From positions 1 to 64,000 of the forward strand of contig NZ_JAGEPF010000012.1 in the NCBI RefSeq assembly GCF_017573465.1: a DNA stretch of 64,000 nt, in the 5' to 3' direction. Of this stretch, positions 1 to 64,000 are shown piece after piece. How positions within the stretch are numbered: position 1 is the first letter of the stretch; each line of letters begins with the position of its first letter. The notes below the pieces were generated by a model, which ran no database searches, was not told the origin of the DNA, and saw nothing but the letters and a program-made list of their open reading frames with translations. The position numbers and the translations under genes are program-made. Source of the stretch: Actinomadura violacea (GTDB lineage Bacteria > Actinomycetota > Actinomycetes > Streptosporangiales > Streptosporangiaceae).

Positions 1-192
1 CGGTGCTTGCCTGCCGGTCCCTGTCCGCCCGTGCCTGTCCGCCGGTGCTTGCCTGCCGGTCCCTGTCCGCCCGTGCCTGTCCGCCGGTGCTTGCCTGCCG
101 GTCCCTGTCCGCCCGTGCCTGTCCGCCGGTGCTTGCCTGCCGGTCCCTGTCCGCCCGTGCCTGTCCGCCCGTGCCTGTCCGCCCGTGCCTGC
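1..192. repeat. GC-rich 14-nt minisatellite (nested 42-nt higher-order repeat)
   Basis: Four identical 42-base units start at 1, 43, 85 and 127. Each is three diverged 14-mers of the form CSGTGCYTGYCYGC, and two more 14-mers follow to about 192. On the minus strand the units read GGACAGG and GGCAGG, the same core as the repeats at 1164-1290 and near 50.9 kb. The array starts at the window edge, so its full length is unknown. It lies downstream of the DUF2786 gene and probably upstream of something off the left edge. Confidence 0.9.
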
Positions 193-259
193 TGGCCCGA
201 ATGGTGCGGACACGGGAAAGTCCCGGTAAGGATCACCTACCGGGACTCTCCGAGCCTGC

Positions 260-1006
260 TTAGCCGTTCAGCATTCCAGCCGCCCGACCGGCCACGTGAC
301 CGTCGCCGAGATCCGCCTTCCGCCCGGCAGCCTGCCCCCGGCTGTAGGCCGAGTTGTCATGGATCGCCCGCGACCGCAGGGAGCCCCGGTGGGGGAACTC
401 CTTGTTATAGGCGTCCTTGATCCGGATATCGTCCTTGCGGAGCACCAGGGCATTGCCCGGGGACTCGTCGATGATCATCTGCCGCTTGCTCCGGATCTTC
501 TCGGCCACGCCCTCGCCGTAGCCCCGGAAGAAGTCCCAGACCCAACTGTCGGTGGTGTCGCCGATCCGGTCCTCGCTCCAGGTCGGGTGCTGCTTCTGGA
601 GCTTGGCGAAGTACTCCTCGCCCGCCGCGTTCGCCGCACCGTACATCTGGATCTCGACGACCTTGAGGATCATGTCCAGGTTGTTGAGGAGGCTCACGGT
701 CCCGACCATGACCAGGTCCCCGTCGATCGCGATCGTCTCCGCCCCCATCGCCTTCGCGATCGGGTTGAACGCCTGGAGCAGAACGGTCCCGTGGTCATCC
801 TGGAGCTTCAGGCGGAGCATCTCGACGTCCTCGGGACGCTTGCCCGCCTCCTCGCGGGCGGTCGACTGGTCGATGCCCAGGCGGATCATCAGCTCAGCCG
901 CCTTCGCGGCGGCGGCCTCCGCCTCCGCTCGCGGGGTGTTGGGGTGCTCCGCCTTCGCGAGCAGGTTCCGGATGACCTTCTTGTAGTCCCGTTCCCGTTC
1001 CGCCAT
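260..1006 (-). CDS. DUF2786 domain protein (prophage early gene)
   Basis: A 248-residue soluble protein. The N-terminal 45 residues (RNLLAKAEHPNTPRAEAEAA followed by AAELMIRLGI) match the helical DUF2786 domain common in actinophages and their hosts; the C-terminal two thirds resembles the companion domain usually found with it. Function is unknown; similar genes are often in phage early regions, so a nucleic-acid role is inferred only. ATG 1006 is preferred over the open frame reaching 1069 because a conserved leader frame stops at 1011 and AGGG precedes this ATG. It is the only gene seen under the first leader-type promoter. Confidence 0.8.
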   Translation of the reverse strand: MAERERDYKKVIRNLLAKAEHPNTPRAEAEAAAAKAAELMIRLGIDQSTAREEAGKRPEDVEMLRLKLQDDHGTVLLQAFNPIAKAMGAETIAIDGDLVMVGTVSLLNNLDMILKVVEIQMYGAANAAGEEYFAKLQKQHPTWSEDRIGDTTDSWVWDFFRGYGEGVAEKIRSKRQMIIDESPGNALVLRKDDIRIKDAYNKEFPHRGSLRSRAIHDNSAYSRGQAAGRKADLGDGHVAGRAAGMLNG

Positions 1007-1010
1007 GTCC

Positions 1011-1046
1011 CTAGCCTTCTGTTTGTGTGCCGTGTTGTGCTGACAT
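1011..1046 (-). CDS. Leader peptide 1, MSAQHGTQTEG
   Basis: An 11-codon frame opens five bases after the -10 hexamer and ends with TAG four bases before the DUF2786 start. It shares its first four residues (Met-Ser-Ala-Gln) and the core TGTCAGCACA with five other leaders in this prophage. Translation is inferred from position and conservation, not proven. Confidence 0.45.
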   Translation of the reverse strand: MSAQHGTQTEG

Positions 1047-1084
1047 GAATCACTGTAGAGTGAACTCATGACAATGTCAACACA
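1047..1084 (-). promoter_or_regulatory. Leader-type promoter P1
   Basis: On the minus strand: extended -35 TGTGTTGACA (TTGACA at 1080-1075), 17-base spacer, -10 TACAGT (1057-1052), then five bases to the leader ATG. The predicted transcription start falls at the ATG, so the transcript would be leaderless. Confidence 0.7.
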
Positions 1085-1163
1085 TTGCTCAAAGTTCCCT
1101 AAATGGCCAGTTCAGAGACCGGATCCGGCAGCCTCACAAGGGGCCGGTAAGGGCCCGGAACAC

Positions 1164-1290
1164 ACCGGGCAGGGCCGCACACCGGGCAGGGCCGCACACC
1201 GGGCAGGGCCGCACACCGGGCAGGGCCGCACACCGGGCAGGGCCGCACAGGGAAGGTCCGGACCGGACAGGGCCGCACCGGACAGGGCCC
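1164..1290. repeat. 17-nt tandem repeat behind promoter P1
   Basis: Five perfect copies of ACCGGGCAGGGCCGCAC run from 1164 to 1248, followed by two diverged 13-15 base copies with GGACAGGGCC to about 1290. The array fills the gap between P1 (minus) and the PP-loop gene (plus). No protein is supported here; frames across it simply translate the repeat. Confidence 0.9.
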
Positions 1291-1374
1291 GGATCCGGGA
1301 GCTGGCCGGCACGACGGCACACCGAACGCGCCATCGCCGGATGAGCCCCCCAACCGAGTAGAGAGCGATCTCAC

Positions 1375-2076
1375 GTGCCCGTCGTGATCCCCGGCGTGAC
1401 GCCGTCTCAGGAACTACGCGAACAACTCCGCGGCAAGCGCGTCCTGCTGTCCTTCAGCCGCGGCAAGGACTCGATCGCCGCCTGGCTGGCGCTACGCGAC
1501 GCTGGCGTGGAGGTCATCCCGTATCACCTGTACCTCGTGCCCGGCCTGGCGTTCGTCCGCGAGTCGCTGGAGTACTTCGCCGAGCACTTCGGGTTGGATC
1601 GGCCGATCTTGGACCTGCCGCACCCGACGCTCTACCGGTGGCTCAACGAGCTGATCTACCAGCCGCCCGAGCGGTGCGCAGTGATCGAGGCTGCGCAGCT
1701 CCCCAACCCGTCCTACCAGGACATCAACGACTACGCCCGCCAGTACTACGACCTCCCCGAGGACACCTGGGTGTGCGACGGCGTCCGCGCGACCGACTCG
1801 CCGAACAGGCGGATGGCGATCAAGTCCTACGGGCCGATCAACGAGAAGATGCGCACGCAGAAGGTCGTGTGGGACTGGCGGGTCACCGACGTCCGCGCGG
1901 CCATCGACCGGCACGGAGTCCGCCTTCCGCCCGACTACCTGTGGTTCGGCCGGTCATTCGACGGGCTGGACCTGCGGTTCATCGCCAAGCTCCGCACCTA
2001 CGCGCCCGAAGACTACGAGCGCGTCCTCCAGTGGTTCCCTCTCGCACCCTTGGACTCCATCCGTGCCCCTGTCTGA
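1375..2076 (+). CDS. PP-loop ATPase of the PAPS reductase family
   Basis: A 233-residue protein with a PP-loop near residue 28 (LSFSRGKDS), the ATP-pyrophosphatase signature of PAPS reductases and related adenylating enzymes. Phages often carry such genes; substrates are mostly unknown, and roles in DNA or tRNA base modification are proposed for some relatives. It is too short and lacks the context for a sulfate-assimilation enzyme, so nucleic-acid modification is an inference. GTG start at 1375. Its last 14 bases overlap the next gene, so the two are probably translated together and may act as a pair. Confidence 0.75.
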   Translation: MPVVIPGVTPSQELREQLRGKRVLLSFSRGKDSIAAWLALRDAGVEVIPYHLYLVPGLAFVRESLEYFAEHFGLDRPILDLPHPTLYRWLNELIYQPPERCAVIEAAQLPNPSYQDINDYARQYYDLPEDTWVCDGVRATDSPNRRMAIKSYGPINEKMRTQKVVWDWRVTDVRAAIDRHGVRLPPDYLWFGRSFDGLDLRFIAKLRTYAPEDYERVLQWFPLAPLDSIRAPV

Positions 2077-2746
2077 CGCCGCCAAAGCGCTCCTCGCTGC
2101 CCGCACCGGCAAGGGCAGCGCGAAGCCCGAACCCAAGCCCGAACCCAAGCCCGAACCCAAGCCCGAAGACCTCGACGCCAAGGAACGCGAACGGCGCGAG
2201 GGCTTCCGAGCCCGCGCCAAACGCGAAGCCGAACGGTTCGAGCTGGCCACCGACTCCGAGTACTGGGTGGCGCTGTGCTTCCGCGAGCCTCACCACCCGC
2301 GCGCGTTCTGCGACGCCGTCGGCGTCGAGGCCGACGACAACGGCTTCGTCTCCGGCGACGCGCTGCGCGCCGCGCTCGGCGACCTGCCGCCCCGCTCCAC
2401 CCGTGACCGAGCCAAGGCTCTGCTGGCCGCCCGCAAGCTCGACGACGACGCGTCTACCCGGATGAGCAGGAGCCCGCGCCCTGATCCCCTTGCGGGCGTG
2501 GCTTACAGCGGGGACTTGGCCCACGACGCGAAAGCCGAGTTCGATGCTCTGCTGACCGCGCTCACCGCCCCGCCCGACCCGCGCCCGGCATACCTGCTCG
2601 ATTCACCGCACTGGATCGCGGTGTATTGGCCAAGCCGCGACGCCAAGGAGGAGTTCCTCGCCGACACCGGCTGGGACGTCCTGGGCGACAAGTACCTCGA
2701 CGGCCACCAGGCCGCGAGCACCATCCGCATCGAGATGAAGGAGTAG
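2063..2746 (+). CDS. Partner protein of the PP-loop enzyme, unknown function
   Basis: A 227-residue protein overlapping the PP-loop gene by 14 bases. An N-terminal helix is followed by a Glu-Pro-Lys-Pro repeat linker (residues 22-34), a charged stretch, and a globular part with SEYWVALCF. A second domain includes LDSPHWIAVYWPSRDAKEEF. No catalytic motif is recognised. Overlap and position suggest a substrate-binding or nucleic-acid-binding partner of the PP-loop protein; that is inference. Confidence 0.7.
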   Translation: MPLSDAAKALLAARTGKGSAKPEPKPEPKPEPKPEDLDAKERERREGFRARAKREAERFELATDSEYWVALCFREPHHPRAFCDAVGVEADDNGFVSGDALRAALGDLPPRSTRDRAKALLAARKLDDDASTRMSRSPRPDPLAGVAYSGDLAHDAKAEFDALLTALTAPPDPRPAYLLDSPHWIAVYWPSRDAKEEFLADTGWDVLGDKYLDGHQAASTIRIEMKE

Positions 2747-2749
2747 ATC

Positions 2750-2866
2750 ATGCGTGAGCGTCTTCGCAGCGCCGCGGGCCGGCTGCGCCGCTTCGGCCGG
2801 GGCCGGTCCGGCGGTGAGGCCCGTCAGGCGGCGTCCCGCAGCGGGGGCCGCACCTCCGGTTCGTGA
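2750..2866 (+). CDS. Small Arg/Gly-rich protein
   Basis: A 38-residue frame begins at ATG 2750, three bases after the previous stop, and ends overlapping the GTG of the small terminase (GTGA). It is strongly basic (RERLRSAAGRLRRFGRGR). It bridges two coupled genes, so translation is plausible; no family is recognised. Confidence 0.45.
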   Translation: MRERLRSAAGRLRRFGRGRSGGEARQAASRSGGRTSGS

Positions 2867-3243
2867 CGGCCGTCCCTCAGCCGCTCGACGGCAGTGGGCC
2901 CGCTGCCGTCGAGCCCCCCGGCTGGCTCGCCACCGAGGCCCGCACGGTCTGGGCACAGCTCGCGCCCGTGACCGCAGCGGGCACCCTCACACCCGCCACC
3001 GCCACCTCCTTCGGCCTGCTGTGCACAGCGGTGGCGGCCTACGCCGAATCCGACCAGCTCGTCCAAGAGGCCGGGATGCTGATCGCCGAAGGCCAAGCCC
3101 TGGTGCCCAACCCGGCGCTGGCGATCCGCGCCCAGGCGGACGGAACCTTCGCCCGATGGGCACGCGAGTTCGGACTGACCCCCGCCTCCCAGCCGCCGCC
3201 CCCGACAGGCCCTCGCAGCCTGCGGCACCTGCGTGAGACCTGA
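2863..3243 (+). CDS. Phage terminase small subunit, P27-type
   Basis: A 126-residue protein. The C-terminal pattern NPALAIRAQADGTFARWARE followed by FGLTPAS is typical of P27-family small terminases, which bind the packaging site and hand DNA to the large subunit. It starts at GTG 2863, overlapping the upstream stop. The large subunit is displaced about 1.7 kb downstream by an inserted pair of minus-strand genes and a HTH gene. Confidence 0.8.
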   Translation: MTAVPQPLDGSGPAAVEPPGWLATEARTVWAQLAPVTAAGTLTPATATSFGLLCTAVAAYAESDQLVQEAGMLIAEGQALVPNPALAIRAQADGTFARWAREFGLTPASQPPPPTGPRSLRHLRET

Positions 3244-3263
3244 CCGGAGGCGGGGGTGGTGCC

Positions 3264-3812
3264 ATGCCGCCCCGGCTCGATGACGACACCCGCGCGGCGA
3301 TCATCGCCGACATCCGCGCCGGGACCAAGTCCCGCAACGCGATCGCCCGTGACCATGGCGTCGCACCGTCGATGGTCACCAAACTCGCGCGCGAGAGCGG
3401 CAACGCCGAGGCGTTCGACCGCAAGCCCACAGCCCAGGCCGTCAAGGCTGCTGCGGTCGACGCCAAGGCCCTGCGCGCCCGACTGATCGCCGACCTGTAC
3501 AACGACGCCCAGAGATTCCGCGAACGCTCCTGGGCGGAGTACACCCAGATCGTCACCGGCCCGACCGGGGTCGAGCTGGTGACGACGAAGCTCCCGCCGC
3601 TACGCGACCAGCAGGCCGGCTACACCGCCCTGGCGATCTGCCTGGACAAGGCGCTCAAGCTGGAGTCGATCAACACCGGTGACGGCGCCGAACAGGGCAA
3701 GACGATGATCGGCGACCTACGCGCCGCGCTCGGCCTGGCCTACGACGCGATCGAAGCCCAGGAATCTCAAGCAGCCCAGGACACCGACCGGCACTCAACG
3801 CCGACCGAGTAG
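3264..3812 (+). CDS. HTH DNA-binding protein of the packaging region
   Basis: A 182-residue protein. Residues 1-45 form a helix-turn-helix of the resolvase/homeodomain type (AGTKSRNAIARDHGVAPSMV). The rest is helical and resembles HTH proteins commonly encoded just before the large terminase of actinophages. It could be a second packaging-site recognition factor or a transcription regulator. It starts 20 bases after the small terminase, preceded by GGAGG somewhat far from the ATG. Confidence 0.7.
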   Translation: MPPRLDDDTRAAIIADIRAGTKSRNAIARDHGVAPSMVTKLARESGNAEAFDRKPTAQAVKAAAVDAKALRARLIADLYNDAQRFRERSWAEYTQIVTGPTGVELVTTKLPPLRDQQAGYTALAICLDKALKLESINTGDGAEQGKTMIGDLRAALGLAYDAIEAQESQAAQDTDRHSTPTE

Positions 3813-3900
3813 CGCGTTCCCGCAGGTGACACAGAAGCGATCCGCGGGAAGGCAAGAGCCGAGCCAATCGCCGGTTAAGCGCGGCCGGACGATAGCTCCT

Positions 3901-4140
3901 TCACCGCCGGTCACGCCTCAGCAGTTCAATGATCCACTGGAGAATGAGCGCCAACACAGCACGTGCGTCATGCCGCCGACTCTGGTCGGGCAGCCATACG
4001 GCTGGCACCACCACTCCTACGAGGACTGCGATCTCGGCGAGAGTGATAAGGGAGAGCACCCATCGGGGACATACCGCAGCCAGGGTGACCGTGAGAGTGA
4101 GCGCGCCACCGGCAGCCGCCAACTTGAGAGCCAACGTCAA
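3901..4140 (-). CDS. Small two-TM membrane protein, copy A
   Basis: A 79-residue (TTG 4140) or 77-residue (TTG 4134, better spacing from AAAAGGA) protein with two hydrophobic helices and a cytoplasmic tail containing DQSRRHDARAVLALILQWI. The tail is homologous to the neighbour at 4390-4641, so the two are diverged duplicates. It is on the strand opposite to the packaging genes and splits the small and large terminase. Accessory (moron) gene, expressed independently; function unknown. Confidence 0.6.
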   Translation of the reverse strand: MTLALKLAAAGGALTLTVTLAAVCPRWVLSLITLAEIAVLVGVVVPAVWLPDQSRRHDARAVLALILQWIIELLRRDRR

Positions 4141-4280
4141 CGTTCCTTTTCAGCGATCGGAAACCGACGCGATGCAATTAGGACGTTGGCGTGGCCTGCG
4201 ATGCAGCATCGCAGATGTGAGGGCCCGGCGTAGGTTGTTCGGAAGAACCGGGATCGCTGGCGAACATTGGTCCGGGCACT

Positions 4281-4349
4281 CTTGCGGCCAAACCGCAAGG
4301 TAGGTGCCGCGTCTCCGCAGGCGATGCGAGCCAGCCTGCGGAGACGCGG
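4281..4349 (-). terminator. Hairpin pair between the two membrane-protein copies
   Basis: A perfect 16-bp stem (4307-4322 with 4334-4349, 11-base loop) lies directly downstream of copy B on the minus strand. It is followed by a second perfect 7-bp hairpin (4281-4287 with 4293-4299). The spacing suits a terminator that isolates copy B from copy A. Confidence 0.65.
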
Positions 4350-4389
4350 AAGCAGTCATGAGGGGGCGAGCGGGCCTGGGGTAAAGGCA

Positions 4390-4641
4390 TCAGCGCCGCC
4401 CCTCCGGTCCACGCTGGGACCCGAGCAGCTCAACGATGCAGTTGAGCAAGAGCCGCAGAACCTTGCGGGCATCCCGCCGCCGGCTTGGGTCGCGCATCAA
4501 GACGGCCGGGAACAGCACACCTCCCACCACCGCCAGGATCACGGTCGCCGCAGCCGCGGCGATCACCCAGGCGAGGGATGGTCTGGTCGAGACGACCATG
4601 GCCCAACTGGCGCAGGTCGTCACGGCCAGGCCGCGCCTCAT
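4390..4641 (-). CDS. Small two-TM membrane protein, copy B
   Basis: An 83-residue paralogue of the 3901-4140 protein: one or two N-terminal hydrophobic helices (AWVIAAAAATVILAVVGG) and a tail with DPSRRRDARKVLRLLLNCI followed by VELLG. The Ser-Arg-Arg-x-Asp-Ala-Arg core is shared with copy A. ATG 4641 has no clear ribosome site, so a leaderless transcript or a downstream start is possible. Together the pair forms an inserted, separately terminated module; superinfection exclusion is one untested possibility. Confidence 0.6.
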   Translation of the reverse strand: MRRGLAVTTCASWAMVVSTRPSLAWVIAAAAATVILAVVGGVLFPAVLMRDPSRRRDARKVLRLLLNCIVELLGSQRGPEGRR

Positions 4642-4912
4642 GAACGAATGTGGTTAGCCACGAACCAGGCCCCTTCTGTTTGACGCCTCGCACGAGGCGT
4701 TACGACGTTGCCAAGCCTCCGCGGCGCGGTGCTTGGTTGTGGGATGGCGTCGCTTGCGCCTGTGTCCGGGCGGCCCTACGCAGGCAACTCGCGGTACCGG
4801 GATCCCGGCGCACTCGGCCAGTCTCGCAAACGCCCACTGCGACACGGCGCACAAGACGCGACGGGCAGCCGACATGTCGCCGCCATGACTGTCCAGCGGG
4901 ACGGAGGTGGCA
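4642..4912. other. Spacer before large terminase, no gene seen
   Basis: About 270 bases without a convincing frame. It should contain whatever promoter restarts rightward late transcription past the inserted minus-strand pair, but no clear -35/-10 pair was recognised. Confidence 0.4.
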
Positions 4913-6193
4913 ATGCACGCGGCTGTCGACCTCGAGCGCGTCACGCGCGTCATGTCCCGCAAGCAGATCCGCTCGATCGTTGAGTCCGAGCGAGTGAAGA
5001 TCTCGTTGTGGGAGGGTGCGGTCAGTTCCGGCAAGACGATCGCGAGTCTCGTTGCTTTCCTCATCGCCGTGTCCCAGGCTCCGGAGAACGGCCTGATCTT
5101 CCTCGTCGGCCGCACCCTGCAGACGGTGGAGCGGAACATCGTCGAGGTGCTGATGCAGCCTCTCGGGCCGTTCGGGCCGCTCGCGAAGTACGTCGAGCAC
5201 ACCCGCGGCTCGAACGTCGCCACGATCTTCGGGCGGACCGTGCACCTGGTCGGCGCGAGCGATGTCCGCGCCGAGGGTCGCATCCGCGGCGCTACCGCGT
5301 CCCTGATCTACATCGACGAAGCCACCTTGATTCCCGAGGGCTTCTGGACGATGTGCCTGTCGCGTATCCGCGTGCCGGGTGCCCGCTTGATCGCGACGAC
5401 GAACCCGGATGGGCCCTCGCACTGGCTGCGCAAGAAGTTCCTGCTACGCGAGGACCGGCTGAACTTACGGTCCTGGCACTTCGTGCTGGACGACAACCCG
5501 TTCCTTGAGGAGTCCTTCAAACGGGACCTGCGCAACGAGTACGTCGGGCTCTGGTATCGCCGCTTCATTCAGGGAGAGTGGTGCCTCGCCGAGGGCAGCG
5601 TCTACGACATGTGGGACGAGGACCGCCACACTGTCGCGTTGCTCCCCGAGATCGTCATGTGGGCCGCGCTCGGCATCGACTACGGCACGAGCAATCCTTT
5701 CGCGGCCGAGATGGTCGGCGTCGGCGCGGACGGCCGGCTGTACCTCACCCACGAGTGGCGGTACGAGGCCCGCGTCACGCGCCGCCAGCTCACCGACGTC
5801 GAGTACTCCAAGCGGCTCCGCGACTGGACCGCGAACCTGCCCGTCCCCGGCATCACGGCCCGTGGTATCCAGCCTCGGTTCTGGGTCGTCGACCCCTCGG
5901 CCGCGAGCTTCATCCAGCAGCTCTACCGCGACCGCGTCCGCCCCACGCTCGCCGACAACGCGGTGCTCGACGGCATCCGGCTGATCTCCTCGCTGCTGGC
6001 CACCGACCGGCTCCGCGTCCACGAATCCTGCTCGGGCTGGATCGAGGAAATCCCCGGCTACACCTGGGATCCCGACCAGGCGGAGAAGGGCATCGACGAG
6101 CCGGTCAAGACCGACGACCACTCCTTGGACGGCGGACGCTATGGCATCAAGACGACCGAGCACCTCTGGCGGCGGCACCTAGTGGTGGCTTGA
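4913..6193 (+). CDS. Phage terminase large subunit
   Basis: A 426-residue packaging motor and headful or site nuclease. Walker A is GAVSSGKT (near residue 37) and Walker B is LIYIDEA (near 129). The C-terminal nuclease domain has the usual acidic patches (GIDYGTSNPF, VVDPSAASF). ATG 4913 is chosen because GGAGG precedes it by five bases. It acts at the procapsid portal. Length is normal for PBSX/B. subtilis-type large terminases. Confidence 0.93.
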   Translation: MHAAVDLERVTRVMSRKQIRSIVESERVKISLWEGAVSSGKTIASLVAFLIAVSQAPENGLIFLVGRTLQTVERNIVEVLMQPLGPFGPLAKYVEHTRGSNVATIFGRTVHLVGASDVRAEGRIRGATASLIYIDEATLIPEGFWTMCLSRIRVPGARLIATTNPDGPSHWLRKKFLLREDRLNLRSWHFVLDDNPFLEESFKRDLRNEYVGLWYRRFIQGEWCLAEGSVYDMWDEDRHTVALLPEIVMWAALGIDYGTSNPFAAEMVGVGADGRLYLTHEWRYEARVTRRQLTDVEYSKRLRDWTANLPVPGITARGIQPRFWVVDPSAASFIQQLYRDRVRPTLADNAVLDGIRLISSLLATDRLRVHESCSGWIEEIPGYTWDPDQAEKGIDEPVKTDDHSLDGGRYGIKTTEHLWRRHLVVA

Positions 6194-6208
6194 CCTGCTC
6201 GGGGTGGG

Positions 6209-7309
6209 CTATAACGTCGTCTTGCTGTCCACATGCGCGATCCGGCGGATAGTGGCGGTGTCCATCCCCTTCACGTTTCGGAGGTCTGCACCGCTTAGAT
6301 CCGCACCATTCAGGTTGACTCCTGTAAGGTCCGCCCTATTCAAGTCGGCGTCCATCAGGGCCGCATCGCTCAAGTTCGCGTGACCTAGATCCGCGCCACC
6401 TAGATGCGCATCCCGCAGATACGCCCCTGTAAAATCAGTATGCGGTGCGCCGTTCAGTGTCGCTCCGGCGAGATTTGCACCTCGAAGCTTTGCGAACTCC
6501 AGATCTGCTTGCGTAAGGTCTGTGTTTTCGAGTGTCGCATCGCTGAGGTCTGCGCCACCTAAGCTTGTGCCGCCAGCGAAGTGTGCATCGCTCAGGTCTG
6601 CACCATTTAGGCGCGCGTGGCTCAAATCCACATTGGCGAGGTCAGACTCTTTCAGATTGGCACTAGCCAGGTCTCCCGCACCTAGCTTCGCCCCACGAAC
6701 GCGAATGCCGTGAAGATCCAGCGGGGTGGCCTGTCGGCTGCGAGGATGGCGAATCAGAATACTGAGGGCCGTCTGCACGTCCGTGTCCGGCTCGGTGGGG
6801 GACTTGGTTCGCGTCATAGGATCATGCTCGCGAACATAGGCTGCTAAGACGTCCATGATCGTGGAGTAGTCGCGGGATGAATCGGCTGCAATACGTTCCA
6901 GTGCATATAGGCCGCCGATTCGGACATCACGATCTTTGGATCCCAGTTGCTCCACGGCTTTGGTGTATCGATCAGTGATCTGACCTTCCTGGGTAGCTCG
7001 CAGCGTGAGGTACGTCGTCGTCAAGCCCGCGATGGTGAACAAGACGCCGAGCGTGATCACGAACGTGTTCATGGCTTGATGCTTGGCCTGGCGGCGTTGT
7101 TCGAGCAGGTCCAGCCGATCTTTGGTGGATAGCTCAGATATCTCAGCGGCGGTTGGCCTCGACACCTTGGCTCCTCGTCGGAAGCGAAGAAGACGGTGCC
7201 GAGTCGGCTCTTGTTCGGAGCCGCTGCGGTCCTCCGGCGTTCTGGAGGAGCCCCCGCCGTTGTCCGATCCACTGCTCCCGCTCGAATTCGAGCCGCCTGA
7301 CGCTGTCAT
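6209..7309 (-). CDS. Membrane-anchored pentapeptide-repeat protein (moron)
   Basis: A 366-residue protein. The N-terminal 75 residues are cytoplasmic and charged, followed by a single hydrophobic helix (FVITLGVLFTIAGLTTTYLT), a helical region (YTKAVEQLGSKDRDVRIGGL) and about 150 residues of A(D/N)Lxx pentapeptide repeats that should form a right-handed quadrilateral beta-helix. This architecture is common in actinomycetes. It sits on the strand opposite to the terminase and portal genes, and its G+C is visibly lower than theirs, both signs of recent acquisition. Function is unknown; some pentapeptide proteins mimic DNA and protect gyrase, but the membrane-anchored type is uncharacterised. Confidence 0.85.
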   Translation of the reverse strand: MTASGGSNSSGSSGSDNGGGSSRTPEDRSGSEQEPTRHRLLRFRRGAKVSRPTAAEISELSTKDRLDLLEQRRQAKHQAMNTFVITLGVLFTIAGLTTTYLTLRATQEGQITDRYTKAVEQLGSKDRDVRIGGLYALERIAADSSRDYSTIMDVLAAYVREHDPMTRTKSPTEPDTDVQTALSILIRHPRSRQATPLDLHGIRVRGAKLGAGDLASANLKESDLANVDLSHARLNGADLSDAHFAGGTSLGGADLSDATLENTDLTQADLEFAKLRGANLAGATLNGAPHTDFTGAYLRDAHLGGADLGHANLSDAALMDADLNRADLTGVNLNGADLSGADLRNVKGMDTATIRRIAHVDSKTTL

Positions 7310-7414
7310 GTCCTAATGATGCGAGAGCCAGCTAGCTCGCGCACAGAACTTTGACGATTACAAGTCGGAGTCTTCGCTGGCAGAACGCTACGACCTCAGT
7401 GAGGGGGCACTCGC

Positions 7415-9046
7415 ATGACGATCGATGTTTGGCCGCCCCCCGAGCTCGCCGACATCCACGACCGCATGGCGATCTGGGCTGCCTGGTGGAGCGGTGAACC
7501 TGACGACCTCGAAGCGGTTTACGCCGGCACCGGCATTGCGTCGGTCCGGCCGCCGAACTGGCTGCGCCGGCGCCCGCTCAATCGGCCGAGCCAGTACAAG
7601 GGCGGGATCGTCGGTGCGCTCGCCCGAATGTTCTGGGGTCGACCCGTCTCCGAGGGGGAGCTTCGGGCGAAGCTGCATCTGCCGATCGCTTCCGACATCT
7701 CGGTGGTCTCGGCGAACCTGCTGTTCGCCGATCCGCTGACGCTCAAGACGCCGGACAAGGCGACCACCGAGCGGCTTCAGCAGTTCCAGGACGACGGGAT
7801 GCAAGCCACCCTGCGGGAGGCGGCCGAGACCGCGTCCGCGCTCGGCGGCGTGTACCTGCGCACCTCGTGGGACAAGGCGATCTCCGACCGGCCGTGGCTC
7901 AGCGTCGTGCAGCCGGACTGCGCGATCCCGCGGTTCCGGTACGGGCGGCTCCGCGAGGTCACGTTCTGGACGGTGATCGAGGACGACGGCCAACAGCGCG
8001 TCGTCCGGCACCTGGAGACCCACCAGCCCGGCGTGATCCGCCACCAGGTGTACGTCGGCACCCCGACGACGCTGGGACGCCTCGCCCCGCTCGGCGACTT
8101 CGAGGACACCGAGCCGTTCGCCTCGCTCGTTCAGGACGGCGACGCAATCCCCACCGGGATCGACCTGCTGACGGCCGGTTACGTCCCGAACATCCGCCCG
8201 AACCGGATCTGGCGAACTTACCCGCCCGGCGTCAACCTCGGCCGTTCCGACTACCAGGGCGTTGAGGCCCTCATGGACTCCCTCGACGAGGTCTGGAGTA
8301 GCTGGATGCGCGACATCCGGCTCGGGAAGGCCCGCATCTTCGCCGACCGGGCGATGCTCGAATCCGAAGGCCGCGGGCAAGGCGCGTACCTCGACCTGGA
8401 CCGTGAGGCGTTCACGCCCGTCGACATCAACCCCATGTCCGGGCAGTCGATGATCAACGAGGTGCAGTTCTCGATCCGCGTCCAGGAGCACGAAGACTCC
8501 GCGCGAGCGCTGACCGAGGCGATCGTCCGGTCCGCCGGCTACAGCGCCCAGTCTTTCGGGCTGGTCGGCGACGTCGCGCTGACGGCCACCGAGGTCACGG
8601 CCCGCAAAGAGCAGTCGTTCCAGACCAAGGCCCACAAGATCACCTACGTGCGGCCGACGCTGGGGGACCTGTACCACGCGATGCTCGCCCTCGATGAGGC
8701 GGTCTGGAACAGGCGCGGCATCCGCCCCCAGGTCCCCGACATCGAGTGGCCACCTGGCATCACGCCCGACCCGGCCGACACCGCGCAGACCGTGTCGCTG
8801 CTGGTGTCGGCGCGCGCGGTGAGCCTCCAGACCCGCGTAGAGATGGTGCATCCGGACTGGGATGAGCCCCGCGTCGCCGAAGAGGTCAAACGCATCCAGG
8901 CCGAGAGTCCGTCCCCGCTCGACCAGGTCCCCGCGCCCGGCCCCTCCCCTCAGGAGCACGACGCCCGGCCCGCCGCGCAGGGCCTGGCGGAGCAGGACGC
9001 CGAGCGGCCCCTGCGTGAAGGCGACCGCGCCCCGGCGCACACCTGA
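7415..9046 (+). CDS. Phage portal protein (SPP1 gp6-like)
   Basis: A 543-residue protein forming the dodecameric vertex through which DNA enters the capsid. It follows the large terminase and precedes the scaffold and capsid, and its length is typical. A central acidic/aromatic core (AVWNRRGIRPQVPDIEWPPG) and a long disordered Pro/Ala/Glu-rich C-terminus are visible. ATG 7415 is preceded by GAGGGGG at seven bases. Confidence 0.85.
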   Translation: MTIDVWPPPELADIHDRMAIWAAWWSGEPDDLEAVYAGTGIASVRPPNWLRRRPLNRPSQYKGGIVGALARMFWGRPVSEGELRAKLHLPIASDISVVSANLLFADPLTLKTPDKATTERLQQFQDDGMQATLREAAETASALGGVYLRTSWDKAISDRPWLSVVQPDCAIPRFRYGRLREVTFWTVIEDDGQQRVVRHLETHQPGVIRHQVYVGTPTTLGRLAPLGDFEDTEPFASLVQDGDAIPTGIDLLTAGYVPNIRPNRIWRTYPPGVNLGRSDYQGVEALMDSLDEVWSSWMRDIRLGKARIFADRAMLESEGRGQGAYLDLDREAFTPVDINPMSGQSMINEVQFSIRVQEHEDSARALTEAIVRSAGYSAQSFGLVGDVALTATEVTARKEQSFQTKAHKITYVRPTLGDLYHAMLALDEAVWNRRGIRPQVPDIEWPPGITPDPADTAQTVSLLVSARAVSLQTRVEMVHPDWDEPRVAEEVKRIQAESPSPLDQVPAPGPSPQEHDARPAAQGLAEQDAERPLREGDRAPAHT

Positions 9047-9153
9047 CGTTCCCCTTGCTCGTGGTCCGCCTGGTGCGGGCCCGCCACCTCATCACCCAGA
9101 GACCGGCCCGACTGGCGCGGGCCGGCGTCTCGCATGCCCTGGAGGCATTTCGC

Positions 9154-10083
9154 ATGAACGACAAGGACCAGTCGGCGCTGAACCTGCCCGACGTGTCCAC
9201 CCTCCCCGTCCACGACCACACGGGCCTGCGCGCCCTCGCCGTGCTGCCCTCGGGCCGCATCGTGTGGCCGGTCCAGGGCGGTGCCCCCGACGACTCCGAG
9301 AAGACCGGCGACAGCGGCCACGACGACCAAGGCGACGGCCGCGACGACGACCATGACGACGACGGCGGAGACGGCCGGGACGACGGCGGGGACGACGACA
9401 CCGAAGAGGACGACGCCGACGACGACGGAGACGGAGACGGCAAGGAGAAGGCGCGGCGCCGCCGCGACCGCTACGGCCGCCGCGGCTCCGACGACAAGAC
9501 CGCCCGCACGATCGCCGCACTACGCGAGGACTTCAAGGGCGAGCGGTCCAAGCGGCAGGCCGCGGAGAAGAACACCGCCGCGCTGCAGAAGCAGATCGAC
9601 GACATGCAGGCCGCGCAGACCAAGCAGGCCGACGCGCTCGCCAAGGCCCTCGGTCTGAAGAAGGACGACGAGCCGCCCACCCCCGAGCAGCTCGCCAAGG
9701 ACTTCGACAAGCAGCTCAAGGCGGCGCAGGCCGACACCGACACCGAGCGGCAGCGCGCCGACACCGCCGAGGCCAACTGGCGCGAGGCCGCGATCCAGCT
9801 CGCGGTGTACCTGGCCGCCGACGACCACGACGCCAACGCCAAGGCGCTGCTGGACAGCGCCCGGTTCCTGAAGAAGGTCGCCGGGTTGGACCCGTCCGAC
9901 TCCGCCTTCGAGGACCAGATCGCCGAGGCGATCAAGAACGCTGTGGACGGCAACGAGCGGCTCCGCAAGCCCAAGCCCCGCGCCGCCGAGCGCTCCGGCG
10001 GCGAGATGAACACCGGCCCCAAGCCGAACCGCAAGCGCCCCGCCTCGATGTCCGAGGCCATCACCAACGCCTACGCCAAGTAG
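9154..10083 (+). CDS. Capsid scaffold protein
   Basis: A 309-residue, extremely acidic protein. Residues 45-95 are almost only Asp/Gly/Glu, followed by a basic patch (KEKARRRRDRYGRRG) and a long coiled coil (about residues 115-215) with KTARTIAALREDFKGE. Composition and position between portal and capsid identify it as scaffold. ATG 9154 is preceded by GGAGG; the open frame extends upstream but without support. Confidence 0.8.
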   Translation: MNDKDQSALNLPDVSTLPVHDHTGLRALAVLPSGRIVWPVQGGAPDDSEKTGDSGHDDQGDGRDDDHDDDGGDGRDDGGDDDTEEDDADDDGDGDGKEKARRRRDRYGRRGSDDKTARTIAALREDFKGERSKRQAAEKNTAALQKQIDDMQAAQTKQADALAKALGLKKDDEPPTPEQLAKDFDKQLKAAQADTDTERQRADTAEANWREAAIQLAVYLAADDHDANAKALLDSARFLKKVAGLDPSDSAFEDQIAEAIKNAVDGNERLRKPKPRAAERSGGEMNTGPKPNRKRPASMSEAITNAYAK

Positions 10084-10146
10084 CCCGCCCCTACCTCGCC
10101 GCGTAACCCCCTGGCGGTGCCTGGCGTGGACCGAAGGAGAACCTGA

Positions 10147-11208
10147 ATGCCCGTAACTCTCGCCCAGGCGCAGATCAACGCGGCCGACGACGTCGACTAC
10201 GCCGTGATCGACAACTTCCGGCGCTACAGCTGGCTGCTCGATCAGATGGTGTGGGACGACACGGTCACGCCCGGCACCGGCGGCGGCTCCAGCCTCACCT
10301 ACGCCTACACCCGGCTGATCGAGGCCGCGCCCGCGCAGTTCCGGCGGCTGAACACCGAGTACACGCCGGGGCAGGCCAGGCGCGCCCGGTTCTCGGTGGA
10401 CCTCAAGCCCCTCGGCGGCGCCGTGACGATCGACCGGGTCATCGCCCGGCTCGGCAACCCGGCCACGACCGAGGTCAACTTCCAGATGCAGCAGATGCTC
10501 GCCAGCACGCGGGGCCGGTTCCAGCAGGCCCTCATCCTCGGTGACCCGGCCACCGAGGAAGACGAGGACGGCTTCGAGGGCCTGGACCGCGCGCTGACGG
10601 GCACCGCCACCGAGTACTTCCCCGGCGGCGACGCTATGTACACCGACTGGACCACCGCGGCGGTCGACACCGCCGACAAGGCCCTCACCCGGCTGGACGA
10701 GCTGGACGACTTCCTGTCCCGCCTGGTGCCCTCCACGGTCGGCAGCGTCGACATCGGCGCGCCCGGCGCGCTCCCGCCCGGTGTCCGCGCGATCCTGGGC
10801 AACACCCGCTCGATCACGCGGCTGCGGTCCATGGCGCGCCGCGCCGGCCAGTACACCGCCACCAAGGACGACCTCGGCCGCGACATCGAGATGTACGGGC
10901 AGTGGACTCTGGTCGACGTCGGCGACCGGTTCGACGGCGCGTCCCCGATCATCCCGATCGAGTCCCGCGACCCCGACGGCGCCGGTGGCGGCGCGGCGGT
11001 GTCGGGCCTGACCGACATCTACGCCGTCTGCTTCGGCATGGACTCCTTCCACGGCGCCTCGATGGCGGGCGTGCCGCTGGTGGAGACCTGGCTGCCCGAC
11101 TACACCACCAGCGGCGCCGTGAAGTCCGGCGAGGTGGAGTTCGGGCCCGTGGCGCCGGTGCTGAAGAACACCAAGGCGGCGGGCGTTCTGCGGAACGTGA
11201 AGGTCTGA
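10147..11208 (+). CDS. Major capsid protein
   Basis: A 353-residue protein directly after the scaffold, with SD GAAGGAG and ATG 10147. Size and features fit an HK97-fold capsid subunit: an N-terminal arm, GDPATEEDEDGFEGL, a central receptor-like loop, and a conserved end PVLKNTKAAGVLRNVKV. No N-terminal prodomain is obvious, so the separate scaffold fits. Confidence 0.85.
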   Translation: MPVTLAQAQINAADDVDYAVIDNFRRYSWLLDQMVWDDTVTPGTGGGSSLTYAYTRLIEAAPAQFRRLNTEYTPGQARRARFSVDLKPLGGAVTIDRVIARLGNPATTEVNFQMQQMLASTRGRFQQALILGDPATEEDEDGFEGLDRALTGTATEYFPGGDAMYTDWTTAAVDTADKALTRLDELDDFLSRLVPSTVGSVDIGAPGALPPGVRAILGNTRSITRLRSMARRAGQYTATKDDLGRDIEMYGQWTLVDVGDRFDGASPIIPIESRDPDGAGGGAAVSGLTDIYAVCFGMDSFHGASMAGVPLVETWLPDYTTSGAVKSGEVEFGPVAPVLKNTKAAGVLRNVKV

Positions 11209-11211
11209 CCG

Positions 11212-11661
11212 ATGCGCTACGAGGTGCACACCCCGCTCAAGGGGTACAGCGGCACGGTCGCCGACGTGGTGTTCACCGGCGGCCGCGCCGTTGTCGATGG
11301 CAGCCAGCGCGCGGCGCTGGCCTACTTCCACCGCCACGGCTACGGAATCCTCCCGGTCGAGGCCGAACCGCTCGACTCCGGCGGCAGCGTCGCGGACGCG
11401 GCCGAGCCGGACCAGACCGCGCCCGATGAGGACGGCGACGAGAGCGACGGCGCCGGCCTCCCCGGCGAACCGGAGCCGCCCACGGCGACCGAGCAGGAGG
11501 CCGAGCGGCTGCCCAAGCCCGCCAAGAACGCTCCGGTCGCCGCATGGACCGCCTACACCGCGCAGCTCCTCGGCGTCACCGCCGACGACCTGGGCGGCAA
11601 GACCAAGGTCGAGCTGCAGGAGCTCGTCGCCGAGCACGAGAAGAAGGGCACCGACCAGTGA
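11212..11661 (+). CDS. Head protein with C-terminal HeH/SAP-like motif
   Basis: A 149-residue protein: about 50 N-terminal residues (MRYEVHTPLKGYSGTVADVV), an acidic disordered middle, and a C-terminal helix-extended-helix-like segment (LGVTADDLGGKTKVELQELV). The same kind of C-terminus ends the gene at 15558-15881, so two head/connector proteins of this phage may share a DNA- or protein-docking tail. It overlaps the next gene by GTGA. Confidence 0.65.
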   Translation: MRYEVHTPLKGYSGTVADVVFTGGRAVVDGSQRAALAYFHRHGYGILPVEAEPLDSGGSVADAAEPDQTAPDEDGDESDGAGLPGEPEPPTATEQEAERLPKPAKNAPVAAWTAYTAQLLGVTADDLGGKTKVELQELVAEHEKKGTDQ

Positions 11662-12242
11662 CGGTCCACGGCCGATACACCGGAGTCCTCGCCGACTCCC
11701 CGGTCTTCGACACCCCCTACAACGCCCTGCCCGGCGTCGACCGCGACAGCTTCGTGCGGACCAACATCCCGGTCTGGGCGGCCACTGCCGACCTGGACGC
11801 CGCGGCGTCCGGCGCTGCGATCGGCGTCCGGATCTGGCTGGCGCGCGGCGACGTCGTCACGAACCTGGCGTTCACCTCGGGCGCGACCGCCGCCGCCAAC
11901 CTCTCCCACTGGTGGCACGCCCTCTACGACCCGGACGGCCTACTGCTCGCGCAGACCGCCGACCAGGCCGCGGCGGGATGGGCGGCTGCCACGACCAAGC
12001 GGCTGCCGCTGAGCAAGCCGGTGAAGGCCGCGCGTGCGGGCTGGTACATCGCGGCGACCATGACCGCCGCCGCCACCGTGCAGACCCTCGCGGGCGCCGC
12101 GCCGCTCGCTGCGACAGCGGGCGTGCACACCGGCTCCAAGCCCGCCGGGGTCACCTTCGGCGCGGGCCTGACCGCCGCCGCACCCGCGGTCACCGGCGCG
12201 CAGGCCGCCGCCGCGAAGGTTCCGCTCGTCGTCGTCTCCTGA
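11658..12242 (+). CDS. Putative head decoration protein
   Basis: A 194-residue Ala/Thr-rich beta protein starting at GTG 11658, coupled to the previous stop. Repeated short beta segments (RTNIPVWAATADLDAAA; AGVHTGSKPAGVTFGAGL) suggest a surface or fibre-type fold. The position after capsid and head genes suggests decoration. No catalytic motif. Confidence 0.6.
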   Translation: MTVHGRYTGVLADSPVFDTPYNALPGVDRDSFVRTNIPVWAATADLDAAASGAAIGVRIWLARGDVVTNLAFTSGATAAANLSHWWHALYDPDGLLLAQTADQAAAGWAAATTKRLPLSKPVKAARAGWYIAATMTAAATVQTLAGAAPLAATAGVHTGSKPAGVTFGAGLTAAAPAVTGAQAAAAKVPLVVVS

Positions 12243-12368
12243 CGGCGCGGCTGATACGTGCCGAGCCGGACCCGGAAGCGCCCAACCGGGGATCTCTGCT
12301 CACCGCATCCGCGGTCCGGCTCGGCACCTCGTTCCTCCCCTCTGCGGCCACGCCTGAAGGAGTCGCTC

Positions 12369-12707
12369 ATGGCCCGTACCGCCCTCGTCCCGGAAGTGTT
12401 CGCCGCGACCGGCACCGACCCGAAGCTGGTCGCCCCGTCCGTCGACGGGGTCAGCTTCCGCAACACCGGCCGCTGCGTGCTGATGGTGGTGAACGGCTCC
12501 GCCGCGGCGGTGAACGTCACGCCGCGCATCGGCAGGCAGGTCAAGGGCCAGTCGGTCACCTCCCCGCCCATCGCACAGCCCGCCGGGACCACCCGGTTCT
12601 ACGGCCCGTTCGACGCCGACTACGAGCAGCCCGGCGGCAAGGACGCCATGTTCGTCGACCTGTCCACGGTCGCCGACGTCCAGGTCGCGCTGCTGGAGAT
12701 GCCGTGA
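12369..12707 (+). CDS. Small beta-rich head protein
   Basis: A 112-residue protein with ATG 12369 behind GAAGGAG. The sequence is hydrophobic beta strands (GRCVLMVVNGSAAAVNVTPR), resembling small structural proteins in actinophage head modules. It overlaps the next gene by GTGA. Confidence 0.6.
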   Translation: MARTALVPEVFAATGTDPKLVAPSVDGVSFRNTGRCVLMVVNGSAAAVNVTPRIGRQVKGQSVTSPPIAQPAGTTRFYGPFDADYEQPGGKDAMFVDLSTVADVQVALLEMP

Positions 12708-13066
12708 GGCTGACCGACCGCGTCGAGCAGGTCGTCACCGCGGCGATCGAGGCGAACCGCGCGCTGGTCGGCGCCGAGGTCGACCATCAGGTCCAGATCG
12801 TCCACCAGCAGACGGGCGCGCACGCCACGCCGCTGCTGTGGATCTCCCTGTCGGTGCAATCCCTCGCGCTCGGCGAGTGGCTGTTCCACGACCCGATCAT
12901 CACCGCCGACCTGTACCCCGACGCCGAGCAGCTCACCGCCGTGATCGTCAAGGCCCTCCGCAATCTCGCCGGCGCCCGCGCGCAGCAGGCCACCGTCCCG
13001 CCCGCGCCGATGCGGCAGCCCGGCGGCGGGCGCCTGCCGAATCGGCTGCCCCTGCCGATCCTGTGA
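12704..13066 (+). CDS. Head-tail connector candidate
   Basis: A 120-residue protein from GTG 12704, coupled to the previous stop. It is mostly helical with a Pro-rich C-terminus; no family is recognised. Position between head genes and the next connector fits an adaptor role. Confidence 0.55.
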   Translation: MRLTDRVEQVVTAAIEANRALVGAEVDHQVQIVHQQTGAHATPLLWISLSVQSLALGEWLFHDPIITADLYPDAEQLTAVIVKALRNLAGARAQQATVPPAPMRQPGGGRLPNRLPLPIL

Positions 13067-13073
13067 GGCCGTG

Positions 13074-13493
13074 ATGGTCGTGTACGCGACGACGGAAGAC
13101 CTCGCCGACTTCCTGGTCACGATCCCGGTGTGGCCTGGCGCTGAGCGGCACCTCCGGCAGGCGTCCGAAGACATCGACGACCTGCTGATCGGCGCGGTGT
13201 ACGACGTCGACACCAACCAGATGCCCACAGATCCCCGGATCCGCGAGGCGGTCAAGCGTGCCACTTGTGCGCAGGCCCACTTCATCCAAACGGGTGGGGA
13301 TGAAACCGGCGCCAAGAGCGGTTTCTCGTCAGTCAGCGTCGGAGGCGTCAGCTACTCCCGTAGCTCTCAGGTGACCATTGGAAGCGGGAGAGCGTCGCAG
13401 GAGTTCAGTCCACGCACGCTCCGGATCCTGCATGTCGAAGGACTACTTCCCGTCCGACCGCGCACAAGGTCCGGCGGCAGCGGGGCGCCGTGA
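13074..13493 (+). CDS. Head-tail adaptor protein
   Basis: A 139-residue protein, ATG 13074 behind GAGG. The N-terminal part (YATTEDLADFL; QASEDIDDLLIGAVYD; IREAVKRATCAQAHFI) has the three-helix pattern of gp6/gp15-like connector adaptors. The C-terminus is Ser/Gly/Arg-rich. The late operon is interrupted immediately afterwards by the minus-strand PIN gene. Confidence 0.65.
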   Translation: MVVYATTEDLADFLVTIPVWPGAERHLRQASEDIDDLLIGAVYDVDTNQMPTDPRIREAVKRATCAQAHFIQTGGDETGAKSGFSSVSVGGVSYSRSSQVTIGSGRASQEFSPRTLRILHVEGLLPVRPRTRSGGSGAP

Positions 13494-13510
13494 CCTCGCT
13501 GGGTACCGGG

Positions 13511-14737
13511 TCACTCTTCCGGTGGTGAGTCCTGATTTCCATCCTCAGACGGCGCATCAGGATCCTCCGCTTCACGCTGGGAGTAGTCCAGCTCACGCCT
13601 ACGGCGCTCGAGCATCTCGCCGACGTCCATCTCCCGGAGAAGGCGGGCAGCAATCTCCGCGAGGTCCGGGTTTTGCAGGTTACGTCGGATGATCTCCGAG
13701 TTCCACACCGCTGGATCAGGTGGGCGCAGTTCCACGCGCGGCCAGAACCCCCTGCCTGGCCTGTAGCTAAGCCTTTCGAGAAGCTGTCCCTCAAGCGGGC
13801 TGGCTGCCTCGGTGTCTTCGTCGGCCTCCCTGCTCATTTCCTCGGCCTGTGTGATCGTCGCCGTGCTGACCTTGGCGTCCATGTACTCGTTCGCGAGGCT
13901 GAGGAACGTTCGGACGTTGACCAGGTGGAACGCCTGCCCCGTCTTGGTGCGCATCTCCGCAACGAGTTCCGGACGCGGGCACTGCCGCTCGGTGAACCAG
14001 TCCTTCTTCTCGTCGTTGCTGACTAGTAGGACCGGACGTTGGCTTGCGGTGGTCTTCTCGATCACCTGGGCCCATACCAGGTAGTCGCCGATGGCGCGGT
14101 CCGCTGGCTTATCTGCGTCCATGTAGCCGGGTGGAACAAGGTAGGCGTACCTGCGGGAGGCTTCGTCCCGGGCTGCGTCCATGTCGTCCAACGGCTCACC
14201 GATTTTGCCAGCGAGAAGCTCTTCGATCTCGACGAGAATCGGGTCTTCGTCCTGGCAGTCCTTCGCTTTCAGACCGAAGGTGAAGGCCGCCTCCGTGCCG
14301 GTGCGGACATCTTCCTGAGCCGTCTTCACGATCTTTCGCAGGTCGGCCACCTGGTCGCGTGAGAGCCCGCGGCGGGCACCGAAGTCCGCGATCTCCTTGA
14401 CCACCTGGTCGAAGGACCTCTTCAGCGACCTGTTCAGGTCGGCTGTGGCCTTTGCGCATTCGTCGATGACATCGAGTCGGTTCTCTAGGAACTCCTGCGC
14501 CACCCGGTGGGGAACCCACAGGCGGCCCTCCAACAGTTCCAGCGTCCTTAGGAACTCCCGGCGCCCCGTGGCATTCAGACGGTACGCGGCAAAGAGCGCG
14601 TTGGTGTCGAGGACGACCAGGCCCTCTTTGATGTGCATGCGCAGCCGGTCCTGGCTCGGTTCCCTGTATTCGGGGAACAGGTCGCGCAGCTTTCGGGGGG
14701 CTGGGGCGGGCTGCTCGCCGTCGTGCTGATCTGCCAC
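13511..14737 (-). CDS. PIN-like domain protein (moron)
   Basis: A 408-residue protein. Residues about 36-260 form a PIN-like nuclease domain: VVLDTNALFAAYR provides the first acidic residue, RVAQEFLENRLDVIDE the second region, and PVLLVSNDEKKDWF the later motif typical of the large PIN_8-type family found in phage-defence-like settings. The C-terminal 120 residues are acidic and unstructured. It is transcribed against the head-tail operon. GTG 14737 sits seven bases after TACGCT, so a leaderless transcript is possible. Likely an RNA- or DNA-cleaving accessory gene; target unknown. Confidence 0.8.
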   Translation of the reverse strand: MADQHDGEQPAPAPRKLRDLFPEYREPSQDRLRMHIKEGLVVLDTNALFAAYRLNATGRREFLRTLELLEGRLWVPHRVAQEFLENRLDVIDECAKATADLNRSLKRSFDQVVKEIADFGARRGLSRDQVADLRKIVKTAQEDVRTGTEAAFTFGLKAKDCQDEDPILVEIEELLAGKIGEPLDDMDAARDEASRRYAYLVPPGYMDADKPADRAIGDYLVWAQVIEKTTASQRPVLLVSNDEKKDWFTERQCPRPELVAEMRTKTGQAFHLVNVRTFLSLANEYMDAKVSTATITQAEEMSREADEDTEAASPLEGQLLERLSYRPGRGFWPRVELRPPDPAVWNSEIIRRNLQNPDLAEIAARLLREMDVGEMLERRRRELDYSQREAEDPDAPSEDGNQDSPPEE

Positions 14738-14823
14738 GTGCAGCAGCGTAGAGCGCTGTAGTCGGCTCCCGCGCGCCGTTTTCAGGGCACATGCGGTCAG
14801 CCGCGATGCTGAAAGGAGGCGAC

Positions 14824-15165
14824 GTGCTGCCCATCGTGACGGACCTGGTCACCATCGTCCGCGCCCTCCTGATCACCGGATACGGCAACGCAGTCACCTA
14901 CGACTGGGGCCCCGATGTGTCCCGGGCAACCGTAGAGGCGTGCGTCGAACCGAACGGCTCGGGCGAGGCGACCGGCGGCCGCGACACCGTCACCGTTCAC
15001 ATCCGCGTCTTCTTGCACCCCGGAACCGACGTGAAGGCGACCGACCGCATCGAGTGGAACGGCAACACCTACGAGGTCGACGGGGAGCCGCAGCGCTGGC
15101 CTGCCCCGACCGGCGGCGGCGAACACCATGTCGAACTGACCGCCACCTACACCGCTGGAGGTTGA
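14824..15165 (+). CDS. Head-tail connector / stopper protein
   Basis: A 113-residue protein from GTG 14824 (SD AAGGAGG four bases upstream). The beta-rich C-terminus ending HHVELTATYTAGG and its position fit the stopper proteins that follow the adaptor in siphophages. Confidence 0.65.
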   Translation: MLPIVTDLVTIVRALLITGYGNAVTYDWGPDVSRATVEACVEPNGSGEATGGRDTVTVHIRVFLHPGTDVKATDRIEWNGNTYEVDGEPQRWPAPTGGGEHHVELTATYTAGG

Positions 15166-15167
15166 CG

Positions 15168-15548
15168 GTGCCGGGCTGGGAGTTCAACGAGGCCGCGATC
15201 GCCGACTTGGTCAACGCCGAGGGCGTCCAGGCCGCCGTGGACACCGTCGCGGCTGCCGCCGAGGCCGCCGCGGTGAAAGCGTGCCCGATGAACGTTGGGC
15301 GGCTCGTCGCGACCATCAGCATCGAGCGGGACGGCGCCGGCCGGTGGGTGCAGTACGGCAACGACACCGACGCCCGCTACGCCCCCTACATCGAGTGGGG
15401 CACCCGCCCGCACATCATCACGCCGAGCACCAAAGCGGCCCTGTACTGGCTGGGCGCCCACCACCCGGTCGCCCGCGTCCACCACCCCGGCACCCCGGCG
15501 TTCCGCGTCATCACCGGCGCCGCCCTCCAAGCAGCGATAGGAGCTTGA
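15168..15548 (+). CDS. Tail-completion / HK97 gp10-like minor protein
   Basis: A 126-residue protein; GTG 15168 is chosen because GGAGG precedes it by six bases. The pattern YAPYIEWGTRPHIITPSTKA with a C-terminal Ala-rich helix is characteristic of gp10/neck proteins that join tail to head. Confidence 0.75.
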   Translation: MPGWEFNEAAIADLVNAEGVQAAVDTVAAAAEAAAVKACPMNVGRLVATISIERDGAGRWVQYGNDTDARYAPYIEWGTRPHIITPSTKAALYWLGAHHPVARVHHPGTPAFRVITGAALQAAIGA

Positions 15549-15557
15549 TCCCTGATG

Positions 15558-15881
15558 ATGCAGTTGCGCGTCGCGTTCTGGTGCACGATCGACGGCACCC
15601 GCTATCTCCCCGGCGACGAGGTCACCCTCGACGACGACGCCCACGCCACTCAGCTCATCCGCGACGGGCTGTGCCGCCCGTGGGACAACGACGACGCCCC
15701 CGCCATCACGGCTGAGGGCGCTGCGGCCGATCCCGGACCGGCTGCGGTCCCCGTCCCGGACCGCACCGCCTCCAAGGCCGAATGGTCCCGTTACGCCGTC
15801 GCGCAGGGCATGGGTGAGGACGAGGCCCGTGACATGTCGAAGGCCGACCTGGTCGCCCGTTACGCCCCGGCTTCGTCATAG
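15558..15881 (+). CDS. Small head/neck protein with HeH-like tail
   Basis: A 107-residue protein. The N-terminal beta part (QLRVAFWCTIDGTRYLPGDE) resembles small head-surface domains. The C-terminal helices (KAEWSRYAVAQGMGEDEARD followed by MSKADLVARY) parallel the end of the 11212-11661 product. Just beyond it the operon is interrupted by a minus-strand gene. Confidence 0.6.
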   Translation: MQLRVAFWCTIDGTRYLPGDEVTLDDDAHATQLIRDGLCRPWDNDDAPAITAEGAAADPGPAAVPVPDRTASKAEWSRYAVAQGMGEDEARDMSKADLVARYAPASS

Positions 15882-15892
15882 CTCCCCCTCCG

Positions 15893-16987
15893 TCAGTTGC
15901 TTTGGTCCCCGCGGAGAGCGTGCAGGATGGCGGCTTCCTGAGCGGCGTCGCGGAGGAGAGGCGGGCCTTGGGTGAGTGGGTAGAGCGCGCAGCGGGCGGC
16001 GGCGAGCGGCTCTGGCCACAGCGCGCCTTTCAGCGCGTTGACGAACCATGCGCGCATGTGGGCGGCCGTCCGCTGGTCGTCGCTCATCTTGTGTTGGGCA
16101 GAAGGGTCGTTGAGCGATCCGCCCGCCTGACGTGAGCGGATCAGCCAGGAGCGGATGTGCGTGCCGAGTTCGGATTCCGGGGAGATGGTGACCGGTTCGC
16201 CTCGCTCGGCTGCGGCGACCGCTTCGGCGAGTCCGGGGGTGGTGTGGAGGTTCAGGACGGTGGCCAGGCGCATCGTCTCGCGCGCGGCGACGGTGCGGAG
16301 CAGGCGCGGCGGGGCCGCTTCGAGGGCGGCCCTCATGCCGGAATCTGTAGGGCCGTGGGGGAGCGATGGCGGGGCACCGTTGAACCAGGGCTCGATCTCG
16401 GCGGACAGGACCTGCCCGGTCAGCGTGTCCGGGTGCGGGACCGCGCCGGTGATCAGGCCCGCCAGCAAGAAGGCTGGGATGTAGGCGCGGGAGATGTAGG
16501 TATCGTCCTCGTCCTCGTCCTCGGGGGGCACCGGATCGAGACCTGCCGCGCGCATCTTGCCGACAAGGCGGTCGGGCTCGCTGCCCCACCGCACCTGAGG
16601 CCAGGTGGGTTCAAAGCCGGTGACCAGCGTGCCGTCCACGGCGTAGCGGAAGCCGTGATCGGCGTACTCGTGCCGTTGTACCGAGACGACCTCGGTGCCT
16701 CGCGACAGCGCCGTCAGCGGCTCGATGAGCGAGGCTTTAAAGCCGTCGGGCTCGATCAGTAATGCCCACGTGCCGAGGTTCAGCACGAATGCGAAAACGG
16801 GGTAGCCGGCCTCGTAGGAGTAGTAGGCGTCTTGTGCTTCCTGCAGGGTGCGGGGACGCAGCGTGTCGGGGACAGCACCCAGGCGCTTCAGCGCTTCGGT
16901 CTCCTCGACCTGCTTGATGAAGGTCAGGCAGAAGATCTCACCGAGGCTTTCGATCCATGCGACGTCGCCGTGCGTCACTTCGAGCAT
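15893..16987 (-). CDS. DUF6461-type protein (moron)
   Basis: A 364-residue protein. The first half (GEIFCLTFIKQ; LKRLGAVPDTLRPR; NLGTWALLIEPDG) matches the actinomycete DUF6461 family, a common, uncharacterised family frequently found near regulators and in mobile islands. The second half is helical. It is transcribed against the connector operon, with a good ribosome site (GGAGGAGCC before ATG 16987) and its own operator-like dyad upstream, so it is probably expressed from the prophage state. Confidence 0.75.
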   Translation of the reverse strand: MLEVTHGDVAWIESLGEIFCLTFIKQVEETEALKRLGAVPDTLRPRTLQEAQDAYYSYEAGYPVFAFVLNLGTWALLIEPDGFKASLIEPLTALSRGTEVVSVQRHEYADHGFRYAVDGTLVTGFEPTWPQVRWGSEPDRLVGKMRAAGLDPVPPEDEDEDDTYISRAYIPAFLLAGLITGAVPHPDTLTGQVLSAEIEPWFNGAPPSLPHGPTDSGMRAALEAAPPRLLRTVAARETMRLATVLNLHTTPGLAEAVAAAERGEPVTISPESELGTHIRSWLIRSRQAGGSLNDPSAQHKMSDDQRTAAHMRAWFVNALKGALWPEPLAAARCALYPLTQGPPLLRDAAQEAAILHALRGDQSN

Positions 16988-17007
16988 GGCTCCTCCACGT
17001 AAGCCGA

Positions 17008-17032
17008 TGACATGGTCCGGCGATCATGTCAA
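17008..17032 (-). promoter_or_regulatory. Operator-like dyad overlapping a -35 box
   Basis: Perfect 7-bp inverted repeat TGACATG / CATGTCA (17008-17014 and 17025-17031, 10-base gap). The outer arm overlaps TTGACA read leftwards (17032-17027), the likely -35 of the DUF6461 gene. No convincing -10 was found at 16-18 bases. Confidence 0.5.
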
Positions 17033-17244
17033 TGCCCAGTGACAACTACGGCGCCATCGGCGCTGGCAGCCTTCCGATCCCTTCGCCGTGACGATGTAGT
17101 CGAAAGGGCTCGTCTGTCCGTAGTAGAGACGAGCGGAATTTCCGTGAAGAACGCGGTCACGATCTGTCCGTTCGGCGTCGGCTGGTCCCCAGCAGCGGCC
17201 TGCGCATGGTGAGCCGCGCAGGCTCCAGGTAGAGGAGTGCGCCG

Positions 17245-17904
17245 GTGAACGACCAACAGCCGACTCGCCGAGACCAGCGAGTCGTCGAGACCATCGCCGC
17301 CGTCCTGTCGGCCGGGCTATCCGCGGCAGCGGCCACGGCCACGCTGCGGAAGGCACTCGCCCCGCTTCGCCTGGCGGGCGCCGCCGTCCGCGCCGCGATC
17401 GACCTTGGCCGCCGCCTCCCCGCGATCGCTTCCCACCGCACGCTCCGAAGCCGCTTGCGTGCGGGCTCGCAACGCCGCAGCGACGCGATGCGGGCTGGAC
17501 CGGCAGGCAGCGCCCGTCTCACCGCCTACTGGTATCGCGCCCGGTATCTGGTGAACGCGGCCCGCCGATTCCATGCCGCCGTCAAGGCGCGCGCCAGGAG
17601 AGAGTCCGAGGCCGATGCGATCCGCAAGGCGATGCGCGCGGAGCGCCGGTACCTGAGCCAGCACCTGGCCGCCCAACGCAACCGTGTCGCCGCCCGGCGC
17701 GAGGTAGAGCGGATGGTCGCGATCCACGGTGACAGGCTCGGCTGGTTCGCGGTCCGCGACGGCGCCACGACCAGCGACTGCTCCCACGCCCATGGGCGGG
17801 ACTTCCTGGTGTCGTGGCCCCCCAGCATCGGCTTCCCCGGCGCTGTGCATCCGCGCTGCCGATGCCGTCCGGTAGCCCCGTGGGGCGCCCCGTTGCTCTC
17901 GTAG
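17245..17904 (+). CDS. MuF-like minor head protein
   Basis: A 219-residue protein from GTG 17245. The long basic helical N-terminus is followed by a C-terminal domain with VRDGATTSDCSHAHGRDFLV and GAVHPRCRCRP, the Cys/His pattern of phage head-morphogenesis (SPP1 gp7 / MuF) domains. Unusually it lies among tail-completion genes rather than next to the portal. Confidence 0.75.
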   Translation: MNDQQPTRRDQRVVETIAAVLSAGLSAAAATATLRKALAPLRLAGAAVRAAIDLGRRLPAIASHRTLRSRLRAGSQRRSDAMRAGPAGSARLTAYWYRARYLVNAARRFHAAVKARARRESEADAIRKAMRAERRYLSQHLAAQRNRVAARREVERMVAIHGDRLGWFAVRDGATTSDCSHAHGRDFLVSWPPSIGFPGAVHPRCRCRPVAPWGAPLLS

Positions 17905-17995
17905 GTACGCGCCGCTCTGGCGGTTCTCCGAGACGGCGAAGCGGCCGCGAGGCGTTCGGGGCGCCGGCCTCGCTGCGCAGAGAGGGAGGCACGAA

Positions 17996-18403
17996 GTGGT
18001 CGTCTGGCCGGACGCGGAACTCGTCGTCATCGACTACTTCACCGAGGTCCTGGACAGCGTGTGGGCGTGCAACCAGCTCCCGCCCGCCGAGGAGTTCAAC
18101 GCCCGGCTTCCGATCATCGACGTGACCCGTGTCGCCGGTCTGCGTGTCGCCGACACCTGGTCGGACGGCTACCTGGCCGACGAACCGGTCATCGACCTCG
18201 ACATCTGGGCGGCCACTCCCGAGTCCGGCGCGACCACCGCGGCCCGGTCGGTCGCCGCGCTCGTCGCGATGCGCGGCTACCGGGCGCACGGCGCCGCCGT
18301 TGGGCGCGTCAAGGGCATCACCGGCCCCCGGCCGCGCCCGGACGTGTCGCAGACCATCACCCGGCTCGGCGTCACCGCGACGGTGCCGCTGCGCCTGATC
18401 TGA
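17996..18403 (+). CDS. Tail terminator protein
   Basis: A 135-residue protein from GTG 17996 (SD GGGAGG). Mixed alpha/beta pattern and position immediately before the major tail protein fit a gpU-like tail terminator. Confidence 0.65.
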   Translation: MVVWPDAELVVIDYFTEVLDSVWACNQLPPAEEFNARLPIIDVTRVAGLRVADTWSDGYLADEPVIDLDIWAATPESGATTAARSVAALVAMRGYRAHGAAVGRVKGITGPRPRPDVSQTITRLGVTATVPLRLI

Positions 18404-18522
18404 GCTGCCGGATCGGACCGGCCTGATCCGAGCTGGCCTAACCCGCGAACCCTGGCCGACCCGCGAGCACCACCCCCGCCACCACCGGCGGGTTTTCGCA
18501 TGCCCGCAACCTGGAGGAGCGG

Positions 18523-19101
18523 ATGGGCAACACCGAGAACGTCAGCGCCGGATCCAAGGGCTACGCCTACTTCGCCGACATCGGCACCACCGCGCCCCTG
18601 GACATCGTGTCGCCGTGGCCGGCCGGTTGGGGCGACGCCGGAATCATCACCGACGAGGGCCTCACCGAGGCGCTCGCGCAGGAGCAGGTCACCCACATGG
18701 GGTGGGGCATCCCCGGCCCGATCCGGCGCGAGCCGAAGGACCGCACCACCACCTTCAAGCTCACGCTCACCGAGACCACCGCGATGGCCTTGAGCCTGTA
18801 CTACTCGGTGCCGATCAAGGACATGGACACCGTCGGCGACGGCGACGACATCGGGGTCGCGTTCGACGACCCGGAGACCGCATCAACGGTCTCGATCGCG
18901 CTGGGCATGGACGTGATCGACTCGCAGACGGGCAGGTTGTTCCGCTACATCGTGCCGCGCGCCGAGGTCAGTGACCGCGACAACATCCAGGACAACGCGG
19001 ACAACCTGCACCAGTACGGGCTGACGTTCACCGCGATGGTGCCAGTCACGGGCGGGTCTCCGGTGCGCCGGATGATCTCCAAGGTCCCGATTCCCACCTG
19101 A
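18523..19101 (+). CDS. Major tail protein
   Basis: A 192-residue protein, ATG 18523 behind GGAGG. The beta-rich tube-protein pattern (KGYAYFADIGTTAPLDI; REPKDRTTTFKLTLTETTA; YGLTFTAMVP) and its position before the chaperone pair identify the tail tube subunit. Confidence 0.85.
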   Translation: MGNTENVSAGSKGYAYFADIGTTAPLDIVSPWPAGWGDAGIITDEGLTEALAQEQVTHMGWGIPGPIRREPKDRTTTFKLTLTETTAMALSLYYSVPIKDMDTVGDGDDIGVAFDDPETASTVSIALGMDVIDSQTGRLFRYIVPRAEVSDRDNIQDNADNLHQYGLTFTAMVPVTGGSPVRRMISKVPIPT

Positions 19102-19249
19102 CCGGCGGCCCTTCAAGACCAGTGGCCGGGACGTCCTTTCGCGGGTGGCGTCCCGGCCACTGCACCACCTACCCACGACCCGCGTCCCCCTTCCTCCGCC
19201 GCCGCGCCAGCGCGGTGCGCCCCCTTCTACCCGCGAGGAGACACCCCCG

Positions 19250-19696
19250 ATGGCCAAGGCGCGCAAGTCCTACAACCTCGCCGAGCGGCGCCGTCAGCGC
19301 GCCGAGGCGTTCGGCGGCATGACCTATCCGATCGACGGCGAGGACGGCCAGGTCGTCGAGATCCCGTACATGGCGTTCTGGTCCGACCAGCTCACGCACG
19401 CCGTCTGGGACGGCGACTACCCCGGCGACACCGAAGTGCTACGGATGGCGATCCGCGAGACCTGGCCGGAGGAAGCCGATGAGCGGCTCGCCGCGTTCGA
19501 GGACCTCGGGCTCCAGACTGGCGACGTCATGGAGATCATCGGTGAGGTCCTGAAGGTCAAGCCCACCGACGACGAGGAGACCAGCACCGCCGACGCCGAC
19601 GAGGACGGTCGGGACGAGGGCACCGAGCCGGGCCCGGGCAGCGTACCGGCGAAGGCCGGGAGCCTGGGAAAGTCGCGGAACTCCTCCACGCGATAG
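19250..19696 (+). CDS. Tail assembly chaperone (gpG-like)
   Basis: A 148-residue acidic protein, ATG 19250. It coats the tape measure during tail assembly. Its last ten codons follow a slippery heptamer, and termination at 19696 gives the short chaperone. Short disordered acidic C-terminus is usual for gpG. Confidence 0.8.
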   Translation: MAKARKSYNLAERRRQRAEAFGGMTYPIDGEDGQVVEIPYMAFWSDQLTHAVWDGDYPGDTEVLRMAIRETWPEEADERLAAFEDLGLQTGDVMEIIGEVLKVKPTDDEETSTADADEDGRDEGTEPGPGSVPAKAGSLGKSRNSSTR

Positions 19697-20112
19697 ACGA
19701 CCACGGGCCGCTCCTGGCGGCCGACTTCGCCCACTACTTCCCCGGCCGGGACCCGCTCGTGGAATGGCGCCGGGGGCGGATCCCGCTGATCGAGCTGTAC
19801 GGGCTGTGGGAGTGGCTGCCGTCCACCTCGGCGACCAAGACGGCGATGGCCGGTGTGGTCGATGACCGGCGCTGGGGAGACACCGAGTGGCTGCTCGCCG
19901 CGCAGGTCACGCACCTTCGGACGCTGCTGCAGGTCGCCTGGGCCGGGTTCCGGCTCCCCGGCGACACACCGACGTTCGAGCCCGTCCGTGCACCTCGGAC
20001 CGCCGCTGACGTCGCAGCAGACCGTAAGAAGGCGCGCGAGAAGGCCGAAGCCGACCGCCTCCAGGCGGCGCGCATGGCCTACCTCCGCACGCTCCGCCCG
20101 CCGCCACGGTAG
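19250..20112 (+). CDS. Frameshifted tail assembly chaperone (gpGT-like)
   Basis: A -1 shift at 19666-19672 joins the first 141 codons to a 146-residue extension (AELLHAIDDHGPLLAADFAH and RRGRIPLIELYGLWEWL), giving about 287 residues. The extension has no start codon of its own in a sensible position and ends in a basic helix, as in other T-domains that bind the tape measure. Confidence 0.8.
19666..19672 (+). promoter_or_regulatory. Programmed -1 frameshift site GGGAAAG
   Basis: In the gpG frame the heptamer reads G GGA AAG, the X XXY YYZ arrangement used by phage lambda G/GT. The -1 frame is open from here to 20112 and encodes the expected T-domain. Confidence 0.85.
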
Positions 20113-20172
20113 ACAAGGAGCCAAAACCCGGAGATCACGAATACCCCTGGCGCTTCGACGTAGGATGTCGAC

Positions 20173-21027
20173 ATGGCGATGGAATCCGCGCAGCCCTCAC
20201 CGGTATATGTAGACGCCGAAGAACGAATCATCTACACCCGACGGATACTCGCCTTCGCGCAAGAATTATTTACTCGGTTCGACGCATTCTACGATTCCGT
20301 GGATCAGTTGCTGGCTGAACATAACCTGGCGGGCGATACGCCATTCGAATCCAGGATCTTCAGCAAGCCGCGCCCTGAAGCTATCTTGATGGCCATCCAT
20401 AGGCGGATTCCTTGCGGGTCCGTCGACTCGGCTGGACTTCTGGCGGACGTTGCGGACCGATTGGCCGGTCTTGGCGTGGACGTCGCTGGTCCGGCACCGA
20501 CGGGCGGCGGGTTCGGAGATGAAGATTCATGGGCACTCGTGCTGTCGCCCAGCCGAACGATGCCCTTGACCTGGCCAAATTATCGATCCCAGGTGCGTGT
20601 GGATGGCCTCATGCTGAGTTGCCGAGTGCACACCTGGCATGCCGACAGCGTGGAGTACGGGCTCGAACTGGCGGGTCTGGCTGATCGCGCGGATCGCCAA
20701 GCGATCCCCGACGAACGCGAAGCGTTCACGAACTTGAGTATCAGTGTCCCGTTCGATGAGGATACTGCTGCCGATGTTGCCGACCTCGTCCACCTCATCC
20801 TTGGACGCGACGTCACCGTTCCGATCCCCAAGGTGCCGCAGCATCAACTGGTCGCCGGTGTCGGTGACGCAATCGACTCGATCTCAACGGCGGTTTCGGC
20901 GCTTTCTTCGGCTGTCTCCGCAGCCGCCGCGTGGCAGGCGATCCGCAGAAGCGACAACCGCCACCAGGCCGCTCCTCCCGAGTCGAGTTCCCCACCGGAT
21001 GGTGAGGATGGGCGCCCTGCTGACTGA
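20173..21027 (+). CDS. Unknown accessory protein inserted before the tape measure
   Basis: A 284-residue protein with no family recognised. The N-terminal helical part (TRRILAFAQELFTRFDAFYD) and a middle alpha/beta part are followed by a disordered Pro/Ser/Asp tail. The 5' third has unusually many A/T-ending codons (for example Leu TTA), unlike flanking tail genes, which suggests acquisition. The start context TAGGAT-GTCGAC-ATG could be a leaderless promoter and shares 15 bases with the start of the gene at 26900. It sits between chaperones and tape measure, a place where phages rarely tolerate insertions. Confidence 0.65.
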   Translation: MAMESAQPSPVYVDAEERIIYTRRILAFAQELFTRFDAFYDSVDQLLAEHNLAGDTPFESRIFSKPRPEAILMAIHRRIPCGSVDSAGLLADVADRLAGLGVDVAGPAPTGGGFGDEDSWALVLSPSRTMPLTWPNYRSQVRVDGLMLSCRVHTWHADSVEYGLELAGLADRADRQAIPDEREAFTNLSISVPFDEDTAADVADLVHLILGRDVTVPIPKVPQHQLVAGVGDAIDSISTAVSALSSAVSAAAAWQAIRRSDNRHQAAPPESSSPPDGEDGRPAD

Positions 21028-21153
21028 CTCCCCGCGAGGGTCCGGGCTGCCGCATACACCACAAGCTGAGCATTGGCGTTAAGGCGCTGACCGAAGCTTC
21101 GACGCGCGTTGCTCGGCACTATCCCACCGGAAAACGGAAGGGGATGGTGCGGC

Positions 21154-24100
21154 ATGGCCGATCACGACGGCGGCCGGGTACGGATGCAGATCCTCCCGCA
21201 GGTCAACCCGACCGAGTTCGGCCGCCAGATCAAGGACCGCCTCGACTCCAAGGTCGCCGAGGTCGGCGCGCAGCTCGGCCGCAAGCTCGGCAAGGCGATC
21301 TCCCAGGGCGCCAAGGCCGGATTCGTCGTCGGCGACGTCGTCCAGGCCGTCCGCGACGCCCAGCAGCGCGTCACCGACGAGGCCGGCAAGGTCGGTCGCG
21401 CCGCCGGCCGGGAGCTGGCGCGCAACCTCAAGGCCGAACTCGAGGCGCGGCTCCAGACGCTCCGGATCCCGGAGGCGACCGTCCGGGTGCGGCTGGAACT
21501 CGATGAAGCCTCCTTCGAGGAGGTGCGGGCGCGGCTCGCGAGCCTGGGCCCGGTCACCGTCCACGTCAACGTCGACCTTGACACCGCTGCGGCGCTCGCG
21601 CGGCTGGCGGCGCTGCGCGCCGAGGCGGACCGGCTGTTCGGCCGCGGCATCCAGATCAACGCGGGCGTCAACACCGGCGCCGCGTCCGCCGCGATCTCCG
21701 GCCTCGGCATGCAGCTCGCGGCGCTCGCCGCGATCCCGGTCGGCACGGCGCTGGCGGCCGGTCTCGGGGCGGTCGCCTCCGCGGCGCTCGCCGCCGGCGC
21801 GGGCACCGCCGGGTTCGCTGCCATCGCGATCCCCGCCGTCAAGCGGGTCGGGGAGGCGCTCCAGGCGCAGAAGGCCGCACAGGACGCCGTCAACACCTCC
21901 ACCTCGACCGGCCTGAACACCGCCGACCAGGCGCGGCTGCGCGCCCTGCAGATGGTCGGCGCCGAGCAGCAGCTCACCAACGCCAAGGCGCAGGCCAAGC
22001 AGGCGGAGGAGGCGCTCACCCAGGCGCGGATGGACGCCCGCCGCGCCATGGAAGACCTCAACAACCAGGTGAAAGACGGGGCCCTAGCCGAGCGGCGCGC
22101 GGCCCTGTCGCTTCAGGAGGCACGCCAGAACCTCAGCAAGACCCTCGCCGACCCCAAGGCGACCGAGCTTCAGCGCGAGCAGGCGCGGCTCGCAGTGGAC
22201 GAGGCGCTCCAGCAGCTCGACGAACAGCGGCTGGCGACCAAGCGGCTGCGGCAGGACAAGGCCGCCGCGGACCGCGCCGGGATCAACGGCAGCCAGCAGG
22301 TCAAGACCGCGCAGCAGCAACTCACCCAAGCGCTCCAGCAGGTCGCCGCGGCGCAGCGGCAGATCACCGCGCAGCGAATCCAGGACCGCATGGCGCAGCA
22401 TCAGGCCGCCGCCGCGACCAACGCCACCTCGGCGGCGCAGACCAAGCTCGCCAAGGTCATGGGGCAGCTGTCGCCGGCCGAGCGGACCCTGATGAAGGAC
22501 TGGGAAGCCTTCACGAAGGTCTACAAGGACTGGGTCCGCGAGCTGGAGCCGGACGTCCTGCCGGTCCTGTCGCGCGGCATCGGGCTGGTCAGCGACAACC
22601 TCGACCGCGCCAAGCCGCTGGTGACCGGTGCCGCCCAGGGGTTCACGCTGCTGGAGAAGAAGGCCGAGCAGGCGCTCGACGGCCCCTTCTATAAGGAGTT
22701 CTTCCGCAGCCTCGGGATCGAGGCGCCCGTCGCGATCACCCGGTTCGGAATGATCTTCGGGCACACCATCACCGGCATGGCCGCCGTCCTGATGGCGTTC
22801 GAGCCCGAGATCCAAGCCGTCCTCGACCACCTCGACCACGGCGCCCAGAAGTTCGAGGACTGGGGCAAGTCCCTGAACGGCAGCAACGGGTTCACCGAGT
22901 TCATCAACTTCGCCAAGACCAACGCCCGCATCGTCGAGGGCGACATCGAGGCGATCGGGAAGGCGCTGCTGGAGGTCGGGAAGGACGTCGCCCCGGTCAC
23001 GACCTTGTACCTGGCCGGGATCAAGCCCCTCGCCGAGGGCGTCGCGTCGATCGCGCGAGACGCGCCGGAGCTGTTCCAACTCGGCGCGGCACTCCTGATC
23101 GCCGCGAAAGCGTCACGGATGCTCGGAATCACCTCCCTGGCCTCGGGCCTGCTGGGCAGCGGGGCCGCGGCCGGCACGGCGGCCGGCGGGATGGGGCGGC
23201 TCGGCGCAGCGCTGCGGATCCTGGGCGGCGCGATGATGGGCGTGCGCGGCGAAGCCGTCACCACCCGGATCGCGCTGCTCGGCCTCACCCGGCTCGGTGC
23301 CATCATCGGGACCGTCGCCGCCGTCGGGTACGGAGCCAACGCGTTGCAGAACAAGCTGATGGGCACCACGCAGTCCACGGACGCCCTGGTCAAATCGCTG
23401 ACGACGCTCGCGCAGACGGGCAAGTACACCGGTGCGTGGGCGCAGCAGTTCAAGGGGTCGATGCTGACCGGCCGCAACTCCATCGAGGAGTTCCAGCGGG
23501 CCGCGCAGGAGATCGCCGACCCGAGCTTCAAGCAGAAGTTCCTCGACCACCCGTTCGCGCAGCTCACTCACTGGCTCAGTCTCGGGACCTACGACACGGC
23601 ACTGTCGAAGTACAAGGACGACTTCAAGCAGCTCGACACGGCGCTGAAGACCATGGCGCAGGGCGGGCAAGTCGACGCGGCCGCGTCGGCGTTCGCGAAG
23701 ATGTCCGCGCAGCTCCAGCAGAGCGGCATCGGCCTCGGCAAGATCAAGGAGCTGTTCCCGCAGTACACGGCGCTGGCCGGGTCGGCGGGGTTCCAGACCC
23801 AGTCGCTCACTGACAAGCTGCGCGCGCAGAACCAGCAGCTCGCCGACAACGCGCACGCCTTCATGTCCAGCGAGCAGGAAGCGATCGACTACCGCAACGC
23901 CCTGAACTCCGGGAAGGAGGCGCTGGACCGCAATGGGAGGGCGTTCTACGGCAACAGCGCGGCCGCCTTGGACAACCGGCAGCAGATCATCAACACCGCG
24001 CAGGTAATCCAGCGGTTCGCCGATGACCTGGTGGCGACGAACCAGGTGTCGGCGAAGAACGTCGCGGTCCTGCGCAAGCAGCGCGACGGCCTGGTGGAGA

Positions 24101-26589
24101 TGGCCACCCACTTCGGGCTGTCCCGCAAGGAGGCCGCCCGGTACGTCGACCAGTTGGTGAGCATCCCGAGGACGACCGGCACCGATGTGACGGTGAACGC
24201 CAAGGGCAAGCTGTCGATGAAGGGCCTGGAAGGGCTCGTCAATGACCCGGTCCTCGGCGGGATCCTCAAGGGGCTCGTCGGGAACGCCGGTGGTGGTCTA
24301 ATCACCGGTTCTGGGGACCCACGCGGGGATGGGCTGCTGACCCGGATCTCGCCGGGCGAGATGGTGATCAACGCCGCCGCGACCGCCCGGCACCTGCCGA
24401 CCCTGGCGGCGTGGAACGACGAGGGAAACAAGGGCACCGTCTACAGGGGGAAGGGCTACGCGGGCGGCGGGATCCCCAAGCCGACCGCGTGGACGCTGCC
24501 CGCCGGCCGCGAGTCCTGGACGCCAGGTTCGACGGCTGAGGGCTATGCGGGCGGCGGCATCCCCCTGACCGCCTCGCCGTACCGGCGCAGCTACCACTAC
24601 AACGACGACGCTGACGAGGCGCTCGCCAAGGCACGCAAGGCCAACCAGGCGATGCTGGCCGGGGCAATCACCTACGCGAGTGGGCAGACCGCGATCGCGG
24701 CGACGCTCATCCAGCAGGCCCTGCTCGGCGGCGGCTCGGGCGTCAAGGCGGTGCAGTTCGCCGTCGCGCAGCTCGGCGAGCCGTACCGGTGGGGGGCGAC
24801 CGGCCCCGACACCTGGGACTGCTCCGGCCTCACCCAGGCTGCATGGCGGGCGGCCGGGGTCTCGATCCCGCGCGTCACCTACGACCAGATCGTCTCGGGA
24901 ACACCGACCACCAAGGAGGCCGCAACCGCCGGTGACCTGTACTTCCCGGACAGGGGCCACGTCATGATGGTCACCGGCCGAGGAGGCTCACAGGCGCTGA
25001 TCCACGCCCCCCACACCGGCGACGTGGTGCGGTTCGCGTCCTGGAGGTCCGGCGGCGTGTACCGCCACATCGGCTCCGGGGCGCCGACCGGGGACGGCGG
25101 CGGGACCCCGAAGGCATACGCCAGAGCGCAGTTCGGTGAGTTCGAATGGGGCGGCAACCAGTGGTCGCCGCTGGACCGGCTGTGGACGCGGGAGTCCGGC
25201 TGGAGATGGAACGCGACCAACCCCACGAGCGGCGCGTATGGCATCCCGCAGGCGTTGCCGCCGAGCAAGATGGCATCGGCCGGACGGGACTGGAAGACCA
25301 ACTGGGCGACACAGATCAACTGGGGCTTGGGCTACATCGCGGGCCGGTACGGATCGCCTTCGGGAGCGTGGAACCACTCGCAGAAGACCGGCTGGTATGC
25401 CAAGGGCACAACCGGCGCCGCGCCTGGCCTGGCCTGGGTCGGAGAGGAGGGCCCCGAACTCGTCCGATTCAGCGGCGGGGAGACGGTCTATCCGCATGAG
25501 GAGTCGATGCGGATCGGCGCGCAGATCGCGAACGGGTACGCCTCCGGGACGGCCACCAGCCGACTCAAGCCCGTCCGGTCGGACCTGAAGCACATCACCT
25601 CCGACCTGGCCGGAAGCGTCAGCAAGATCAAGTCGGTGCTCGCGGATCTGGCGAACGACATCAAGAAGGCGTTCAAGGGGATCCGCTCGTCGGTCGATGA
25701 CCGGCTGGTGTCGTATCTCGGCAAGGCGAGCAAGGCTCTGCAGGGCTACGCCAAGCAGCGCGACAAGCTGGCTTCGACGATCAAGACCGCCAAGCAGTTC
25801 GCCACCGACACCGGCAAGAACGCGGCCGAGTTCGCCGGGCTCACCGGCCTGCCGACCGGCCTGCAGGCGGACTCGACGGGCCTGTACGCCACCGGGGATG
25901 TGTTCAACACGCAAGGCCTCATCTCCGGCTTGCAGACCCGCGTATCGCAGCTGAACGCCTACAACTCCAACCTGGACAAGCTGGCCAAGCTCGGGGTGTC
26001 GAAGGATCTGATTTCCCAGATCATCGCGGCGGGCCCTGACCGGGGCGCCGCTTACGCCCAGGCACTGGCCTCCGCGACACCCGCGCAGGTCAAGCAGCTC
26101 AACTCGGCGCAGGCGGCGATCGGGAAGGCGTCCACGGCGGTCGGCCAGTCCGCGGCGGACGCGATGTACGACGCGGGCACTCAGGCAGGGCAAGGGTTTC
26201 TCGCCGGCCTGACCGCGCAGCAGAAGGCGATCGAGAAGGCCATGGCCGCGCTCGCCAGGTCGATCCAGAAGAAGATCAAGAAGGAGCTGCGGATCCACTC
26301 GCCGTCGCAGGTCATGGCTGACCTCGGTGAGCAGGTCGGCGCGGGCCTGGCGGTCGGCATCGACTCCTCGGTGGTGGAGGTGAAGACGGCTGCCGAGCGG
26401 ATGAGCGCCCTGGTCGTCTCGACGGCCGTCCCTTCGGCACCGGTATCGGCCGCGCCGGGGGCGGGCGGTGGCCGAGGCAGCATCGCCATCGAGCACCTCC
26501 ACATCCACGAGGTCACTGACAAGGCGACCAAGCAGGCCGTCACCGACGCGCTCCACGACGTGTACGTCCTGCACCGGGCCTTGCTCTGA
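21154..26589 (+). CDS. Tape measure protein with NlpC/P60 and lytic transglycosylase domains
   Basis: An 1,811-residue protein that sets tail length. The N-terminal 500 residues include Ala-rich hydrophobic helices (near 190-230) and a coiled coil (270-440), then helical repeats. At about 1195-1305 there is an NlpC/P60-like peptidase domain with catalytic Cys1223 (WDCSGLTQ) and a His (RGHVMMV). At about 1320-1420 there is an SLT-type transglycosylase domain with Glu1347 (RESGWRW). The C-terminus carries KELRIHSPSQVMADLGEQVG, typical of the tail tip end. The embedded hydrolases should open the cell wall during DNA entry. Confidence 0.9.
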   Translation: MADHDGGRVRMQILPQVNPTEFGRQIKDRLDSKVAEVGAQLGRKLGKAISQGAKAGFVVGDVVQAVRDAQQRVTDEAGKVGRAAGRELARNLKAELEARLQTLRIPEATVRVRLELDEASFEEVRARLASLGPVTVHVNVDLDTAAALARLAALRAEADRLFGRGIQINAGVNTGAASAAISGLGMQLAALAAIPVGTALAAGLGAVASAALAAGAGTAGFAAIAIPAVKRVGEALQAQKAAQDAVNTSTSTGLNTADQARLRALQMVGAEQQLTNAKAQAKQAEEALTQARMDARRAMEDLNNQVKDGALAERRAALSLQEARQNLSKTLADPKATELQREQARLAVDEALQQLDEQRLATKRLRQDKAAADRAGINGSQQVKTAQQQLTQALQQVAAAQRQITAQRIQDRMAQHQAAAATNATSAAQTKLAKVMGQLSPAERTLMKDWEAFTKVYKDWVRELEPDVLPVLSRGIGLVSDNLDRAKPLVTGAAQGFTLLEKKAEQALDGPFYKEFFRSLGIEAPVAITRFGMIFGHTITGMAAVLMAFEPEIQAVLDHLDHGAQKFEDWGKSLNGSNGFTEFINFAKTNARIVEGDIEAIGKALLEVGKDVAPVTTLYLAGIKPLAEGVASIARDAPELFQLGAALLIAAKASRMLGITSLASGLLGSGAAAGTAAGGMGRLGAALRILGGAMMGVRGEAVTTRIALLGLTRLGAIIGTVAAVGYGANALQNKLMGTTQSTDALVKSLTTLAQTGKYTGAWAQQFKGSMLTGRNSIEEFQRAAQEIADPSFKQKFLDHPFAQLTHWLSLGTYDTALSKYKDDFKQLDTALKTMAQGGQVDAAASAFAKMSAQLQQSGIGLGKIKELFPQYTALAGSAGFQTQSLTDKLRAQNQQLADNAHAFMSSEQEAIDYRNALNSGKEALDRNGRAFYGNSAAALDNRQQIINTAQVIQRFADDLVATNQVSAKNVAVLRKQRDGLVEMATHFGLSRKEAARYVDQLVSIPRTTGTDVTVNAKGKLSMKGLEGLVNDPVLGGILKGLVGNAGGGLITGSGDPRGDGLLTRISPGEMVINAAATARHLPTLAAWNDEGNKGTVYRGKGYAGGGIPKPTAWTLPAGRESWTPGSTAEGYAGGGIPLTASPYRRSYHYNDDADEALAKARKANQAMLAGAITYASGQTAIAATLIQQALLGGGSGVKAVQFAVAQLGEPYRWGATGPDTWDCSGLTQAAWRAAGVSIPRVTYDQIVSGTPTTKEAATAGDLYFPDRGHVMMVTGRGGSQALIHAPHTGDVVRFASWRSGGVYRHIGSGAPTGDGGGTPKAYARAQFGEFEWGGNQWSPLDRLWTRESGWRWNATNPTSGAYGIPQALPPSKMASAGRDWKTNWATQINWGLGYIAGRYGSPSGAWNHSQKTGWYAKGTTGAAPGLAWVGEEGPELVRFSGGETVYPHEESMRIGAQIANGYASGTATSRLKPVRSDLKHITSDLAGSVSKIKSVLADLANDIKKAFKGIRSSVDDRLVSYLGKASKALQGYAKQRDKLASTIKTAKQFATDTGKNAAEFAGLTGLPTGLQADSTGLYATGDVFNTQGLISGLQTRVSQLNAYNSNLDKLAKLGVSKDLISQIIAAGPDRGAAYAQALASATPAQVKQLNSAQAAIGKASTAVGQSAADAMYDAGTQAGQGFLAGLTAQQKAIEKAMAALARSIQKKIKKELRIHSPSQVMADLGEQVGAGLAVGIDSSVVEVKTAAERMSALVVSTAVPSAPVSAAPGAGGGRGSIAIEHLHIHEVTDKATKQAVTDALHDVYVLHRALL

Positions 26590-26645
26590 CCTCGCCTGGC
26601 GAGGATCCGGTGCTGCTCTACACGAAGAGCGACAGGGGAAAAGCG

Positions 26646-26900
26646 TCAGAATGGATAGTCCGCATTTGGGTCACGGGGCCGACCTATCTGACTGGCAACC
26701 GATGAGGTGTAACCGGAGGACGCAGAGATTCCATCGAGCTGGCTAATGATCTCTTCCTGAGCGCAGAGCATGCCAACCTGGAACAGCAGCTCTGGGGTTA
26801 CATCTTCCTCAGGGAGATCAGCAACGTGCTCCCTGAGGTGCGTCGAGATCTTCTTCAACGTTTCCAGGGCCGAGCCGTTCCGGAGACTACGAGTGTCCAT
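26646..26900 (-). CDS. Small helical protein on the opposite strand
   Basis: An 84-residue acidic protein (LKKISTHLREHVADLPEED; LLFQVGMLCAQEEIISQLDG) between the tape measure and distal tail genes, transcribed leftward. ATG 26900 follows GAGGATGTCGAC, giving either a ribosome site or a leaderless start. Its codons are less G+C-biased than those of tail genes. No family recognised; a candidate accessory gene. Confidence 0.5.
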   Translation of the reverse strand: MDTRSLRNGSALETLKKISTHLREHVADLPEEDVTPELLFQVGMLCAQEEIISQLDGISASSGYTSSVASQIGRPRDPNADYPF

Positions 26901-27026
26901 GTCGACATCCTCGGCCAGTCAGCCCGGCAGCGGAAGTGCCGTCACACATTTGGTCTGCCTAGGCGGCGCACCGAACCTAACTCCCACAACGTTCCGCTGT
27001 GCGTTAAACCAAGGAGGCCGAGCCGA

Positions 27027-27959
27027 GTGCCGATCCTCACACAGCAGATCAGCGATATCGGTTCGCGTGGCCCCCGTCCGGAACTGACGACCGTGACTTG
27101 GACTAGCCCCCTCGGCGAGGTCACAGTCCTGTCGGACTGGCCGTCGGGGTACCTGGTGCAGCCGGGCGCTCGTGGGCTCGACATGCCGACATTCAAGGCG
27201 TATGAGGATGAGTCGCCGGGCATTCACGGGAACCGGCGCCGGGACACTAAGGCCAACGCCCGCGAGATCATGATCCCGATCGCGATCTACGCTGACGACA
27301 GCCGTCCCGCGTTCCTGGAGCGCAAGCGCCGGCTTCTGCGGGACCTGTCGCCGCTGGACGGTGATGGCCGGGGCACCTTGACCCTCACCGAGGCCGATGG
27401 GGCGTCCCGGTCGATCGCCGCGATCTACGCCTCCGGAGCCGAGGGTGCCGAAGACGCCGACTCGGCTGGGCGCCGCTGGATCACCTACGGCCTCACCTGG
27501 ACGTGCGAGTCGCCGTTCTGGCTCGGCAGCGAGTTCTCACGCACCTTCCGCGGTGTCGGCGACGACACCCCGTTCTTCCCATCCGGTGTCCCGTGGGTCG
27601 TCAGCGACTCCCAGGTCCTCGGGACCGGCGTGAAGATCACCAACCCCGGTGACGTCCCGGCCTTCCCGGTCTGGACGATCTCCGGGCCGATCAGCGCCGC
27701 CACGTTCACTCACCCGACCGGCGGGTCCTGGACCCTCACCCGGAACCTGTCCGCGGCCGACGTCGCGGTCATCGACTGCCGCGAACGCATCGAGACCGCG
27801 ATCTTGAACGGCACCGAGAACCTCTGGCCGAACATCGACGAGGCTGCCGTGCTGTGGCCGCTGCTACGCGGCACCAACGCCGTCGACCTGGTGGTGGCGG
27901 GCTCCACCAGCGCCACCACGGTGAAGGTCCGGCTCCAGCCGCGCTACCTGTCGGCCTGA
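27027..27959 (+). CDS. Distal tail / minor tail protein
   Basis: A 310-residue protein from GTG 27027 (AAGGAGG upstream). The first 130 residues (TWTSPLGEVTVLSDWPSGYL; RREIMIPIAIY-type strands; FLERKRRLLRDLSPLDGDGR) fit Dit-like siphovirus tail proteins, and the C-terminal half is a beta domain (PAFPVWTISGPISAATFT). Confidence 0.8.
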   Translation: MPILTQQISDIGSRGPRPELTTVTWTSPLGEVTVLSDWPSGYLVQPGARGLDMPTFKAYEDESPGIHGNRRRDTKANAREIMIPIAIYADDSRPAFLERKRRLLRDLSPLDGDGRGTLTLTEADGASRSIAAIYASGAEGAEDADSAGRRWITYGLTWTCESPFWLGSEFSRTFRGVGDDTPFFPSGVPWVVSDSQVLGTGVKITNPGDVPAFPVWTISGPISAATFTHPTGGSWTLTRNLSAADVAVIDCRERIETAILNGTENLWPNIDEAAVLWPLLRGTNAVDLVVAGSTSATTVKVRLQPRYLSA

Positions 27960-28001
27960 CCCGCGCCAGCACGCATCAGACCGCACGACCACCGGAAGGA
28001 G

Positions 28002-29174
28002 GTGGTGCGGCCGGTGTTCGCCCTGAAGATCCGCCGCGCCGGTGACCTCGCGCCGCTGGGAGCCCTCAGCGACTACGTCACCATGCAGGCCATCCCGCGG
28101 CACAACGCCGTCGGCGCCTGGACCCTGTCGATCTCCGCCGACAGCGACAAGGCCGTCCACCTGCTGGAGGGCAACGGGCTGATCATCCGGTTCAACGGCG
28201 CCCGGATCATGTCCGGCGACATCCAATCGGTCGACTCCACCCAGACCAGCGACGACGGCGACGCCGGGACGCTGAAGGTGTCGGGCGTCGACGACAACCA
28301 GCTCCTCAAGCAGGCCACGGTGTGGCCCAACCCCGGCCAGGACGACGCGCACCAGACCGACGGGACCTACAAGGTCTCCGGGCCCGCCGAGACGGTGATG
28401 CGCCAGCTCGTCAACGTCAACATCGGCCCCGCCGCCCGGCCCGCTCGCCGCGTCGCCGGGCTGGTCCTGGCCGACGACCTGGGCCGCGGCCCGACCGTCA
28501 CTAAGCAGATCAATCAGTTCGCCAACCTCCTGGACGTCCTGGCTGACATCGGTAACTCCGCCGGCCTCGGGTTCCGGATCGTGCAGGTCGGGGCGCAGCG
28601 CCGCTTCGAGGTCTACCAGCCGCGCGCGTCCGGGCTCACGTGGAGCTTCGGTCGGGGGAACCTGTCGGAGGTCTCCTACACCAAGACGCCGCCGACCTGC
28701 ACCTGCGCGATCGTGGTCGCCGGCGGCACCAGCTCCCCGCGGGTGGTGAAGGAATACAGCCGCGCGGACCCGCTCGTGCCGGGCCTGCGCATCGAGCAGT
28801 TCGTCGACAAAACCGACGTCGACACCGGGTCAGTGGACCTGGCCGCGCAGATGGACCAGGCCGCCGAAGAAGCCCTCACCGCCGGGGCGCGACAAGCGTC
28901 CCTCGCGCTGTCCCCGATCGACATCGACGGCTACCGGTACGGCATCGACTACGGCGTCGGCGACCAGGGGGCGGTGATGGTCCGCAGCGAGCTGATCACC
29001 GACACGGTCCGCGAGGTCACCCTCAACTCCGACACCTCGACCGGCGACACCGTCCGGCCCGTGATCGGCACCGCCGACGCCGCCGACTCCCAGAAGCCCA
29101 ACAACGCGCTCATGAAGCTGCTGGCCGCGATCAACCGCAAGCTCCGCCTCATCGAAACGCGAGTGCCCAAGTGA
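28002..29174 (+). CDS. Siphovirus Gp37-like tail protein
   Basis: A 390-residue baseplate-type protein (FALKIRRAGDLAPLGALSDY; WTLSISADSDKAVHLLEGNG; SGDIQSVD) matching the ReqiPepy6 Gp37-like family found after the distal tail protein in many actinophages. It probably forms the tail-tip hub. GTG 28002 or 28005; a strong purine-rich ribosome site overlaps the codons. Confidence 0.85.
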   Translation: MVRPVFALKIRRAGDLAPLGALSDYVTMQAIPRHNAVGAWTLSISADSDKAVHLLEGNGLIIRFNGARIMSGDIQSVDSTQTSDDGDAGTLKVSGVDDNQLLKQATVWPNPGQDDAHQTDGTYKVSGPAETVMRQLVNVNIGPAARPARRVAGLVLADDLGRGPTVTKQINQFANLLDVLADIGNSAGLGFRIVQVGAQRRFEVYQPRASGLTWSFGRGNLSEVSYTKTPPTCTCAIVVAGGTSSPRVVKEYSRADPLVPGLRIEQFVDKTDVDTGSVDLAAQMDQAAEEALTAGARQASLALSPIDIDGYRYGIDYGVGDQGAVMVRSELITDTVREVTLNSDTSTGDTVRPVIGTADAADSQKPNNALMKLLAAINRKLRLIETRVPK

Positions 29175-29184
29175 GTGTGCCGAC

Positions 29185-30108
29185 GTGACCGAGTTCTCCT
29201 ACCCCTACGGCTCCAGCAAGATCAACACCGAGGACGAGTTCTCGCGCATGATGATGTGGGCCGCGCCGGACGGAGTGTGCGCGTCCTGGGGCAGCCCAGC
29301 GCTGCGGCCCGTCGCCAACGGCTCGGGCACCGTCACCGTTCCGCCGGGTGAGGCGTTCGTCCGAGGCCAGAAGTACCTCAACGACGCCGACAAGCTCCTC
29401 ACCGTCCCGCCGAACAACACCAGCGCGACCCGCCTGGACTACGTCGTCCTGCGCAACGACCCGGCCAACGACCGGATCACCGCCGAGTACAAGCCCGGCG
29501 GGACCAGCCTGCCGCCGCTCGTGCAGAGCTGGACCGACGTGTGGGAGATCCCGATCGGCGCGGGCAAGGTCAAGGCCGGCGCCGCCGGCGTCCAGCCCGA
29601 GGACATGGTCGACGCCCGCTGGTTCACCGGCTGGCCCGTCGCCCCTTCCCTGCCCGGCTACCGGCCCACGCCCTACAGGGACCGGATGATCTGCGAGAAC
29701 GGCGTCATCCTCACCGGCACCGGGTCGAGCTGGAAGGTCTACGACCCGTTCGAGGACACCGGCTGGGTGAACCTGGCGCCCAACGGCAGCGACGCCCCCG
29801 CCTGGTCGCCTTCCGGGGTGTCGCGGATCCGCCGACGTGATCGGCGCGTGGAGTTCCGGCTGTCGGTGAAGCGATGGGCCGACAACGGCCTCGGCGTCGC
29901 CGACGACGACGGCTCCTGCGTGTTCAACCTCGCCGCGCAGTACCGGCCGCCGCTGGAGGTGCTCGGCTTCGGCTACGGCAAGGTCGCCCGACAGTCCCCC
30001 CTCGCGATCAACGTCGAGACAGGCGGCGACGTCCGCGTCCGGCCCCTGGTCAACGACCTCCCCGCCTCACGCACCGTGCAGGCGGTCCTTTCCTGGTTCC
30101 TCGACTGA
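29185..30108 (+). CDS. Minor tail protein
   Basis: A 307-residue protein. The N-terminal half contains a pattern typical of actinophage tail-tip attachment domains (GSGTVTVPPGEAFVRGQKYL; RLDYVVLRNDPANDRITAEY); the C-terminal half is beta-rich and probably trimeric. It follows the Gp37-like gene with a 10-base gap. Confidence 0.75.
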   Translation: MTEFSYPYGSSKINTEDEFSRMMMWAAPDGVCASWGSPALRPVANGSGTVTVPPGEAFVRGQKYLNDADKLLTVPPNNTSATRLDYVVLRNDPANDRITAEYKPGGTSLPPLVQSWTDVWEIPIGAGKVKAGAAGVQPEDMVDARWFTGWPVAPSLPGYRPTPYRDRMICENGVILTGTGSSWKVYDPFEDTGWVNLAPNGSDAPAWSPSGVSRIRRRDRRVEFRLSVKRWADNGLGVADDDGSCVFNLAAQYRPPLEVLGFGYGKVARQSPLAINVETGGDVRVRPLVNDLPASRTVQAVLSWFLD

Positions 30109-30118
30109 CGGGGGAGAC

Positions 30119-30760
30119 GTGGCAGACAGACACTGGTTCGGGCAGACCCCGAGCGACTGGGCGTTCAAGGTCGGTGACGGGAACACCGTCGTCCTCGACC
30201 CGGACAAGCCGCTGACGTTCTGGTCCCAGCCCGTCGGCGGCCAGCAGTACGACGACCTCTTGGACGAGGACGGCAACAAGATCACCGAAGGTCGGTCCGC
30301 TAGCGGACTCGGCGATCTGCCCCCCGGAGCCATCCCCCGGCTGCAAGGCCCTCCCGGCGTCTGGCTCATGTGGGTCGATGGCGGCGCCGGTGTGCGCTTC
30401 GCGATGCTCGCCATAGACCTCGGCGACACCCTGGCGCTGGTCCCCGACGCCGTTGCGGCGGTCACCACGATCCAGGCAGCGCTGGCCGCGCTCGCCCAGG
30501 TCGCCCGGACCGGACTCTACGGCGACCTCGCGGGCGCGCCCGTGCTGGCGCGGGTCGCCACCACCGGCCGCTACCCCGACCTCAGCGAACTGCCCGCCCC
30601 CGGCCTGCAGATCGTCATCAAGGACGGCGACGGCTGGCCGACTCGCGCCAGCACCGCCCCCGACTCCACCCGGCCCGCCATGTGGATCGGGACGTCCCCG
30701 GCACCGCCGAACGGTGGCGCCTACGCCCTCGACACCGACCTGTGGGTGGCCGTCGCGTGA
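30119..30760 (+). CDS. Tail fibre-type protein
   Basis: A 213-residue protein from GTG 30119 (GGGGGAGAC upstream). It starts with a small beta domain (DWAFKVGDGNTVVLDPDKPL), contains a helical segment and ends with TSPAPPNGGAYALDTDLWVA. Fits a fibre or fibre-base protein. Overlaps the next gene by GTGA. Confidence 0.65.
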   Translation: MADRHWFGQTPSDWAFKVGDGNTVVLDPDKPLTFWSQPVGGQQYDDLLDEDGNKITEGRSASGLGDLPPGAIPRLQGPPGVWLMWVDGGAGVRFAMLAIDLGDTLALVPDAVAAVTTIQAALAALAQVARTGLYGDLAGAPVLARVATTGRYPDLSELPAPGLQIVIKDGDGWPTRASTAPDSTRPAMWIGTSPAPPNGGAYALDTDLWVAVA

Positions 30761-30888
30761 TCGTCATCTACGTCCTCAAAGACGGGGTCTGGAAGGCGGC
30801 GGGTCGCGCGCCGGTCCCCCCGCCTCCGCCGCCCAACTCCAGGCCCTACGGCTCCGGCCCTTATGGCGTCGGTCCCTACGGCCGCTAG
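30757..30888 (+). CDS. Proline-rich mini-protein
   Basis: A 43-residue product from GTG 30757, coupled to the previous stop. A short beta segment (VIVIYVLKDGVWKAAG) leads to a run of six prolines and Tyr-Gly repeats (YGSGPYGVGPYG). Tiny tail proteins of this composition are common in actinophages. Confidence 0.6.
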   Translation: MIVIYVLKDGVWKAAGRAPVPPPPPPNSRPYGSGPYGVGPYGR

Positions 30889-30906
30889 CACCCCCAGGAG
30901 ACGCCC

Positions 30907-31281
30907 ATGTCGAGCCTGACCGTCACTCTGTCCGGGAAGCTGCTGGACCTCATTACCGGCAACGGCGCCTTCACGCCGCAACTGCCGCTGCGCCTGGCGC
31001 TCATGACCGAACTCGGCGACGACACCACGCCCGGCATCGAGGTCGCCGGCGGCGCCTACGGCCGCCAGGTCGTCGCCTTCGGACCCCAGGTGAACAAGGT
31101 GTCTCGCAACTGCGCCGCGTTCGGGTTCACGGCGATGCCGGAGGTCAGCGTGGTCGGCGGTGAGCTCTACGACGACAGCGGCCTGCGGATGCTCTACGGA
31201 CCGCTTTCCAAGATCATCAACTGTAACGACGGCGACGACATCCCCTTCGACGTCGGCGCCCTCGCCCTGACGATCGCCTGA
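30907..31281 (+). CDS. Phage tail fibre protein (small)
   Basis: A 124-residue protein beginning SSLTVTLSGKLLDLITGNG, the characteristic start of a small conserved tail-fibre family, with the usual end DIPFDVGALALTIA. Its stop overlaps the next start (TGATG). Confidence 0.75.
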   Translation: MSSLTVTLSGKLLDLITGNGAFTPQLPLRLALMTELGDDTTPGIEVAGGAYGRQVVAFGPQVNKVSRNCAAFGFTAMPEVSVVGGELYDDSGLRMLYGPLSKIINCNDGDDIPFDVGALALTIA

Positions 31282-32168
31282 TGGGCCTCGTCGCCCGCTG
31301 GTACGGGCACGACCTGGCCGATGGGACCGCCCTCGACGCCACCACCGCGGGGCCCGGCGACACCCCCTTCGACACCGCGACCGCCGGAGCCGCGCACGTG
31401 GACGTCTCCGGGCTCCATCCTCCCCGGATACGCCTGGACCAGCAGCCCTCCAGCCCGGCGCAACTGGTGTGGTCGGCTGCCACGCTCGGGGCCTTGCAGA
31501 GCTACGCGGTCCGCGCCTACCTGCAGATGAGCGCTTGGCCTTCGGCGGGCGCACCGCTGGCCCAGGCATACGGGAGCGGCAACACCGCATTGCGGTGGCG
31601 GATCGACATCACCGTCGCGGGCCTGCTGAGGCTTCGCGACGCCAGCAACAACGTCATCGCGACCGCCACCACCGCGCTCCCGGCTGGCGAGGAGTTGAGG
31701 CCCGAGATCGTCATCGACGGCACCGACGCGCTGGTGACGGTGCACGCCGGAGACGACGAGAGCGAGCCGTTGGTGTCGCTGTCCGGCTCGGTCGGCAACG
31801 GCGCCGACGCGATCCGCTTCGGATCCCCGAACGCGGCGCCGACGTGGCCCGCGCTCTACTTCGCCGCGCCGGCCGTCGCCGACACTGCCGCCCCGATCGG
31901 CGCGCGCAGCCACGCCGCCTCCGGAACCTGGACGACCGACGCCGCCCTCACCGCCGCTCCCCGCGTCCGCCACCACGCCACCGCGATGTGGGAGGCCGAC
32001 ACCGGATGGGACGCGACGCCACACGCCCACTACGCGTCCGCGGACTGGGCCATCGAGGCGGCCCTGGCCATCGACACCGGTATCTCGCCGCTCTATGTAC
32101 AGGCAGGCGGGGAGTGGCGGCCCGCCGACGTCCGGGAGATGACCGGCGGGGCTTGGCGCCTGTCCTAG
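31281..32168 (+). CDS. LamG-like tail protein
   Basis: A 295-residue beta-rich protein coupled to the previous gene. The pattern YAVRAYLQMSAWPSAGAPLA and LRWRIDITVAGLLRLRDASN resembles concanavalin/LamG-like jelly-roll domains used for sugar binding, suggesting cell-surface attachment. Last gene before the terminator. Confidence 0.65.
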   Translation: MGLVARWYGHDLADGTALDATTAGPGDTPFDTATAGAAHVDVSGLHPPRIRLDQQPSSPAQLVWSAATLGALQSYAVRAYLQMSAWPSAGAPLAQAYGSGNTALRWRIDITVAGLLRLRDASNNVIATATTALPAGEELRPEIVIDGTDALVTVHAGDDESEPLVSLSGSVGNGADAIRFGSPNAAPTWPALYFAAPAVADTAAPIGARSHAASGTWTTDAALTAAPRVRHHATAMWEADTGWDATPHAHYASADWAIEAALAIDTGISPLYVQAGGEWRPADVREMTGGAWRLS

Positions 32169-32196
32169 CCCAATCGGAGCAGGTGAGATGGCAGAA

Positions 32197-32243
32197 GGGC
32201 CTCTTATCCTCGCTGGCGTCAAGTCGGCGAGGATAAGAGGCCC
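32197..32243. terminator. Bidirectional terminator, perfect 17-bp stem
   Basis: Arms 32197-32213 and 32227-32243 pair perfectly around a 13-base loop. It lies between converging transcription units (tail genes rightward, AT-hook gene leftward). Confidence 0.8.
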
Positions 32244-32257
32244 CGTGGCCTGGCGGG

Positions 32258-32482
32258 TTAGTGGTGCTTGGGCGGGCGCCCTCGCTTCTTTTTCGAGCTC
32301 TCGGGCTCTTCCGCGTAGCCGTCGTCGTCTGCGTCGTCTTCGATGTGCGTCGCGGCCCTGGGCGCGCGCCCTCGCGGCCGCTGTTCCCCGTCGTCATGCG
32401 CTTGCGGCCTGGGCCGCGGACGCCCGCGCCTCATCTCGCCCACCTGCTGCGCAGCCTCGTGTTCCGGCTCGTCATCGGACAT
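32258..32482 (-). CDS. Small protein with AT-hook-like motifs
   Basis: A 74-residue, highly charged product from ATG 32482 (GGGGG four bases upstream). It contains RRGRPRPRP and ends KKKRGRPPKHH, matching the Arg-Gly-Arg-Pro core of AT-hooks, separated by an acidic stretch. Probably binds DNA in the minor groove; no other domain. It has its own promoter and terminator within the tail region, so it is likely expressed in the lysogen. Confidence 0.6.
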   Translation of the reverse strand: MSDDEPEHEAAQQVGEMRRGRPRPRPQAHDDGEQRPRGRAPRAATHIEDDADDDGYAEEPESSKKKRGRPPKHH

Positions 32483-32514
32483 AGATCCCCCCGTTTCCGT
32501 CACGGCTGTCCGTC

Positions 32515-32544
32515 GGTATACATAGCCGTGCTCTCGTGCGGCAA
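32515..32544 (-). promoter_or_regulatory. Promoter of the AT-hook gene
   Basis: Leftward -35 TTGCCG (32544-32539), 18-base spacer, -10 TATACC (32520-32515), about 35 bases before the start codon. Confidence 0.5.
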
Positions 32545-32624
32545 ACGATCAAGGTGCAGCCCAGCCGACCACCAGGTTCATGCGACGCGGGGGTGAGCCC
32601 TGGGCTCGTCGGAGGGCGTCTTCG

Positions 32625-32658
32625 CCGCCCAAGCGAGCGAGGACCTCCGCTTGGGCGG
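32625..32658 (-). terminator. Terminator after the DUF3052 gene
   Basis: Perfect 11-bp stem (32625-32635 with 32648-32658, 12-base loop), 27 bases downstream of the DUF3052 stop on the minus strand. Confidence 0.7.
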
Positions 32659-32684
32659 TGGCATGCGGCTGCCCGAGTGGGTTC

Positions 32685-33095
32685 CTATCTCTTCGCCTTG
32701 GGGGTGGCCAGTCTGTTCCCGCTCCAGTGCCGGCTGACGCTGATGATCTTTGTCTGCGAGAGGCCGGCAGTCTTGGCGGCCTCTTCGATGTCGCTGGGCT
32801 CGATGTAGCCGCCCTGGCCGCTCTTGGGGGTGAGAAGCCAGATGTCACCGCCCTCGTCGAGGGAGCCGATGGCATCGACCAACTCATCGGCGAGGTCGCC
32901 GTCTCCGGCGCGGAACCACCGCAGCACCACATCGGCGACGTCGTCGTAGTCATCGTCGACCAGGTCCTGCCCGGTGATCGACTCGATCCCCGCGCGGAGG
33001 TCGTGATCGACGTCATCGTCGTGGCCGATCTCTCGAACGACTTGGCCGTGTTCGAACCCGAGCCGGGTCGCCGGGTTGGTCTGCGCTGTTGTCAT
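32685..33095 (-). CDS. Prophage-encoded DUF3052 protein (moron)
   Basis: A 136-residue protein with the hallmark order RLGFEHGQVVREIGHDDDVD, ELVDDDYDDVADVVL-like acidic centre, GGDIWLLTPKSGQGGYIEPS and SRHWSGNRLATPK of DUF3052, normally a single chromosomal gene in actinomycetes. Function is unknown. ATG 33095 is chosen over longer frames because AAAGGA precedes it and family members start here. Located between tail fibre genes, leftward, with its own terminator. Confidence 0.85.
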   Translation of the reverse strand: MTTAQTNPATRLGFEHGQVVREIGHDDDVDHDLRAGIESITGQDLVDDDYDDVADVVLRWFRAGDGDLADELVDAIGSLDEGGDIWLLTPKSGQGGYIEPSDIEEAAKTAGLSQTKIISVSRHWSGNRLATPKAKR

Positions 33096-33408
33096 GGCGG
33101 TGTCCTTTGCTGAAGGTACCTGTGACGGTGTCGTCGAACCGAACCCTCCATACCCAAGTGAAGTCGACTGACTACCCATCGTGACGACTCGTTGACCCTC
33201 CTTCCGGAGGATCTTTGAGGCCCGGCTGAGATGCCTAGCTGGCCCCGGATTGCAGACGCCGCTGTGCACCGCTGATTCCGCTGCCTGCGCACCGCTGGAA
33301 GATCCGCGACCAACAACCACGAGGCGCTTCGTGATCCTCGCCGCCAAGTCGTCATCTGCTGGCGACGCATCGTCCGCTGATTCTGTTAGGACCCCTTAGA
33401 GGAGACCC
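33096..33408. other. Intergenic control region between DUF3052 gene and tail spike
   Basis: No gene is supported. It should hold the leftward promoter for DUF3052 and possibly a rightward one for the spike: TTGACC near 33192 and a short CCTCC/GGAGG dyad just after it are visible, but no matching -10 is convincing. Confidence 0.4.
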
Positions 33409-34584
33409 GTGGCCGTACCGTTCGACATCACCCTGCCCGTCCCCGGTGGCAGTACCGACGCCTGGGGCTCCGCGATCAACGGCACGCTGGGCGCCATCAA
33501 GGCCCGTATCAACGACGAGGCCGTCTCCCGCGGCGTCCCGCTGGATGCTTTCGCGGGGGCCACTGACGACGACAAGCTGACCCAGGCGCTGTCGTATGTG
33601 GGGCAGCAGACCTACAAGCCCGCCATCGTGCTCGGGCAGCGGTCCATGGAGTTCAAGCGCACCCGTCAGGTCTTCAACGGGCTCGCGTTCACCGGCGCGC
33701 TCACCGGTAACGAGTTCCGTTACAACCAGCGCATCAGGGTCAGCGTGCCCGGATCCGGCTGGCTGGACCTCCCTCCAGGCCAGCCCAAGGGGATCTATAT
33801 CGGCAACCTGAGTTTTGAAGGCGACTCAGGAACCAGCTTTTTCGTGGATCGCGACAACACGGGGCCGGTGCTGTGGGCGTCGCATTTCGAGAACCTCGCC
33901 TTCAACCTGTTCAAACACGTGATGTGGGGCGCCCATACGGCAGTCACGTTCTCGGGGTTCTGGGACGTCAACAACAGCTACGACACGCCTTTCAAGTTGT
34001 GGGGCAGCGACAACACGTACTGGACTGATGGGATGCTCATTGACTCTCCGAACATGGGGAGCGGCAACCGGTATCAGGTGTGGCTGCCGAACATGAGCAA
34101 AACCGTCGTCGGGCCCATCTTCATCACGGCGAAATCCAACATCTGCGGACTTCGCATCGACGGCGGTCGCGGCGTGGTGTTGGACGGTATCCGGTTCGAC
34201 GCCCAAGCTCAGGCGGGTAATCCCACGTGGGGCAGCCAGTTGCTCATCACCGGTGGAAAGCTCGTCCGGGTCCGCGACTGCTGGTTCTACGGCGGAATGT
34301 CGCAGCCGGACTCCACCGGCCACACCAACCCGGCCTACGACAAGGGCATCCTCACGATCACCGGCGGGAGCAACATCGTCGTGGACGGCGCGATGTTCAG
34401 CGACGGCGACGGCTCCCAGCCGAACAAGACCGCAGCCGGTGTCCCCCACATCTACATCGGCGGCGGCTCCAAAATCCGTGTCCGTGACATTCAGGCGAGC
34501 GATACCCCCATCGTCAAACGGGCCTCCTCTGTCTCCGCCGGAACCATCGCCACCGACTCCGACGTGACGGTGGCGGTCGGATGA
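33409..34584 (+). CDS. Tail spike with parallel beta-helix
   Basis: A 391-residue protein from GTG 33409 behind GAGGAG. After a short attachment domain (TLPVPGGSTDAWGSAINGTL) it shows rungs of a right-handed beta-helix (ITAKSNICGLRIDGGRGVVL; NIVVDGAMFSDGDGS; PHIYIGGGSKIRVRDIQASD), as in pectate-lyase-like receptor-degrading spikes. It probably binds or cleaves a surface polysaccharide. It stands apart from the other tail genes because of the inserted DUF3052/AT-hook pair. Confidence 0.8.
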   Translation: MAVPFDITLPVPGGSTDAWGSAINGTLGAIKARINDEAVSRGVPLDAFAGATDDDKLTQALSYVGQQTYKPAIVLGQRSMEFKRTRQVFNGLAFTGALTGNEFRYNQRIRVSVPGSGWLDLPPGQPKGIYIGNLSFEGDSGTSFFVDRDNTGPVLWASHFENLAFNLFKHVMWGAHTAVTFSGFWDVNNSYDTPFKLWGSDNTYWTDGMLIDSPNMGSGNRYQVWLPNMSKTVVGPIFITAKSNICGLRIDGGRGVVLDGIRFDAQAQAGNPTWGSQLLITGGKLVRVRDCWFYGGMSQPDSTGHTNPAYDKGILTITGGSNIVVDGAMFSDGDGSQPNKTAAGVPHIYIGGGSKIRVRDIQASDTPIVKRASSVSAGTIATDSDVTVAVG

Positions 34585-34600
34585 ACTTACGGGAGGCTCC

Positions 34601-34936
34601 TTGACGCAGGAGCCGATGCTCGGAGAGGTCGTCCGACGGCTGGACCGCATGGAAGAGATGCTCCGCGAACTCGTGTCGGTTCAGGTTTACACCCGCGACC
34701 AGCGCGAGACCGACCGACGCATCGAAGCAACGGAAAAGAGGATCCAGCTCCTCGAACGCCGCATGGAAGACATGGCCGAAGAAAAGGACGTGCAAGCTCT
34801 GGAACGCCGCGTCGAGGACGCAGCGAAACAGAGCGGGACCAACATCCGGCAAGCCATCTTCTCGGGCCTGATCCCCGGCGTGCTGTTCCTGATCACGATC
34901 CTCATCCAAATTTCACAGGCGAGAGGCGGGAACTGA
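34601..34936 (+). CDS. Coiled-coil protein with C-terminal TM helix
   Basis: A 111-residue protein from TTG 34601 (GGGAGG upstream). Residues 10-75 form a coiled coil (RRIEATEKRIQLLERRMEDM); residues 86-105 form a hydrophobic helix (FSGLIPGVLFLITILIQI). This XhlA-like layout is typical of holin-accessory proteins next to lysins. The stop overlaps a small frame leading into the lysin. Confidence 0.7.
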   Translation: MTQEPMLGEVVRRLDRMEEMLRELVSVQVYTRDQRETDRRIEATEKRIQLLERRMEDMAEEKDVQALERRVEDAAKQSGTNIRQAIFSGLIPGVLFLITILIQISQARGGN

Positions 34937-35004
34937 TGCTCAGCCGCGTCGTCGCCCACACCCGCATCACCGGCGTCCGCGCCGCGACCGACAAGGAGGT
35001 CTGA
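34936..35004 (+). CDS. 22-codon linking frame
   Basis: ATG 34936 overlaps the previous stop (TGATG). The frame ends at 35004, three bases before the lysin ATG, and its last codons contain the lysin ribosome site AAGGAGG. It may serve only to couple translation. Confidence 0.3.
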   Translation: MLSRVVAHTRITGVRAATDKEV

Positions 35005-35007
35005 CCG

Positions 35008-36063
35008 ATGGGCGTGTTCTCAGGAACACCCGCCGTCTTCGGCGTCGACTACGCGTGGGGCCGCCCCGGCGCGACCGCGTTGAAACGCGCCGGGGCGAAG
35101 TTCGCGTGCCGCTACCTCTCGCACGACACCACCGGCAAGAACCTCGACCGCGCCGAGGCCGACGAACTGTCGGCGGCGGGCCTGTGGCTGGTGGTGGTGT
35201 GGGAGACCACCGCGAACCGAGCGCTGGACGGCAAGGCCGCTGGGAAGGCGGACGCGAGGGCCGCCGCAGCCCAGGCCAAGGCGTGCGGCATGCCGGACGA
35301 CCGGCCGATCTACTTCGCGGTCGACTGGGACGCCTCGTCCTCCCAGCAGGACGCGATCAACGCCTACCTGGACGGCGCCGCGTCCGTCCTCGGCCGCGAC
35401 CGCGTCGGCCTGTACGCCGGATACGGGCCGATCGCGCGGGCGTTCGACGCCGGGAAGATCGCCTACGGGTGGCAGACCTACGCCTGGTCCGGCGGCCGCT
35501 GGGACGCCCGCGCCCAGCTCCAGCAGTACTCCAACGACCACACGATCAACGGCGTCGGCCTCGACTACGACCGCGCCGTCAAGGACGACTACGGGCAGTG
35601 GCGCGTCGGCGTCTCGCCCACCGAGGAGGACCAGGACCCCATGCCCGAATACGTGTCCGTCGGCGTCACCAAGCCCCAGAAGCTCGCGCCCGGCAAGTGG
35701 ACGAACGTGAGCTGGCAGCACGACTACGCCGACACCAAGCACCAGCACGCCGACAGCGGCGGCCCGAGCATCCTGTGGGGCTCGGCCCGCTACGCGCTGA
35801 CCGCCGCCGTCACGGTCACCGGAGTGCCGGCGGGCACGCTGATCCAGGCCCGCGTGGTCGAGATCGACGCCAAGGACGACAGCAGGTTCGAGGCCGGACC
35901 GCTCCAGGACTACGTCTCGACCGGCAACGAGACCAACATCGTGTACTCGCTCGGCGCCGACACGGTCCGCGCCGACCACCGCGTCCGCCTCCAGGTGACC
36001 CAGCACGGCACCGCCGCAGCGACGGTCGCTTCCGGAAGCGCGAAGGTCTTCTTCTGGCGCTGA
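35008..36063 (+). CDS. Endolysin, DUF1906 glycoside hydrolase-like
   Basis: A 351-residue protein. Residues 10-190 form a TIM-barrel-like DUF1906 domain (FGVDYAWGRP; CRYLSHDTTGKNL; RPIYFAVDWDASSSQQ; ARAQLQQYSND; GLDYDRAV) with the acidic residues expected for peptidoglycan glycan cleavage. Residues 210-351 form a beta domain, probably for wall binding. No signal peptide; export would depend on a holin. Confidence 0.85.
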   Translation: MGVFSGTPAVFGVDYAWGRPGATALKRAGAKFACRYLSHDTTGKNLDRAEADELSAAGLWLVVVWETTANRALDGKAAGKADARAAAAQAKACGMPDDRPIYFAVDWDASSSQQDAINAYLDGAASVLGRDRVGLYAGYGPIARAFDAGKIAYGWQTYAWSGGRWDARAQLQQYSNDHTINGVGLDYDRAVKDDYGQWRVGVSPTEEDQDPMPEYVSVGVTKPQKLAPGKWTNVSWQHDYADTKHQHADSGGPSILWGSARYALTAAVTVTGVPAGTLIQARVVEIDAKDDSRFEAGPLQDYVSTGNETNIVYSLGADTVRADHRVRLQVTQHGTAAATVASGSAKVFFWR

Positions 36064-36120
36064 CCCCGCGCCCTCCTCATCTCCCCAGTCGGCCCCCGGC
36101 ATCAGCCAGGGGCCTTCGTC

Positions 36121-37011
36121 ATGCCCGGAGGACTCTTGCCCGTCACCTTCCGCCCCGGTCGGCGCCCGCCCATCCGCACCCGGGCCCGCGTCAAGCTGCG
36201 TCCCCACCTGCGTACCGCCATGCCGCCGCCCGCCTCGGTCAACTGGTTCGAGCACGTCGCGGCCTGGCCGATGTACATGAACGACCGCATCGGCGACTGC
36301 GCCATCGTCATGGAGGCCCATGCCCTCCAGGCGACCTCCACCTACGGGTCCGGCTCGACCATCAGCGTCTCCGACGACGACGTACTGCCCGTGTACGAGC
36401 GCGTCAGCGGCTACAACCCCGACGACCCGAGCAGCGACGTCGGCTGCATCCTGCAGGCCGTCTACGCCGACTGGCGGCGCACGGGCATCGCCGGGCACAA
36501 GGCGGCCGCGTTCGCTGAGGTCGAGCCGTCCGACCTCGACGAGATCAAGTCCGCCGTCTACCTGCTGGGGACGGTCGGGCTCGGCATCGTCGTCACCGCC
36601 CAGATGATGACCGACTTCGACTCGGGCAAGGACTGGACGCGCGCCGGCGGCCGCAGCCTCGGCGGCCACGCCGTGGTGATCGTCGGCTACGACGACACCG
36701 GCGTCTGGATCGTCACCTGGGGCAAGGTCATCAAGATGACGTGGTCGGTGTTCCGCCGCGTCGTCGACGAAGCGTGGGTCGCGATCCTCCCCGAGTGGCT
36801 GGACGCCAACGGCCTCGACCCCCTCGGCGTGGACCTGTACGGGCTCGGTGAGGAGCTGCACGCCCTCACCGGTGATCCCAATCCCTTTCCAGCGCCCGAT
36901 CCCACGCCCGTTGCTCCTGGCCCGGCTCCTGCTCCGGGTCCGGACGTGGATCCGAGCGATGTGGAGCTGGCGGCCGCGCTGAAGAAGTGGCTGGCCACCA
37001 CGGGCCTGTGA
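36121..37011 (+). CDS. Papain-like cysteine peptidase, putative second lysin
   Basis: A 296-residue protein. A catalytic-type Cys lies in NDRIGDCAIVMEAH and the His in GGHAVVIVGYDDTGVWIVTW; this order and spacing fit the papain/C1-like fold, though the usual Asn position reads Thr (TWGK). The C-terminus is a Pro-rich linker plus a helix. Start may be ATG 36121 or TTG 36136, which has the better ribosome site (GGAGG). Between lysin and holin-like gene, so a wall-peptide-cutting role is likely. Confidence 0.65.
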   Translation: MPGGLLPVTFRPGRRPPIRTRARVKLRPHLRTAMPPPASVNWFEHVAAWPMYMNDRIGDCAIVMEAHALQATSTYGSGSTISVSDDDVLPVYERVSGYNPDDPSSDVGCILQAVYADWRRTGIAGHKAAAFAEVEPSDLDEIKSAVYLLGTVGLGIVVTAQMMTDFDSGKDWTRAGGRSLGGHAVVIVGYDDTGVWIVTWGKVIKMTWSVFRRVVDEAWVAILPEWLDANGLDPLGVDLYGLGEELHALTGDPNPFPAPDPTPVAPGPAPAPGPDVDPSDVELAAALKKWLATTGL

Positions 37012-37228
37012 GCCCCTCCACCACCCCGTCTCCATCGCCCGCCCGCGTGCGAGCGCTCAGCCGACCGTGAGCCACCACCCGGCCGGGCGGTGGCGATCAG
37101 CCGCGAACGGGCCCGTCAGCTCGATCGCGGGCCATACCCGATCGCGCGCAGGCCCACGGCGCCCATCCCTCTCGGCGTCCGGTGCCGCCGCCGCCGTGTG
37201 CACGCCCTCAACGAAACGGAATCAGCCC

Positions 37229-37498
37229 ATGCTCCAGTCCATGATCCGCACGCTCGTCCCGCTCGTCGTCGGCTTCCTCGTCGGCCAGGCAGCCAGGATC
37301 GGCCTCGACCTGCCCGCGGGTGCGGTGACCGAGATCGTCACCGTCGCGGTCGCGTTCGCCTACTACACCGTCGTCCGGTTCGCCGAGACGCACTGGCCCG
37401 CCGTGGGCCGCTGGCTGCTGGCGGCCGGGCTCACCAGCCACTCCCCGGTCTACGTTCCCGCCGTCACCGCCCAGCGGCTCACCCGGCCGCGCGCGTAA
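37229..37498 (+). CDS. Holin-like membrane protein
   Basis: An 89-residue protein with two hydrophobic helices (TLVPLVVGFLVGQAARIGLD and TEIVTVAVAFAYYTVVRF). Size, topology and position after two lysins fit an actinophage holin. ATG 37229; upstream open frame is not used. Last gene of the late block. Confidence 0.7.
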   Translation: MLQSMIRTLVPLVVGFLVGQAARIGLDLPAGAVTEIVTVAVAFAYYTVVRFAETHWPAVGRWLLAAGLTSHSPVYVPAVTAQRLTRPRA

Positions 37499-37509
37499 AA
37501 CTTCATGGC

Positions 37510-37563
37510 GAGAAGATGCCCCGTTCACCCGGCCGTCCAGCCGGGTGAACGGGGCATCTTCTC
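37510..37563 (+). terminator. Strong late terminator, perfect 23-bp stem
   Basis: Arms 37510-37532 and 37541-37563 pair perfectly around an 8-base loop, 12 bases after the holin-like stop, followed by TGTTTAT. One of the strongest hairpins in the window; it closes the late operon. Confidence 0.85.
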
Positions 37564-37825
37564 TGTTTATGTGTTTACCAATTCCGACTTATCACCACAA
37601 AACCAAGCAAATCACCGCCCTACGGTAACGGTCGAGAGGTTTTTTAACGTTCAGACTTGCATTCGAGCGCCGCTGGATTGACACTCCGAGGCAACGTGAT
37701 GCATACTGCCTTCCCCTTTTTGCTTAACCTGCCTTAGCCATGCCATCATCCCGTCATCACGGCCGTGTTATCGAGACGAGTCGACCCATAGGAGAGGTCC
37801 GCTCAAGGCAGCAATAGGGGGTTCG
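37564..37825 (+). promoter_or_regulatory. A+T-richer control region with promoter
   Basis: A 260-base gene-free stretch of visibly lower G+C. TTGACA at 37678-37683 and CATACT at 37702-37707 (18-base spacer) form a good rightward promoter about 115 bases before the GTG of the next small gene. A T-run (GGTTTTTTAACG) lies near 37640. Confidence 0.55.
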
Positions 37826-38008
37826 GTGGTCACGGACTTGTTGATCGCCATCGTCGTGCTGTGCGGCGTAATCATCGCCTTGGTGGCAGGATTCTCAGCG
37901 AAGTTGAGCGGCGCGCAAGCAAACAACATCCTCACGCAGGCAGGTGTCGCTTTTGCCGGATCCGTGGGGGTTCTACTGGCCCTGCTGAACGCCGCGAAAG
38001 TGATCTAA
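37826..38008 (+). CDS. Small two-TM membrane protein with its own promoter
   Basis: A 60-residue protein from GTG 37826 (AGGGGG upstream) that is almost entirely two hydrophobic helices (LLIAIVVLCGVIIALVAGF and AGVAFAGSVGVLLALLNAA). It lies beyond the late terminator, with a private promoter and terminator, so it is probably expressed independently of lysis. It could be an antiholin, a toxin-like peptide or an exclusion protein. Confidence 0.6.
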   Translation: MVTDLLIAIVVLCGVIIALVAGFSAKLSGAQANNILTQAGVAFAGSVGVLLALLNAAKVI

Positions 38009-38051
38009 CGCGTTACCGAAGAAGTCTGTGATGAACCGGCCGGAGAGCGAG

Positions 38052-38080
38052 GCTGGTGGCCAATATGCGTGGCCACCAGC
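38052..38080. terminator. Bidirectional terminator, 11-bp stem
   Basis: Perfect arms 38052-38062 and 38070-38080 with a 7-base loop, between the converging small membrane gene and the leftward early operon. Confidence 0.75.
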
Positions 38081-38092
38081 CGACCACCTCGA

Positions 38093-38368
38093 CTAGTTCG
38101 CATCCTTCCGGCTCGCGCGCTTGGCCGCGATCTGCCGTTCCCGCTCGTAGGAGGCGCAGTTCGCTTCAGCGGCGGCCTCCTCCTCGGTGACCGGGTCTCG
38201 GCGATGCCGGTGGCCGCACCCGTAAGCGCAGTCCCAGTACAGGCGCCCTTCGTCGTCGGTCTTCCAGGTAACGAACTTGTGGTGCCCACCCCGGCAGGCT
38301 TCTTTCCTCTCGGCTTCGTAGATCGCTTCGAGCGTCTTCATGCTCGGCGGCTTCCACCGGCGTGCCAT
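38093..38368 (-). CDS. Cys/His-containing small early protein
   Basis: A 91-residue basic protein with a possible zinc site (LYWDCAYGCGHRHRRDP plus an upstream Cys/His stretch). Last gene of the leftward operon driven by P2; its ATG overlaps the previous stop (TGATG). Function unknown. Confidence 0.6.
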   Translation of the reverse strand: MARRWKPPSMKTLEAIYEAERKEACRGGHHKFVTWKTDDEGRLYWDCAYGCGHRHRRDPVTEEEAAAEANCASYERERQIAAKRASRKDAN

Positions 38369-38892
38369 CAGCGCTCCTCAATGTGGAAGCCCTGACACCG
38401 AGCCGGGCACTTCCCGGCCGGGTACTCGCACGGGGCGATCGCCAGCACCTGGGACGGCAGGGCGGGCATGGAGGGGTCGATCGGCTCGGGCTTGCCGAGG
38501 CCGGCCTTGAACAGCGTCCGGTACAGCCGCTTGTAGTCCGCGCGGTGCGCGGCGCGTTCGTGCCGGTTCCAGACGCCGTACTGGGGGTTCAGGCGCAGCG
38601 ACCGGTCGATCAGCAGGTGGAGTTGGCGCTTGAGAACCAGCGGCGCGCACCGCTCGCAGGCCGCCCAGCCGTCCTCGTCGATCTGGGTGATGGTGTCGCC
38701 TTGCGGGCTCTGGAAGACCTCGACGGTGCCTCGGTTGGGTGGGAACGCCACCACCGCGGCGAGGTAGCAGCAGAAGTCGCAGACCTGCCCGTTGTGCTTG
38801 TCCTGGTAGTGCTGGTGTCGCTGGCGGACGTGTTCGGCGTACTCGGTGAGGATCTGGTCGAGGTCGTCGACGTCCTCGGAATGCAGGGTCAT
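38368..38892 (-). CDS. Early protein with Cys pairs
   Basis: A 174-residue protein. Two Cys pairs (VCDFCCYL; ACERCAP) and a Cys-rich end (GKCPARCQGF) suggest zinc binding. ATG 38892 is preferred; an in-frame ATG lies at 38919. Coupled to the next gene by TGATG. Confidence 0.6.
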   Translation of the reverse strand: MTLHSEDVDDLDQILTEYAEHVRQRHQHYQDKHNGQVCDFCCYLAAVVAFPPNRGTVEVFQSPQGDTITQIDEDGWAACERCAPLVLKRQLHLLIDRSLRLNPQYGVWNRHERAAHRADYKRLYRTLFKAGLGKPEPIDPSMPALPSQVLAIAPCEYPAGKCPARCQGFHIEER

Positions 38893-38994
38893 CGTTCTCG
38901 TTTCGTTCGGAGGGGGCATCCGTCGCGGCCTCGCGCGGATGCCCGGCGGAGGGGACGCGGCGGGAGCGGTGCGGCTCCCGCCGCGTGCGCGGGA

Positions 38995-39207
38995 TCAGGA
39001 GTTGCGTCGGGCCGGGCACTCACCCGTGAGGCGGGTCAGGTGCACCAGCAGCCCGTGGGTGTCGCCGATGCGGCGCGCGTAGTCGATCTGCTTGCGGACC
39101 TCGGCGCGTTCCTGCTCGGTGATGGCGTGGTTGAACAGGCAGTAGCACCGCGTCGGTACGCAGGTGCGTTCCTCGGCAGTCCCGTCGTCGGGGGGCAGCT
39201 CGGTCAC
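38995..39207 (-). CDS. 70-residue early protein
   Basis: Starts at GTG 39207, overlapping the preceding stop. Contains CVPTRCYCLFNHAITEQERA and a helical C-terminal half. No family recognised. Confidence 0.5.
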   Translation of the reverse strand: MTELPPDDGTAEERTCVPTRCYCLFNHAITEQERAEVRKQIDYARRIGDTHGLLVHLTRLTGECPARRNS

Positions 39208-39545
39208 GGGTGGCTGTCTTCGCTGGCGAGGATGAGTGCGGGGTCGTGGCAGGCCGCCTCAAGGACGAGCTGCCGGGCCCGGTCGGCGAATTCGGTGATC
39301 TCCTGGTCGGGCCTGTCGATGTCGGCGATCACCCAGGTGATGAGGCCGAGGATTACGAACCGTCCGGTCTCGGCGGTCTCGGCGACGGTGTCGCGGATGT
39401 GGGCCTCGGACAGGCCCGCGACGCGGGCCACCTCCTCGACCTTGGTGCTCAGCGCCTTGGCGGCGCCGTCGCGGTCGTCCCAGTGCTCGGCTGCGCGGCC
39501 GATCCGGTCGTCTGTGTGGTGGTGACACACGATGGTGAAGGGCAT
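39204..39545 (-). CDS. Early protein, tandem paralogue 1
   Basis: A 113-residue protein starting MPFTIVCHHHTDDRIGRAAE, with EHWDDRDGAAKALSTKVEEV and a hydrophobic middle (FVILGLITWVIADI). The neighbour upstream begins and continues in the same way, so the two arose by duplication. ATG 39545 behind GAAGG. Confidence 0.65.
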   Translation of the reverse strand: MPFTIVCHHHTDDRIGRAAEHWDDRDGAAKALSTKVEEVARVAGLSEAHIRDTVAETAETGRFVILGLITWVIADIDRPDQEITEFADRARQLVLEAACHDPALILASEDSHP

Positions 39546-39619
39546 GAGGTGCCTTCTCTGTGAGGTGTGGGCGCGCCGAGGCCAGGCCGGTCGTGGACCG
39601 GCCCCGGCGCGGTGAGGAT

Positions 39620-39958
39620 TCAGGAGGTGGGCTTTGCCGAGTGGCCGCACGACTTGATCTCGGCGAGTCGCCTGCGGACGCGGTCTTCCAGCTCCTCGAT
39701 GGACTGCTCGGGCCGGACGGCCTCAATCACGGTGATCGTGCAGATCCCCTCGAAGATGACGTAGCCCGTCGCGGCCGCGATGCTGGCGGCGCGCAGCAGA
39801 AGAACCCAGGTGAAGCGGTCGCCGGGCAAGAATCCGTCGGCGACCTCTTCCACCCAGTCGCACAAGCTCTGGGCGGCTTCTTCCCTGTCCTGCCAGTGAC
39901 GGCGGGAGCGGCTGAGATCGCCGGACTGGTGTTCGTGCGTGACCAGGATGAACGGCAT
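39620..39958 (-). CDS. Early protein, tandem paralogue 2
   Basis: A 112-residue paralogue of the next gene: MPFILVTHEHQSGDLSRSRR, HWQDREEAAQSLCDWVEEVA, then a hydrophobic stretch with YVIFEGICTITVIE. Similar length and layout; function unknown. Confidence 0.65.
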   Translation of the reverse strand: MPFILVTHEHQSGDLSRSRRHWQDREEAAQSLCDWVEEVADGFLPGDRFTWVLLLRAASIAAATGYVIFEGICTITVIEAVRPEQSIEELEDRVRRRLAEIKSCGHSAKPTS

Positions 39959-39994
39959 GGCCGCCCCCTTTCTGGTGGCCTGTAGGAGCGCGGC

Positions 39995-40318
39995 CTAAGC
40001 CGCGTTCCCGCCGGGCGCCTTCGCGGGGGCGGGGCGGATGCCGTACTCGCGGGCGAACACGGTGGTGTGCCCGTGCTCGCGGGCCTCGCGGAGGCCACGC
40101 TCGTAAGCGGCCCTGGTCGGCGGCCAGTCGGTGGCGTCGGCCTTCTTCTTGAACATCTCGACCAGCGCGGCCTTGGCGTCCTCGGCGGCGGGGTGGCCGT
40201 CGGACAGGACGCGCGGGGTGCGGCTGCCGGTGCGCCCGGTGCAGATCACCTGCCAGCTCTGTGCCTTCGGTGTGTCCTCCTCGCGGGGCTGGTCCACGGC
40301 GCGGCGCCTGATGGGCAT
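39995..40318 (-). CDS. First gene of the P2 early operon
   Basis: A 107-residue basic, helical protein (AEDAKAALVEMFKKKADATD; YERGLREAREHGHTTVFARE). ATG 40318 follows AGAGGGA. The preceding leader frame stops 13 bases upstream, so leader and gene share one transcript. No family recognised. Confidence 0.6.
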   Translation of the reverse strand: MPIRRRAVDQPREEDTPKAQSWQVICTGRTGSRTPRVLSDGHPAAEDAKAALVEMFKKKADATDWPPTRAAYERGLREAREHGHTTVFAREYGIRPAPAKAPGGNAA

Positions 40319-40331
40319 GGTCGGTCCCTCT

Positions 40332-40397
40332 CTACTGGACCTGCGGGAAGAGGGCGGGCCACCCCGCCCAACTTCCGTCGGTTTGCTGTGCTGACAT
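40332..40397 (-). CDS. Leader peptide 2, MSAQQTDG... (21 residues)
   Basis: Opens five bases after the -10 of P2 and stops with TAG at 40332, next to the ribosome site of the 107-residue gene. Shares the first six residues with leaders 3, 4 and 6. It could also be read as an untranslated operator sequence. Confidence 0.4.
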   Translation of the reverse strand: MSAQQTDGSWAGWPALFPQVQ

Positions 40398-40436
40398 GTA
40401 CCAAAGTAGTTCCCATTTCCCACATTTGTCAACACA
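40398..40436 (-). promoter_or_regulatory. Leader-type promoter P2
   Basis: Minus strand: TGTGTTGACA (40436-40427, -35 TTGACA at 40432-40427), 18-base spacer, -10 TACTTT (40408-40403), five bases to ATG. Divergent from P3 with only 28 bases between the two -35 elements. Confidence 0.7.
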
Positions 40437-40464
40437 GTGCCCTAGGTTAAAAGACTGTGATCAC

Positions 40465-40503
40465 TGTGTTGACAGGCCAGTCCGGAAGGCTCTAGGGTTT
40501 CTC
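40465..40503 (+). promoter_or_regulatory. Leader-type promoter P3
   Basis: TGTGTTGACA at 40465-40474 (-35 TTGACA 40469-40474), 18-base spacer, -10 TAGGGT (40493-40498), five bases to ATG. Preceded by TCAC, as in P4 and P5. Confidence 0.7.
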
Positions 40504-40557
40504 ATGTCAGCACAGCAAACCGAAGGAGCATCATGGACAGGACCGCCCTGGTTCTGA
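40504..40557 (+). CDS. Leader peptide 3, MSAQQTEGAS... (17 residues)
   Basis: Begins five bases after the -10 of P3 and runs out of frame 25 bases into the DUF3846-like gene. The ribosome site of that gene (GAAGGAG) is inside the leader codons, so translation of the two must interact. Confidence 0.35.
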   Translation: MSAQQTEGASWTGPPWF

Positions 40558-40907
40558 CCTCGTGGGGGCAGCTCAGCCAGATCGAGATCCCCAGCCCCGC
40601 GGCAGACCCGCACGGGAAGACCATCCGAGCGGCGATCGGCTGCACGTACTTCGAGGTCGTCCGACTCACTGACGCCTTGGACATGTGGGTCGACGAGGAA
40701 GGCGCCTACAGCAAGGTCGTCAACGGCTACGCCACGAGCCTGGCGCAGCGCTACGGCCACCTCCGCCAGCCCTTCTGGGGCACGGCGTTGTTCGCCACCA
40801 GCGACCACGAGGGCAACACCCTGGGCCTGCTACCCGACCAGGCGACCGCCCTGCGGTCCCAGATCATCAGCCTGCCGGTTTTCCCGCCGGTCTCTGCGAC
40901 CACCTGA
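40533..40907 (+). CDS. DUF3846-like early protein
   Basis: A 124-residue protein. The pattern IGCTYFEVVRLTDALDMWVD followed by EEGAYSKVVNGYATSLAQRY and GTALFA is that of DUF3846, small proteins common in phages, plasmids and integrative elements of actinomycetes. Function unknown. First gene of the rightward P3 unit. Confidence 0.75.
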   Translation: MDRTALVLTSWGQLSQIEIPSPAADPHGKTIRAAIGCTYFEVVRLTDALDMWVDEEGAYSKVVNGYATSLAQRYGHLRQPFWGTALFATSDHEGNTLGLLPDQATALRSQIISLPVFPPVSATT

Positions 40908-40913
40908 CCGGCC

Positions 40914-41001
40914 GGGGTCCGGGGACCCGCAGCTCCGGACCCCGCCACCAGGGCCCGCCATAGGGCCCTACGGGGCCTCCCGGCACCAGCCGGGAGGCCC
41001 C
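40914..41001 (+). terminator. Three consecutive hairpins
   Basis: A 9-bp stem (40914-40922 with 40935-40943), a 7-bp stem (40950-40956 with 40963-40969) and a perfect 12-bp stem (40972-40983 with 40990-41001) follow one another directly after the DUF3846-like stop. Likely a compound terminator or a processed RNA; the next gene would then need read-through or another promoter. Confidence 0.65.
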
Positions 41002-41067
41002 GCCTCACCTCCCATGACTGCACACAAGGCCGCGCGCCGATGCGCCCGGCCCGAAAAGAGCTGCCCC

Positions 41068-41826
41068 ATGTCCTCCACCGTCCCGAACGCGCATCCTCCC
41101 TCGACCGCCGACAGCGTCCCCCGCTGGAAGGGCCGCCCGGTCCCATGGGTCGCGCAGTGGACCGGCGAAGTCCCCCGCAAGCCCCGCCCCGAGGTCCGCT
41201 ACGAGCCCGCGCCCGGCGGCGGCACGCGGCTGGCCTACTGGGACGCCACCGAAGCCGACTGGTGGGCGCCGACCGACAACCACGAGGCCATGCTCTGGCG
41301 ACGCACCGGCACCGGCCGCCAGGGCGAACCGCAGTACGCGATGCTCAACACCATTCGGCAGCGCCAGGCGATGACCGAGCTGCTGTGCCAGGTGTGCGGG
41401 CAGTCTGCGGACACGGCGGGCGGAACGGCGTGGCTCATGCACAGCATCGAATGGCAGATCCTCACCGGCGGACGCGGCGGCAGCGACCCCTTCTGGGCGC
41501 AGGCGGTCACCGGCCCGGACGGCATGACGCCGGCGACGACGAACCCCCCGACGTGCGCGTCATGCTGGCGGACGGCGTCCCGGATGTGCCCGAGCATCCG
41601 CAAGCACGGCGCCGTGGCGCTCGTCGTGGGCGCCGCCCGCCCCGTAGCCGTGACCGGCGACGTGTTCCCGGCGGGAGCGGGTATCCCCGAACCGCGCCGG
41701 GTGAACTTCGGCGACGAGGACGCGAACCGGACGATCGCGCGGCTACTGGTCGTGGAACTGGACGATGTCCAGGTGCTTCCCAACCTCAGCGCGCTGCCCG
41801 TTGAGCCGCGAACGAGTACGTCGTGA
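41068..41826 (+). CDS. Conserved actinomycete phage/plasmid protein with Cys motifs
   Basis: A 252-residue protein (ATG 41068; an in-frame ATG at 41014 lacks a ribosome site). It contains LLCQVCGQSADTAGG and PPTCASCWRTASRMCPSIRK, a probable zinc-binding core, and a C-terminal beta part. Related proteins are frequent in Streptomyces genomes and mobile elements; function unknown. Confidence 0.65.
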   Translation: MSSTVPNAHPPSTADSVPRWKGRPVPWVAQWTGEVPRKPRPEVRYEPAPGGGTRLAYWDATEADWWAPTDNHEAMLWRRTGTGRQGEPQYAMLNTIRQRQAMTELLCQVCGQSADTAGGTAWLMHSIEWQILTGGRGGSDPFWAQAVTGPDGMTPATTNPPTCASCWRTASRMCPSIRKHGAVALVVGAARPVAVTGDVFPAGAGIPEPRRVNFGDEDANRTIARLLVVELDDVQVLPNLSALPVEPRTSTS

Positions 41827-41838
41827 GTCTGCGGTGAC

Positions 41839-41877
41839 GCTGAGTCCGTCGGAGCGTCCAGCTTCGGCGGACTCAGC
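41839..41877 (+). terminator. Terminator, 13-bp stem with one G-U pair
   Basis: Arms 41839-41851 and 41865-41877, 12 bases after the stop of the preceding gene. Confidence 0.65.
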
Positions 41878-41882
41878 TACAA

Positions 41883-41921
41883 TCAAGCCGCCGGGCCGGG
41901 AGCGGTTTGTTGTGCTGACAC
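41883..41921 (-). pseudogene. Derelict leader element (MSAQQTAPGPAA from GTG)
   Basis: GTGTCAGCACAACAAACC matches the leader consensus at all but the start codon and one wobble base, and gives a 12-residue frame with a stop at 41883. However, no TANNNT or TTGACA lies at the right distances and no leftward gene follows. It sits inside a 12-bp inverted repeat (41890-41901 with 41955-41966). Reads as a remnant of a lost gene or an operator-only copy. Confidence 0.5.
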
Positions 41922-41998
41922 TCGACAAGCAGTCCACGCCTTTCGGTGCGGAGTTCCCGGCCCGGCTCACTTCTCCCCGCTCGGGGCCCGATCGGACA

Positions 41999-42547
41999 TC
42001 ACTTCGCTGACTTCGGCCGCTTGGGTCCGCCGCCCGCTCCTTGGCCCGGACGGCTTTCCTTCCAGGCCAGCCACTCGGCTTTGCGCTCTGGTAGCCATCC
42101 GGAGATCGGCCTCGGGCCGCTGATCACGACATCGGGTTCGGGCGGCGGCAAGGTGTCGGCGTACCGGGCCTTCAGGTGCGAGGCGGCGGTACGCGCAATC
42201 CCCAGCCACCTGCCGACCTCGTCGATGCCCACATAGGTGACCGTGTCGGCCTGGTAGTCGGCGGGCTCGGCCTTCTGCTTGGTCTTGCGGCGCTCATCCC
42301 ACGCCAACCACGCTGCCTTGCGGTCCGCGCGCCAGCCCGCCCACCGGCTGATCTGGGCATCGGGCTGCGGGCAAGGATTGTCGCCGTCGGCGTAGCGACG
42401 CCGCCACTGCGACACTGTGGCGTGCGGAACACCGAGCCAACGGCCAACGGCCTCGGCGCCAACCAGGACCGCTCGGTCGGCGGTCGTAGCGGCAGCATCG
42501 CCGGCCTCATTGGACACGGCGTCAGACGCGTGACGATCGGTCGACAT
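41999..42547 (-). CDS. Duplicated-HTH regulator-like protein
   Basis: A 182-residue protein made of two copies of one unit: VGAEAVGRWLGVPHATVSQW with GWRADRKAAWLAWDERR, then VGIDEVGRWLGIARTAASHL with GWLPERKAEWLAWKESR. Each unit looks like a MerR/AlpA-type helix-turn-helix plus a helical clamp. Probably binds DNA as an internal dimer. No leader-type promoter was found upstream. Confidence 0.7.
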   Translation of the reverse strand: MSTDRHASDAVSNEAGDAAATTADRAVLVGAEAVGRWLGVPHATVSQWRRRYADGDNPCPQPDAQISRWAGWRADRKAAWLAWDERRKTKQKAEPADYQADTVTYVGIDEVGRWLGIARTAASHLKARYADTLPPPEPDVVISGPRPISGWLPERKAEWLAWKESRPGQGAGGGPKRPKSAK

Positions 42548-42793
42548 CTGGGAACGGTCTCCTGCTGGCGGGTGCTGGTGCGATCGCGCCCCAAACTACC
42601 GGCTCGGCGCGATGCCGCACGGGCGGATCGAGGGGCCGCGCGTACCGGACAGCCACCACCCGGTCAGGTGACACGTGCGAGATCGAGGTCGACCGCGAGG
42701 CAGCGATGGTCACTGGCCTCGTTCCCGCTCGTAGCGATCGGTACCGGGGAGATCGGGCGGCCTCATGCTTGAGCCCGATTCTCGCCGGTTGCG

Positions 42794-43645
42794 TCATGGG
42801 AGGAACAGGACGCCGCCGTACTCGTAAGCCTCCGGGGTCAGCTTGGATGCGCCCTCCCACTCGGCCAGGTCGGCAGGGATGGGAGGCAGCTTCGGCTCGA
42901 ACGGGTCGGGCCTCCACTCCTGCACATTCACCAAGCCCGGCTCGACCACCTCCAGACCGTCGAGCATCGCGTCCACCTGCTGAGGTGTGCGGTTCTGCCA
43001 CGGGATGCCGGCCGCGTTGAAGGTGTCGGCCATCTGGCGGCCGCGGTGCGCGTTCTCGTCCACGGCTTGGGAGAAGGCGAGGTAGTTGATGCGCGGCCCG
43101 GCCATGAGCAGAGCGTCGATGAGGAAACGGGGATGCCCGTCGTCGTCGCGGAGGTGGTGGCCGACCGAGAACATCAGGATGGCGTAGGGCTCGTTGAAGT
43201 CGATGAGCCGCCGGGTCTGCGGGTCGTTCAGGACCGCGTTCGGGTCGCGCATGTCGGCGGTGATGATGGCGGTGGTGGTGGCGTCGTCGGCCAGCAGCGC
43301 CCGACCGTGCGCGAGGACAAGGGGGTCGGTGTCGACGTACACCACTCGCGCGTTCGGGTCGATGTTCTGCGCGACCTGGTGGACGTTGTTGTCGGTGGGT
43401 AGTCCGCAGCCCAGGTCGATGAACTGCCGCACGCCGTGCTCGGCCGCCAGGTGGCGGACGGCCCGGCCCAGGAACCGGCGGTTGGCCCGGGAGGAGTCCA
43501 GGTTGGCGGGGAAGCGCTGGAGGATCTCCACGACCATGTCCCGGTCGACCTGGTAGTTGTCTTTGCCGCCGAGCATCCAGCCGTAGCCGCGCGCCGATGA
43601 GGGGAGGTCGGTGGTGAAGGTCTGGACGGCGGTGGGGTCGGTCAC
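42794..43645 (-). CDS. SAM-dependent methyltransferase, DUF574/Methyltransf_19 type
   Basis: A 283-residue protein. RGYGWMLGGKDNYQVDRDMV and RQFIDLGCGLPTDNNVHQVA (SAM site), VVYVDTDPLVLAHGRALL, and ITADMRDP are diagnostic for this large actinomycete family, whose substrates are unknown. GTG 43645 is chosen for its GAGGAG site; a longer frame reaches 43699. A second member lies at 46637-47464. First gene of the cargo block. Confidence 0.85.
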   Translation of the reverse strand: MTDPTAVQTFTTDLPSSARGYGWMLGGKDNYQVDRDMVVEILQRFPANLDSSRANRRFLGRAVRHLAAEHGVRQFIDLGCGLPTDNNVHQVAQNIDPNARVVYVDTDPLVLAHGRALLADDATTTAIITADMRDPNAVLNDPQTRRLIDFNEPYAILMFSVGHHLRDDDGHPRFLIDALLMAGPRINYLAFSQAVDENAHRGRQMADTFNAAGIPWQNRTPQQVDAMLDGLEVVEPGLVNVQEWRPDPFEPKLPPIPADLAEWEGASKLTPEAYEYGGVLFLP

Positions 43646-43712
43646 GGAAGGCTCCTCACGAGGGTTGCCGAACGCAGTCGCTGACGGGGGATGGGACACC
43701 GGGGGCGTGGAG

Positions 43713-43755
43713 CCCTGTCCCGGCCGCGAGGCGTTCCTCTACGGCCGGGACAGGG
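43713..43755 (-). terminator. Terminator, perfect 14-bp stem
   Basis: Arms 43713-43726 and 43742-43755, two bases downstream of the stop of the leftward gene at 43758. Confidence 0.75.
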
Positions 43756-43757
43756 AT

Positions 43758-44144
43758 TCAGGTGCTCCTCCAGCCGGCCGCGGTCGGCTCGCTTGGTCCG
43801 GCGTGACCCCTCGGGGGATAGGTACCGCCGGACGCGGAGCCGGCCGGCGCCGAGCTGGAGGAGCGGTCTTCGGGGACGGCGCCGAGGACGTAGCGGCGCA
43901 CGAGGAGCTGCTCTCGCTCGGCGTGCCATCGGTCCAGTTCGGCGCAGTCGTGGGCGCACAGTCGTTCGTGCAGCGTCGCCAAGCACGGCGCGGTGATGAC
44001 GGCGTCCCCGCGCCAGGCGCGGTATCCGCCGGAGAAGACGCGGGCGATCTTCCAGGCCGGGTGGGTGCTGATGGCGTGGTCGATCACGCCGGTCGCCCAC
44101 ACCAGCAACCGCGGTGCCGCGCTCGCGGAGATGGCCGGTGTCAT
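43758..44144 (-). CDS. Hypothetical cargo protein
   Basis: A 128-residue protein with Trp/Cys/His-containing segments (IARVFSGGYRAWRGDAVITA; CAHDCAELDRWHAEREQLLV) and a disordered tail. Its ATG overlaps the stop of a 36-residue upstream frame (ATGA). Similar small proteins occur next to XRE regulators in actinomycetes; function unknown. Confidence 0.55.
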   Translation of the reverse strand: MTPAISASAAPRLLVWATGVIDHAISTHPAWKIARVFSGGYRAWRGDAVITAPCLATLHERLCAHDCAELDRWHAEREQLLVRRYVLGAVPEDRSSSSAPAGSASGGTYPPRGHAGPSEPTAAGWRST

Positions 44145-44251
44145 CGGCGGCCACCGTTCTTCCGCTTCCGAGCGGTGAGGATTTCGTTATGGTCGGCAGC
44201 CGTCCATGGCGACGGTTCTGCCGCCTGCTCGCCTATGAACTGCCTTGCCAT
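44141..44251 (-). CDS. 36-residue protein, coupled to the next gene
   Basis: ATG 44251 follows GAGGA by seven bases. The product (ARQFIGEQAAEPSPWTAADH then basic end) stops inside the next start codon. The pair is divergent from the XRE/TPR gene at 44395, with the imperfect palindrome CTGACCCGGCGTCAG at 44314-44328 between them. Confidence 0.45.
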   Translation of the reverse strand: MARQFIGEQAAEPSPWTAADHNEILTARKRKNGGRR

Positions 44252-44394
44252 TCGGTCGTCCTCGCTGGGTTCGCTGCCTTTGGGGTGTCGGTTTTTCAAA
44301 GCGAACACCTGTACTGACCCGGCGTCAGGAGGAAACTGGGGGACGTGGCAGGACGTAGGAGGATGTTGCCCAGGTCGCGGAGGGTGTCTCGTCG

Positions 44395-45762
44395 ATGAGC
44401 GGACCAGAATCTGTTCCGGCGCCCGAGGCCATTCGCCGATTGCGGCAGCGGATGTGCTGGTCACGGCTGACGATGGCGGAAGAACTCCGCGGCGTCGCCG
44501 ACCCGAAGGCGTTGGCCCGCCTTGGTTCGGCGGCGTCCATGGTCCGCCGGATCGGCGCTCATGAGCGAGGCGAAGACCCGCCGCGCGAACTGTACGCCGA
44601 GCTGTACCGGCGGCTGCTGGCCAAGTACGCCGACGCAACCGGCGAACAACAACCGCCCGGCCCGGCCGCGCACCTGCCGAGCTTCGTGCGCCCTCGGCCC
44701 GCCGGCGCGGTCGCCGCGCAACCGGAGCCTGGTGGGCGGCTGGTGCTTGAGGATCCGGCGCAGATCGTGATGCGTGCGCGTTCGCTGGTCGCCTCCAACG
44801 TCGACGCTGGGGCGCTGGAGGAGATCCGTGCAGCGATCGCGCAGATCGTCGGGCGGTACGAGCAGGAAGGGCCGCACCCGCTCATCGGCGACATGCAGAC
44901 CTTGCGGCGCACGCTGCACGAGTTGCTGCGCGGACAGCAGCCTCCTGAGCAGCGGCGCGAGCTGTTCGTCCTGGCCGGTCAGGCCGCGGGCCTGAACGCC
45001 TACGCGGCGGTGAACCTCGGGCGGCCTGCGGTCGCTGAGGCGTACTGCGTCGAGGCCGAGGAACTGGCCGACCACGCCGGAGACATCGGCTTGCGGATGT
45101 GGGCGGCCGGTACCCGGTCGCTGGCCCTGTACTACCAGGAGCGGTACGCCGACGCCGACGCGGCCGCCGCAGCGGGCGCCGCGCTGGATCCCGACAGCCC
45201 GCAGGCGATCCGGCTGCTGGTCAACGGGCGCGCCCGAGCGCTGGCGCGGATGCGGCATGCCGATGCGCGCAGGCAGGCCGAGCAAGCCATCGGCAGGGCC
45301 ATGGACCTGTCGGACCGGTTCGCCGACCAGCTTCCCTCCGGCGTCTCCTCGTGCATCGACCATGCGCCCTACAGCCCAGCGCGGACGGTAGCGAACGTGA
45401 TCACCGCCTATGTGTCGCTGCGCGATACCGGCCGGGTTCTGCAGTACGCCGGGCTCATCGACGAGCTGGTGGAGCACTCCACTTCGCAGTGGACACGCGC
45501 CCTGGTCCGCCTGGACGTCGCGACCGCGCTCCTGCATCCCCGCTCCAGGGACGTCGAGCAGGCCATGACGCTCGGCGGTCAGGCGCTCGCGATGACCACG
45601 AGCGCGCCGATCCGGTCGGTGTGGCAGCGCGCTCGGGAGCTGAGAGACCGCGTCGAGCGCTGGTCGCTCAAGCCCGAAGCCGCTGACTATGCTGCTCAAC
45701 TGCGCCGGTGGGCTACCTCGCCGCTGGCCCGCACGGTGACCGGCAGCCGAGGGGACAGATGA
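44395..45762 (+). CDS. XRE-type regulator with TPR-like sensor
   Basis: A 455-residue protein. Residues 8-80 resemble the XRE-type HTH of large Streptomyces regulators (EAIRRLRQRMCWSRLTMAEE; MVRRIGAHERGEDPPRELYA). Residues 130-450 are helical repeats of TPR type (LFVLAGQAAGLNAYAAVNLG; MWAAGTRSLALYYQERYADA). Such proteins bind small ligands or peptides. ATG 44395; stop overlaps the next gene. Confidence 0.75.
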   Translation: MSGPESVPAPEAIRRLRQRMCWSRLTMAEELRGVADPKALARLGSAASMVRRIGAHERGEDPPRELYAELYRRLLAKYADATGEQQPPGPAAHLPSFVRPRPAGAVAAQPEPGGRLVLEDPAQIVMRARSLVASNVDAGALEEIRAAIAQIVGRYEQEGPHPLIGDMQTLRRTLHELLRGQQPPEQRRELFVLAGQAAGLNAYAAVNLGRPAVAEAYCVEAEELADHAGDIGLRMWAAGTRSLALYYQERYADADAAAAAGAALDPDSPQAIRLLVNGRARALARMRHADARRQAEQAIGRAMDLSDRFADQLPSGVSSCIDHAPYSPARTVANVITAYVSLRDTGRVLQYAGLIDELVEHSTSQWTRALVRLDVATALLHPRSRDVEQAMTLGGQALAMTTSAPIRSVWQRARELRDRVERWSLKPEAADYAAQLRRWATSPLARTVTGSRGDR

Positions 45763-46484
45763 GGGCGGTTCCGCTGGACGACCCTCGCGCTTTCCCTCCG
45801 GCACCGCCCGCTGACCTGGACGACGCCGAAGCGATCGCGGCCAACGATTGGGAGGCGTTCCGGCAGGTCGCGCAGATGCGCGACCACTGGAGCCGCCCCG
45901 GCTGGTATCCGGGCCGCCGCGCCTACTACTGGATGTTGACGTTCCCGGACGAGCCGGAACTGCTGGCGATGGCGCACCGATGCCAGAGCGCGATCGCCCC
46001 CCTCGGTTTGGACCTGATTCCCGATGACGGCCTGCACATCACCCTGACGCGCATCGCCGAGGCCGGCACTCCGCGGGCTCGCCTGGACGCCTTGGCCGAA
46101 CATGCGGCTGAGCAGATACCGACCGCGTTCGAGCTGTCGTTCGGCCCGTTGGCCGGGTCACCGGGCGCCGTCCGGTTCAGCGTCGTACCGTGGCGCCCCC
46201 TGGTGGAGCTGCACGCGGTTCTCGCGCACGCGAACCTACGAGCAGGGGTCGACGTGGGAACGCCGACCGCACGGTTCCGCCCGCACCTGGGCATCGCCTA
46301 CTCCAACCGTGTCCGGCCCGCTGCGCCGATTATCGAGACGGTCGCCATCCTGCGGGAGGCCGAACCCGTGCTTACTCAAGTTGTGTCGGTGGAGCTGGTG
46401 GAGCTTCGCCGTGAGGCGAGCACCTACAAGTGGGATGTGCTTCATCGTGTGCCGCTTCGCCAGGCCGCTACGCCCGATCGTTAG
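45759..46484 (+). CDS. 2H phosphoesterase (2'-5' RNA ligase family)
   Basis: A 241-residue protein, ATG 45759 overlapping the previous stop. The first 2H motif is GLHITLTRI; the second position reads RPHLGIAYSN, where the usual Ser/Thr after His-x is Gly. The fold hydrolyses 2',3'-cyclic or 2'-5' phosphodiester bonds, and phage relatives destroy cyclic-nucleotide alarm signals. Activity is uncertain because of the changed second motif. Co-operonic with an XRE/TPR regulator. Confidence 0.75.
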   Translation: MRAVPLDDPRAFPPAPPADLDDAEAIAANDWEAFRQVAQMRDHWSRPGWYPGRRAYYWMLTFPDEPELLAMAHRCQSAIAPLGLDLIPDDGLHITLTRIAEAGTPRARLDALAEHAAEQIPTAFELSFGPLAGSPGAVRFSVVPWRPLVELHAVLAHANLRAGVDVGTPTARFRPHLGIAYSNRVRPAAPIIETVAILREAEPVLTQVVSVELVELRREASTYKWDVLHRVPLRQAATPDR

Positions 46485-46636
46485 ACCAGGCGCAGCGGCG
46501 ACAGCATGGAGGCGTTCCGGCGGGGTGTCGCGCGGCCCGCTTTGGAGCGATGGCTACACCACGAGCACATCTCCAGCCTGAGATCGGTTCAGAGTTCCCG
46601 CTCAGGTCTCGATCTGCTGAACACCGGCGGTGGCGG

Positions 46637-47464
46637 CTAAGGCTTCATACCTACCCCGCCGACCGCGTCCATGGCTTGTGGCGCACCTGGTTCGCCAAGG
46701 TCGGGGCGCCACAACGGGAGGGGGACGATACCTGGCTCTACCACCTGCAGGCCGTCGAAGAACTGTGCGATCTGCTGAGGGCTGCGAAGGCGGTAGGGCA
46801 CGGCGCCGGTGTCGTCGTAACTCTGCTGCGCGCGGTTGAACGCCTCGTTGGTGTTGACGCCGTCGTTGAGGGCGAGGTAGCTCCCCGAGGGAAGGGCATC
46901 CAGCAAACCTGACACGATGGCTCGTGCCTCATCGTGCTCGGTGACGTGGCCTAGCACTCCCATGAACAGCAGCCCAACGGGCTGCGCGAAGTCCAGCAGC
47001 CCGGCCGCCTCTGCCAGGATCCGCTGAGGATCACGCATGTCGGCGTTGATGTAGTGGGTGGCGCCTTCTGGGGCACCGACGAGTAGCGCGTTAGCGTGGG
47101 CTAGCACCAACGGGTCGTTGTCGACGTAGACGATCCGGCAGTCCGCTGCGAGCCTCTGAGCGACTTGGTGCGTGTTGTCTTCGGTTGGTAGGCCAGTGCC
47201 GACGTCGAGGAACTGTCGGACGCCGGCCTCGCTGACCAGGTACTGGATGGCCCTGCCGAGGAATGCGCGTTCAGACTTCGCCAAGTCGAAGATTCCGGGG
47301 AACAGTTCGGCATACTGGTTCCCGGCTTCCTGATCAACGGCGAAGTTGTCCTTGCCTCCGAGCCAGTAGTTCCAGATCCGCGCCGAATGAGGGACGCTGG
47401 TGTCGATTCCGTGACTCAGATCTTTGTTCGCGTGCGCTAGGAACTCTTCGGCGTCGCTCGCCAT
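46637..47464 (-). CDS. SAM-dependent methyltransferase, DUF574 type, second copy
   Basis: A 275-residue protein with the family pattern ARIWNYWLGGKDNFAVDQEA, RQFLDVGTGLPTEDNTHQVA, VDNDPLVLAHANALL and INADMRDP. Diverged from the copy at 42794. Convergent with the 2H gene, and followed upstream by the XRE/DUF5753 gene on the same strand, an arrangement often seen in Streptomyces. Confidence 0.85.
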   Translation of the reverse strand: MASDAEEFLAHANKDLSHGIDTSVPHSARIWNYWLGGKDNFAVDQEAGNQYAELFPGIFDLAKSERAFLGRAIQYLVSEAGVRQFLDVGTGLPTEDNTHQVAQRLAADCRIVYVDNDPLVLAHANALLVGAPEGATHYINADMRDPQRILAEAAGLLDFAQPVGLLFMGVLGHVTEHDEARAIVSGLLDALPSGSYLALNDGVNTNEAFNRAQQSYDDTGAVPYRLRSPQQIAQFFDGLQVVEPGIVPLPLWRPDLGEPGAPQAMDAVGGVGMKP

Positions 47465-47559
47465 CGCACCCCTCCGGTGTGAGCTGTGTCGGATGTCTCA
47501 CCATGAGAACAGATGCCCGGAGTGAATGCACGACTTGGGGATCACCTGGCTGGAGGCGG

Positions 47560-48717
47560 TCACAAGAGTTCGTTCAGGAAGTGGAGACTGTCTCCCGTGG
47601 GAAGGGCGGCTACCAGGAGGGATGAGAAGAGTTTGCTGAAGTAGGTGACATCTCGGTTCCGGTGGAGATAGAGCGCATGTTCTCGTTGTTCCAGGTAGAT
47701 CATGTCGTCGATGTGACGCTCAGGGAACCTCATCACCGTGACAGGGCCGTCCGCGAACGCTTCGTTGGCCTCGTCGGCCGGCAGGATCTGAAGTGTGATG
47801 TTGCTATGCGCAGCCAGGCTGAGCAGGTGCCTGATCTGGGCTCGTAGTACCGGTCGGCTACCTGCTACCTCCCAGAGCGCCCGTTCATGGATGATCATCC
47901 AGAGCTTGGGTGAGCCTGGATGGTAGAGGATGTCTTGGCGGCAGAGTCGAAGCTCGATTCTGCGTTGCAGGTCTCGTTCGCCGATCCCTGGGAGATCGCG
48001 AGTGATAGCTAAGCGGGCGTACTCACTGGTCTGGAGGAGGCTCGGGATTCGCAGCGGGGCATAAGTTCTGATCTCGGCTAGTTGCGGCTCGGCCATTACG
48101 TAGAGTAGGAACCAGTCCGGAATCACATCCCGGTACGGCCGCCATGGCGCGTTGCTGCTGCGCTCCATGAGTTCGGCGACGAACTGGGCGTCCACCTCTC
48201 GGATGCCCCTGCGGTCCCCGCCGTTGCCAGCACTCTGCGCTGTCCCTTGAGTGGAGCTGAGGCAGGAATCCCAGTCCATGGGGCTAACGAGCAGGTCGGC
48301 GCCCTGCCGGTGTTCGGCGCTGACAGGGGCTGCCGCGACAGGCTGAGGTTGTCGCGACTGCCCAAGTACCCTCGGCGCCGCCATCTCCACTTCCCGGTAC
48401 CGATCGCAAACTTGAGCAAGCGAGAACATCGCCCCGGTGGGGCGGCCTTTCAACTCGGCGTGCGCGTAGAGCGTCGCCCACAACGACTCCACGAGCTCCC
48501 ATCGAGGGATCCGCTTCCACGACCGGCTAAAGACTCCGTGGGCTGTCGAATGAGGGACTCGGCAGACGCGGACGCCCTGCACTGTCTCCTGGCGCTTCTG
48601 GAGGGCATCCGAAAGATCCTCAATTGTCTGGTAAGACGGACTTGCGGCCTGCTGCCTATTGTGCGCCAGCAGAGAGATCACCGCATCGAAAGCGCTCCGA
48701 CGGCCTTCGTCGTTCAT
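47560..48717 (-). CDS. XRE-family regulator with DUF5753
   Basis: A 385-residue protein. The N-terminal third holds an unusual HTH-like region (YQTIEDLSDALQKRQETVQG). The C-terminal half is DUF5753 (FLLYVMAEPQLAEIRTYAPL; IPSLLQTSEYARLAI; WMIIHERALWEVAGS), the ligand-sensing half of many actinomycete XRE proteins. ATG 48717 or GTG 48735. A 19-bp palindrome lies upstream. Confidence 0.75.
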   Translation of the reverse strand: MNDEGRRSAFDAVISLLAHNRQQAASPSYQTIEDLSDALQKRQETVQGVRVCRVPHSTAHGVFSRSWKRIPRWELVESLWATLYAHAELKGRPTGAMFSLAQVCDRYREVEMAAPRVLGQSRQPQPVAAAPVSAEHRQGADLLVSPMDWDSCLSSTQGTAQSAGNGGDRRGIREVDAQFVAELMERSSNAPWRPYRDVIPDWFLLYVMAEPQLAEIRTYAPLRIPSLLQTSEYARLAITRDLPGIGERDLQRRIELRLCRQDILYHPGSPKLWMIIHERALWEVAGSRPVLRAQIRHLLSLAAHSNITLQILPADEANEAFADGPVTVMRFPERHIDDMIYLEQREHALYLHRNRDVTYFSKLFSSLLVAALPTGDSLHFLNELL

Positions 48718-48874
48718 GATCGTCTTTCTGTCCACGGTTAGAGGCGAGTTCTTACGGCAAGGTCATCATGCCACCGCCGTCACGGGCGTCCCGGTCACAC
48801 GACACATTCCGTGGGTTGCATCGCAAGGAGTCCCAAGCAGCCCTTGCCGGAGCATCGCGTCAGGTAGCAGCGCG

Positions 48875-48943
48875 ATCCGGGATCATCCCGGATGAACCCT
48901 GGATGTACTGGGTCGTAGCTTCCGGCATCCGAGTTCATCCAGG
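48875..48943. promoter_or_regulatory. Operator cluster in the divergent gap 48718-49021
   Basis: A perfect 9+9 palindrome ATCCGGGAT-c-ATCCCGGAT (48875-48893) is followed by an 8-bp inverted repeat CCTGGATG / CATCCAGG (48898-48905 and 48936-48943). Placement between the XRE/DUF5753 gene and the cyclase pair suggests autoregulation. No gene is seen in this 300-base gap. Confidence 0.55.
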
Positions 48944-49021
48944 CTCGCCGGTTCCTTCCACTTCCACTGCGGCCCATGGGCAAGGTTGGTCTCGATCGAC
49001 TTCGCCCCATGGAATCCGGAG

Positions 49022-49369
49022 ATGTCTCCCTACAAGAAGACGACGCTTTCGCCGGGGTTGCCTCTCAATAGCAGCCAACGCCACGAAGCATTGACTGCCG
49101 AAGAGAACGATATGGCGTTGGCTCTGATCACGGTCTGGGCTATTCGCACAGGCCGTCCGATGCCGGCGATCCCAATGAGCGAGCTACCCGAGGAGGAAAT
49201 CGAATCGTTTTGGGTCGATGACCTACTGGAAGACGCATCTGCTTGCCTTCCTTGTGATCGTCGGCCCGCACGGCAGGCTTCTCGCTTGGGGAAACAGCAC
49301 GCGCCGGTTCCGCCGGTAAGGCGTCAAGCCTTACACTCCCGTCCACTCCAGACCCACAAGGCCGAATAA
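49022..49369 (+). CDS. Hypothetical partner of the cyclase-like protein
   Basis: A 115-residue product ending three bases before the cyclase-like ATG. Middle part: ALALITVWAIRTGRPMPAIP, ELPEEEIESFWVDDLLEDA. Basic C-terminus. The start is uncertain (GGAG directly touches ATG 49022). Tight spacing suggests one operon. Confidence 0.5.
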   Translation: MSPYKKTTLSPGLPLNSSQRHEALTAEENDMALALITVWAIRTGRPMPAIPMSELPEEEIESFWVDDLLEDASACLPCDRRPARQASRLGKQHAPVPPVRRQALHSRPLQTHKAE

Positions 49370-49372
49370 CCC

Positions 49373-49969
49373 ATGCACACGACCCTCATCGCCCTGGACA
49401 TCCCAAACTTCGGCGACCAGCGCCGCAAGCACGACGTCCAGCGCCTCCTCCGTCAGAACATGTACGAACTACTGACCGAGGCATTCACCATGACTGGACT
49501 GCCCTGGGAGGACTCCCATCGCGAAGACAGGGGGGACGGCGCACTGATCATCACGCCTCCGCAAGTGTGCCCCTTCGACGCGCTCGATCCCCTAGCGCAC
49601 CACCTAGCAGCGCGTCTGCGCCGCGCTAACCGGCTCACCAACGAAATCACGCGCCTTCGGCTGCGGATGGCCGTCCACACTGGCGAGGTTCAGTACGACA
49701 ACCATGGTGTGCTCGGCTATGCCGTCACGCACCTGTTCCGACTCCTGGATGCGGCCGCGTTCAAACGCGCCATGGCCGCCACCCCAGGAGCCGACCTTGG
49801 GCTGATGGTCTCCGCCTCCCTCTACCACGCGGCGATGGACGATGGTGCGATCGACCCAGACGCCTACAGCCCGATCACCATCAACAATAAGGAGGTGCGC
49901 CGGGTCAAGGCGCACCTGTGGCTGCCGCCGACGCCCCCCACCGGTCACCCGAACACTCGCCAGCCCTGA
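49373..49969 (+). CDS. Class III nucleotidyl cyclase-like protein
   Basis: A 198-residue protein. Both metal-binding Asp positions of class III cyclases are present (IALDIPNFGDQRR and EDRGDGALII), together with RLRMAVHTGEVQYDNHGVLG. The transition-state Asn position (VNxAAR in classical enzymes) reads AVTHLFRLL, keeping the Arg but not the Asn. It could be an active cyclase with altered substrate, or a nucleotide sensor. Many actinomycetes carry such stand-alone domains next to effector genes. Confidence 0.7.
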   Translation: MHTTLIALDIPNFGDQRRKHDVQRLLRQNMYELLTEAFTMTGLPWEDSHREDRGDGALIITPPQVCPFDALDPLAHHLAARLRRANRLTNEITRLRLRMAVHTGEVQYDNHGVLGYAVTHLFRLLDAAAFKRAMAATPGADLGLMVSASLYHAAMDDGAIDPDAYSPITINNKEVRRVKAHLWLPPTPPTGHPNTRQP

Positions 49970-50249
49970 CACCGTTGTCCACCGTCATGCCCGTAACGTC
50001 GGCGCTCGCCTGCTTCTTCTGGTGCGCTAGGTGAGGGGATGGTGAGTGCGCGCCGACACGGGCGCTGGGCCCTCAGCGACCGCGACGACGGTGAGCCTGA
50101 GCGTGGTGATGGCGCCGGCTGTGCGGCCCCTTGGTGCTGGCGAAGTCCACGGTGACAACAGGTATGCGCTCGGACGGACGGCGCTGCCGGTGGGTGCTCC
50201 GTTGCGCGGAGCGTCCTGGCGGACCGCGCGTATGGGACGGGACATGAAC
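49970..50249. other. No well-supported gene
   Basis: A leftward frame (50027-50245) would encode 72 residues but has mixed codon bias and starts at the foot of a terminator hairpin, so it is not called. Nothing else is visible. Confidence 0.4.
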
Positions 50250-50277
50250 AGGGGCCCCGGTGTTGGCCGGGGCCCCT
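50250..50277 (-). terminator. Terminator of the P4 operon
   Basis: Perfect 11-bp stem (50250-50260 with 50267-50277, 6-base loop), 18 bases downstream of the 53-residue gene. Confidence 0.75.
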
Positions 50278-50295
50278 GGGGGAATGAGCGGCGCG

Positions 50296-50457
50296 TCAGC
50301 GACGCCGCTCGGCAAACTGCTGTTGGATCTGCTTGCGGGCCTCGCGCTGGTCACGGCGCTTGAGCGTGCGTTTGGACCAGCGCGGGGTGTGGACAGGGCA
50401 GCAGTACCAGCGGTGCGTGCTGCGGCTGCCGAGCATGGGGGCAGAGTTGCCGGACAT
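50296..50457 (-). CDS. 53-residue basic protein
   Basis: ATG 50457 follows GGAG by six bases. The product has a small Cys/His/Trp core (STHRWYCCPVHTPRWSKR) and a basic tail (LKRRDQREARKQIQQQFAER). Typical of tiny early actinophage proteins. Second gene after P4, separated from the first by a hairpin. Confidence 0.6.
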   Translation of the reverse strand: MSGNSAPMLGSRSTHRWYCCPVHTPRWSKRTLKRRDQREARKQIQQQFAERRR

Positions 50458-50481
50458 GGCTGTCTCCATACGGGCGGGAGG

Positions 50482-50509
50482 AGGGGCCTGCCCTGCCGGG
50501 CAGGCCCCT
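50482..50509 (-). terminator. Hairpin between the two P4 genes, perfect 12-bp stem
   Basis: Arms 50482-50493 and 50498-50509 with a 4-base loop, directly after the stop at 50515. It could terminate partially and set the ratio of the two genes. Confidence 0.65.
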
Positions 50510-50514
50510 GGGTG

Positions 50515-50814
50515 TTAGCCGACGGCGACCTGGGCGGCGGTCTTGTGGTGTTCGGCTCGGACCTGCTTGTAGAGGGCCAAGGCCAGGTCCGCCGACTCGC
50601 GCAGTTCGCGGTGGTCCTCCAGCAGTTCAGCGATGAACTTGCTTTCACGGGCCAGGGGCCCGAGACGCTGGAGGGTCAGGTTGATGTCTCCGGCCGGGCC
50701 CGTGCGCGCGATTTCCCGCATCCAGGACTCGCAGCCCCGCAGGCGGTTGACCGTCTTACGCAGCCCCTCCAGGGCCATGGCCGTCCGCTCCTCGGGCGTG
50801 AGGTTGAACTTCAT
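50515..50814 (-). CDS. 99-residue helical early protein
   Basis: Helical protein (LTPEERTAMALEGLRKTVNR; LARESKFIAELLEDHRELRE). ATG 50814 directly abuts the TAG of leader 4, and AAGGA lies inside the leader. No family recognised. Confidence 0.65.
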   Translation of the reverse strand: MKFNLTPEERTAMALEGLRKTVNRLRGCESWMREIARTGPAGDINLTLQRLGPLARESKFIAELLEDHRELRESADLALALYKQVRAEHHKTAAQVAVG

Positions 50815-50844
50815 CTAAGTTCCTTCGGTCTGCTGTGCTGACAT
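50815..50844 (-). CDS. Leader peptide 4, MSAQQTEGT
   Basis: Nine codons from five bases after the -10 of P4; TAG is immediately followed by the ATG of the 99-residue gene. The clearest case of termination-reinitiation geometry in the family. Confidence 0.45.
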   Translation of the reverse strand: MSAQQTEGT

Positions 50845-50882
50845 GAACAACATTAGCCAGAAATGCCGTTCATGTCAACACA
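50845..50882 (-). promoter_or_regulatory. Leader-type promoter P4
   Basis: Minus strand: TGTGTTGACA (50882-50873), 17-base spacer, -10 TAATGT (50855-50850), five bases to ATG. Confidence 0.7.
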
Positions 50883-50908
50883 GTGATCAAGGTGATTGAT
50901 GGCCGAGC

Positions 50909-50972
50909 TGCAGGGCCCGACCGGCAGGGCCGGGCCGGGGCAGGGCCGCGCCGGGCCGAGGCAGGGCCGGGG
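50909..50972. repeat. CAGGGCC repeat cluster behind P4
   Basis: CAGGGCC occurs at 50911, 50925, 50941 and 50962 within GGC/CGGG-rich sequence, the same core as the 17-mers behind P1. Spacing is irregular (14, 16, 21 bases). Confidence 0.65.
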
Positions 50973-50986
50973 CGCTGAGCGGAGCG

Positions 50987-51180
50987 TCAGATAACCGGCG
51001 CGTCAGCTCGACGGCCCGCGTCTGGAGCGTGGCGGCATATGTAACAGAGGTGCTCGGCGGGGCACACATCGCACGGGTCCGGCGTCACGTGCCGGGGCTC
51101 GGCGTCGGTCTCGAATCCCGAGTGATGCGCACCAGCACTGACCGCACCGCGCGGTCAGGGTCGTTGTCGAAGTGCCACAC
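50987..51180 (-). pseudogene. Frameshifted small zinc-finger-like gene
   Basis: From GTG 51180 one frame reads WHFDNDPDRAVRSVLVRITR with strong codon bias, then degenerates. An adjacent frame continues with GFETDAEPRHVTPDPCDVCP and CYICRHAPDAG to a stop at 50987. Together they look like one ORF broken by a single indel near 51100-51115. Could be decay or a base-calling error. Confidence 0.4.
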
Positions 51181-51319
51181 CTGAGTTCATCCTCGGCATC
51201 CTCGGCATCCTCGGCCACGACGACGTCCCCGTGGTCGTGGCCGAGGCCCCTCCGGCACCGAGACCGAGACCCGCTCCTCCGTCGACGTCGAACTGGACTG
51301 CGCCACAAAGGTCATCGCG

Positions 51320-51448
51320 ATGCTCAGCGAGCTCGGGGCCGCGGTGGTCGCCGAGGTCATGACCGCCGCAGACGTGCGGGAGATGATCCAACGCCTCATG
51401 GACCTGGTCACCGGAGACCAGGATGAGGAGAAGGGAATCGCCGCATGA
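51320..51448 (+). CDS. Helical mini-protein, possibly the 3' part of a broken gene
   Basis: From ATG 51320 (AAAGG eight bases upstream) the frame encodes 42 residues, LSELGAAVVAEVMTAADVRE and beyond, and overlaps the next start by ATGA. Coding-like sequence extends upstream of the ATG (TETETRSSVDVELDCATKVI) without a start, and in another frame before that (HDDVPVVVAEAPP), so a one-base deletion near 51250 may have split a longer gene. Three direct repeats ATCCTCGGC lie near 51195-51220. Confidence 0.4.
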   Translation: MLSELGAAVVAEVMTAADVREMIQRLMDLVTGDQDEEKGIAA

Positions 51449-51831
51449 CCCCCCTACTGGAACTGGACGGCACCAGCCGCCCCGCGCTCGCCTCCGTCCG
51501 CTGGACCACCACCCCCCAGGACGAGGCCGGCTGCTGGTGGCACGCCTACACCGACGGCACCCGCCTCCCGCCATCCACGGTGCGGAAGGCGACGACGGCG
51601 AGCTGATCGGCCCCGACGACCAGATCACCCAGATCCAGGAGGACTTCCCCGAGTGGTTCTCCACCCGGCGCCGCCGCACCGCCGACACCGGCGGCGGCAA
51701 CGGAGGCGGGAACGGCGGGGGCGGCGGCCGCGCCTTCCAAGGACGTCGGCGGCGCCGACAAGAAGCCCGCCAAGGACGACAAGCCGAAGACCTGGAAGGA
51801 GACCCTCGCCGAGCGCATGGGCAACAGCTGA
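51445..51831 (+). pseudogene. Gene with two compensating frameshifts
   Basis: Frame 1 encodes TPLLELDGTSRPALASVRWT through WWHAYTDGTRLPP and then hits TGA at 51604. The middle (GDDGELIGPDDQITQIQEDF, PEWFSTRRRR) is in another frame; the end (PSKDVGGADKKPAKDDKPKT, ERMGNS, stop 51831) is back in frame 1. The pattern needs a -1 shift near 51570 and a +1 near 51710-51730, the latter in a G-rich run. Likely one ORF of about 128 codons, now broken or misread. Confidence 0.5.
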
Positions 51832-51890
51832 ACCCGGCCCGCCTCGTGCCGCTGCCGCGCGGAATGCGACAGCGGCACGCCCCCCGTCGA

Positions 51891-52160
51891 TCAGGCGGAC
51901 TTGTCCCCGACGAGCTGGTTCAGCGCGACCGCGGCCTTCAGCGCCGCCATGATCCCGGCCCCCGCGCCGAAGACGCCCCCGATCACGGCCGCGGCGGCGA
52001 AGCCGACCCCCGACACCTGGACGGCCGCGACGGCCGCCGAGATGCCTGCGCCGAGCCCGACGACGCCGCCGGTCACCAGCATCAGGACCGTGATCAGCAG
52101 GGTCCGGGTCGTGTACGGGGGCTTCGGGGCCCCGTTGTTCTGTGCGTCTACTCTGGGCAT
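51891..52160 (-). CDS. Small membrane protein
   Basis: An 89-residue protein with two hydrophobic segments (LLITVLMLVTGGVVGLGAGI; VSGVGFAAAAVIGGVFGAGA). ATG 52160 follows AGGGG by seven bases. Isolated, leftward, between early genes. Function unknown. Confidence 0.6.
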   Translation of the reverse strand: MPRVDAQNNGAPKPPYTTRTLLITVLMLVTGGVVGLGAGISAAVAAVQVSGVGFAAAAVIGGVFGAGAGIMAALKAAVALNQLVGDKSA

Positions 52161-52315
52161 GCGGTATCCCCTCTCCATCGGGCGAAGCACCGCACTGGGC
52201 CCGGCCCCGGCTGCATCCGGGAGCCGGGCCCGCCATGTCCGTCATGACGGGCGGTGCATGTCCACCATCATCAGGACGGACGCCCCCGAAGGCGAGTACA
52301 GTGGGAGCGCGGGGC

Positions 52316-52372
52316 AACCCGCCAGAAGCGAGCCAAAGTTACGAGACATGGCTAGGAGTTCTCTGGCGGGTT
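52316..52372 (+). promoter_or_regulatory. Large dyad upstream of the winged-helix gene
   Basis: Perfect 11-bp inverted repeat AACCCGCCAGA / TCTGGCGGGTT (52316-52326 and 52362-52372) with a nested AGCC/GGCT pair inside. It lies 39 bases before the ATG at 52412. It could be a structured 5' leader or a protein-binding origin-type site. Confidence 0.5.
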
Positions 52373-52411
52373 ATGGCGTTAAGTCTGTGACGCTTGGTTC
52401 CGGGGGAATTC

Positions 52412-53428
52412 ATGACCAAGATCCACTTGAACTTCGCCTACGTACTGGCCACGGCGAAGGAACGCGAGCGTTTGGCGCGCCGCTACGACCGCCTCAACCG
52501 CACCGAGCAGTACCTGGAGAAGGCCGCGACGAGCTTGCACAAGGTCGGGAACAGGCGGCTGACAGGGGTGCGTGTACGGCGGCACTTCGTCCACCGCCCC
52601 GACCCGCCCACCGTCGAGGTCTCGGACCGTGCCCTCCCGCCCCCCGATCAGCGCCCGCCCGCGACACGCCTGCTTAAGAGCGGCCTCGCGCTCCGCTTCT
52701 ACCTGATCGCGCTCTGTGCCGCCCAGATGCGGACGAGGCGCGGCCAACCCGGAAACGAACTTCCACTGTTGCCGGAAGCGGGCGGCGTCGGCTGGGTCGA
52801 CCTGGTGGCCGTTCCGGCCGAGCCCGAGATGTCGGGTCGGTACGCCGCCAGCAGGGCCAGCAAGAAGCAGCGCCAGATCCAATCGGCCCTCAAGACGCTG
52901 TCCAGCCCCGGCGTCCAGCTCGTCCACCTGCCCAACAGGAACAAGCGGTACAAGACGTACGAGGGCTTCCGCCTTCTCGACGAAGGCGGAGTCCGAGCAC
53001 TCGGAGACCCCGTCCCCTACGTCATCCCGCCAAAAGACGCCAAGACCTTCGCCCTGCCCACCGGCCTGTTCAGCAACGGCTGGATCCACCTCCTGGAAGA
53101 CGCCGAGCTCGCCTTCTTGATGATGCTCGCCGAGGCAACCGCACCGGACCGCCAGGGCGAATGGGTCAAGATCACCAGCGAGGAACGCCTCCTGCACTAC
53201 GGAATCGGCCGGGATGCCTACGCGGCCCACAAGACCCTCAGCGCTTTCGGCCTAGTGAAGGTCCACGCCGACGAGGGACGCCACGGCGACGGCAAGGTCA
53301 TGGACTACAACAAGGGGGCGCAGCCCCAGCTCCACGCCCTCAAGCTGGAGCCGGACGGCTTCGAAGAACCCGCGTTCGACGTCATGAAGGACTACCTCGA
53401 ACCGTTCAAGAACCGCCCTGCCAGCTGA
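52412..53428 (+). CDS. Winged-helix-like early protein, possible replication protein
   Basis: A 338-residue protein. The N-terminal basic helical region (FAYVLATAKERERLARRYDR) is followed by a central part with QSALKTLSSPGVQLVHLPNR and a C-terminal winged-helix-like part (EWVKITSEERLLHYGIGRDA, TLSAFGLVKVHADEGR). This layout resembles plasmid/phage initiator-like proteins of actinomycetes, but no signature motif is seen, so replication is a guess. ATG 52412 preferred over TTG 52394. Confidence 0.6.
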   Translation: MTKIHLNFAYVLATAKERERLARRYDRLNRTEQYLEKAATSLHKVGNRRLTGVRVRRHFVHRPDPPTVEVSDRALPPPDQRPPATRLLKSGLALRFYLIALCAAQMRTRRGQPGNELPLLPEAGGVGWVDLVAVPAEPEMSGRYAASRASKKQRQIQSALKTLSSPGVQLVHLPNRNKRYKTYEGFRLLDEGGVRALGDPVPYVIPPKDAKTFALPTGLFSNGWIHLLEDAELAFLMMLAEATAPDRQGEWVKITSEERLLHYGIGRDAYAAHKTLSAFGLVKVHADEGRHGDGKVMDYNKGAQPQLHALKLEPDGFEEPAFDVMKDYLEPFKNRPAS

Positions 53429-53441
53429 TCGCCAACCGGCA

Positions 53442-54266
53442 TCAGCCCGGCTGTCGTTGAAACGACGCGGCTCCCGGTAGGGACCGCTGGCACGTCCGCG
53501 AGGGCGCGGAAGACGCCCACGAGGGCAGACGGGCCGAGAGGCCACCGAGCAGCCCGTGAGGGCACGTCAACCATCCAGCGGGCCAGCCAGGAGGTCTCTC
53601 GTGTCCCGCATTGCCGCACCCCAGCGCCCAACGTAGGCCATCGACGACGACCCCCCGGCACCCGCACGCTCCTCCTCGCCACCTGCTCCGACGGCACCCT
53701 CGTCTACGCCTGGACCGGCGCCGCAGCCGCCGACATCGGCGGCTGGATTTCCGATCGAGTACTCGTCGGATGTCTGGCAGCGGGTCATGCTGGAGTCGGC
53801 GGTCCAGCGGTACGACTCCCCGATCCCGATGCGGTCGAAGACCAAGAGCGTGGAGCACATGGGCGTGGCTGTCGTAGTCGTCGTCCTCGGAAGAAGACGA
53901 AAACGCGGCCCCCGGAGCGAGCGGTAGTGGCTGCCCCCGCTTCTCGGCCGCTCGCATCGCCGCGGCCGCGCGCGCCCGGCGCTGCTGGGCTGGGGTTTGC
54001 GGGCGCTGGAGAGACAGGTATCCGCAGTCTTGTCCGCATGGCCACCAGGAGAACCCGGCGTACCCGTAGAGCGCTCCCTGCTCGTGCCAGCGGGTGAAGG
54101 CGTGCCGGCCGGCGGTGCACTCGGGGTGCGGAGCCGCTGTCGCCGGCTGGTCGTTGAGGACGGCGGCGAGGAGGGCTGCGGCGAGTGCTCGTCGCTCGTG
54201 GATCGTCTTCATCCGCCGCAGGGTGCTCGTCAAGGCTTCCTGGTGCTCGGTGGCCGTCGCAGCCAT
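53442..54266 (-). CDS. Early protein with Trp/Cys motif; 3' end doubtful
   Basis: The frame runs 274 codons from ATG 54266, but only the first ~130 look coding: RRMKTIHERRALAAALLAAV, ECTAGRHAFTRWHEQGALYG, GFSWWPCGQDCGYLS. After about 53870 the codon bias collapses and competing frames on both strands (minus from ATG 53860; plus TRTLLLATCSDGTLVYAWTG near 53650) look better. A frameshift near 53865 is likely. It overlaps the end of the 46-residue upstream gene. Confidence 0.4.
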   Translation of the reverse strand: MAATATEHQEALTSTLRRMKTIHERRALAAALLAAVLNDQPATAAPHPECTAGRHAFTRWHEQGALYGYAGFSWWPCGQDCGYLSLQRPQTPAQQRRARAAAAMRAAEKRGQPLPLAPGAAFSSSSEDDDYDSHAHVLHALGLRPHRDRGVVPLDRRLQHDPLPDIRRVLDRKSSRRCRRLRRRSRRRRGCRRSRWRGGACGCRGVVVDGLRWALGCGNAGHERPPGWPAGWLTCPHGLLGGLSARLPSWASSAPSRTCQRSLPGAASFQRQPG

Positions 54267-54370
54267 CCTGGGGATCCGGTGATGTCGGCCATGCGGCGTG
54301 CGAGCACGGCTTGGTGCAGCCTCAGCAGGGTCGTCGGTTCGAGGGTGTTGGGCAGTTCTGGGGTGTGCAT
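54230..54370 (-). CDS. 46-residue early protein
   Basis: ATG 54370 follows AGGAG by six bases. Product: TPELPNTLEPTTLLRLHQAV, LARRMADITGSPGW, basic end. It overlaps the next gene out of frame by 37 bases. No family recognised. Confidence 0.5.
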   Translation of the reverse strand: MHTPELPNTLEPTTLLRLHQAVLARRMADITGSPGWLRRPPSTRKP

Positions 54371-54436
54371 TGGGCGCTCCTGAGGATGGCGCGGGCCTTA
54401 GGCGGCCCGCGCCATCAGGGACGACGGGTGCTCGTG

Positions 54437-54931
54437 CTATCGGGGCGAGTTGCTGGCGGTGCCGCTCTCGGCGGGCGCCGCCTTGGTGGCCTTCGTGGTG
54501 GCTCGCCTGCGCCTGCGGTTCACGGTCCGGAGGTGGAACACCGTGCGACCGATCTCCACCTCGTCGGTCGCGCCGTTGCTGAGGACGGCCTCGGCCATGT
54601 CCAGGCCCGGCTCGCCCATCGAGGCCAGGATCATGATCAAGGCGATGCGCGCTCGGCCCCTGGAGCGGTATTCGGCGATCGGGTTGCCGTTGCGGAGTAG
54701 CTCGTAGGTGCGGGGAGCGGGCTTGCGCTTGCCCGGCGGACGGGGGAGGCCGTTGCGGTTCAGGAACGCCGTGATGTCCTCCCAGCGCCAGCGTTCCACC
54801 GTCGCAATCACCTGGGCAGGCTCGGGGTAGTCGGGGTGGCGTCGTCGCCAGTTGGACACCACCGCTCGGGAGACGCCGAGCCGCTGGGTGATGTCGGTGG
54901 CGCGCACCAGGTCTTCCGCAGGGTCTTCCAC
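54437..54931 (-). CDS. HTH DNA-binding early protein
   Basis: A 164-residue protein. Residues 8-45 form an AlpA/excisionase-like helix-turn-helix (VRATDITQRLGVSRAVVSNW), then a linker and a basic C-terminus (LRTVNRRRRRATTKATKAAP). Second gene of the P5 unit. Probable regulator. Confidence 0.65.
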   Translation of the reverse strand: MEDPAEDLVRATDITQRLGVSRAVVSNWRRRHPDYPEPAQVIATVERWRWEDITAFLNRNGLPRPPGKRKPAPRTYELLRNGNPIAEYRSRGRARIALIMILASMGEPGLDMAEAVLSNGATDEVEIGRTVFHLRTVNRRRRRATTKATKAAPAESGTASNSPR

Positions 54932-55015
54932 GATCGTTCTCCGTTCGGTGAGCGCGGGCGGGCGGGGCCGCCGGTCCGGCGGCCCCTCGGCTCTTGTGCG
55001 AGCCTGGCCAGCAGG

Positions 55016-55327
55016 TCAGGCGACGGACCGCGCGGCGGCCATGTGGTAGCAGCGGCGGCCGTACCTGCCTGCCTTGCAGGTGCAGGAGGTCGCGGTGGTG
55101 GCGTAGATGTACGCGCCGTCCTTGGAGACGGTGCGGTACTCGCCGGGCGCGACCTGGATGATGCCGCCGTCGCTGATCAGCTCGTCGGCGTCGTCGAGCT
55201 GCTGGGCGCTGAATCGAAGGCGGGGGTTGAAGACCAGCGTCTTCATCGTGCAGAGCACGCAGCTCCGGTGCCGGTGCCGGGGGCGGGCCCGTAGCGGGCG
55301 GACGCAGCGGGGGCAGTAGCCCCGCAT
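55016..55327 (-). CDS. Zinc-ribbon plus SWIM-finger mini-protein
   Basis: A 103-residue protein. The N-terminus has two Cys pairs (YCPRCVRPL; HRSCVLCTM); the C-terminus has SCTCKAGRYGRRCYHMAAAR, the CxC...CxH pattern of SWIM fingers, which bind DNA or proteins. ATG 55327 (GGAG six bases upstream) is preferred; in-frame ATG 55339 lies one base after the leader stop. First gene of the P5 unit. Confidence 0.7.
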   Translation of the reverse strand: MRGYCPRCVRPLRARPRHRHRSCVLCTMKTLVFNPRLRFSAQQLDDADELISDGGIIQVAPGEYRTVSKDGAYIYATTATSCTCKAGRYGRRCYHMAAARSVA

Positions 55328-55340
55328 GGCGATCTCCATC

Positions 55341-55370
55341 TCAGATCCAATCGATTTGCTGTGCTGACAT
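55341..55370 (-). CDS. Leader peptide 5, MSAQQIDWI
   Basis: Nine codons from five bases after the -10 of P5, stopping at TGA one base before ATG 55339. Differs from the other leaders at residue 6 (Ile for Thr). Confidence 0.4.
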   Translation of the reverse strand: MSAQQIDWI

Positions 55371-55408
55371 GAGAAAGGCTAGCCACCTCTGACACTTCCG
55401 TCAACACA
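55371..55408 (-). promoter_or_regulatory. Leader-type promoter P5
   Basis: Minus strand: TGTGTTGACG (55408-55399, -35 TTGACG), 17-base spacer, -10 TAGCCT (55381-55376), five bases to ATG. Divergent from P6. Confidence 0.65.
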
Positions 55409-55532
55409 GTGATTGAAGTTGCCGTAGTGCCAGCTCAGCCCGTCCGCATTGCCCGATAAGGGACATGTCCCGACCGCCCCGCCCAGGGCCGCACAGGACA
55501 GCACGGGACCGCACGGGAACTTCCATGCTCAC

Positions 55533-55569
55533 TGTGTTGACAGTGGATGCCGCCCGCCCTAGGCTTCAC
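55533..55569 (+). promoter_or_regulatory. Leader-type promoter P6
   Basis: TGTGTTGACA (55533-55542, -35 TTGACA 55537-55542), 17-base spacer, -10 TAGGCT (55560-55565), four bases to ATG. The 125 bases between P5 and P6 contain CAGGGCCG and related G+C-rich words. Confidence 0.7.
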
Positions 55570-55593
55570 ATGTCAGCACAGCAAACCGACTAG
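55570..55593 (+). CDS. Leader peptide 6, MSAQQTD
   Basis: Seven codons then TAG, the shortest leader. Here 74 bases separate the stop from the first gene, so direct coupling is not possible; this argues that the conserved word has a role beyond coupling. Confidence 0.4.
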   Translation: MSAQQTD

Positions 55594-55667
55594 AAGTGTG
55601 AGGGTGGGCGAACGGGCCGGAAGACAGGCCCGGAACATGCCAGCACCCTCCAGGCGAGGAGGCCGCC

Positions 55668-56639
55668 GTGCACGCCACGGTGGACAGCGCCGCGTTCGCC
55701 GACGCGGTAACCCGCACCGTCCAAGTCCTAGACAAGAAACCCGCGCACCCGGTCCTCAGTGGCCTACTTCTCCAGGTCCGCCGCGGCCACCTGCACATCA
55801 TCGGCGCCGGCTACGGCGAGGCGAGCCACACGAAGGTGCGCGCGTTCGGCCACCGGGCCGGCCGCGCAGTGGCGCCCGGCAACCAGCTAGCCGCGATCGC
55901 CCGGCATCTCGGAGCCGACACCGTCACCCTGTCGCTCCGCAACGGCAGGCTCGCGATCGTCAGCGGTGCGACGACCTGGAAGCTGATGACCATGCCGGTC
56001 GAGGATTACCCCACCTGGCCCGACGAGGTCATCGCCGAGCACGGAAACCACGCCGACCACGCCAAACGGCAGCCACCGGGCAAGTGGGAGCACCGCATGG
56101 TTCGGGCCGAACGCACCATTCGCCACATCACCGCAGGGTTCCGCCCATCCCGGACACGCACTCTGTACGAGCCCGAGCCATTCGCGGTCGGCGACTGGGT
56201 CACCGTCACCACCGACGACGACCGGACGTTGACCGGCCAGATGGCCGCCGAGAACGTGGTGATCTTGCTGCATGAAGACGGGACGACCACATGCCATACG
56301 GTCCTGTCCATCTTCAAGCCCAAGTACGCGCGGTACCACATCCGCCACCAGCTTGACGAGGAAGCCATGGCTCGCCGCGACAGCGACGAACCGATCTGGA
56401 AGGTGTGGGACGTACGACGTGCCGCCGGTCCCCCGGATCAGGCGCCTGTCGCTACTTCTGAATTGGGTCGGGACGAGGCCACATCCGCACCGGATGGGGC
56501 ACCACCGGACGCCGCTCCACCGGAGGAATCTCCGGCACCCGCACCGTCCCCCTCCGCGCCCGTCGCCTTCGAGTTGCCCGACCCGTTCGAGTGGCGCTGG
56601 CCCGACTTCGACCCCGCTGACCTGGCGGTGTCCGAATGA
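55668..56639 (+). CDS. Sliding-clamp-like protein (DnaN domain 1 only)
   Basis: A 323-residue protein from GTG 55668 (GAGGAGG upstream). Residues 3-125 follow the first domain of DNA polymerase III beta: FADAVTRTVQVLDKKPAHPV then LSGLLLQV, HIIGAGYGEASHTKVRAF, LAAIARHLGADTVTLSLRNG, LMTMPVEDYPTWP. Domains 2 and 3 of a normal clamp (about 370 residues) are missing; the rest holds a small beta part (FAVGDWVTVTTDDDRTLTGQ) and a Pro-rich acidic tail. It may bind polymerase or block host clamp partners. Confidence 0.65.
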   Translation: MHATVDSAAFADAVTRTVQVLDKKPAHPVLSGLLLQVRRGHLHIIGAGYGEASHTKVRAFGHRAGRAVAPGNQLAAIARHLGADTVTLSLRNGRLAIVSGATTWKLMTMPVEDYPTWPDEVIAEHGNHADHAKRQPPGKWEHRMVRAERTIRHITAGFRPSRTRTLYEPEPFAVGDWVTVTTDDDRTLTGQMAAENVVILLHEDGTTTCHTVLSIFKPKYARYHIRHQLDEEAMARRDSDEPIWKVWDVRRAAGPPDQAPVATSELGRDEATSAPDGAPPDAAPPEESPAPAPSPSAPVAFELPDPFEWRWPDFDPADLAVSE

Positions 56640-56676
56640 AGGCCGCAGATGGCAGCCCGAAACGAGAGGCCGCGTG

Positions 56677-56883
56677 ATGGTCGAGTACACCCGCCGAGTC
56701 CGCACGGTCCGGCGCGTCGAATACGCGATCCCTTCGGGCTCCGCCTGGGCGGAGCTGCACAAGGTCCTCACCGCGATCCGCAACGAGCTCGGCGAGGAGG
56801 CCGCCCGCTGGGACGACGCCGCCCGCATCGAAGTCAGGGACGACGAGGTTGTCCTCTTCTTCGAGCGGGAAATGCCCTTGTGA
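56677..56883 (+). CDS. 68-residue actinophage protein
   Basis: ATG 56677 (or GTG 56674). Product: EYTRRVRTVRRVEYAIPSGS, AWAELHKVLTAIRNELGEEA, IEVRDDEVVLFFE. A conserved small protein of Streptomyces genomes and phages; function unknown. Second gene after P6. Confidence 0.65.
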   Translation: MVEYTRRVRTVRRVEYAIPSGSAWAELHKVLTAIRNELGEEAARWDDAARIEVRDDEVVLFFEREMPL

Positions 56884-56964
56884 CCGCCCGCCGCCGCGTC
56901 ACCTGCCTGCGCCGCCCGCGGGAAGCAATGCCGCCGGGCTTCTGCGGTCGTAGCATGGCCCGCC

Positions 56965-57150
56965 GTGGATATCTCAGCCGAACCGTTGGACCTGCCCTCG
57001 GCGCCCTTTCCTCCGCCGCCTGCGGGCGAGGTCGTCTCTGTGCCTGACGTGGTGGGCCAGCCTTGTCCGATGTGCGGGGAGCTGGTTAAGGGCGCGTCGC
57101 TGGTCGGTGAGGAGTTGCAGGCCCTGAGCCCGTGCGGGTGCGCGATCTAA
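56965..57150 (+). CDS. Small Cys-pair protein
   Basis: A 61-residue product from GTG 56965 with CPMCGELVKGASL and PCGCAI, a possible single zinc knuckle after a Pro-rich N-terminus. TAGCAT lies about nine bases upstream, so the transcript may be leaderless. Confidence 0.5.
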   Translation: MDISAEPLDLPSAPFPPPPAGEVVSVPDVVGQPCPMCGELVKGASLVGEELQALSPCGCAI

Positions 57151-57241
57151 TTCTGAACCACTCGGGGAGCGCCCGGCGTCATGCCGGGGCTCCCCCTAGC
57201 TCTGCACAGCGTTCAGAGCGCGTACACGGTCCGGCGCGGGC

Positions 57242-58387
57242 TCAACGTCCATGCTGGCCTAGCGGTTGGCGACGGAGTTGCGTCACTCGGCCGGGCCTCG
57301 GACCAGTGGCGGGGCCTGTCGGCGCGGGGGTAGGCGCGATCGATCTGAGGATCGCTGGGGGAATCGCCAGTTCATCCGAGGCCAACCGATACGGTTTGTC
57401 TCCGTATCGCTGCGACAGCAGCTTCCACAGCAGCAGCGGGTGTTCGTGCCCGACTGTGACTGGTTCCTCCTTCCGCCAGCCGCGATGGTTGAGCTGTACG
57501 AACAGCGACTGTCGGCGGGGTTCGTCGATCGCGTCTACTGCTGCCGCTCGCATGATGAGCGCCTGTATCGATACCCCCCAAGCAGCCTTTTTGTGAGCGA
57601 GGCTGGTCAACGTCAACCGCCCTGCGAACTCCTCTACCGCACGCTGGTAGGGCAGGAGGAACGCCCCGGCGAACTGGTGCGCCTCCCGCTCAGGATCGGC
57701 GCATCGTGGCCGGAACGTGTGCAGAACCAGGTGGCCGAGTTCATGAGCGAGGGTGAATCGGTCCCGGTCCCCTGAACCAGTGAAGTAGCCGATGAGCGCG
57801 GCCTCGCCCGGCCCTCCCCAGTACGAAACACCGAAGTGCTTGCCTGAGGTGATCGGCGTTTCCCCTCCAGGTCCAGTGAGGCTGATGGGTGCGACCGCGA
57901 CCCCTGCGCGCTCGAGCGCCCGCGTTAGGTGGGGAACCGGCTTGTCGGGAGCCAGGCGCAGCGCCTCCCGGGTCGCCATGGCGAGAGTTTCGATCTGTTC
58001 CTGGTCAAGCTCGTCCTCGGTGGCAAAGGGCAACGGTGGCGCCGGGTAGGTGTCCTGCACCAGTTGTTCGGTAACCCGGTAGCTCTCCCCGTATAGCGCA
58101 TGTATCCGCTTGGTCATCTTCTTGCTGGCGGAAGCGGTCTTACGGAACCGCAGCGAGTCCAATGGCACCGTCGATGGGCTGACATCGAAGAACTTCACCG
58201 GTGTGCCGGTAGCGTCGGCGATCAGTTCGAGCATGCCGGGGCCGGGGTCGCCGTCGTTGTTCTCCAGCTTGGAGATCCATGCCTGGCTCACACCTGACAA
58301 CCTCGACAGCTCGATTTGTGTCAGCCCGAACAGTTCTCGCAGGGTCCGTAGCCGTTCACCCGCCGAGGCCGTCAGCACTCTCGACAC
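57242..58387 (-). CDS. XRE-ImmA/IrrE-type metallopeptidase
   Basis: A 381-residue fusion. Residues 8-62 are an XRE helix-turn-helix (LRTLRELFGLTQIELSRLSG, VSQAWISKLEN); residues 170-290 contain FTLAHELGHLVLH, the HExxH zinc site of ImmA/IrrE (M78) peptidases, and HQFAGAFLLP. Such proteins cleave phage or ICE repressors. GTG 58387 overlaps the 3' end of the upstream gene by 32 bases. Next to integrase, excisionase and a candidate repressor, so a switch role is likely. Confidence 0.85.
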   Translation of the reverse strand: MSRVLTASAGERLRTLRELFGLTQIELSRLSGVSQAWISKLENNDGDPGPGMLELIADATGTPVKFFDVSPSTVPLDSLRFRKTASASKKMTKRIHALYGESYRVTEQLVQDTYPAPPLPFATEDELDQEQIETLAMATREALRLAPDKPVPHLTRALERAGVAVAPISLTGPGGETPITSGKHFGVSYWGGPGEAALIGYFTGSGDRDRFTLAHELGHLVLHTFRPRCADPEREAHQFAGAFLLPYQRAVEEFAGRLTLTSLAHKKAAWGVSIQALIMRAAAVDAIDEPRRQSLFVQLNHRGWRKEEPVTVGHEHPLLLWKLLSQRYGDKPYRLASDELAIPPAILRSIAPTPAPTGPATGPRPGRVTQLRRQPLGQHGR

Positions 58388-58994
58388 CGTTCTCTTCTGC
58401 GGGAAGCTGGAGTTCCAGCTCGTCATCGGCCGGCTCGAATGCCAGCGTGGCCAGATCGTCGGCCTGCCTGGGCAGCATGAAGTCCAGGTCGACCTTCTCG
58501 GTCTTGCCGAACTTCCAGGTGCCGATCGTTCGCACGACACGGAAAGCGGGGGCCCCGGTGCTCGCACTGATGCGCCACAGCACTAGCAGCCGGTCGTTGG
58601 GCGGCCCGAACAGCGGCACCTGCGAGTCCAGCCGGGGGTTGGAGTAGTACGCGCGGCGGCTGAGGTTGGTGCCGGGCGGCGGGACCTGCTCGTCCGATAG
58701 CCCGTGCAGGATACGGATGCGGTAGTTCCCGTCAGTGAGCCAGAGCTCGCCGTTGCGCGCGTGGTTGCCGTACAGAGCCCAGTCGCCGAGCGCGCCGGGG
58801 CCGATCCTGCTCATCTCGTAGTGAGCGAAGCCCCGGATGCAGTGCGTGCCCAGCCACTTGTACTGAGGAACGTCCAGCATCGGTAGGCGGTTACGCCGCA
58901 GCGTTTCCGCGGTCGTGAACACGTCGTGGAGGGGCTCACAGAGCGGCATCATCGCCTGACGCACCCGGTCAGCCTCAGCCTCAAGGTTCCTCAT
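58356..58994 (-). CDS. Partner of the ImmA-type protein, unknown function
   Basis: A 212-residue protein (LEAEADRVRQAMMPLCEPLH; DVPQYKWLGTHCIRGFAHYE; GTWKFGKTEKVDLDFMLPRQ). No family recognised. ATG 58994 lies seven bases after TATTAT, so a leaderless start is plausible; ATG 59015 is the alternative. Its A+T-rich start region with GTGATATTATTAC is unlike its neighbours and could be an operator. Overlaps the peptidase gene, so the two are one functional unit. Confidence 0.65.
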   Translation of the reverse strand: MRNLEAEADRVRQAMMPLCEPLHDVFTTAETLRRNRLPMLDVPQYKWLGTHCIRGFAHYEMSRIGPGALGDWALYGNHARNGELWLTDGNYRIRILHGLSDEQVPPPGTNLSRRAYYSNPRLDSQVPLFGPPNDRLLVLWRISASTGAPAFRVVRTIGTWKFGKTEKVDLDFMLPRQADDLATLAFEPADDELELQLPAEENGVESADGLGG

Positions 58995-59145
58995 GTCAGT
59001 AATAATATCACCCATGATCTTTATGTTCGAGGAGGCGCACCGGGCCACCAGGTGAGGGGCCGCGACGCCAGGACGCATGCTGGCCCGAGCACGCACTGAC
59101 CCCGGCCACCCGCTCCGCGTGCAGCACACCAGCCGCATGCTCAGC

Positions 59146-59397
59146 TCAGGTAGTGCCCGCGCCGACCTCGGCACGCGACTGATCCGAGGCGACGCCGTAC
59201 AGCAGGCGGATCAGGTCCTGCGTCGGGATCCTGATCCTGCGGCCCAGACGCAGCACGCGAGTGCTGTCCCAGGCGTCGCGGCGGATCAGGTCGTAGACGG
59301 TCCAGGAACCGATGCCCAGGACGGACGCGGCCGTGGGCACGTCGGTGGTGGGGCCGAGCGCCGCGATGCGCTCGCGACTCCATGTCGCGTTGTTCAA
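59146..59397 (-). CDS. xis: Excisionase-like HTH protein
   Basis: An 83-residue protein of the MerR/excisionase type (VPTAASVLGIGSWTVYDLIR, RRIRIPTQDLIRLLYG). TTG 59397 follows AGGA by eight bases. Adjacent to the integrase cluster and divergent from the XRE regulator, as expected for a recombination directionality factor. Confidence 0.75.
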   Translation of the reverse strand: MNNATWSRERIAALGPTTDVPTAASVLGIGSWTVYDLIRRDAWDSTRVLRLGRRIRIPTQDLIRLLYGVASDQSRAEVGAGTT

Positions 59398-59457
59398 GTC
59401 GTTCGTCCTGCCATGTCGAGGCCGATGGGGAGCCGGAGCGCTGCCCGATCCACGTGG

Positions 59458-59477
59458 GGTCCGGTGCGGTCCGGTGC
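59458..59477. promoter_or_regulatory. Two 10-bp tandem repeats, operator-like
   Basis: GGTCCGGTGC repeated twice with one-helical-turn spacing, between the divergent excisionase and regulator genes. A good candidate site for the regulator encoded at 59535. Confidence 0.5.
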
Positions 59478-59498
59478 GTCCAGATTGTTCGACTTGTG

Positions 59499-59528
59499 TT
59501 GAGTGCTGTCAACGCGAAGGCTTACTGT
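59499..59528 (+). promoter_or_regulatory. Promoter of the XRE regulator
   Basis: TTGAGT (59499-59504), 18-base spacer, TACTGT (59523-59528). GTG 59535 lies six bases beyond the -10, so the mRNA should be leaderless, as is common for phage repressors. Confidence 0.55.
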
Positions 59529-59534
59529 GTCGGT

Positions 59535-60131
59535 GTGACACGGAATGATTGGCCGAGTGCCCTCGCCACCTCCATCGCCGAACAGGTCCGCCGCTACCGC
59601 AAGGACCGCGGCCTCAGCGCCCAGCAACTCGCCGATGCCTGCACCGCACTGGGCATGGAGACCTCACGCTCGGCGATCGCCAACTTCGAGTCCGGCCGCC
59701 GCCCGACCATCAGCGTCGCGGAGCTTCTGATCTTCGCCCACGCCCTACGCGTGCCGCCGCTCCTGCTCGTCGTGCCGGTCGGCGCCGATCAGTCCGTCCA
59801 ACTTGCGCCCGGCGTCGCCACGTCGGCGTGGGACGCCGCCCAGTGGTTCGCCGGCCTCGGCCGCGACGCCGGCGACAACCCGATCCGCCTCTTCCAGCGC
59901 CACGACCGCTTCGTCAGCGAGTACGAGTTCGCCGCCCGCAGGTCCGCCGGAGCCCGGTCCATGCTGCAGGACGCTGACGGGGACCGCCGCGAGGCGCACG
60001 CTGCGACCGCCCACGCCGCCGACCAGGCCGCGCGGCTCGCTGAAGAAGTCATCGACGAGATCCGCGACGACATCCGGGCGCTCGGCCTCACCCCGCCCGC
60101 GCTCCCAGCCGAGCTGGCACACCTGCCCTAA
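59535..60131 (+). CDS. XRE-family regulator, candidate prophage repressor
   Basis: A 198-residue protein from GTG 59535. Residues 10-75 are an XRE helix-turn-helix (IAEQVRRYRKDRGLSAQQLA, SRSAIANFESGRRPTISVAE); the rest is helical with a charged coiled coil at the end. Position between excisionase and integrase fits an immunity or integration regulator. The frame is open upstream to 59382, but promoter geometry supports the GTG. Confidence 0.7.
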   Translation: MTRNDWPSALATSIAEQVRRYRKDRGLSAQQLADACTALGMETSRSAIANFESGRRPTISVAELLIFAHALRVPPLLLVVPVGADQSVQLAPGVATSAWDAAQWFAGLGRDAGDNPIRLFQRHDRFVSEYEFAARRSAGARSMLQDADGDRREAHAATAHAADQAARLAEEVIDEIRDDIRALGLTPPALPAELAHLP

Positions 60132-60239
60132 CCGCCCCCCGTGTAGCCGCTACCAGGCGCCTACGACGAAATCTGTCACCCTCGCCCGCGATGATCTGCG
60201 CAGACCTCTCGGGAACCCCTCGCCCCACGGAGAACATCT

Positions 60240-61862
60240 GTGAAGCCCTTCAAAAGGTGCTGGTGCCGCGACGCCGCGGGCAAGCTGCTCGGTAAGAAGT
60301 GCCCTGATCTGGCCAAGCGTGGGCACGGCAAGTGGTACGGCCGCTACGAGGCCCCTGCCGGTGCAGATGGGAAACGCCGACAGCCCACGATCGGCCCTTA
60401 CGACACCGAAAAGGAATGCAAGCGCGCACTGGGGGAGGCCGTTGGAGCGGCAGGTAGCGGTGACATCGCCGAAGACCGCAAGATCACGGTGGGTGAGTAC
60501 CTGGAGCGTCGGCATGGGTGGCGAGTCTCCGAATCGACAAGTGCGGGGGAGGGGCTCAAGAAGTCGACCCTCAATACGGACCGGGAACTCATAGATCTCT
60601 ACCTCAAGCCAGGGCTCGGTCACCTCAAACTGGCCGACCTGCGTGACGGCCATATCCGCGACTTGTACGCCGCCATGCGGCAGATCAACCGGCTGCCGGA
60701 AGGGGAGAAGCCGAACGAGTTGCTACGCAGGCTCCTGCTGGTTCGCGCCGCTAGGACGGGCGGCAAGGCGTACTCAACCAAGCCGCTTTCTGAGGCGCGG
60801 ATCAAGCGGGTGCACATCTGCCTGAACGCGGCGCTCAACGACGCGGTCAGGGTCTCCAAGATCCTGCGGTCTAACCCCGCCGTGTCGATCTTCAAGACCA
60901 AGGGAGGAAGCGGCGGCCGCAAGGTCCGCGCGAAGCCGCTGCTGTGGACCGATGAACGTGTCGCGCACTGGGAGAAGACCGGCGAGGTCCCCGCCAAGGT
61001 GATGGTGTGGACCCCCATGCAGGCCGGATGGTTCCTTGACTTCGCCGAATCCAGCCGCCTCTACCCCCTGCTGCACCTGGCAACCTACTGGGGCTTGCGC
61101 CGCGGAGAACTCATCGGTCAGGCATGGGCGGATGCCGATCTGTCCAAGAGCACGCTCCACGTTCGCCGGGCCCAGCAGGATGACGAGCTGGACGACGTGA
61201 AGTCCGACGCCTCTGACCGCACCATCACCCTCGACCGCGGCACCGTCGACGTCCTGACCAACTGGCGCCAGATGCAGCAAGCGGAGCGAGAGGCGTGGAA
61301 GGAAGGCTGGGCGGAGTCCGGGCGGATGTTTACTCAGGAGGACGGCCGCGAGATGACGCCTAAGTCGCTCACCGACCACTTCGCTCGCCTGGTCCGCCGC
61401 TACTCCGCCATCCGCCGGCACCACGCCGAAGGCTGGAGCATCGAGATGATCGTCAAGCGTTCGCGGGTCTCGCCGCACGAAGTGGAAGTCGCGCTCGCCG
61501 GTCCTCCGCTGCCGCCCGTGCGTTTTCACGACCTTCGTCACGGTGCAGCCACGATGCTGCACGCGGCAGGTGTGTCGATGAAGGTGGTGTCCGACATCCT
61601 TGGGCACTCATCCGAGTCCTTCACCTCCGATGTGTACGCCGTGGTGGCGCAGGAGTTGGCGCACGACGCGGCTGTGCGGATCGCCGACTTCATCCCACGT
61701 CGGAACAGGCAGAAGGGGCCGGTCGTCGAGCCGGTGCACATCGCTTGCGACCAGGCGATGCTTGCACGGCTGCGCACGCTTCAACGGCCCGGTGAGGACC
61801 TCTCGGCGGTGGCTGCCCGGGTGATTCGTGGCCTCCTAGGAGGGGCTGAAACGGCGGCGTGA
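60240..61862 (+). CDS. int: Tyrosine integrase
   Basis: A 540-residue site-specific recombinase. An N-terminal arm-binding/AP2-like region (WYGRYEAPAGADGKRRQPTI) and a core-binding domain precede the catalytic domain with Arg in LATYWGLRRGELIG, the HxxR box in FHDLRHGAATMLHAAGVSMK, and LGHSSESFTSDVYA holding the His and Tyr. It should insert the phage at the tRNA-Arg gene 140 bases downstream. Confidence 0.92.
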   Translation: MKPFKRCWCRDAAGKLLGKKCPDLAKRGHGKWYGRYEAPAGADGKRRQPTIGPYDTEKECKRALGEAVGAAGSGDIAEDRKITVGEYLERRHGWRVSESTSAGEGLKKSTLNTDRELIDLYLKPGLGHLKLADLRDGHIRDLYAAMRQINRLPEGEKPNELLRRLLLVRAARTGGKAYSTKPLSEARIKRVHICLNAALNDAVRVSKILRSNPAVSIFKTKGGSGGRKVRAKPLLWTDERVAHWEKTGEVPAKVMVWTPMQAGWFLDFAESSRLYPLLHLATYWGLRRGELIGQAWADADLSKSTLHVRRAQQDDELDDVKSDASDRTITLDRGTVDVLTNWRQMQQAEREAWKEGWAESGRMFTQEDGREMTPKSLTDHFARLVRRYSAIRRHHAEGWSIEMIVKRSRVSPHEVEVALAGPPLPPVRFHDLRHGAATMLHAAGVSMKVVSDILGHSSESFTSDVYAVVAQELAHDAAVRIADFIPRRNRQKGPVVEPVHIACDQAMLARLRTLQRPGEDLSAVAARVIRGLLGGAETAA

Positions 61863-61863
61863 G

Positions 61864-61946
61864 GGTGCTGCGAGTGAGCAGAACACGCTCCGCGCGGTTC
61901 GTGCGAGCATTGTGCGAGCAGTACCCCAGAGGGCCCGGCAACTGAG
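61864..61946. other. Candidate phage attachment arm sequences
   Basis: GTGCGAGCA occurs twice, 11 bases apart (61901-61909 and 61912-61920), and a related TGCGAGTGAGCA lies at about 61869. They lie between integrase and tRNA, where arm-type integrase sites are expected. Confidence 0.35.
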
Positions 61947-61974
61947 AACGCCCCCGACCTCCGTCGGGGGCGTT
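61947..61974. terminator. Terminator, 12-bp stem
   Basis: Perfect arms 61947-61958 and 61963-61974 with a 4-base loop, followed by TTCC. It could end integrase transcription or the leftward tRNA transcript. Confidence 0.7.
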
Positions 61975-62002
61975 TCCGCTGGCCAGCGCGTTGTGCTTTC
62001 GG

Positions 62003-62075
62003 CGCCCCCGGCAGGATTCGAACCTGCGACACCCGCTTTAGGAGAGCGGTGCTCTATCCCCTGAGCTACGGAGGC
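62003..62075 (-). tRNA. tRNA-Arg (anticodon CCU); prophage attachment site
   Basis: Folds as a full cloverleaf: 7-bp acceptor (GCCTCCG with CGGGGGC, one G-U), D-arm GCTC/GAGC, anticodon arm CCGCT/AGCGG with loop CTCCTAA giving CCU, T-arm GCAGG/CCTGC with TTCGAAT, discriminator G. The 3' end faces the integrase, so the phage crossover is expected in the 3' half, which it restores. No second copy of that half was found in the window. Confidence 0.93.
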
Positions 62076-62231
62076 ATGTCGTCGCTCGCCGGAAGAGCGT
62101 AGCGGACGGCACCTACAAGGGTAGGGGAAGGGGTGTGCTGGGCGCTCCCCGTTATGGGGGCCGCCGGGGGCGGGAGAGCATCGGAATGTGGCGGGAGATG
62201 GCTTACGGGTGCTCTAGGCCGGGTGGGGTAG

Positions 62232-62666
62232 GTGTGGGTACGCTTCGGTGCCGTGACGGGTCGGCATCGGGGGCAGCCGAAGGAGCGGGAGGCCGCGGGG
62301 GCGGGTGCGTCCCGGCGGAGGCGCGGAGCGATGGTGGCGGGCGCGTTCCTGCTGCCGGTCGCGCTGGCGACCGTGGTGGCGTTCTCGCTGCGCGACGAGC
62401 CGGCGGACGGCGCGCCGTCGCCGACGCCGAGGGCCGTGCGGGCGTCGCCTTCGGCGGAGCCGACGTTCGGGAAGTACATCCCGCCCGCGAAGAAGCCCCA
62501 GGCGGAGACCAAGGCGCCGCAGCGTTCCGCCACGCCCACGGCGGAGCCGACGCGGAGGGCGACCCGGAAGCCCGTGCGGCCGCCGGACGCCCGGCCGACG
62601 TGCCCGTGGACGGGCGTGCCGTACCTTGACCGTTGGTGCCACCGGCGTCCTCACATGGGTCGCTGA
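62232..62666 (+). CDS. Host single-TM protein
   Basis: A 144-residue protein (start near 62232 or GTG 62253): basic N-terminus, one hydrophobic helix (GAFLLPVALATVVAFSL) and a long Pro/Ala/Thr outside tail ending in a Cys/Trp motif (PTCPWTGVPYLDRWCHRR). First chromosomal gene outside the prophage. Function unknown. Confidence 0.55.
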   Translation: MWVRFGAVTGRHRGQPKEREAAGAGASRRRRGAMVAGAFLLPVALATVVAFSLRDEPADGAPSPTPRAVRASPSAEPTFGKYIPPAKKPQAETKAPQRSATPTAEPTRRATRKPVRPPDARPTCPWTGVPYLDRWCHRRPHMGR

Positions 62667-62747
62667 GGCGGTTACGCCGAGTTCAACGGTGAACCTGTAG
62701 TAGCGTTCTGCCGCTGTTCGTATTCGGGCATCAGGAGGAAAACCACC

Positions 62748-63779
62748 GTGCCGAACCCCCGGTCGGCTGCGTTGGCCGCGGCCGTCCTGGTGATGGCGAC
62801 GCTCGTGCCGCAGGGAGCCGGCAGGGCGGCCGACGGCGGGGACGACGTCAAGTCGCTGCGCGAGGCCGCCGCGAAGGCCCGCGACGAACTCGAGACGGCC
62901 ACCAAGGACATGCAGAGCCGCCAGAAGGACCTGGCGTCCTCGCAGAGCAAGCTGAAGGCGACGCTGAAGGATCTGGCGGGCGCCGAGGCGCAGCTCAACC
63001 AGATCCGGCAGCCGCTGGCACGGCTCGCGAACAACTCGTATCAGCAGCAGGGCGCCGCCGGGTCGATGGCGGTGTTCGGCGGCGGGAACCCCGAGCAGGC
63101 GCTGCGGTCCACCGCGGACGTGAGCATGCTCGCGCAGGCGCAGCAGGAACTGGTGGACCGTGCCGACGCGCTGCAGAAGCGCAGGCAGCAGCTGGCGTCC
63201 ACCGCGCAGGACCTGCAGTCGCGCAGTGCGATCGCGCAGACGCGGGTGCAGCAGGACATCGACGGCCTCAAGCAGCGGTCGGCCCAGCTGACCGACCAGC
63301 TGAACGCGATGCTCAAGAAGCTGCCCGCGAGCAAGCGGCTGGAGCTCGGCTGCGACAAGAGCCTCGCCGCCGACGCCAAGAAGTTCCCCAACGGGCTGAT
63401 CCCGCAGAAGTACCTGTGCCCGCTGCCGCAGAAGGGGCGGGAGCTGCGCGCGGACGCGGCCCTGGCCTTCTACAAGCTGAACGCCGCGTACAAGCGCCAC
63501 TTCGGCCGCGACATGTGCCTGACGGACTCCTACCGGAGCCTGGCCGAGCAGCAGTCGGTGTACGTGCGGCGGCCCGGGTTCGCGGCCGTCCCCGGGACCA
63601 GCAACCACGGCAAGGGCCAGGCCATCGACGTCTGCGGCGGGGTCCAGAACCAGGGCTCGGCGCAGTTCAACTGGTTGAAGGCCAACTCCAAGACGTACGG
63701 GTGGTTCCACCCGGCGTGGGCCTACAGCAACCCGTTCGAGCCCTGGCACTGGGAGTACGGCACCGAGAGCCAGTACTGA
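62748..63779 (+). CDS. Secreted D,D-carboxypeptidase (VanY / M15) with coiled coil
   Basis: A 343-residue protein from GTG 62748. A signal peptide (SAALAAAVLVMATLVPQGAG) is followed by a coiled coil (about 35-185, including AKARDELETATKDMQSRQKD) and a VanY-type domain with TDSYRSLAEQQSVY, GTSNHGKGQAIDVCGG and EPWHWEYGT, the zinc ligands of M15 peptidases. It trims stem peptides outside the cell. Host gene. Confidence 0.88.
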   Translation: MPNPRSAALAAAVLVMATLVPQGAGRAADGGDDVKSLREAAAKARDELETATKDMQSRQKDLASSQSKLKATLKDLAGAEAQLNQIRQPLARLANNSYQQQGAAGSMAVFGGGNPEQALRSTADVSMLAQAQQELVDRADALQKRRQQLASTAQDLQSRSAIAQTRVQQDIDGLKQRSAQLTDQLNAMLKKLPASKRLELGCDKSLAADAKKFPNGLIPQKYLCPLPQKGRELRADAALAFYKLNAAYKRHFGRDMCLTDSYRSLAEQQSVYVRRPGFAAVPGTSNHGKGQAIDVCGGVQNQGSAQFNWLKANSKTYGWFHPAWAYSNPFEPWHWEYGTESQY

Positions 63780-63783
63780 GGCG

Positions 63784-64000
63784 TCAGGGCGTCTTCACGA
63801 GCGGGACGATCTCGGAGGTGCAGAACCGGCAGCGCCGCGCCTTGATGGGGATCTCGGCGAGGCACTCGGGGCACTCGCGCTCGGTGGCGTCCTTCCCGCG
63901 GTCCATCCGCTCGATCAGCTTGGTGGTCGGCAGCACGACCAGGAAGTAGACGATCGCCGAGGTGATGAAGAAGGCGATCGCCGAGGTGACGAAGACGCCG
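63784..64000 (-). CDS. mscL: MscL, C-terminal part (runs off the window)
   Basis: Leftward frame of 72 codons to TCA at 63784. It contains a hydrophobic helix (SAIVYFLVVLPTTKLIERMD) and a C-terminal extension with two Cys pairs (CPECLAEIPIKARRCRFC) typical of actinomycete large-conductance mechanosensitive channels. The N-terminus lies beyond base 64000. Convergent with the VanY gene by four bases. Confidence 0.8.
   Translation of the reverse strand, partial: GVFVTSAIAFFITSAIVYFLVVLPTTKLIERMDRGKDATERECPECLAEIPIKARRCRFCTSEIVPLVKTP

Follow-up and report, generated by a model that had tools for sequence, protein, structure and literature searches.

A sliding clamp, as described in PMC9690074, is a six-domain ring that consists either of two chains with three domains each or of three chains with two. 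The phage T4 protein gp45 and PCNA resemble the protein considered here in having fewer domains per chain than the β clamp (PMC9690074); they differ from it in that they are trimers of two-domain chains, whereas here there is one clamp domain per chain. The clamp loader is reported to contact domain I of the clamp (PMC11139829). Phage Twort Gp168 also targets the clamp of its host at a site other than the peptide pocket; it binds in the DNA channel, and its description in PMC11139829 mentions no clamp domain. Clamp genes are also carried by other actinobacterial mobile elements, namely Arthrobacter phage Persistence, Streptomyces pFRL1 and a Thermobispora bispora plasmid, but the products differ from ours in being annotated at 358, 372 and 374 amino acids and in having domain II matches. 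In E. coli, a shortened clamp protein, β*, keeps the C-terminal part and is without domain I. Titles and the starts of abstracts in the open-licence literature yielded no one-domain clamp. Short clamp-like chains are present in BFVD (A0A6J5L0N7, 123 amino acids; A0A6G8RAZ0, 150; A0A8S5ULD0, 187; A0A8S5M0E1, 188; A0A3G3LZ33, 200; G9FGZ4, 266) as fold matches to the model described below at 9–13% identity, and may be partial genes; G9FGZ4 (phage REQ2) fits by length gp51, which the record calls RusA-like and whose frame has an HMM E of 0.022. These entries suggest that shortened viral clamps may be commoner than one case.

Here we describe a gene of Actinomadura violacea whose product, judged by its sequence, holds a clamp domain yet does not show the three domains by which DnaN is recognized. 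Its parts, numbered along the window (the whole stretch of 64,000 nucleotides that was analysed), are as follows.

55668–56639, forward strand: one-domain clamp protein, 323 amino acids, GTG start (from the ORF list; the start matches aligned relatives)
55668–56018, forward strand: DnaN domain I, residues 1–117 (PF00712, E 2e-16; fold match with Z 21.4, 1.2 Å, 122 residues)
56163–56423, forward strand: predicted small β-barrel, residues 166–252, with the motif YEPxxFxVGDWVT...GQ (strands of the model; motif also in clamp-less proteins)
56424–56567, forward strand: acidic linker rich in proline and alanine, residues 253–300 (net charge –7; low pLDDT)
56574–56612, forward strand: peptide near the C-terminus, LPDPFEWRWPDFD, residues 303–315 (8 of 13 residues identical in A. 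rudentiformis)

The sequence GGAGG lies directly 5′ of the GTG start. The initial annotation had described about 120 residues like DnaN domain I, an unrelated β part and an acidic, proline-rich tail, with two clamp domains missing, and this architecture is borne out. In Pfam at E ≤ 1 the sole family is PF00712 (60.7 bits; cutoff 24.4), the whole-clamp model TIGR00663 matches residues 2–120 alone (51.2 bits, below its cutoff of 137.65), and positions 3–127 of the 368 of PHROG 947 (processivity factor) align with residues 1–125; neither Pfam at E ≤ 1 nor TIGR00663 found domains II and III. AlphaFold2 places six strands between residues 177 and 251, the tail has the composition and charge listed above, and the C-terminal peptide is a feature beyond those annotated before. 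Since the domains that form it are missing, the canonical peptide-binding pocket is, on the sequence, absent from the protein. PADLOC gave no match for it.

The AlphaFold2 model has a pLDDT of about 90 over residues 1–130 and is of low confidence from residue 262 on. Rather than a different fold, the domain I model shows one that matches solved clamps, the best being 8djq (Z 21.4, 1.2 Å over 122 residues); because the input alignment included three ordinary clamp domain I rows, the fold match and the sequence match do not count as independent evidence. With a profile built from the three one-domain proteins described below and three clamp domain I rows, six sequences in all, the search found 54 distinct PDB sequences at E ≤ 0.001, all of them named as β clamp or as a fusion with one. 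The likeness to DnaN (β) thus lies in the sequence of domain I (E 2e-16), which is about 40% identical to host clamps, and in its predicted fold (1.2 Å over 122 residues).

Clamp matches were obtained in all 65 genomes of the genus that were searched. Besides the genome of A. violacea itself, three gave a match well beyond domain I: G041 (residues 2–316), G059 (4–193) and G044 (5–162). The last is an ordinary dnaN with a frameshift, its domain II match being in another frame, and was rejected; A. rudentiformis (G041) and A. syzygii (G059) are therefore the two of 65 genomes with a relative that matches beyond domain I. Their proteins are 41% and 33% identical, respectively, to that of the window, with 51/117 and 42/116 residues identical over domain I, about level with the identity to host clamps (40%). 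The proteins of L054 and L055 are identical to those of G041:C7 and G059:C7. Short clamp frames in G009, G013, G045, G046, G047, G048 and G050 were set aside because they run into a contig end or end within about 110 bases of one, as were L056 and L057, which are longer clamps with domain II matches. With the C-terminal part as query, 14 of 341 family genomes matched at E ≤ 0.01, and clamp plus barrel occurred only in the genome of A. violacea, G041 and G059; the matches in G052, G017, G286, G119, G253, G161 and G121 were unrelated by eye. In IMG/VR no relative was confirmed with the protein, the protein alignment or the barrel alignment, in scans that need short conserved patterns and so can miss distant relatives. 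Matches were obtained in 45 phage and 38 plasmid records, never with 80% of the query covered at a single place, and the matches listed (40 of 45, and 38 of 38) were confined to residues 1–138. Of these records, H6 (unannotated) has a 378-residue frame with a domain II match, and H8, H41 and H46 are annotated clamps of 358–374 amino acids. Separately, 57 of the 65 genus genomes have exactly two clamp matches and A. violacea has two full-length clamps on contig C8; two dnaN genes seem to be usual in the genus.

The residue comparison and the tree used 40 rows, the three one-domain proteins and 37 others, with the second-frame row of G044 and exact duplicates left out. The 37 comparison clamps include the frameshifted G044 domain I and many near-identical sequences of the genus, and are not independent cases. 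In the tree the three one-domain proteins form one side of a branch with support of 95/83, to be read with the caveat that the long branches of L010 and L057 may have been grouped spuriously.

A siphovirus prophage sits at tRNA-Arg in this soil bacterium, and the window is its right arm; the earlier assignment of the clamp gene to a phage agrees with the structural and lysis PHROG matches, the integrase, the tRNA-Arg gene and the copies of the attachment site. The features around the clamp gene that matter below are these.

55016–55339, reverse strand: SWIM-like Cys-rich protein, 107 amino acids, the divergent neighbour (PF04434, 18.1 bits, just below the cutoff of 19.6)
55356–55404, reverse strand: divergent promoter/operator-like unit of the SWIM-like gene (matching layout in A. 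rudentiformis, L036:11455, reverse strand)
55537–55584, forward strand: promoter/operator-like unit of the clamp gene (TTGACA at 55537–55542, 17 nt, TAGGCT at 55560–55565, TGTCAGCACAGCAA at 55571–55584)
57242–58567, reverse strand: Xre-ImmA protein (HTH_3 and Peptidase_M78 over their cutoffs)
58356–59174, reverse strand: 272-residue gene paired with the Xre-ImmA gene (gene order as in ripA-ripB)
59146–59397, reverse strand: excisionase-like protein (TIGR01764, 24.4 bits, below the cutoff of 28.8)
59532–60131, forward strand: HTH protein, candidate regulator (PF13560, 37.2 bits, above the cutoff of 27)
60240–61862, forward strand: tyrosine integrase of the prophage (PF00589, E 3e-15; phrog_1, E 4e-56)
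61998–62044, no strand: 47-bp attachment core within the tRNA-Arg(CCT) gene at 62001–62075, reverse strand (tRNA call; exact second copy)

Genes were picked with our own base-composition script. A scan of ten proteins gave PHROG matches for terminase, portal, major head, tape measure, minor tail and endolysin. The exact second copy of the attachment core is at contig C28:78705–78751, from which, by its orientation, the other arm of the prophage is C28:78751–119703; from the two copies and the shared operator motif we infer that C28 and C3, the contig of the window, belong to one element. The C28 arm encodes an ATPase with a weak AAA_24 match. No DNA polymerase match was found among the proteins scanned from the C28 arm and the window, which are part of the ORFs, and this is in line with a phage that relies on the replisome of its host. 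Other cargo includes type I restriction-modification genes on the other arm (HsdM and HsdR matches, L069:6240–7814 and 9010–12084), a phosphoadenosine phosphosulfate reductase-like gene near the head genes (window 1375–2076, forward strand; phrog_2302, E 9.2e-30) and two SAM methyltransferase genes (PF04672; window 42794–43699 and 46637–47464, both reverse strand) with relatives in the A. rudentiformis stretch.

Within two mismatches, TGTCAGCACAGCAA occurs eight times in the window against 0.30 expected, a count reached by 0 of 100 shuffles; similar sites number one in L068 (reached by 12 of 200 shuffles) and two in L069 (2 of 200). At nine of these eleven sites TTGAC lies upstream at a promoter-like distance, giving units at window positions 1032, 40383, 40505, 50830, 55356 and 55571, at L068:14008 and at L069:16508 and 16757. 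One pair of these units points in opposite directions from the space between the clamp and SWIM-like genes, and the same pair separates the relatives of both genes in A. rudentiformis (L036:11718, forward strand, and 11455, reverse strand). In A. syzygii neither L037 nor L055 contains the exact sequence TGTCAGCACA, and a stricter promoter pattern returned two sites in 2 of 65 genomes while missing most of the known sites. The repeated unit is a candidate phage regulon, and the individual units would be repressed early promoters; that the clamp gene shares its unit with prophage genes and with the A. rudentiformis relative suggests that it is repressed in the lysogen and expressed early. Operator-like sites without TTGAC were also seen, at window 41907 and at L036:1331 (both reverse strand), downstream of related genes (window 41014–41826 and L036:504–1193); such a site is possibly a stoperator or an antisense site.

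As compared with DnaN, then, the protein is without domains II and III, has a barrel and a tail added, and carries R16, W104, A78 and H80, which occur in 0 of the 37 comparison clamps. Each is present in all three one-domain proteins. At position 16 the comparison clamps have W in 33 of 37 cases and R in none; at position 104 they have F in 36 and Y in one; A78 and H80 are each found in none. Position 77 is I, I and V in the three one-domain proteins. On a provisional mapping, we take positions 77 and 104 to correspond to E. coli I78 and F106. These two E. coli residues are described as stabilizing the clamp dimer interface (PMC11139829).

It is probable that the protein touches the host DNA-copying machinery, and we think that by itself it is not a processivity ring. 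Tentatively, and with a confidence short of even, we read it as an early adaptor whose retained domain I dimer edge would engage the host clamp or replisome and present the barrel and tail there. Domain I would keep the hydrophobic edge that pairs, in a normal clamp, with domain III of the other subunit; this edge would let it attach to the clamp loader or to a subunit of the host clamp, and the barrel and tail would thereby come to lie at the host replisome, where they may either draw the replisome to the DNA of the element or hold the host clamp open. On this reading the gene would be expressed on induction, and its product would dock on host DnaN and act by recruitment or poisoning. The adaptor reading draws on the single clamp domain, the clamp fold and the clamp-plus-barrel arrangement in three divergent proteins, as well as on W104 and I77 at putative interface positions, the contact of the loader with domain I, the absence of the pocket domains, the shared promoter/operator-like unit and the lack of a DNA polymerase match among the proteins scanned. 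Docking is favoured over self-assembly because, in the alignment, the dimer edge is kept and the domain II side is changed. Against this, the interface mapping is provisional, the exchange of F for W at position 104 can be a mere core change, and the A. syzygii relative lacks the tail peptide and lies near polymerase and primase matches. Domain I carries a net charge of +6, –8 and +1 in the respective one-domain proteins (mean of –5.1 in the 37 others), so that there is neither a shared charge pattern for one partner, which further weakens the adaptor reading, nor a shared basic DNA-binding signature.

The barrel is relevant to an alternative. Folded alone from three rows, it has a core pLDDT of about 73–85. 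Foldseek gave no match to structures at E ≤ 0.001, VIA none at Z ≥ 5 among 996 chains (best Z 4.9; below Z 5, Tudor, KOW and SH3-like barrels are mixed with unrelated rows), and the best E of the barrel profile against PDB sequences was 0.82. Proteins of G034, G047, G049 and G058 that have no clamp domain carry the motif YEPxxFxVGxWVT...GQ behind a Cys/His-rich stretch, and it is also seen in ORFs of G175 and G573; the barrel profile reached E ≤ 0.001 in 5 of 394 class genomes, where G175 and G573 show the motif and G472 is without it. The barrel matches are short, and homology among them is likely. The loci L041, L042, L043, L044 and L053 encode Actinomadura proteins without a clamp domain in which the barrel motif accompanies a Cys/His-rich stretch; that of L042 has no Pfam match. 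Further along, LPDPFEWRWPDFD recurs as LPEVFEFQWPDLD in A. rudentiformis, with 8 of 13 residues identical by our own count on the alignment, in which the peptide is absent from the A. syzygii relative.

Only slightly less likely than the adaptor, in our view, is that domain I is a recycled fold, serving solely to place the barrel by binding DNA or protein and having no clamp partner, the barrel being the working part. The motif in the clamp-less proteins and in the ORFs of G175 and G573 would fit this, as would position 48, where all 37 comparison clamps have D and the one-domain proteins G, G and N. The identity of about 40% to host clamps and the retained dimer-edge positions, however, exceed what a bare scaffold needs, and the shortness of the barrel matches also tells against it.

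It is unlikely that the protein forms a homo-hexameric sliding clamp, a ring of six one-domain chains beside those of two times three and three times two domains, or mixed rings with host DnaN. Such a ring is conceivable because clamp rings have six domains at any chain number (PMC9690074), and the setting of the A. syzygii gene is in keeping with it. That setting differs from the one in the window: a T4SS coupling protein gene (PF02534, E 4.5e-20) and SSB and RecJ-like genes are present, as are DNA polymerase (phrog_1252, E 2.1e-22) and primase (phrog_864, E 2.4e-63) matches and a UvrD-like helicase, and the genus clamp search gave no other clamp match on the contig of the relative. The A. 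syzygii protein could thus serve the element's own enzymes there. Two residues of the other domain I edge divide on the question: L21, which we place there by the same provisional mapping, is L in all three one-domain proteins, but R16, presumably near this edge, which would have to pack in a six-copy ring, replaces an aromatic residue in all three. The known peptide pocket would also remain missing from such a ring. The A. syzygii stretch has, in addition, an ORF of 1867 residues (L037:157–5760) with weak Pfam and PHROG matches to RNA polymerase β/β′, for which a single PDB match was obtained at E ≤ 0.1, to an entry named tape tail measure protein.

The initial annotation had also offered a decoy for host clamp-binding proteins. 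This is weakened, as the peptide pocket lies in the missing domains II and III (PMC12795458); domain I alone cannot offer it, and a decoy for clamp-binding peptides is unlikely for that reason. A variant is an antidote to a clamp-directed toxin, such as one from the neighbouring toxin–antitoxin pair; decoys of either kind we regard as very improbable. The Xre-ImmA gene and its 272-residue partner form a RosmerTA-like pair about 600 bp from the clamp gene, between it and the excisionase gene, and the Xre-ImmA protein is of the antitoxin type that is paired in pneumococcal ripA-ripB with RipA, a toxin acting on DnaN (PMC12795458). However, the substitutions in pneumococcal DnaN that are reported to suppress RipA (H183, L185, Y249, Y333 and L371) cluster in the domain II/III pocket, which is absent here (PMC12795458), and the toxins of such pairs are said to vary, one of them depolarizing membranes (PMC10440598). 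NF052239 (Spr1629-type antitoxin) scores the Xre-ImmA protein at 89.2 bits, far below its cutoff of 335, and gives below-cutoff matches in 12 of 14 control genomes, while Pfam, NCBIfam and PHROGs give no family for the 272-residue neighbour at E ≤ 1. Nor does the pair have a match in the A. rudentiformis stretch, which retains the clamp gene. In that stretch counterparts are present of the SWIM-like (68%), excisionase-like (62%), HTH (63%), integrase (50%) and clamp (35% by tblastn) genes, the clamp being the least alike of these five; the SWIM-like protein has no match in the A. syzygii genome. That the gene is a decayed or fused dnaN fragment without function is the least probable reading: its domain I is an ordinary clamp piece and domains II and III are lost, but it does not look like a broken dnaN, since the frame is open, one architecture recurs in three genomes at 33–41% identity with relatives beyond domain I in two of them, the three proteins form one clade, the C-terminal peptide recurs and a promoter/operator-like unit is common to two genomes.

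In Actinomadura the one-domain clamp gene is conserved in a lineage of integrating phages, and its A. syzygii relative lies in a stretch that bears conjugation genes. Since the product is a natural, conserved protein that has just one clamp domain, whether a single domain can close a ring becomes directly testable. If the docking on the host clamp proposed under the adaptor reading is true, the protein would be a phage tool acting on the clamp away from the peptide pocket, which is described as the focus of drug work directed at the clamp (PMC11139829).
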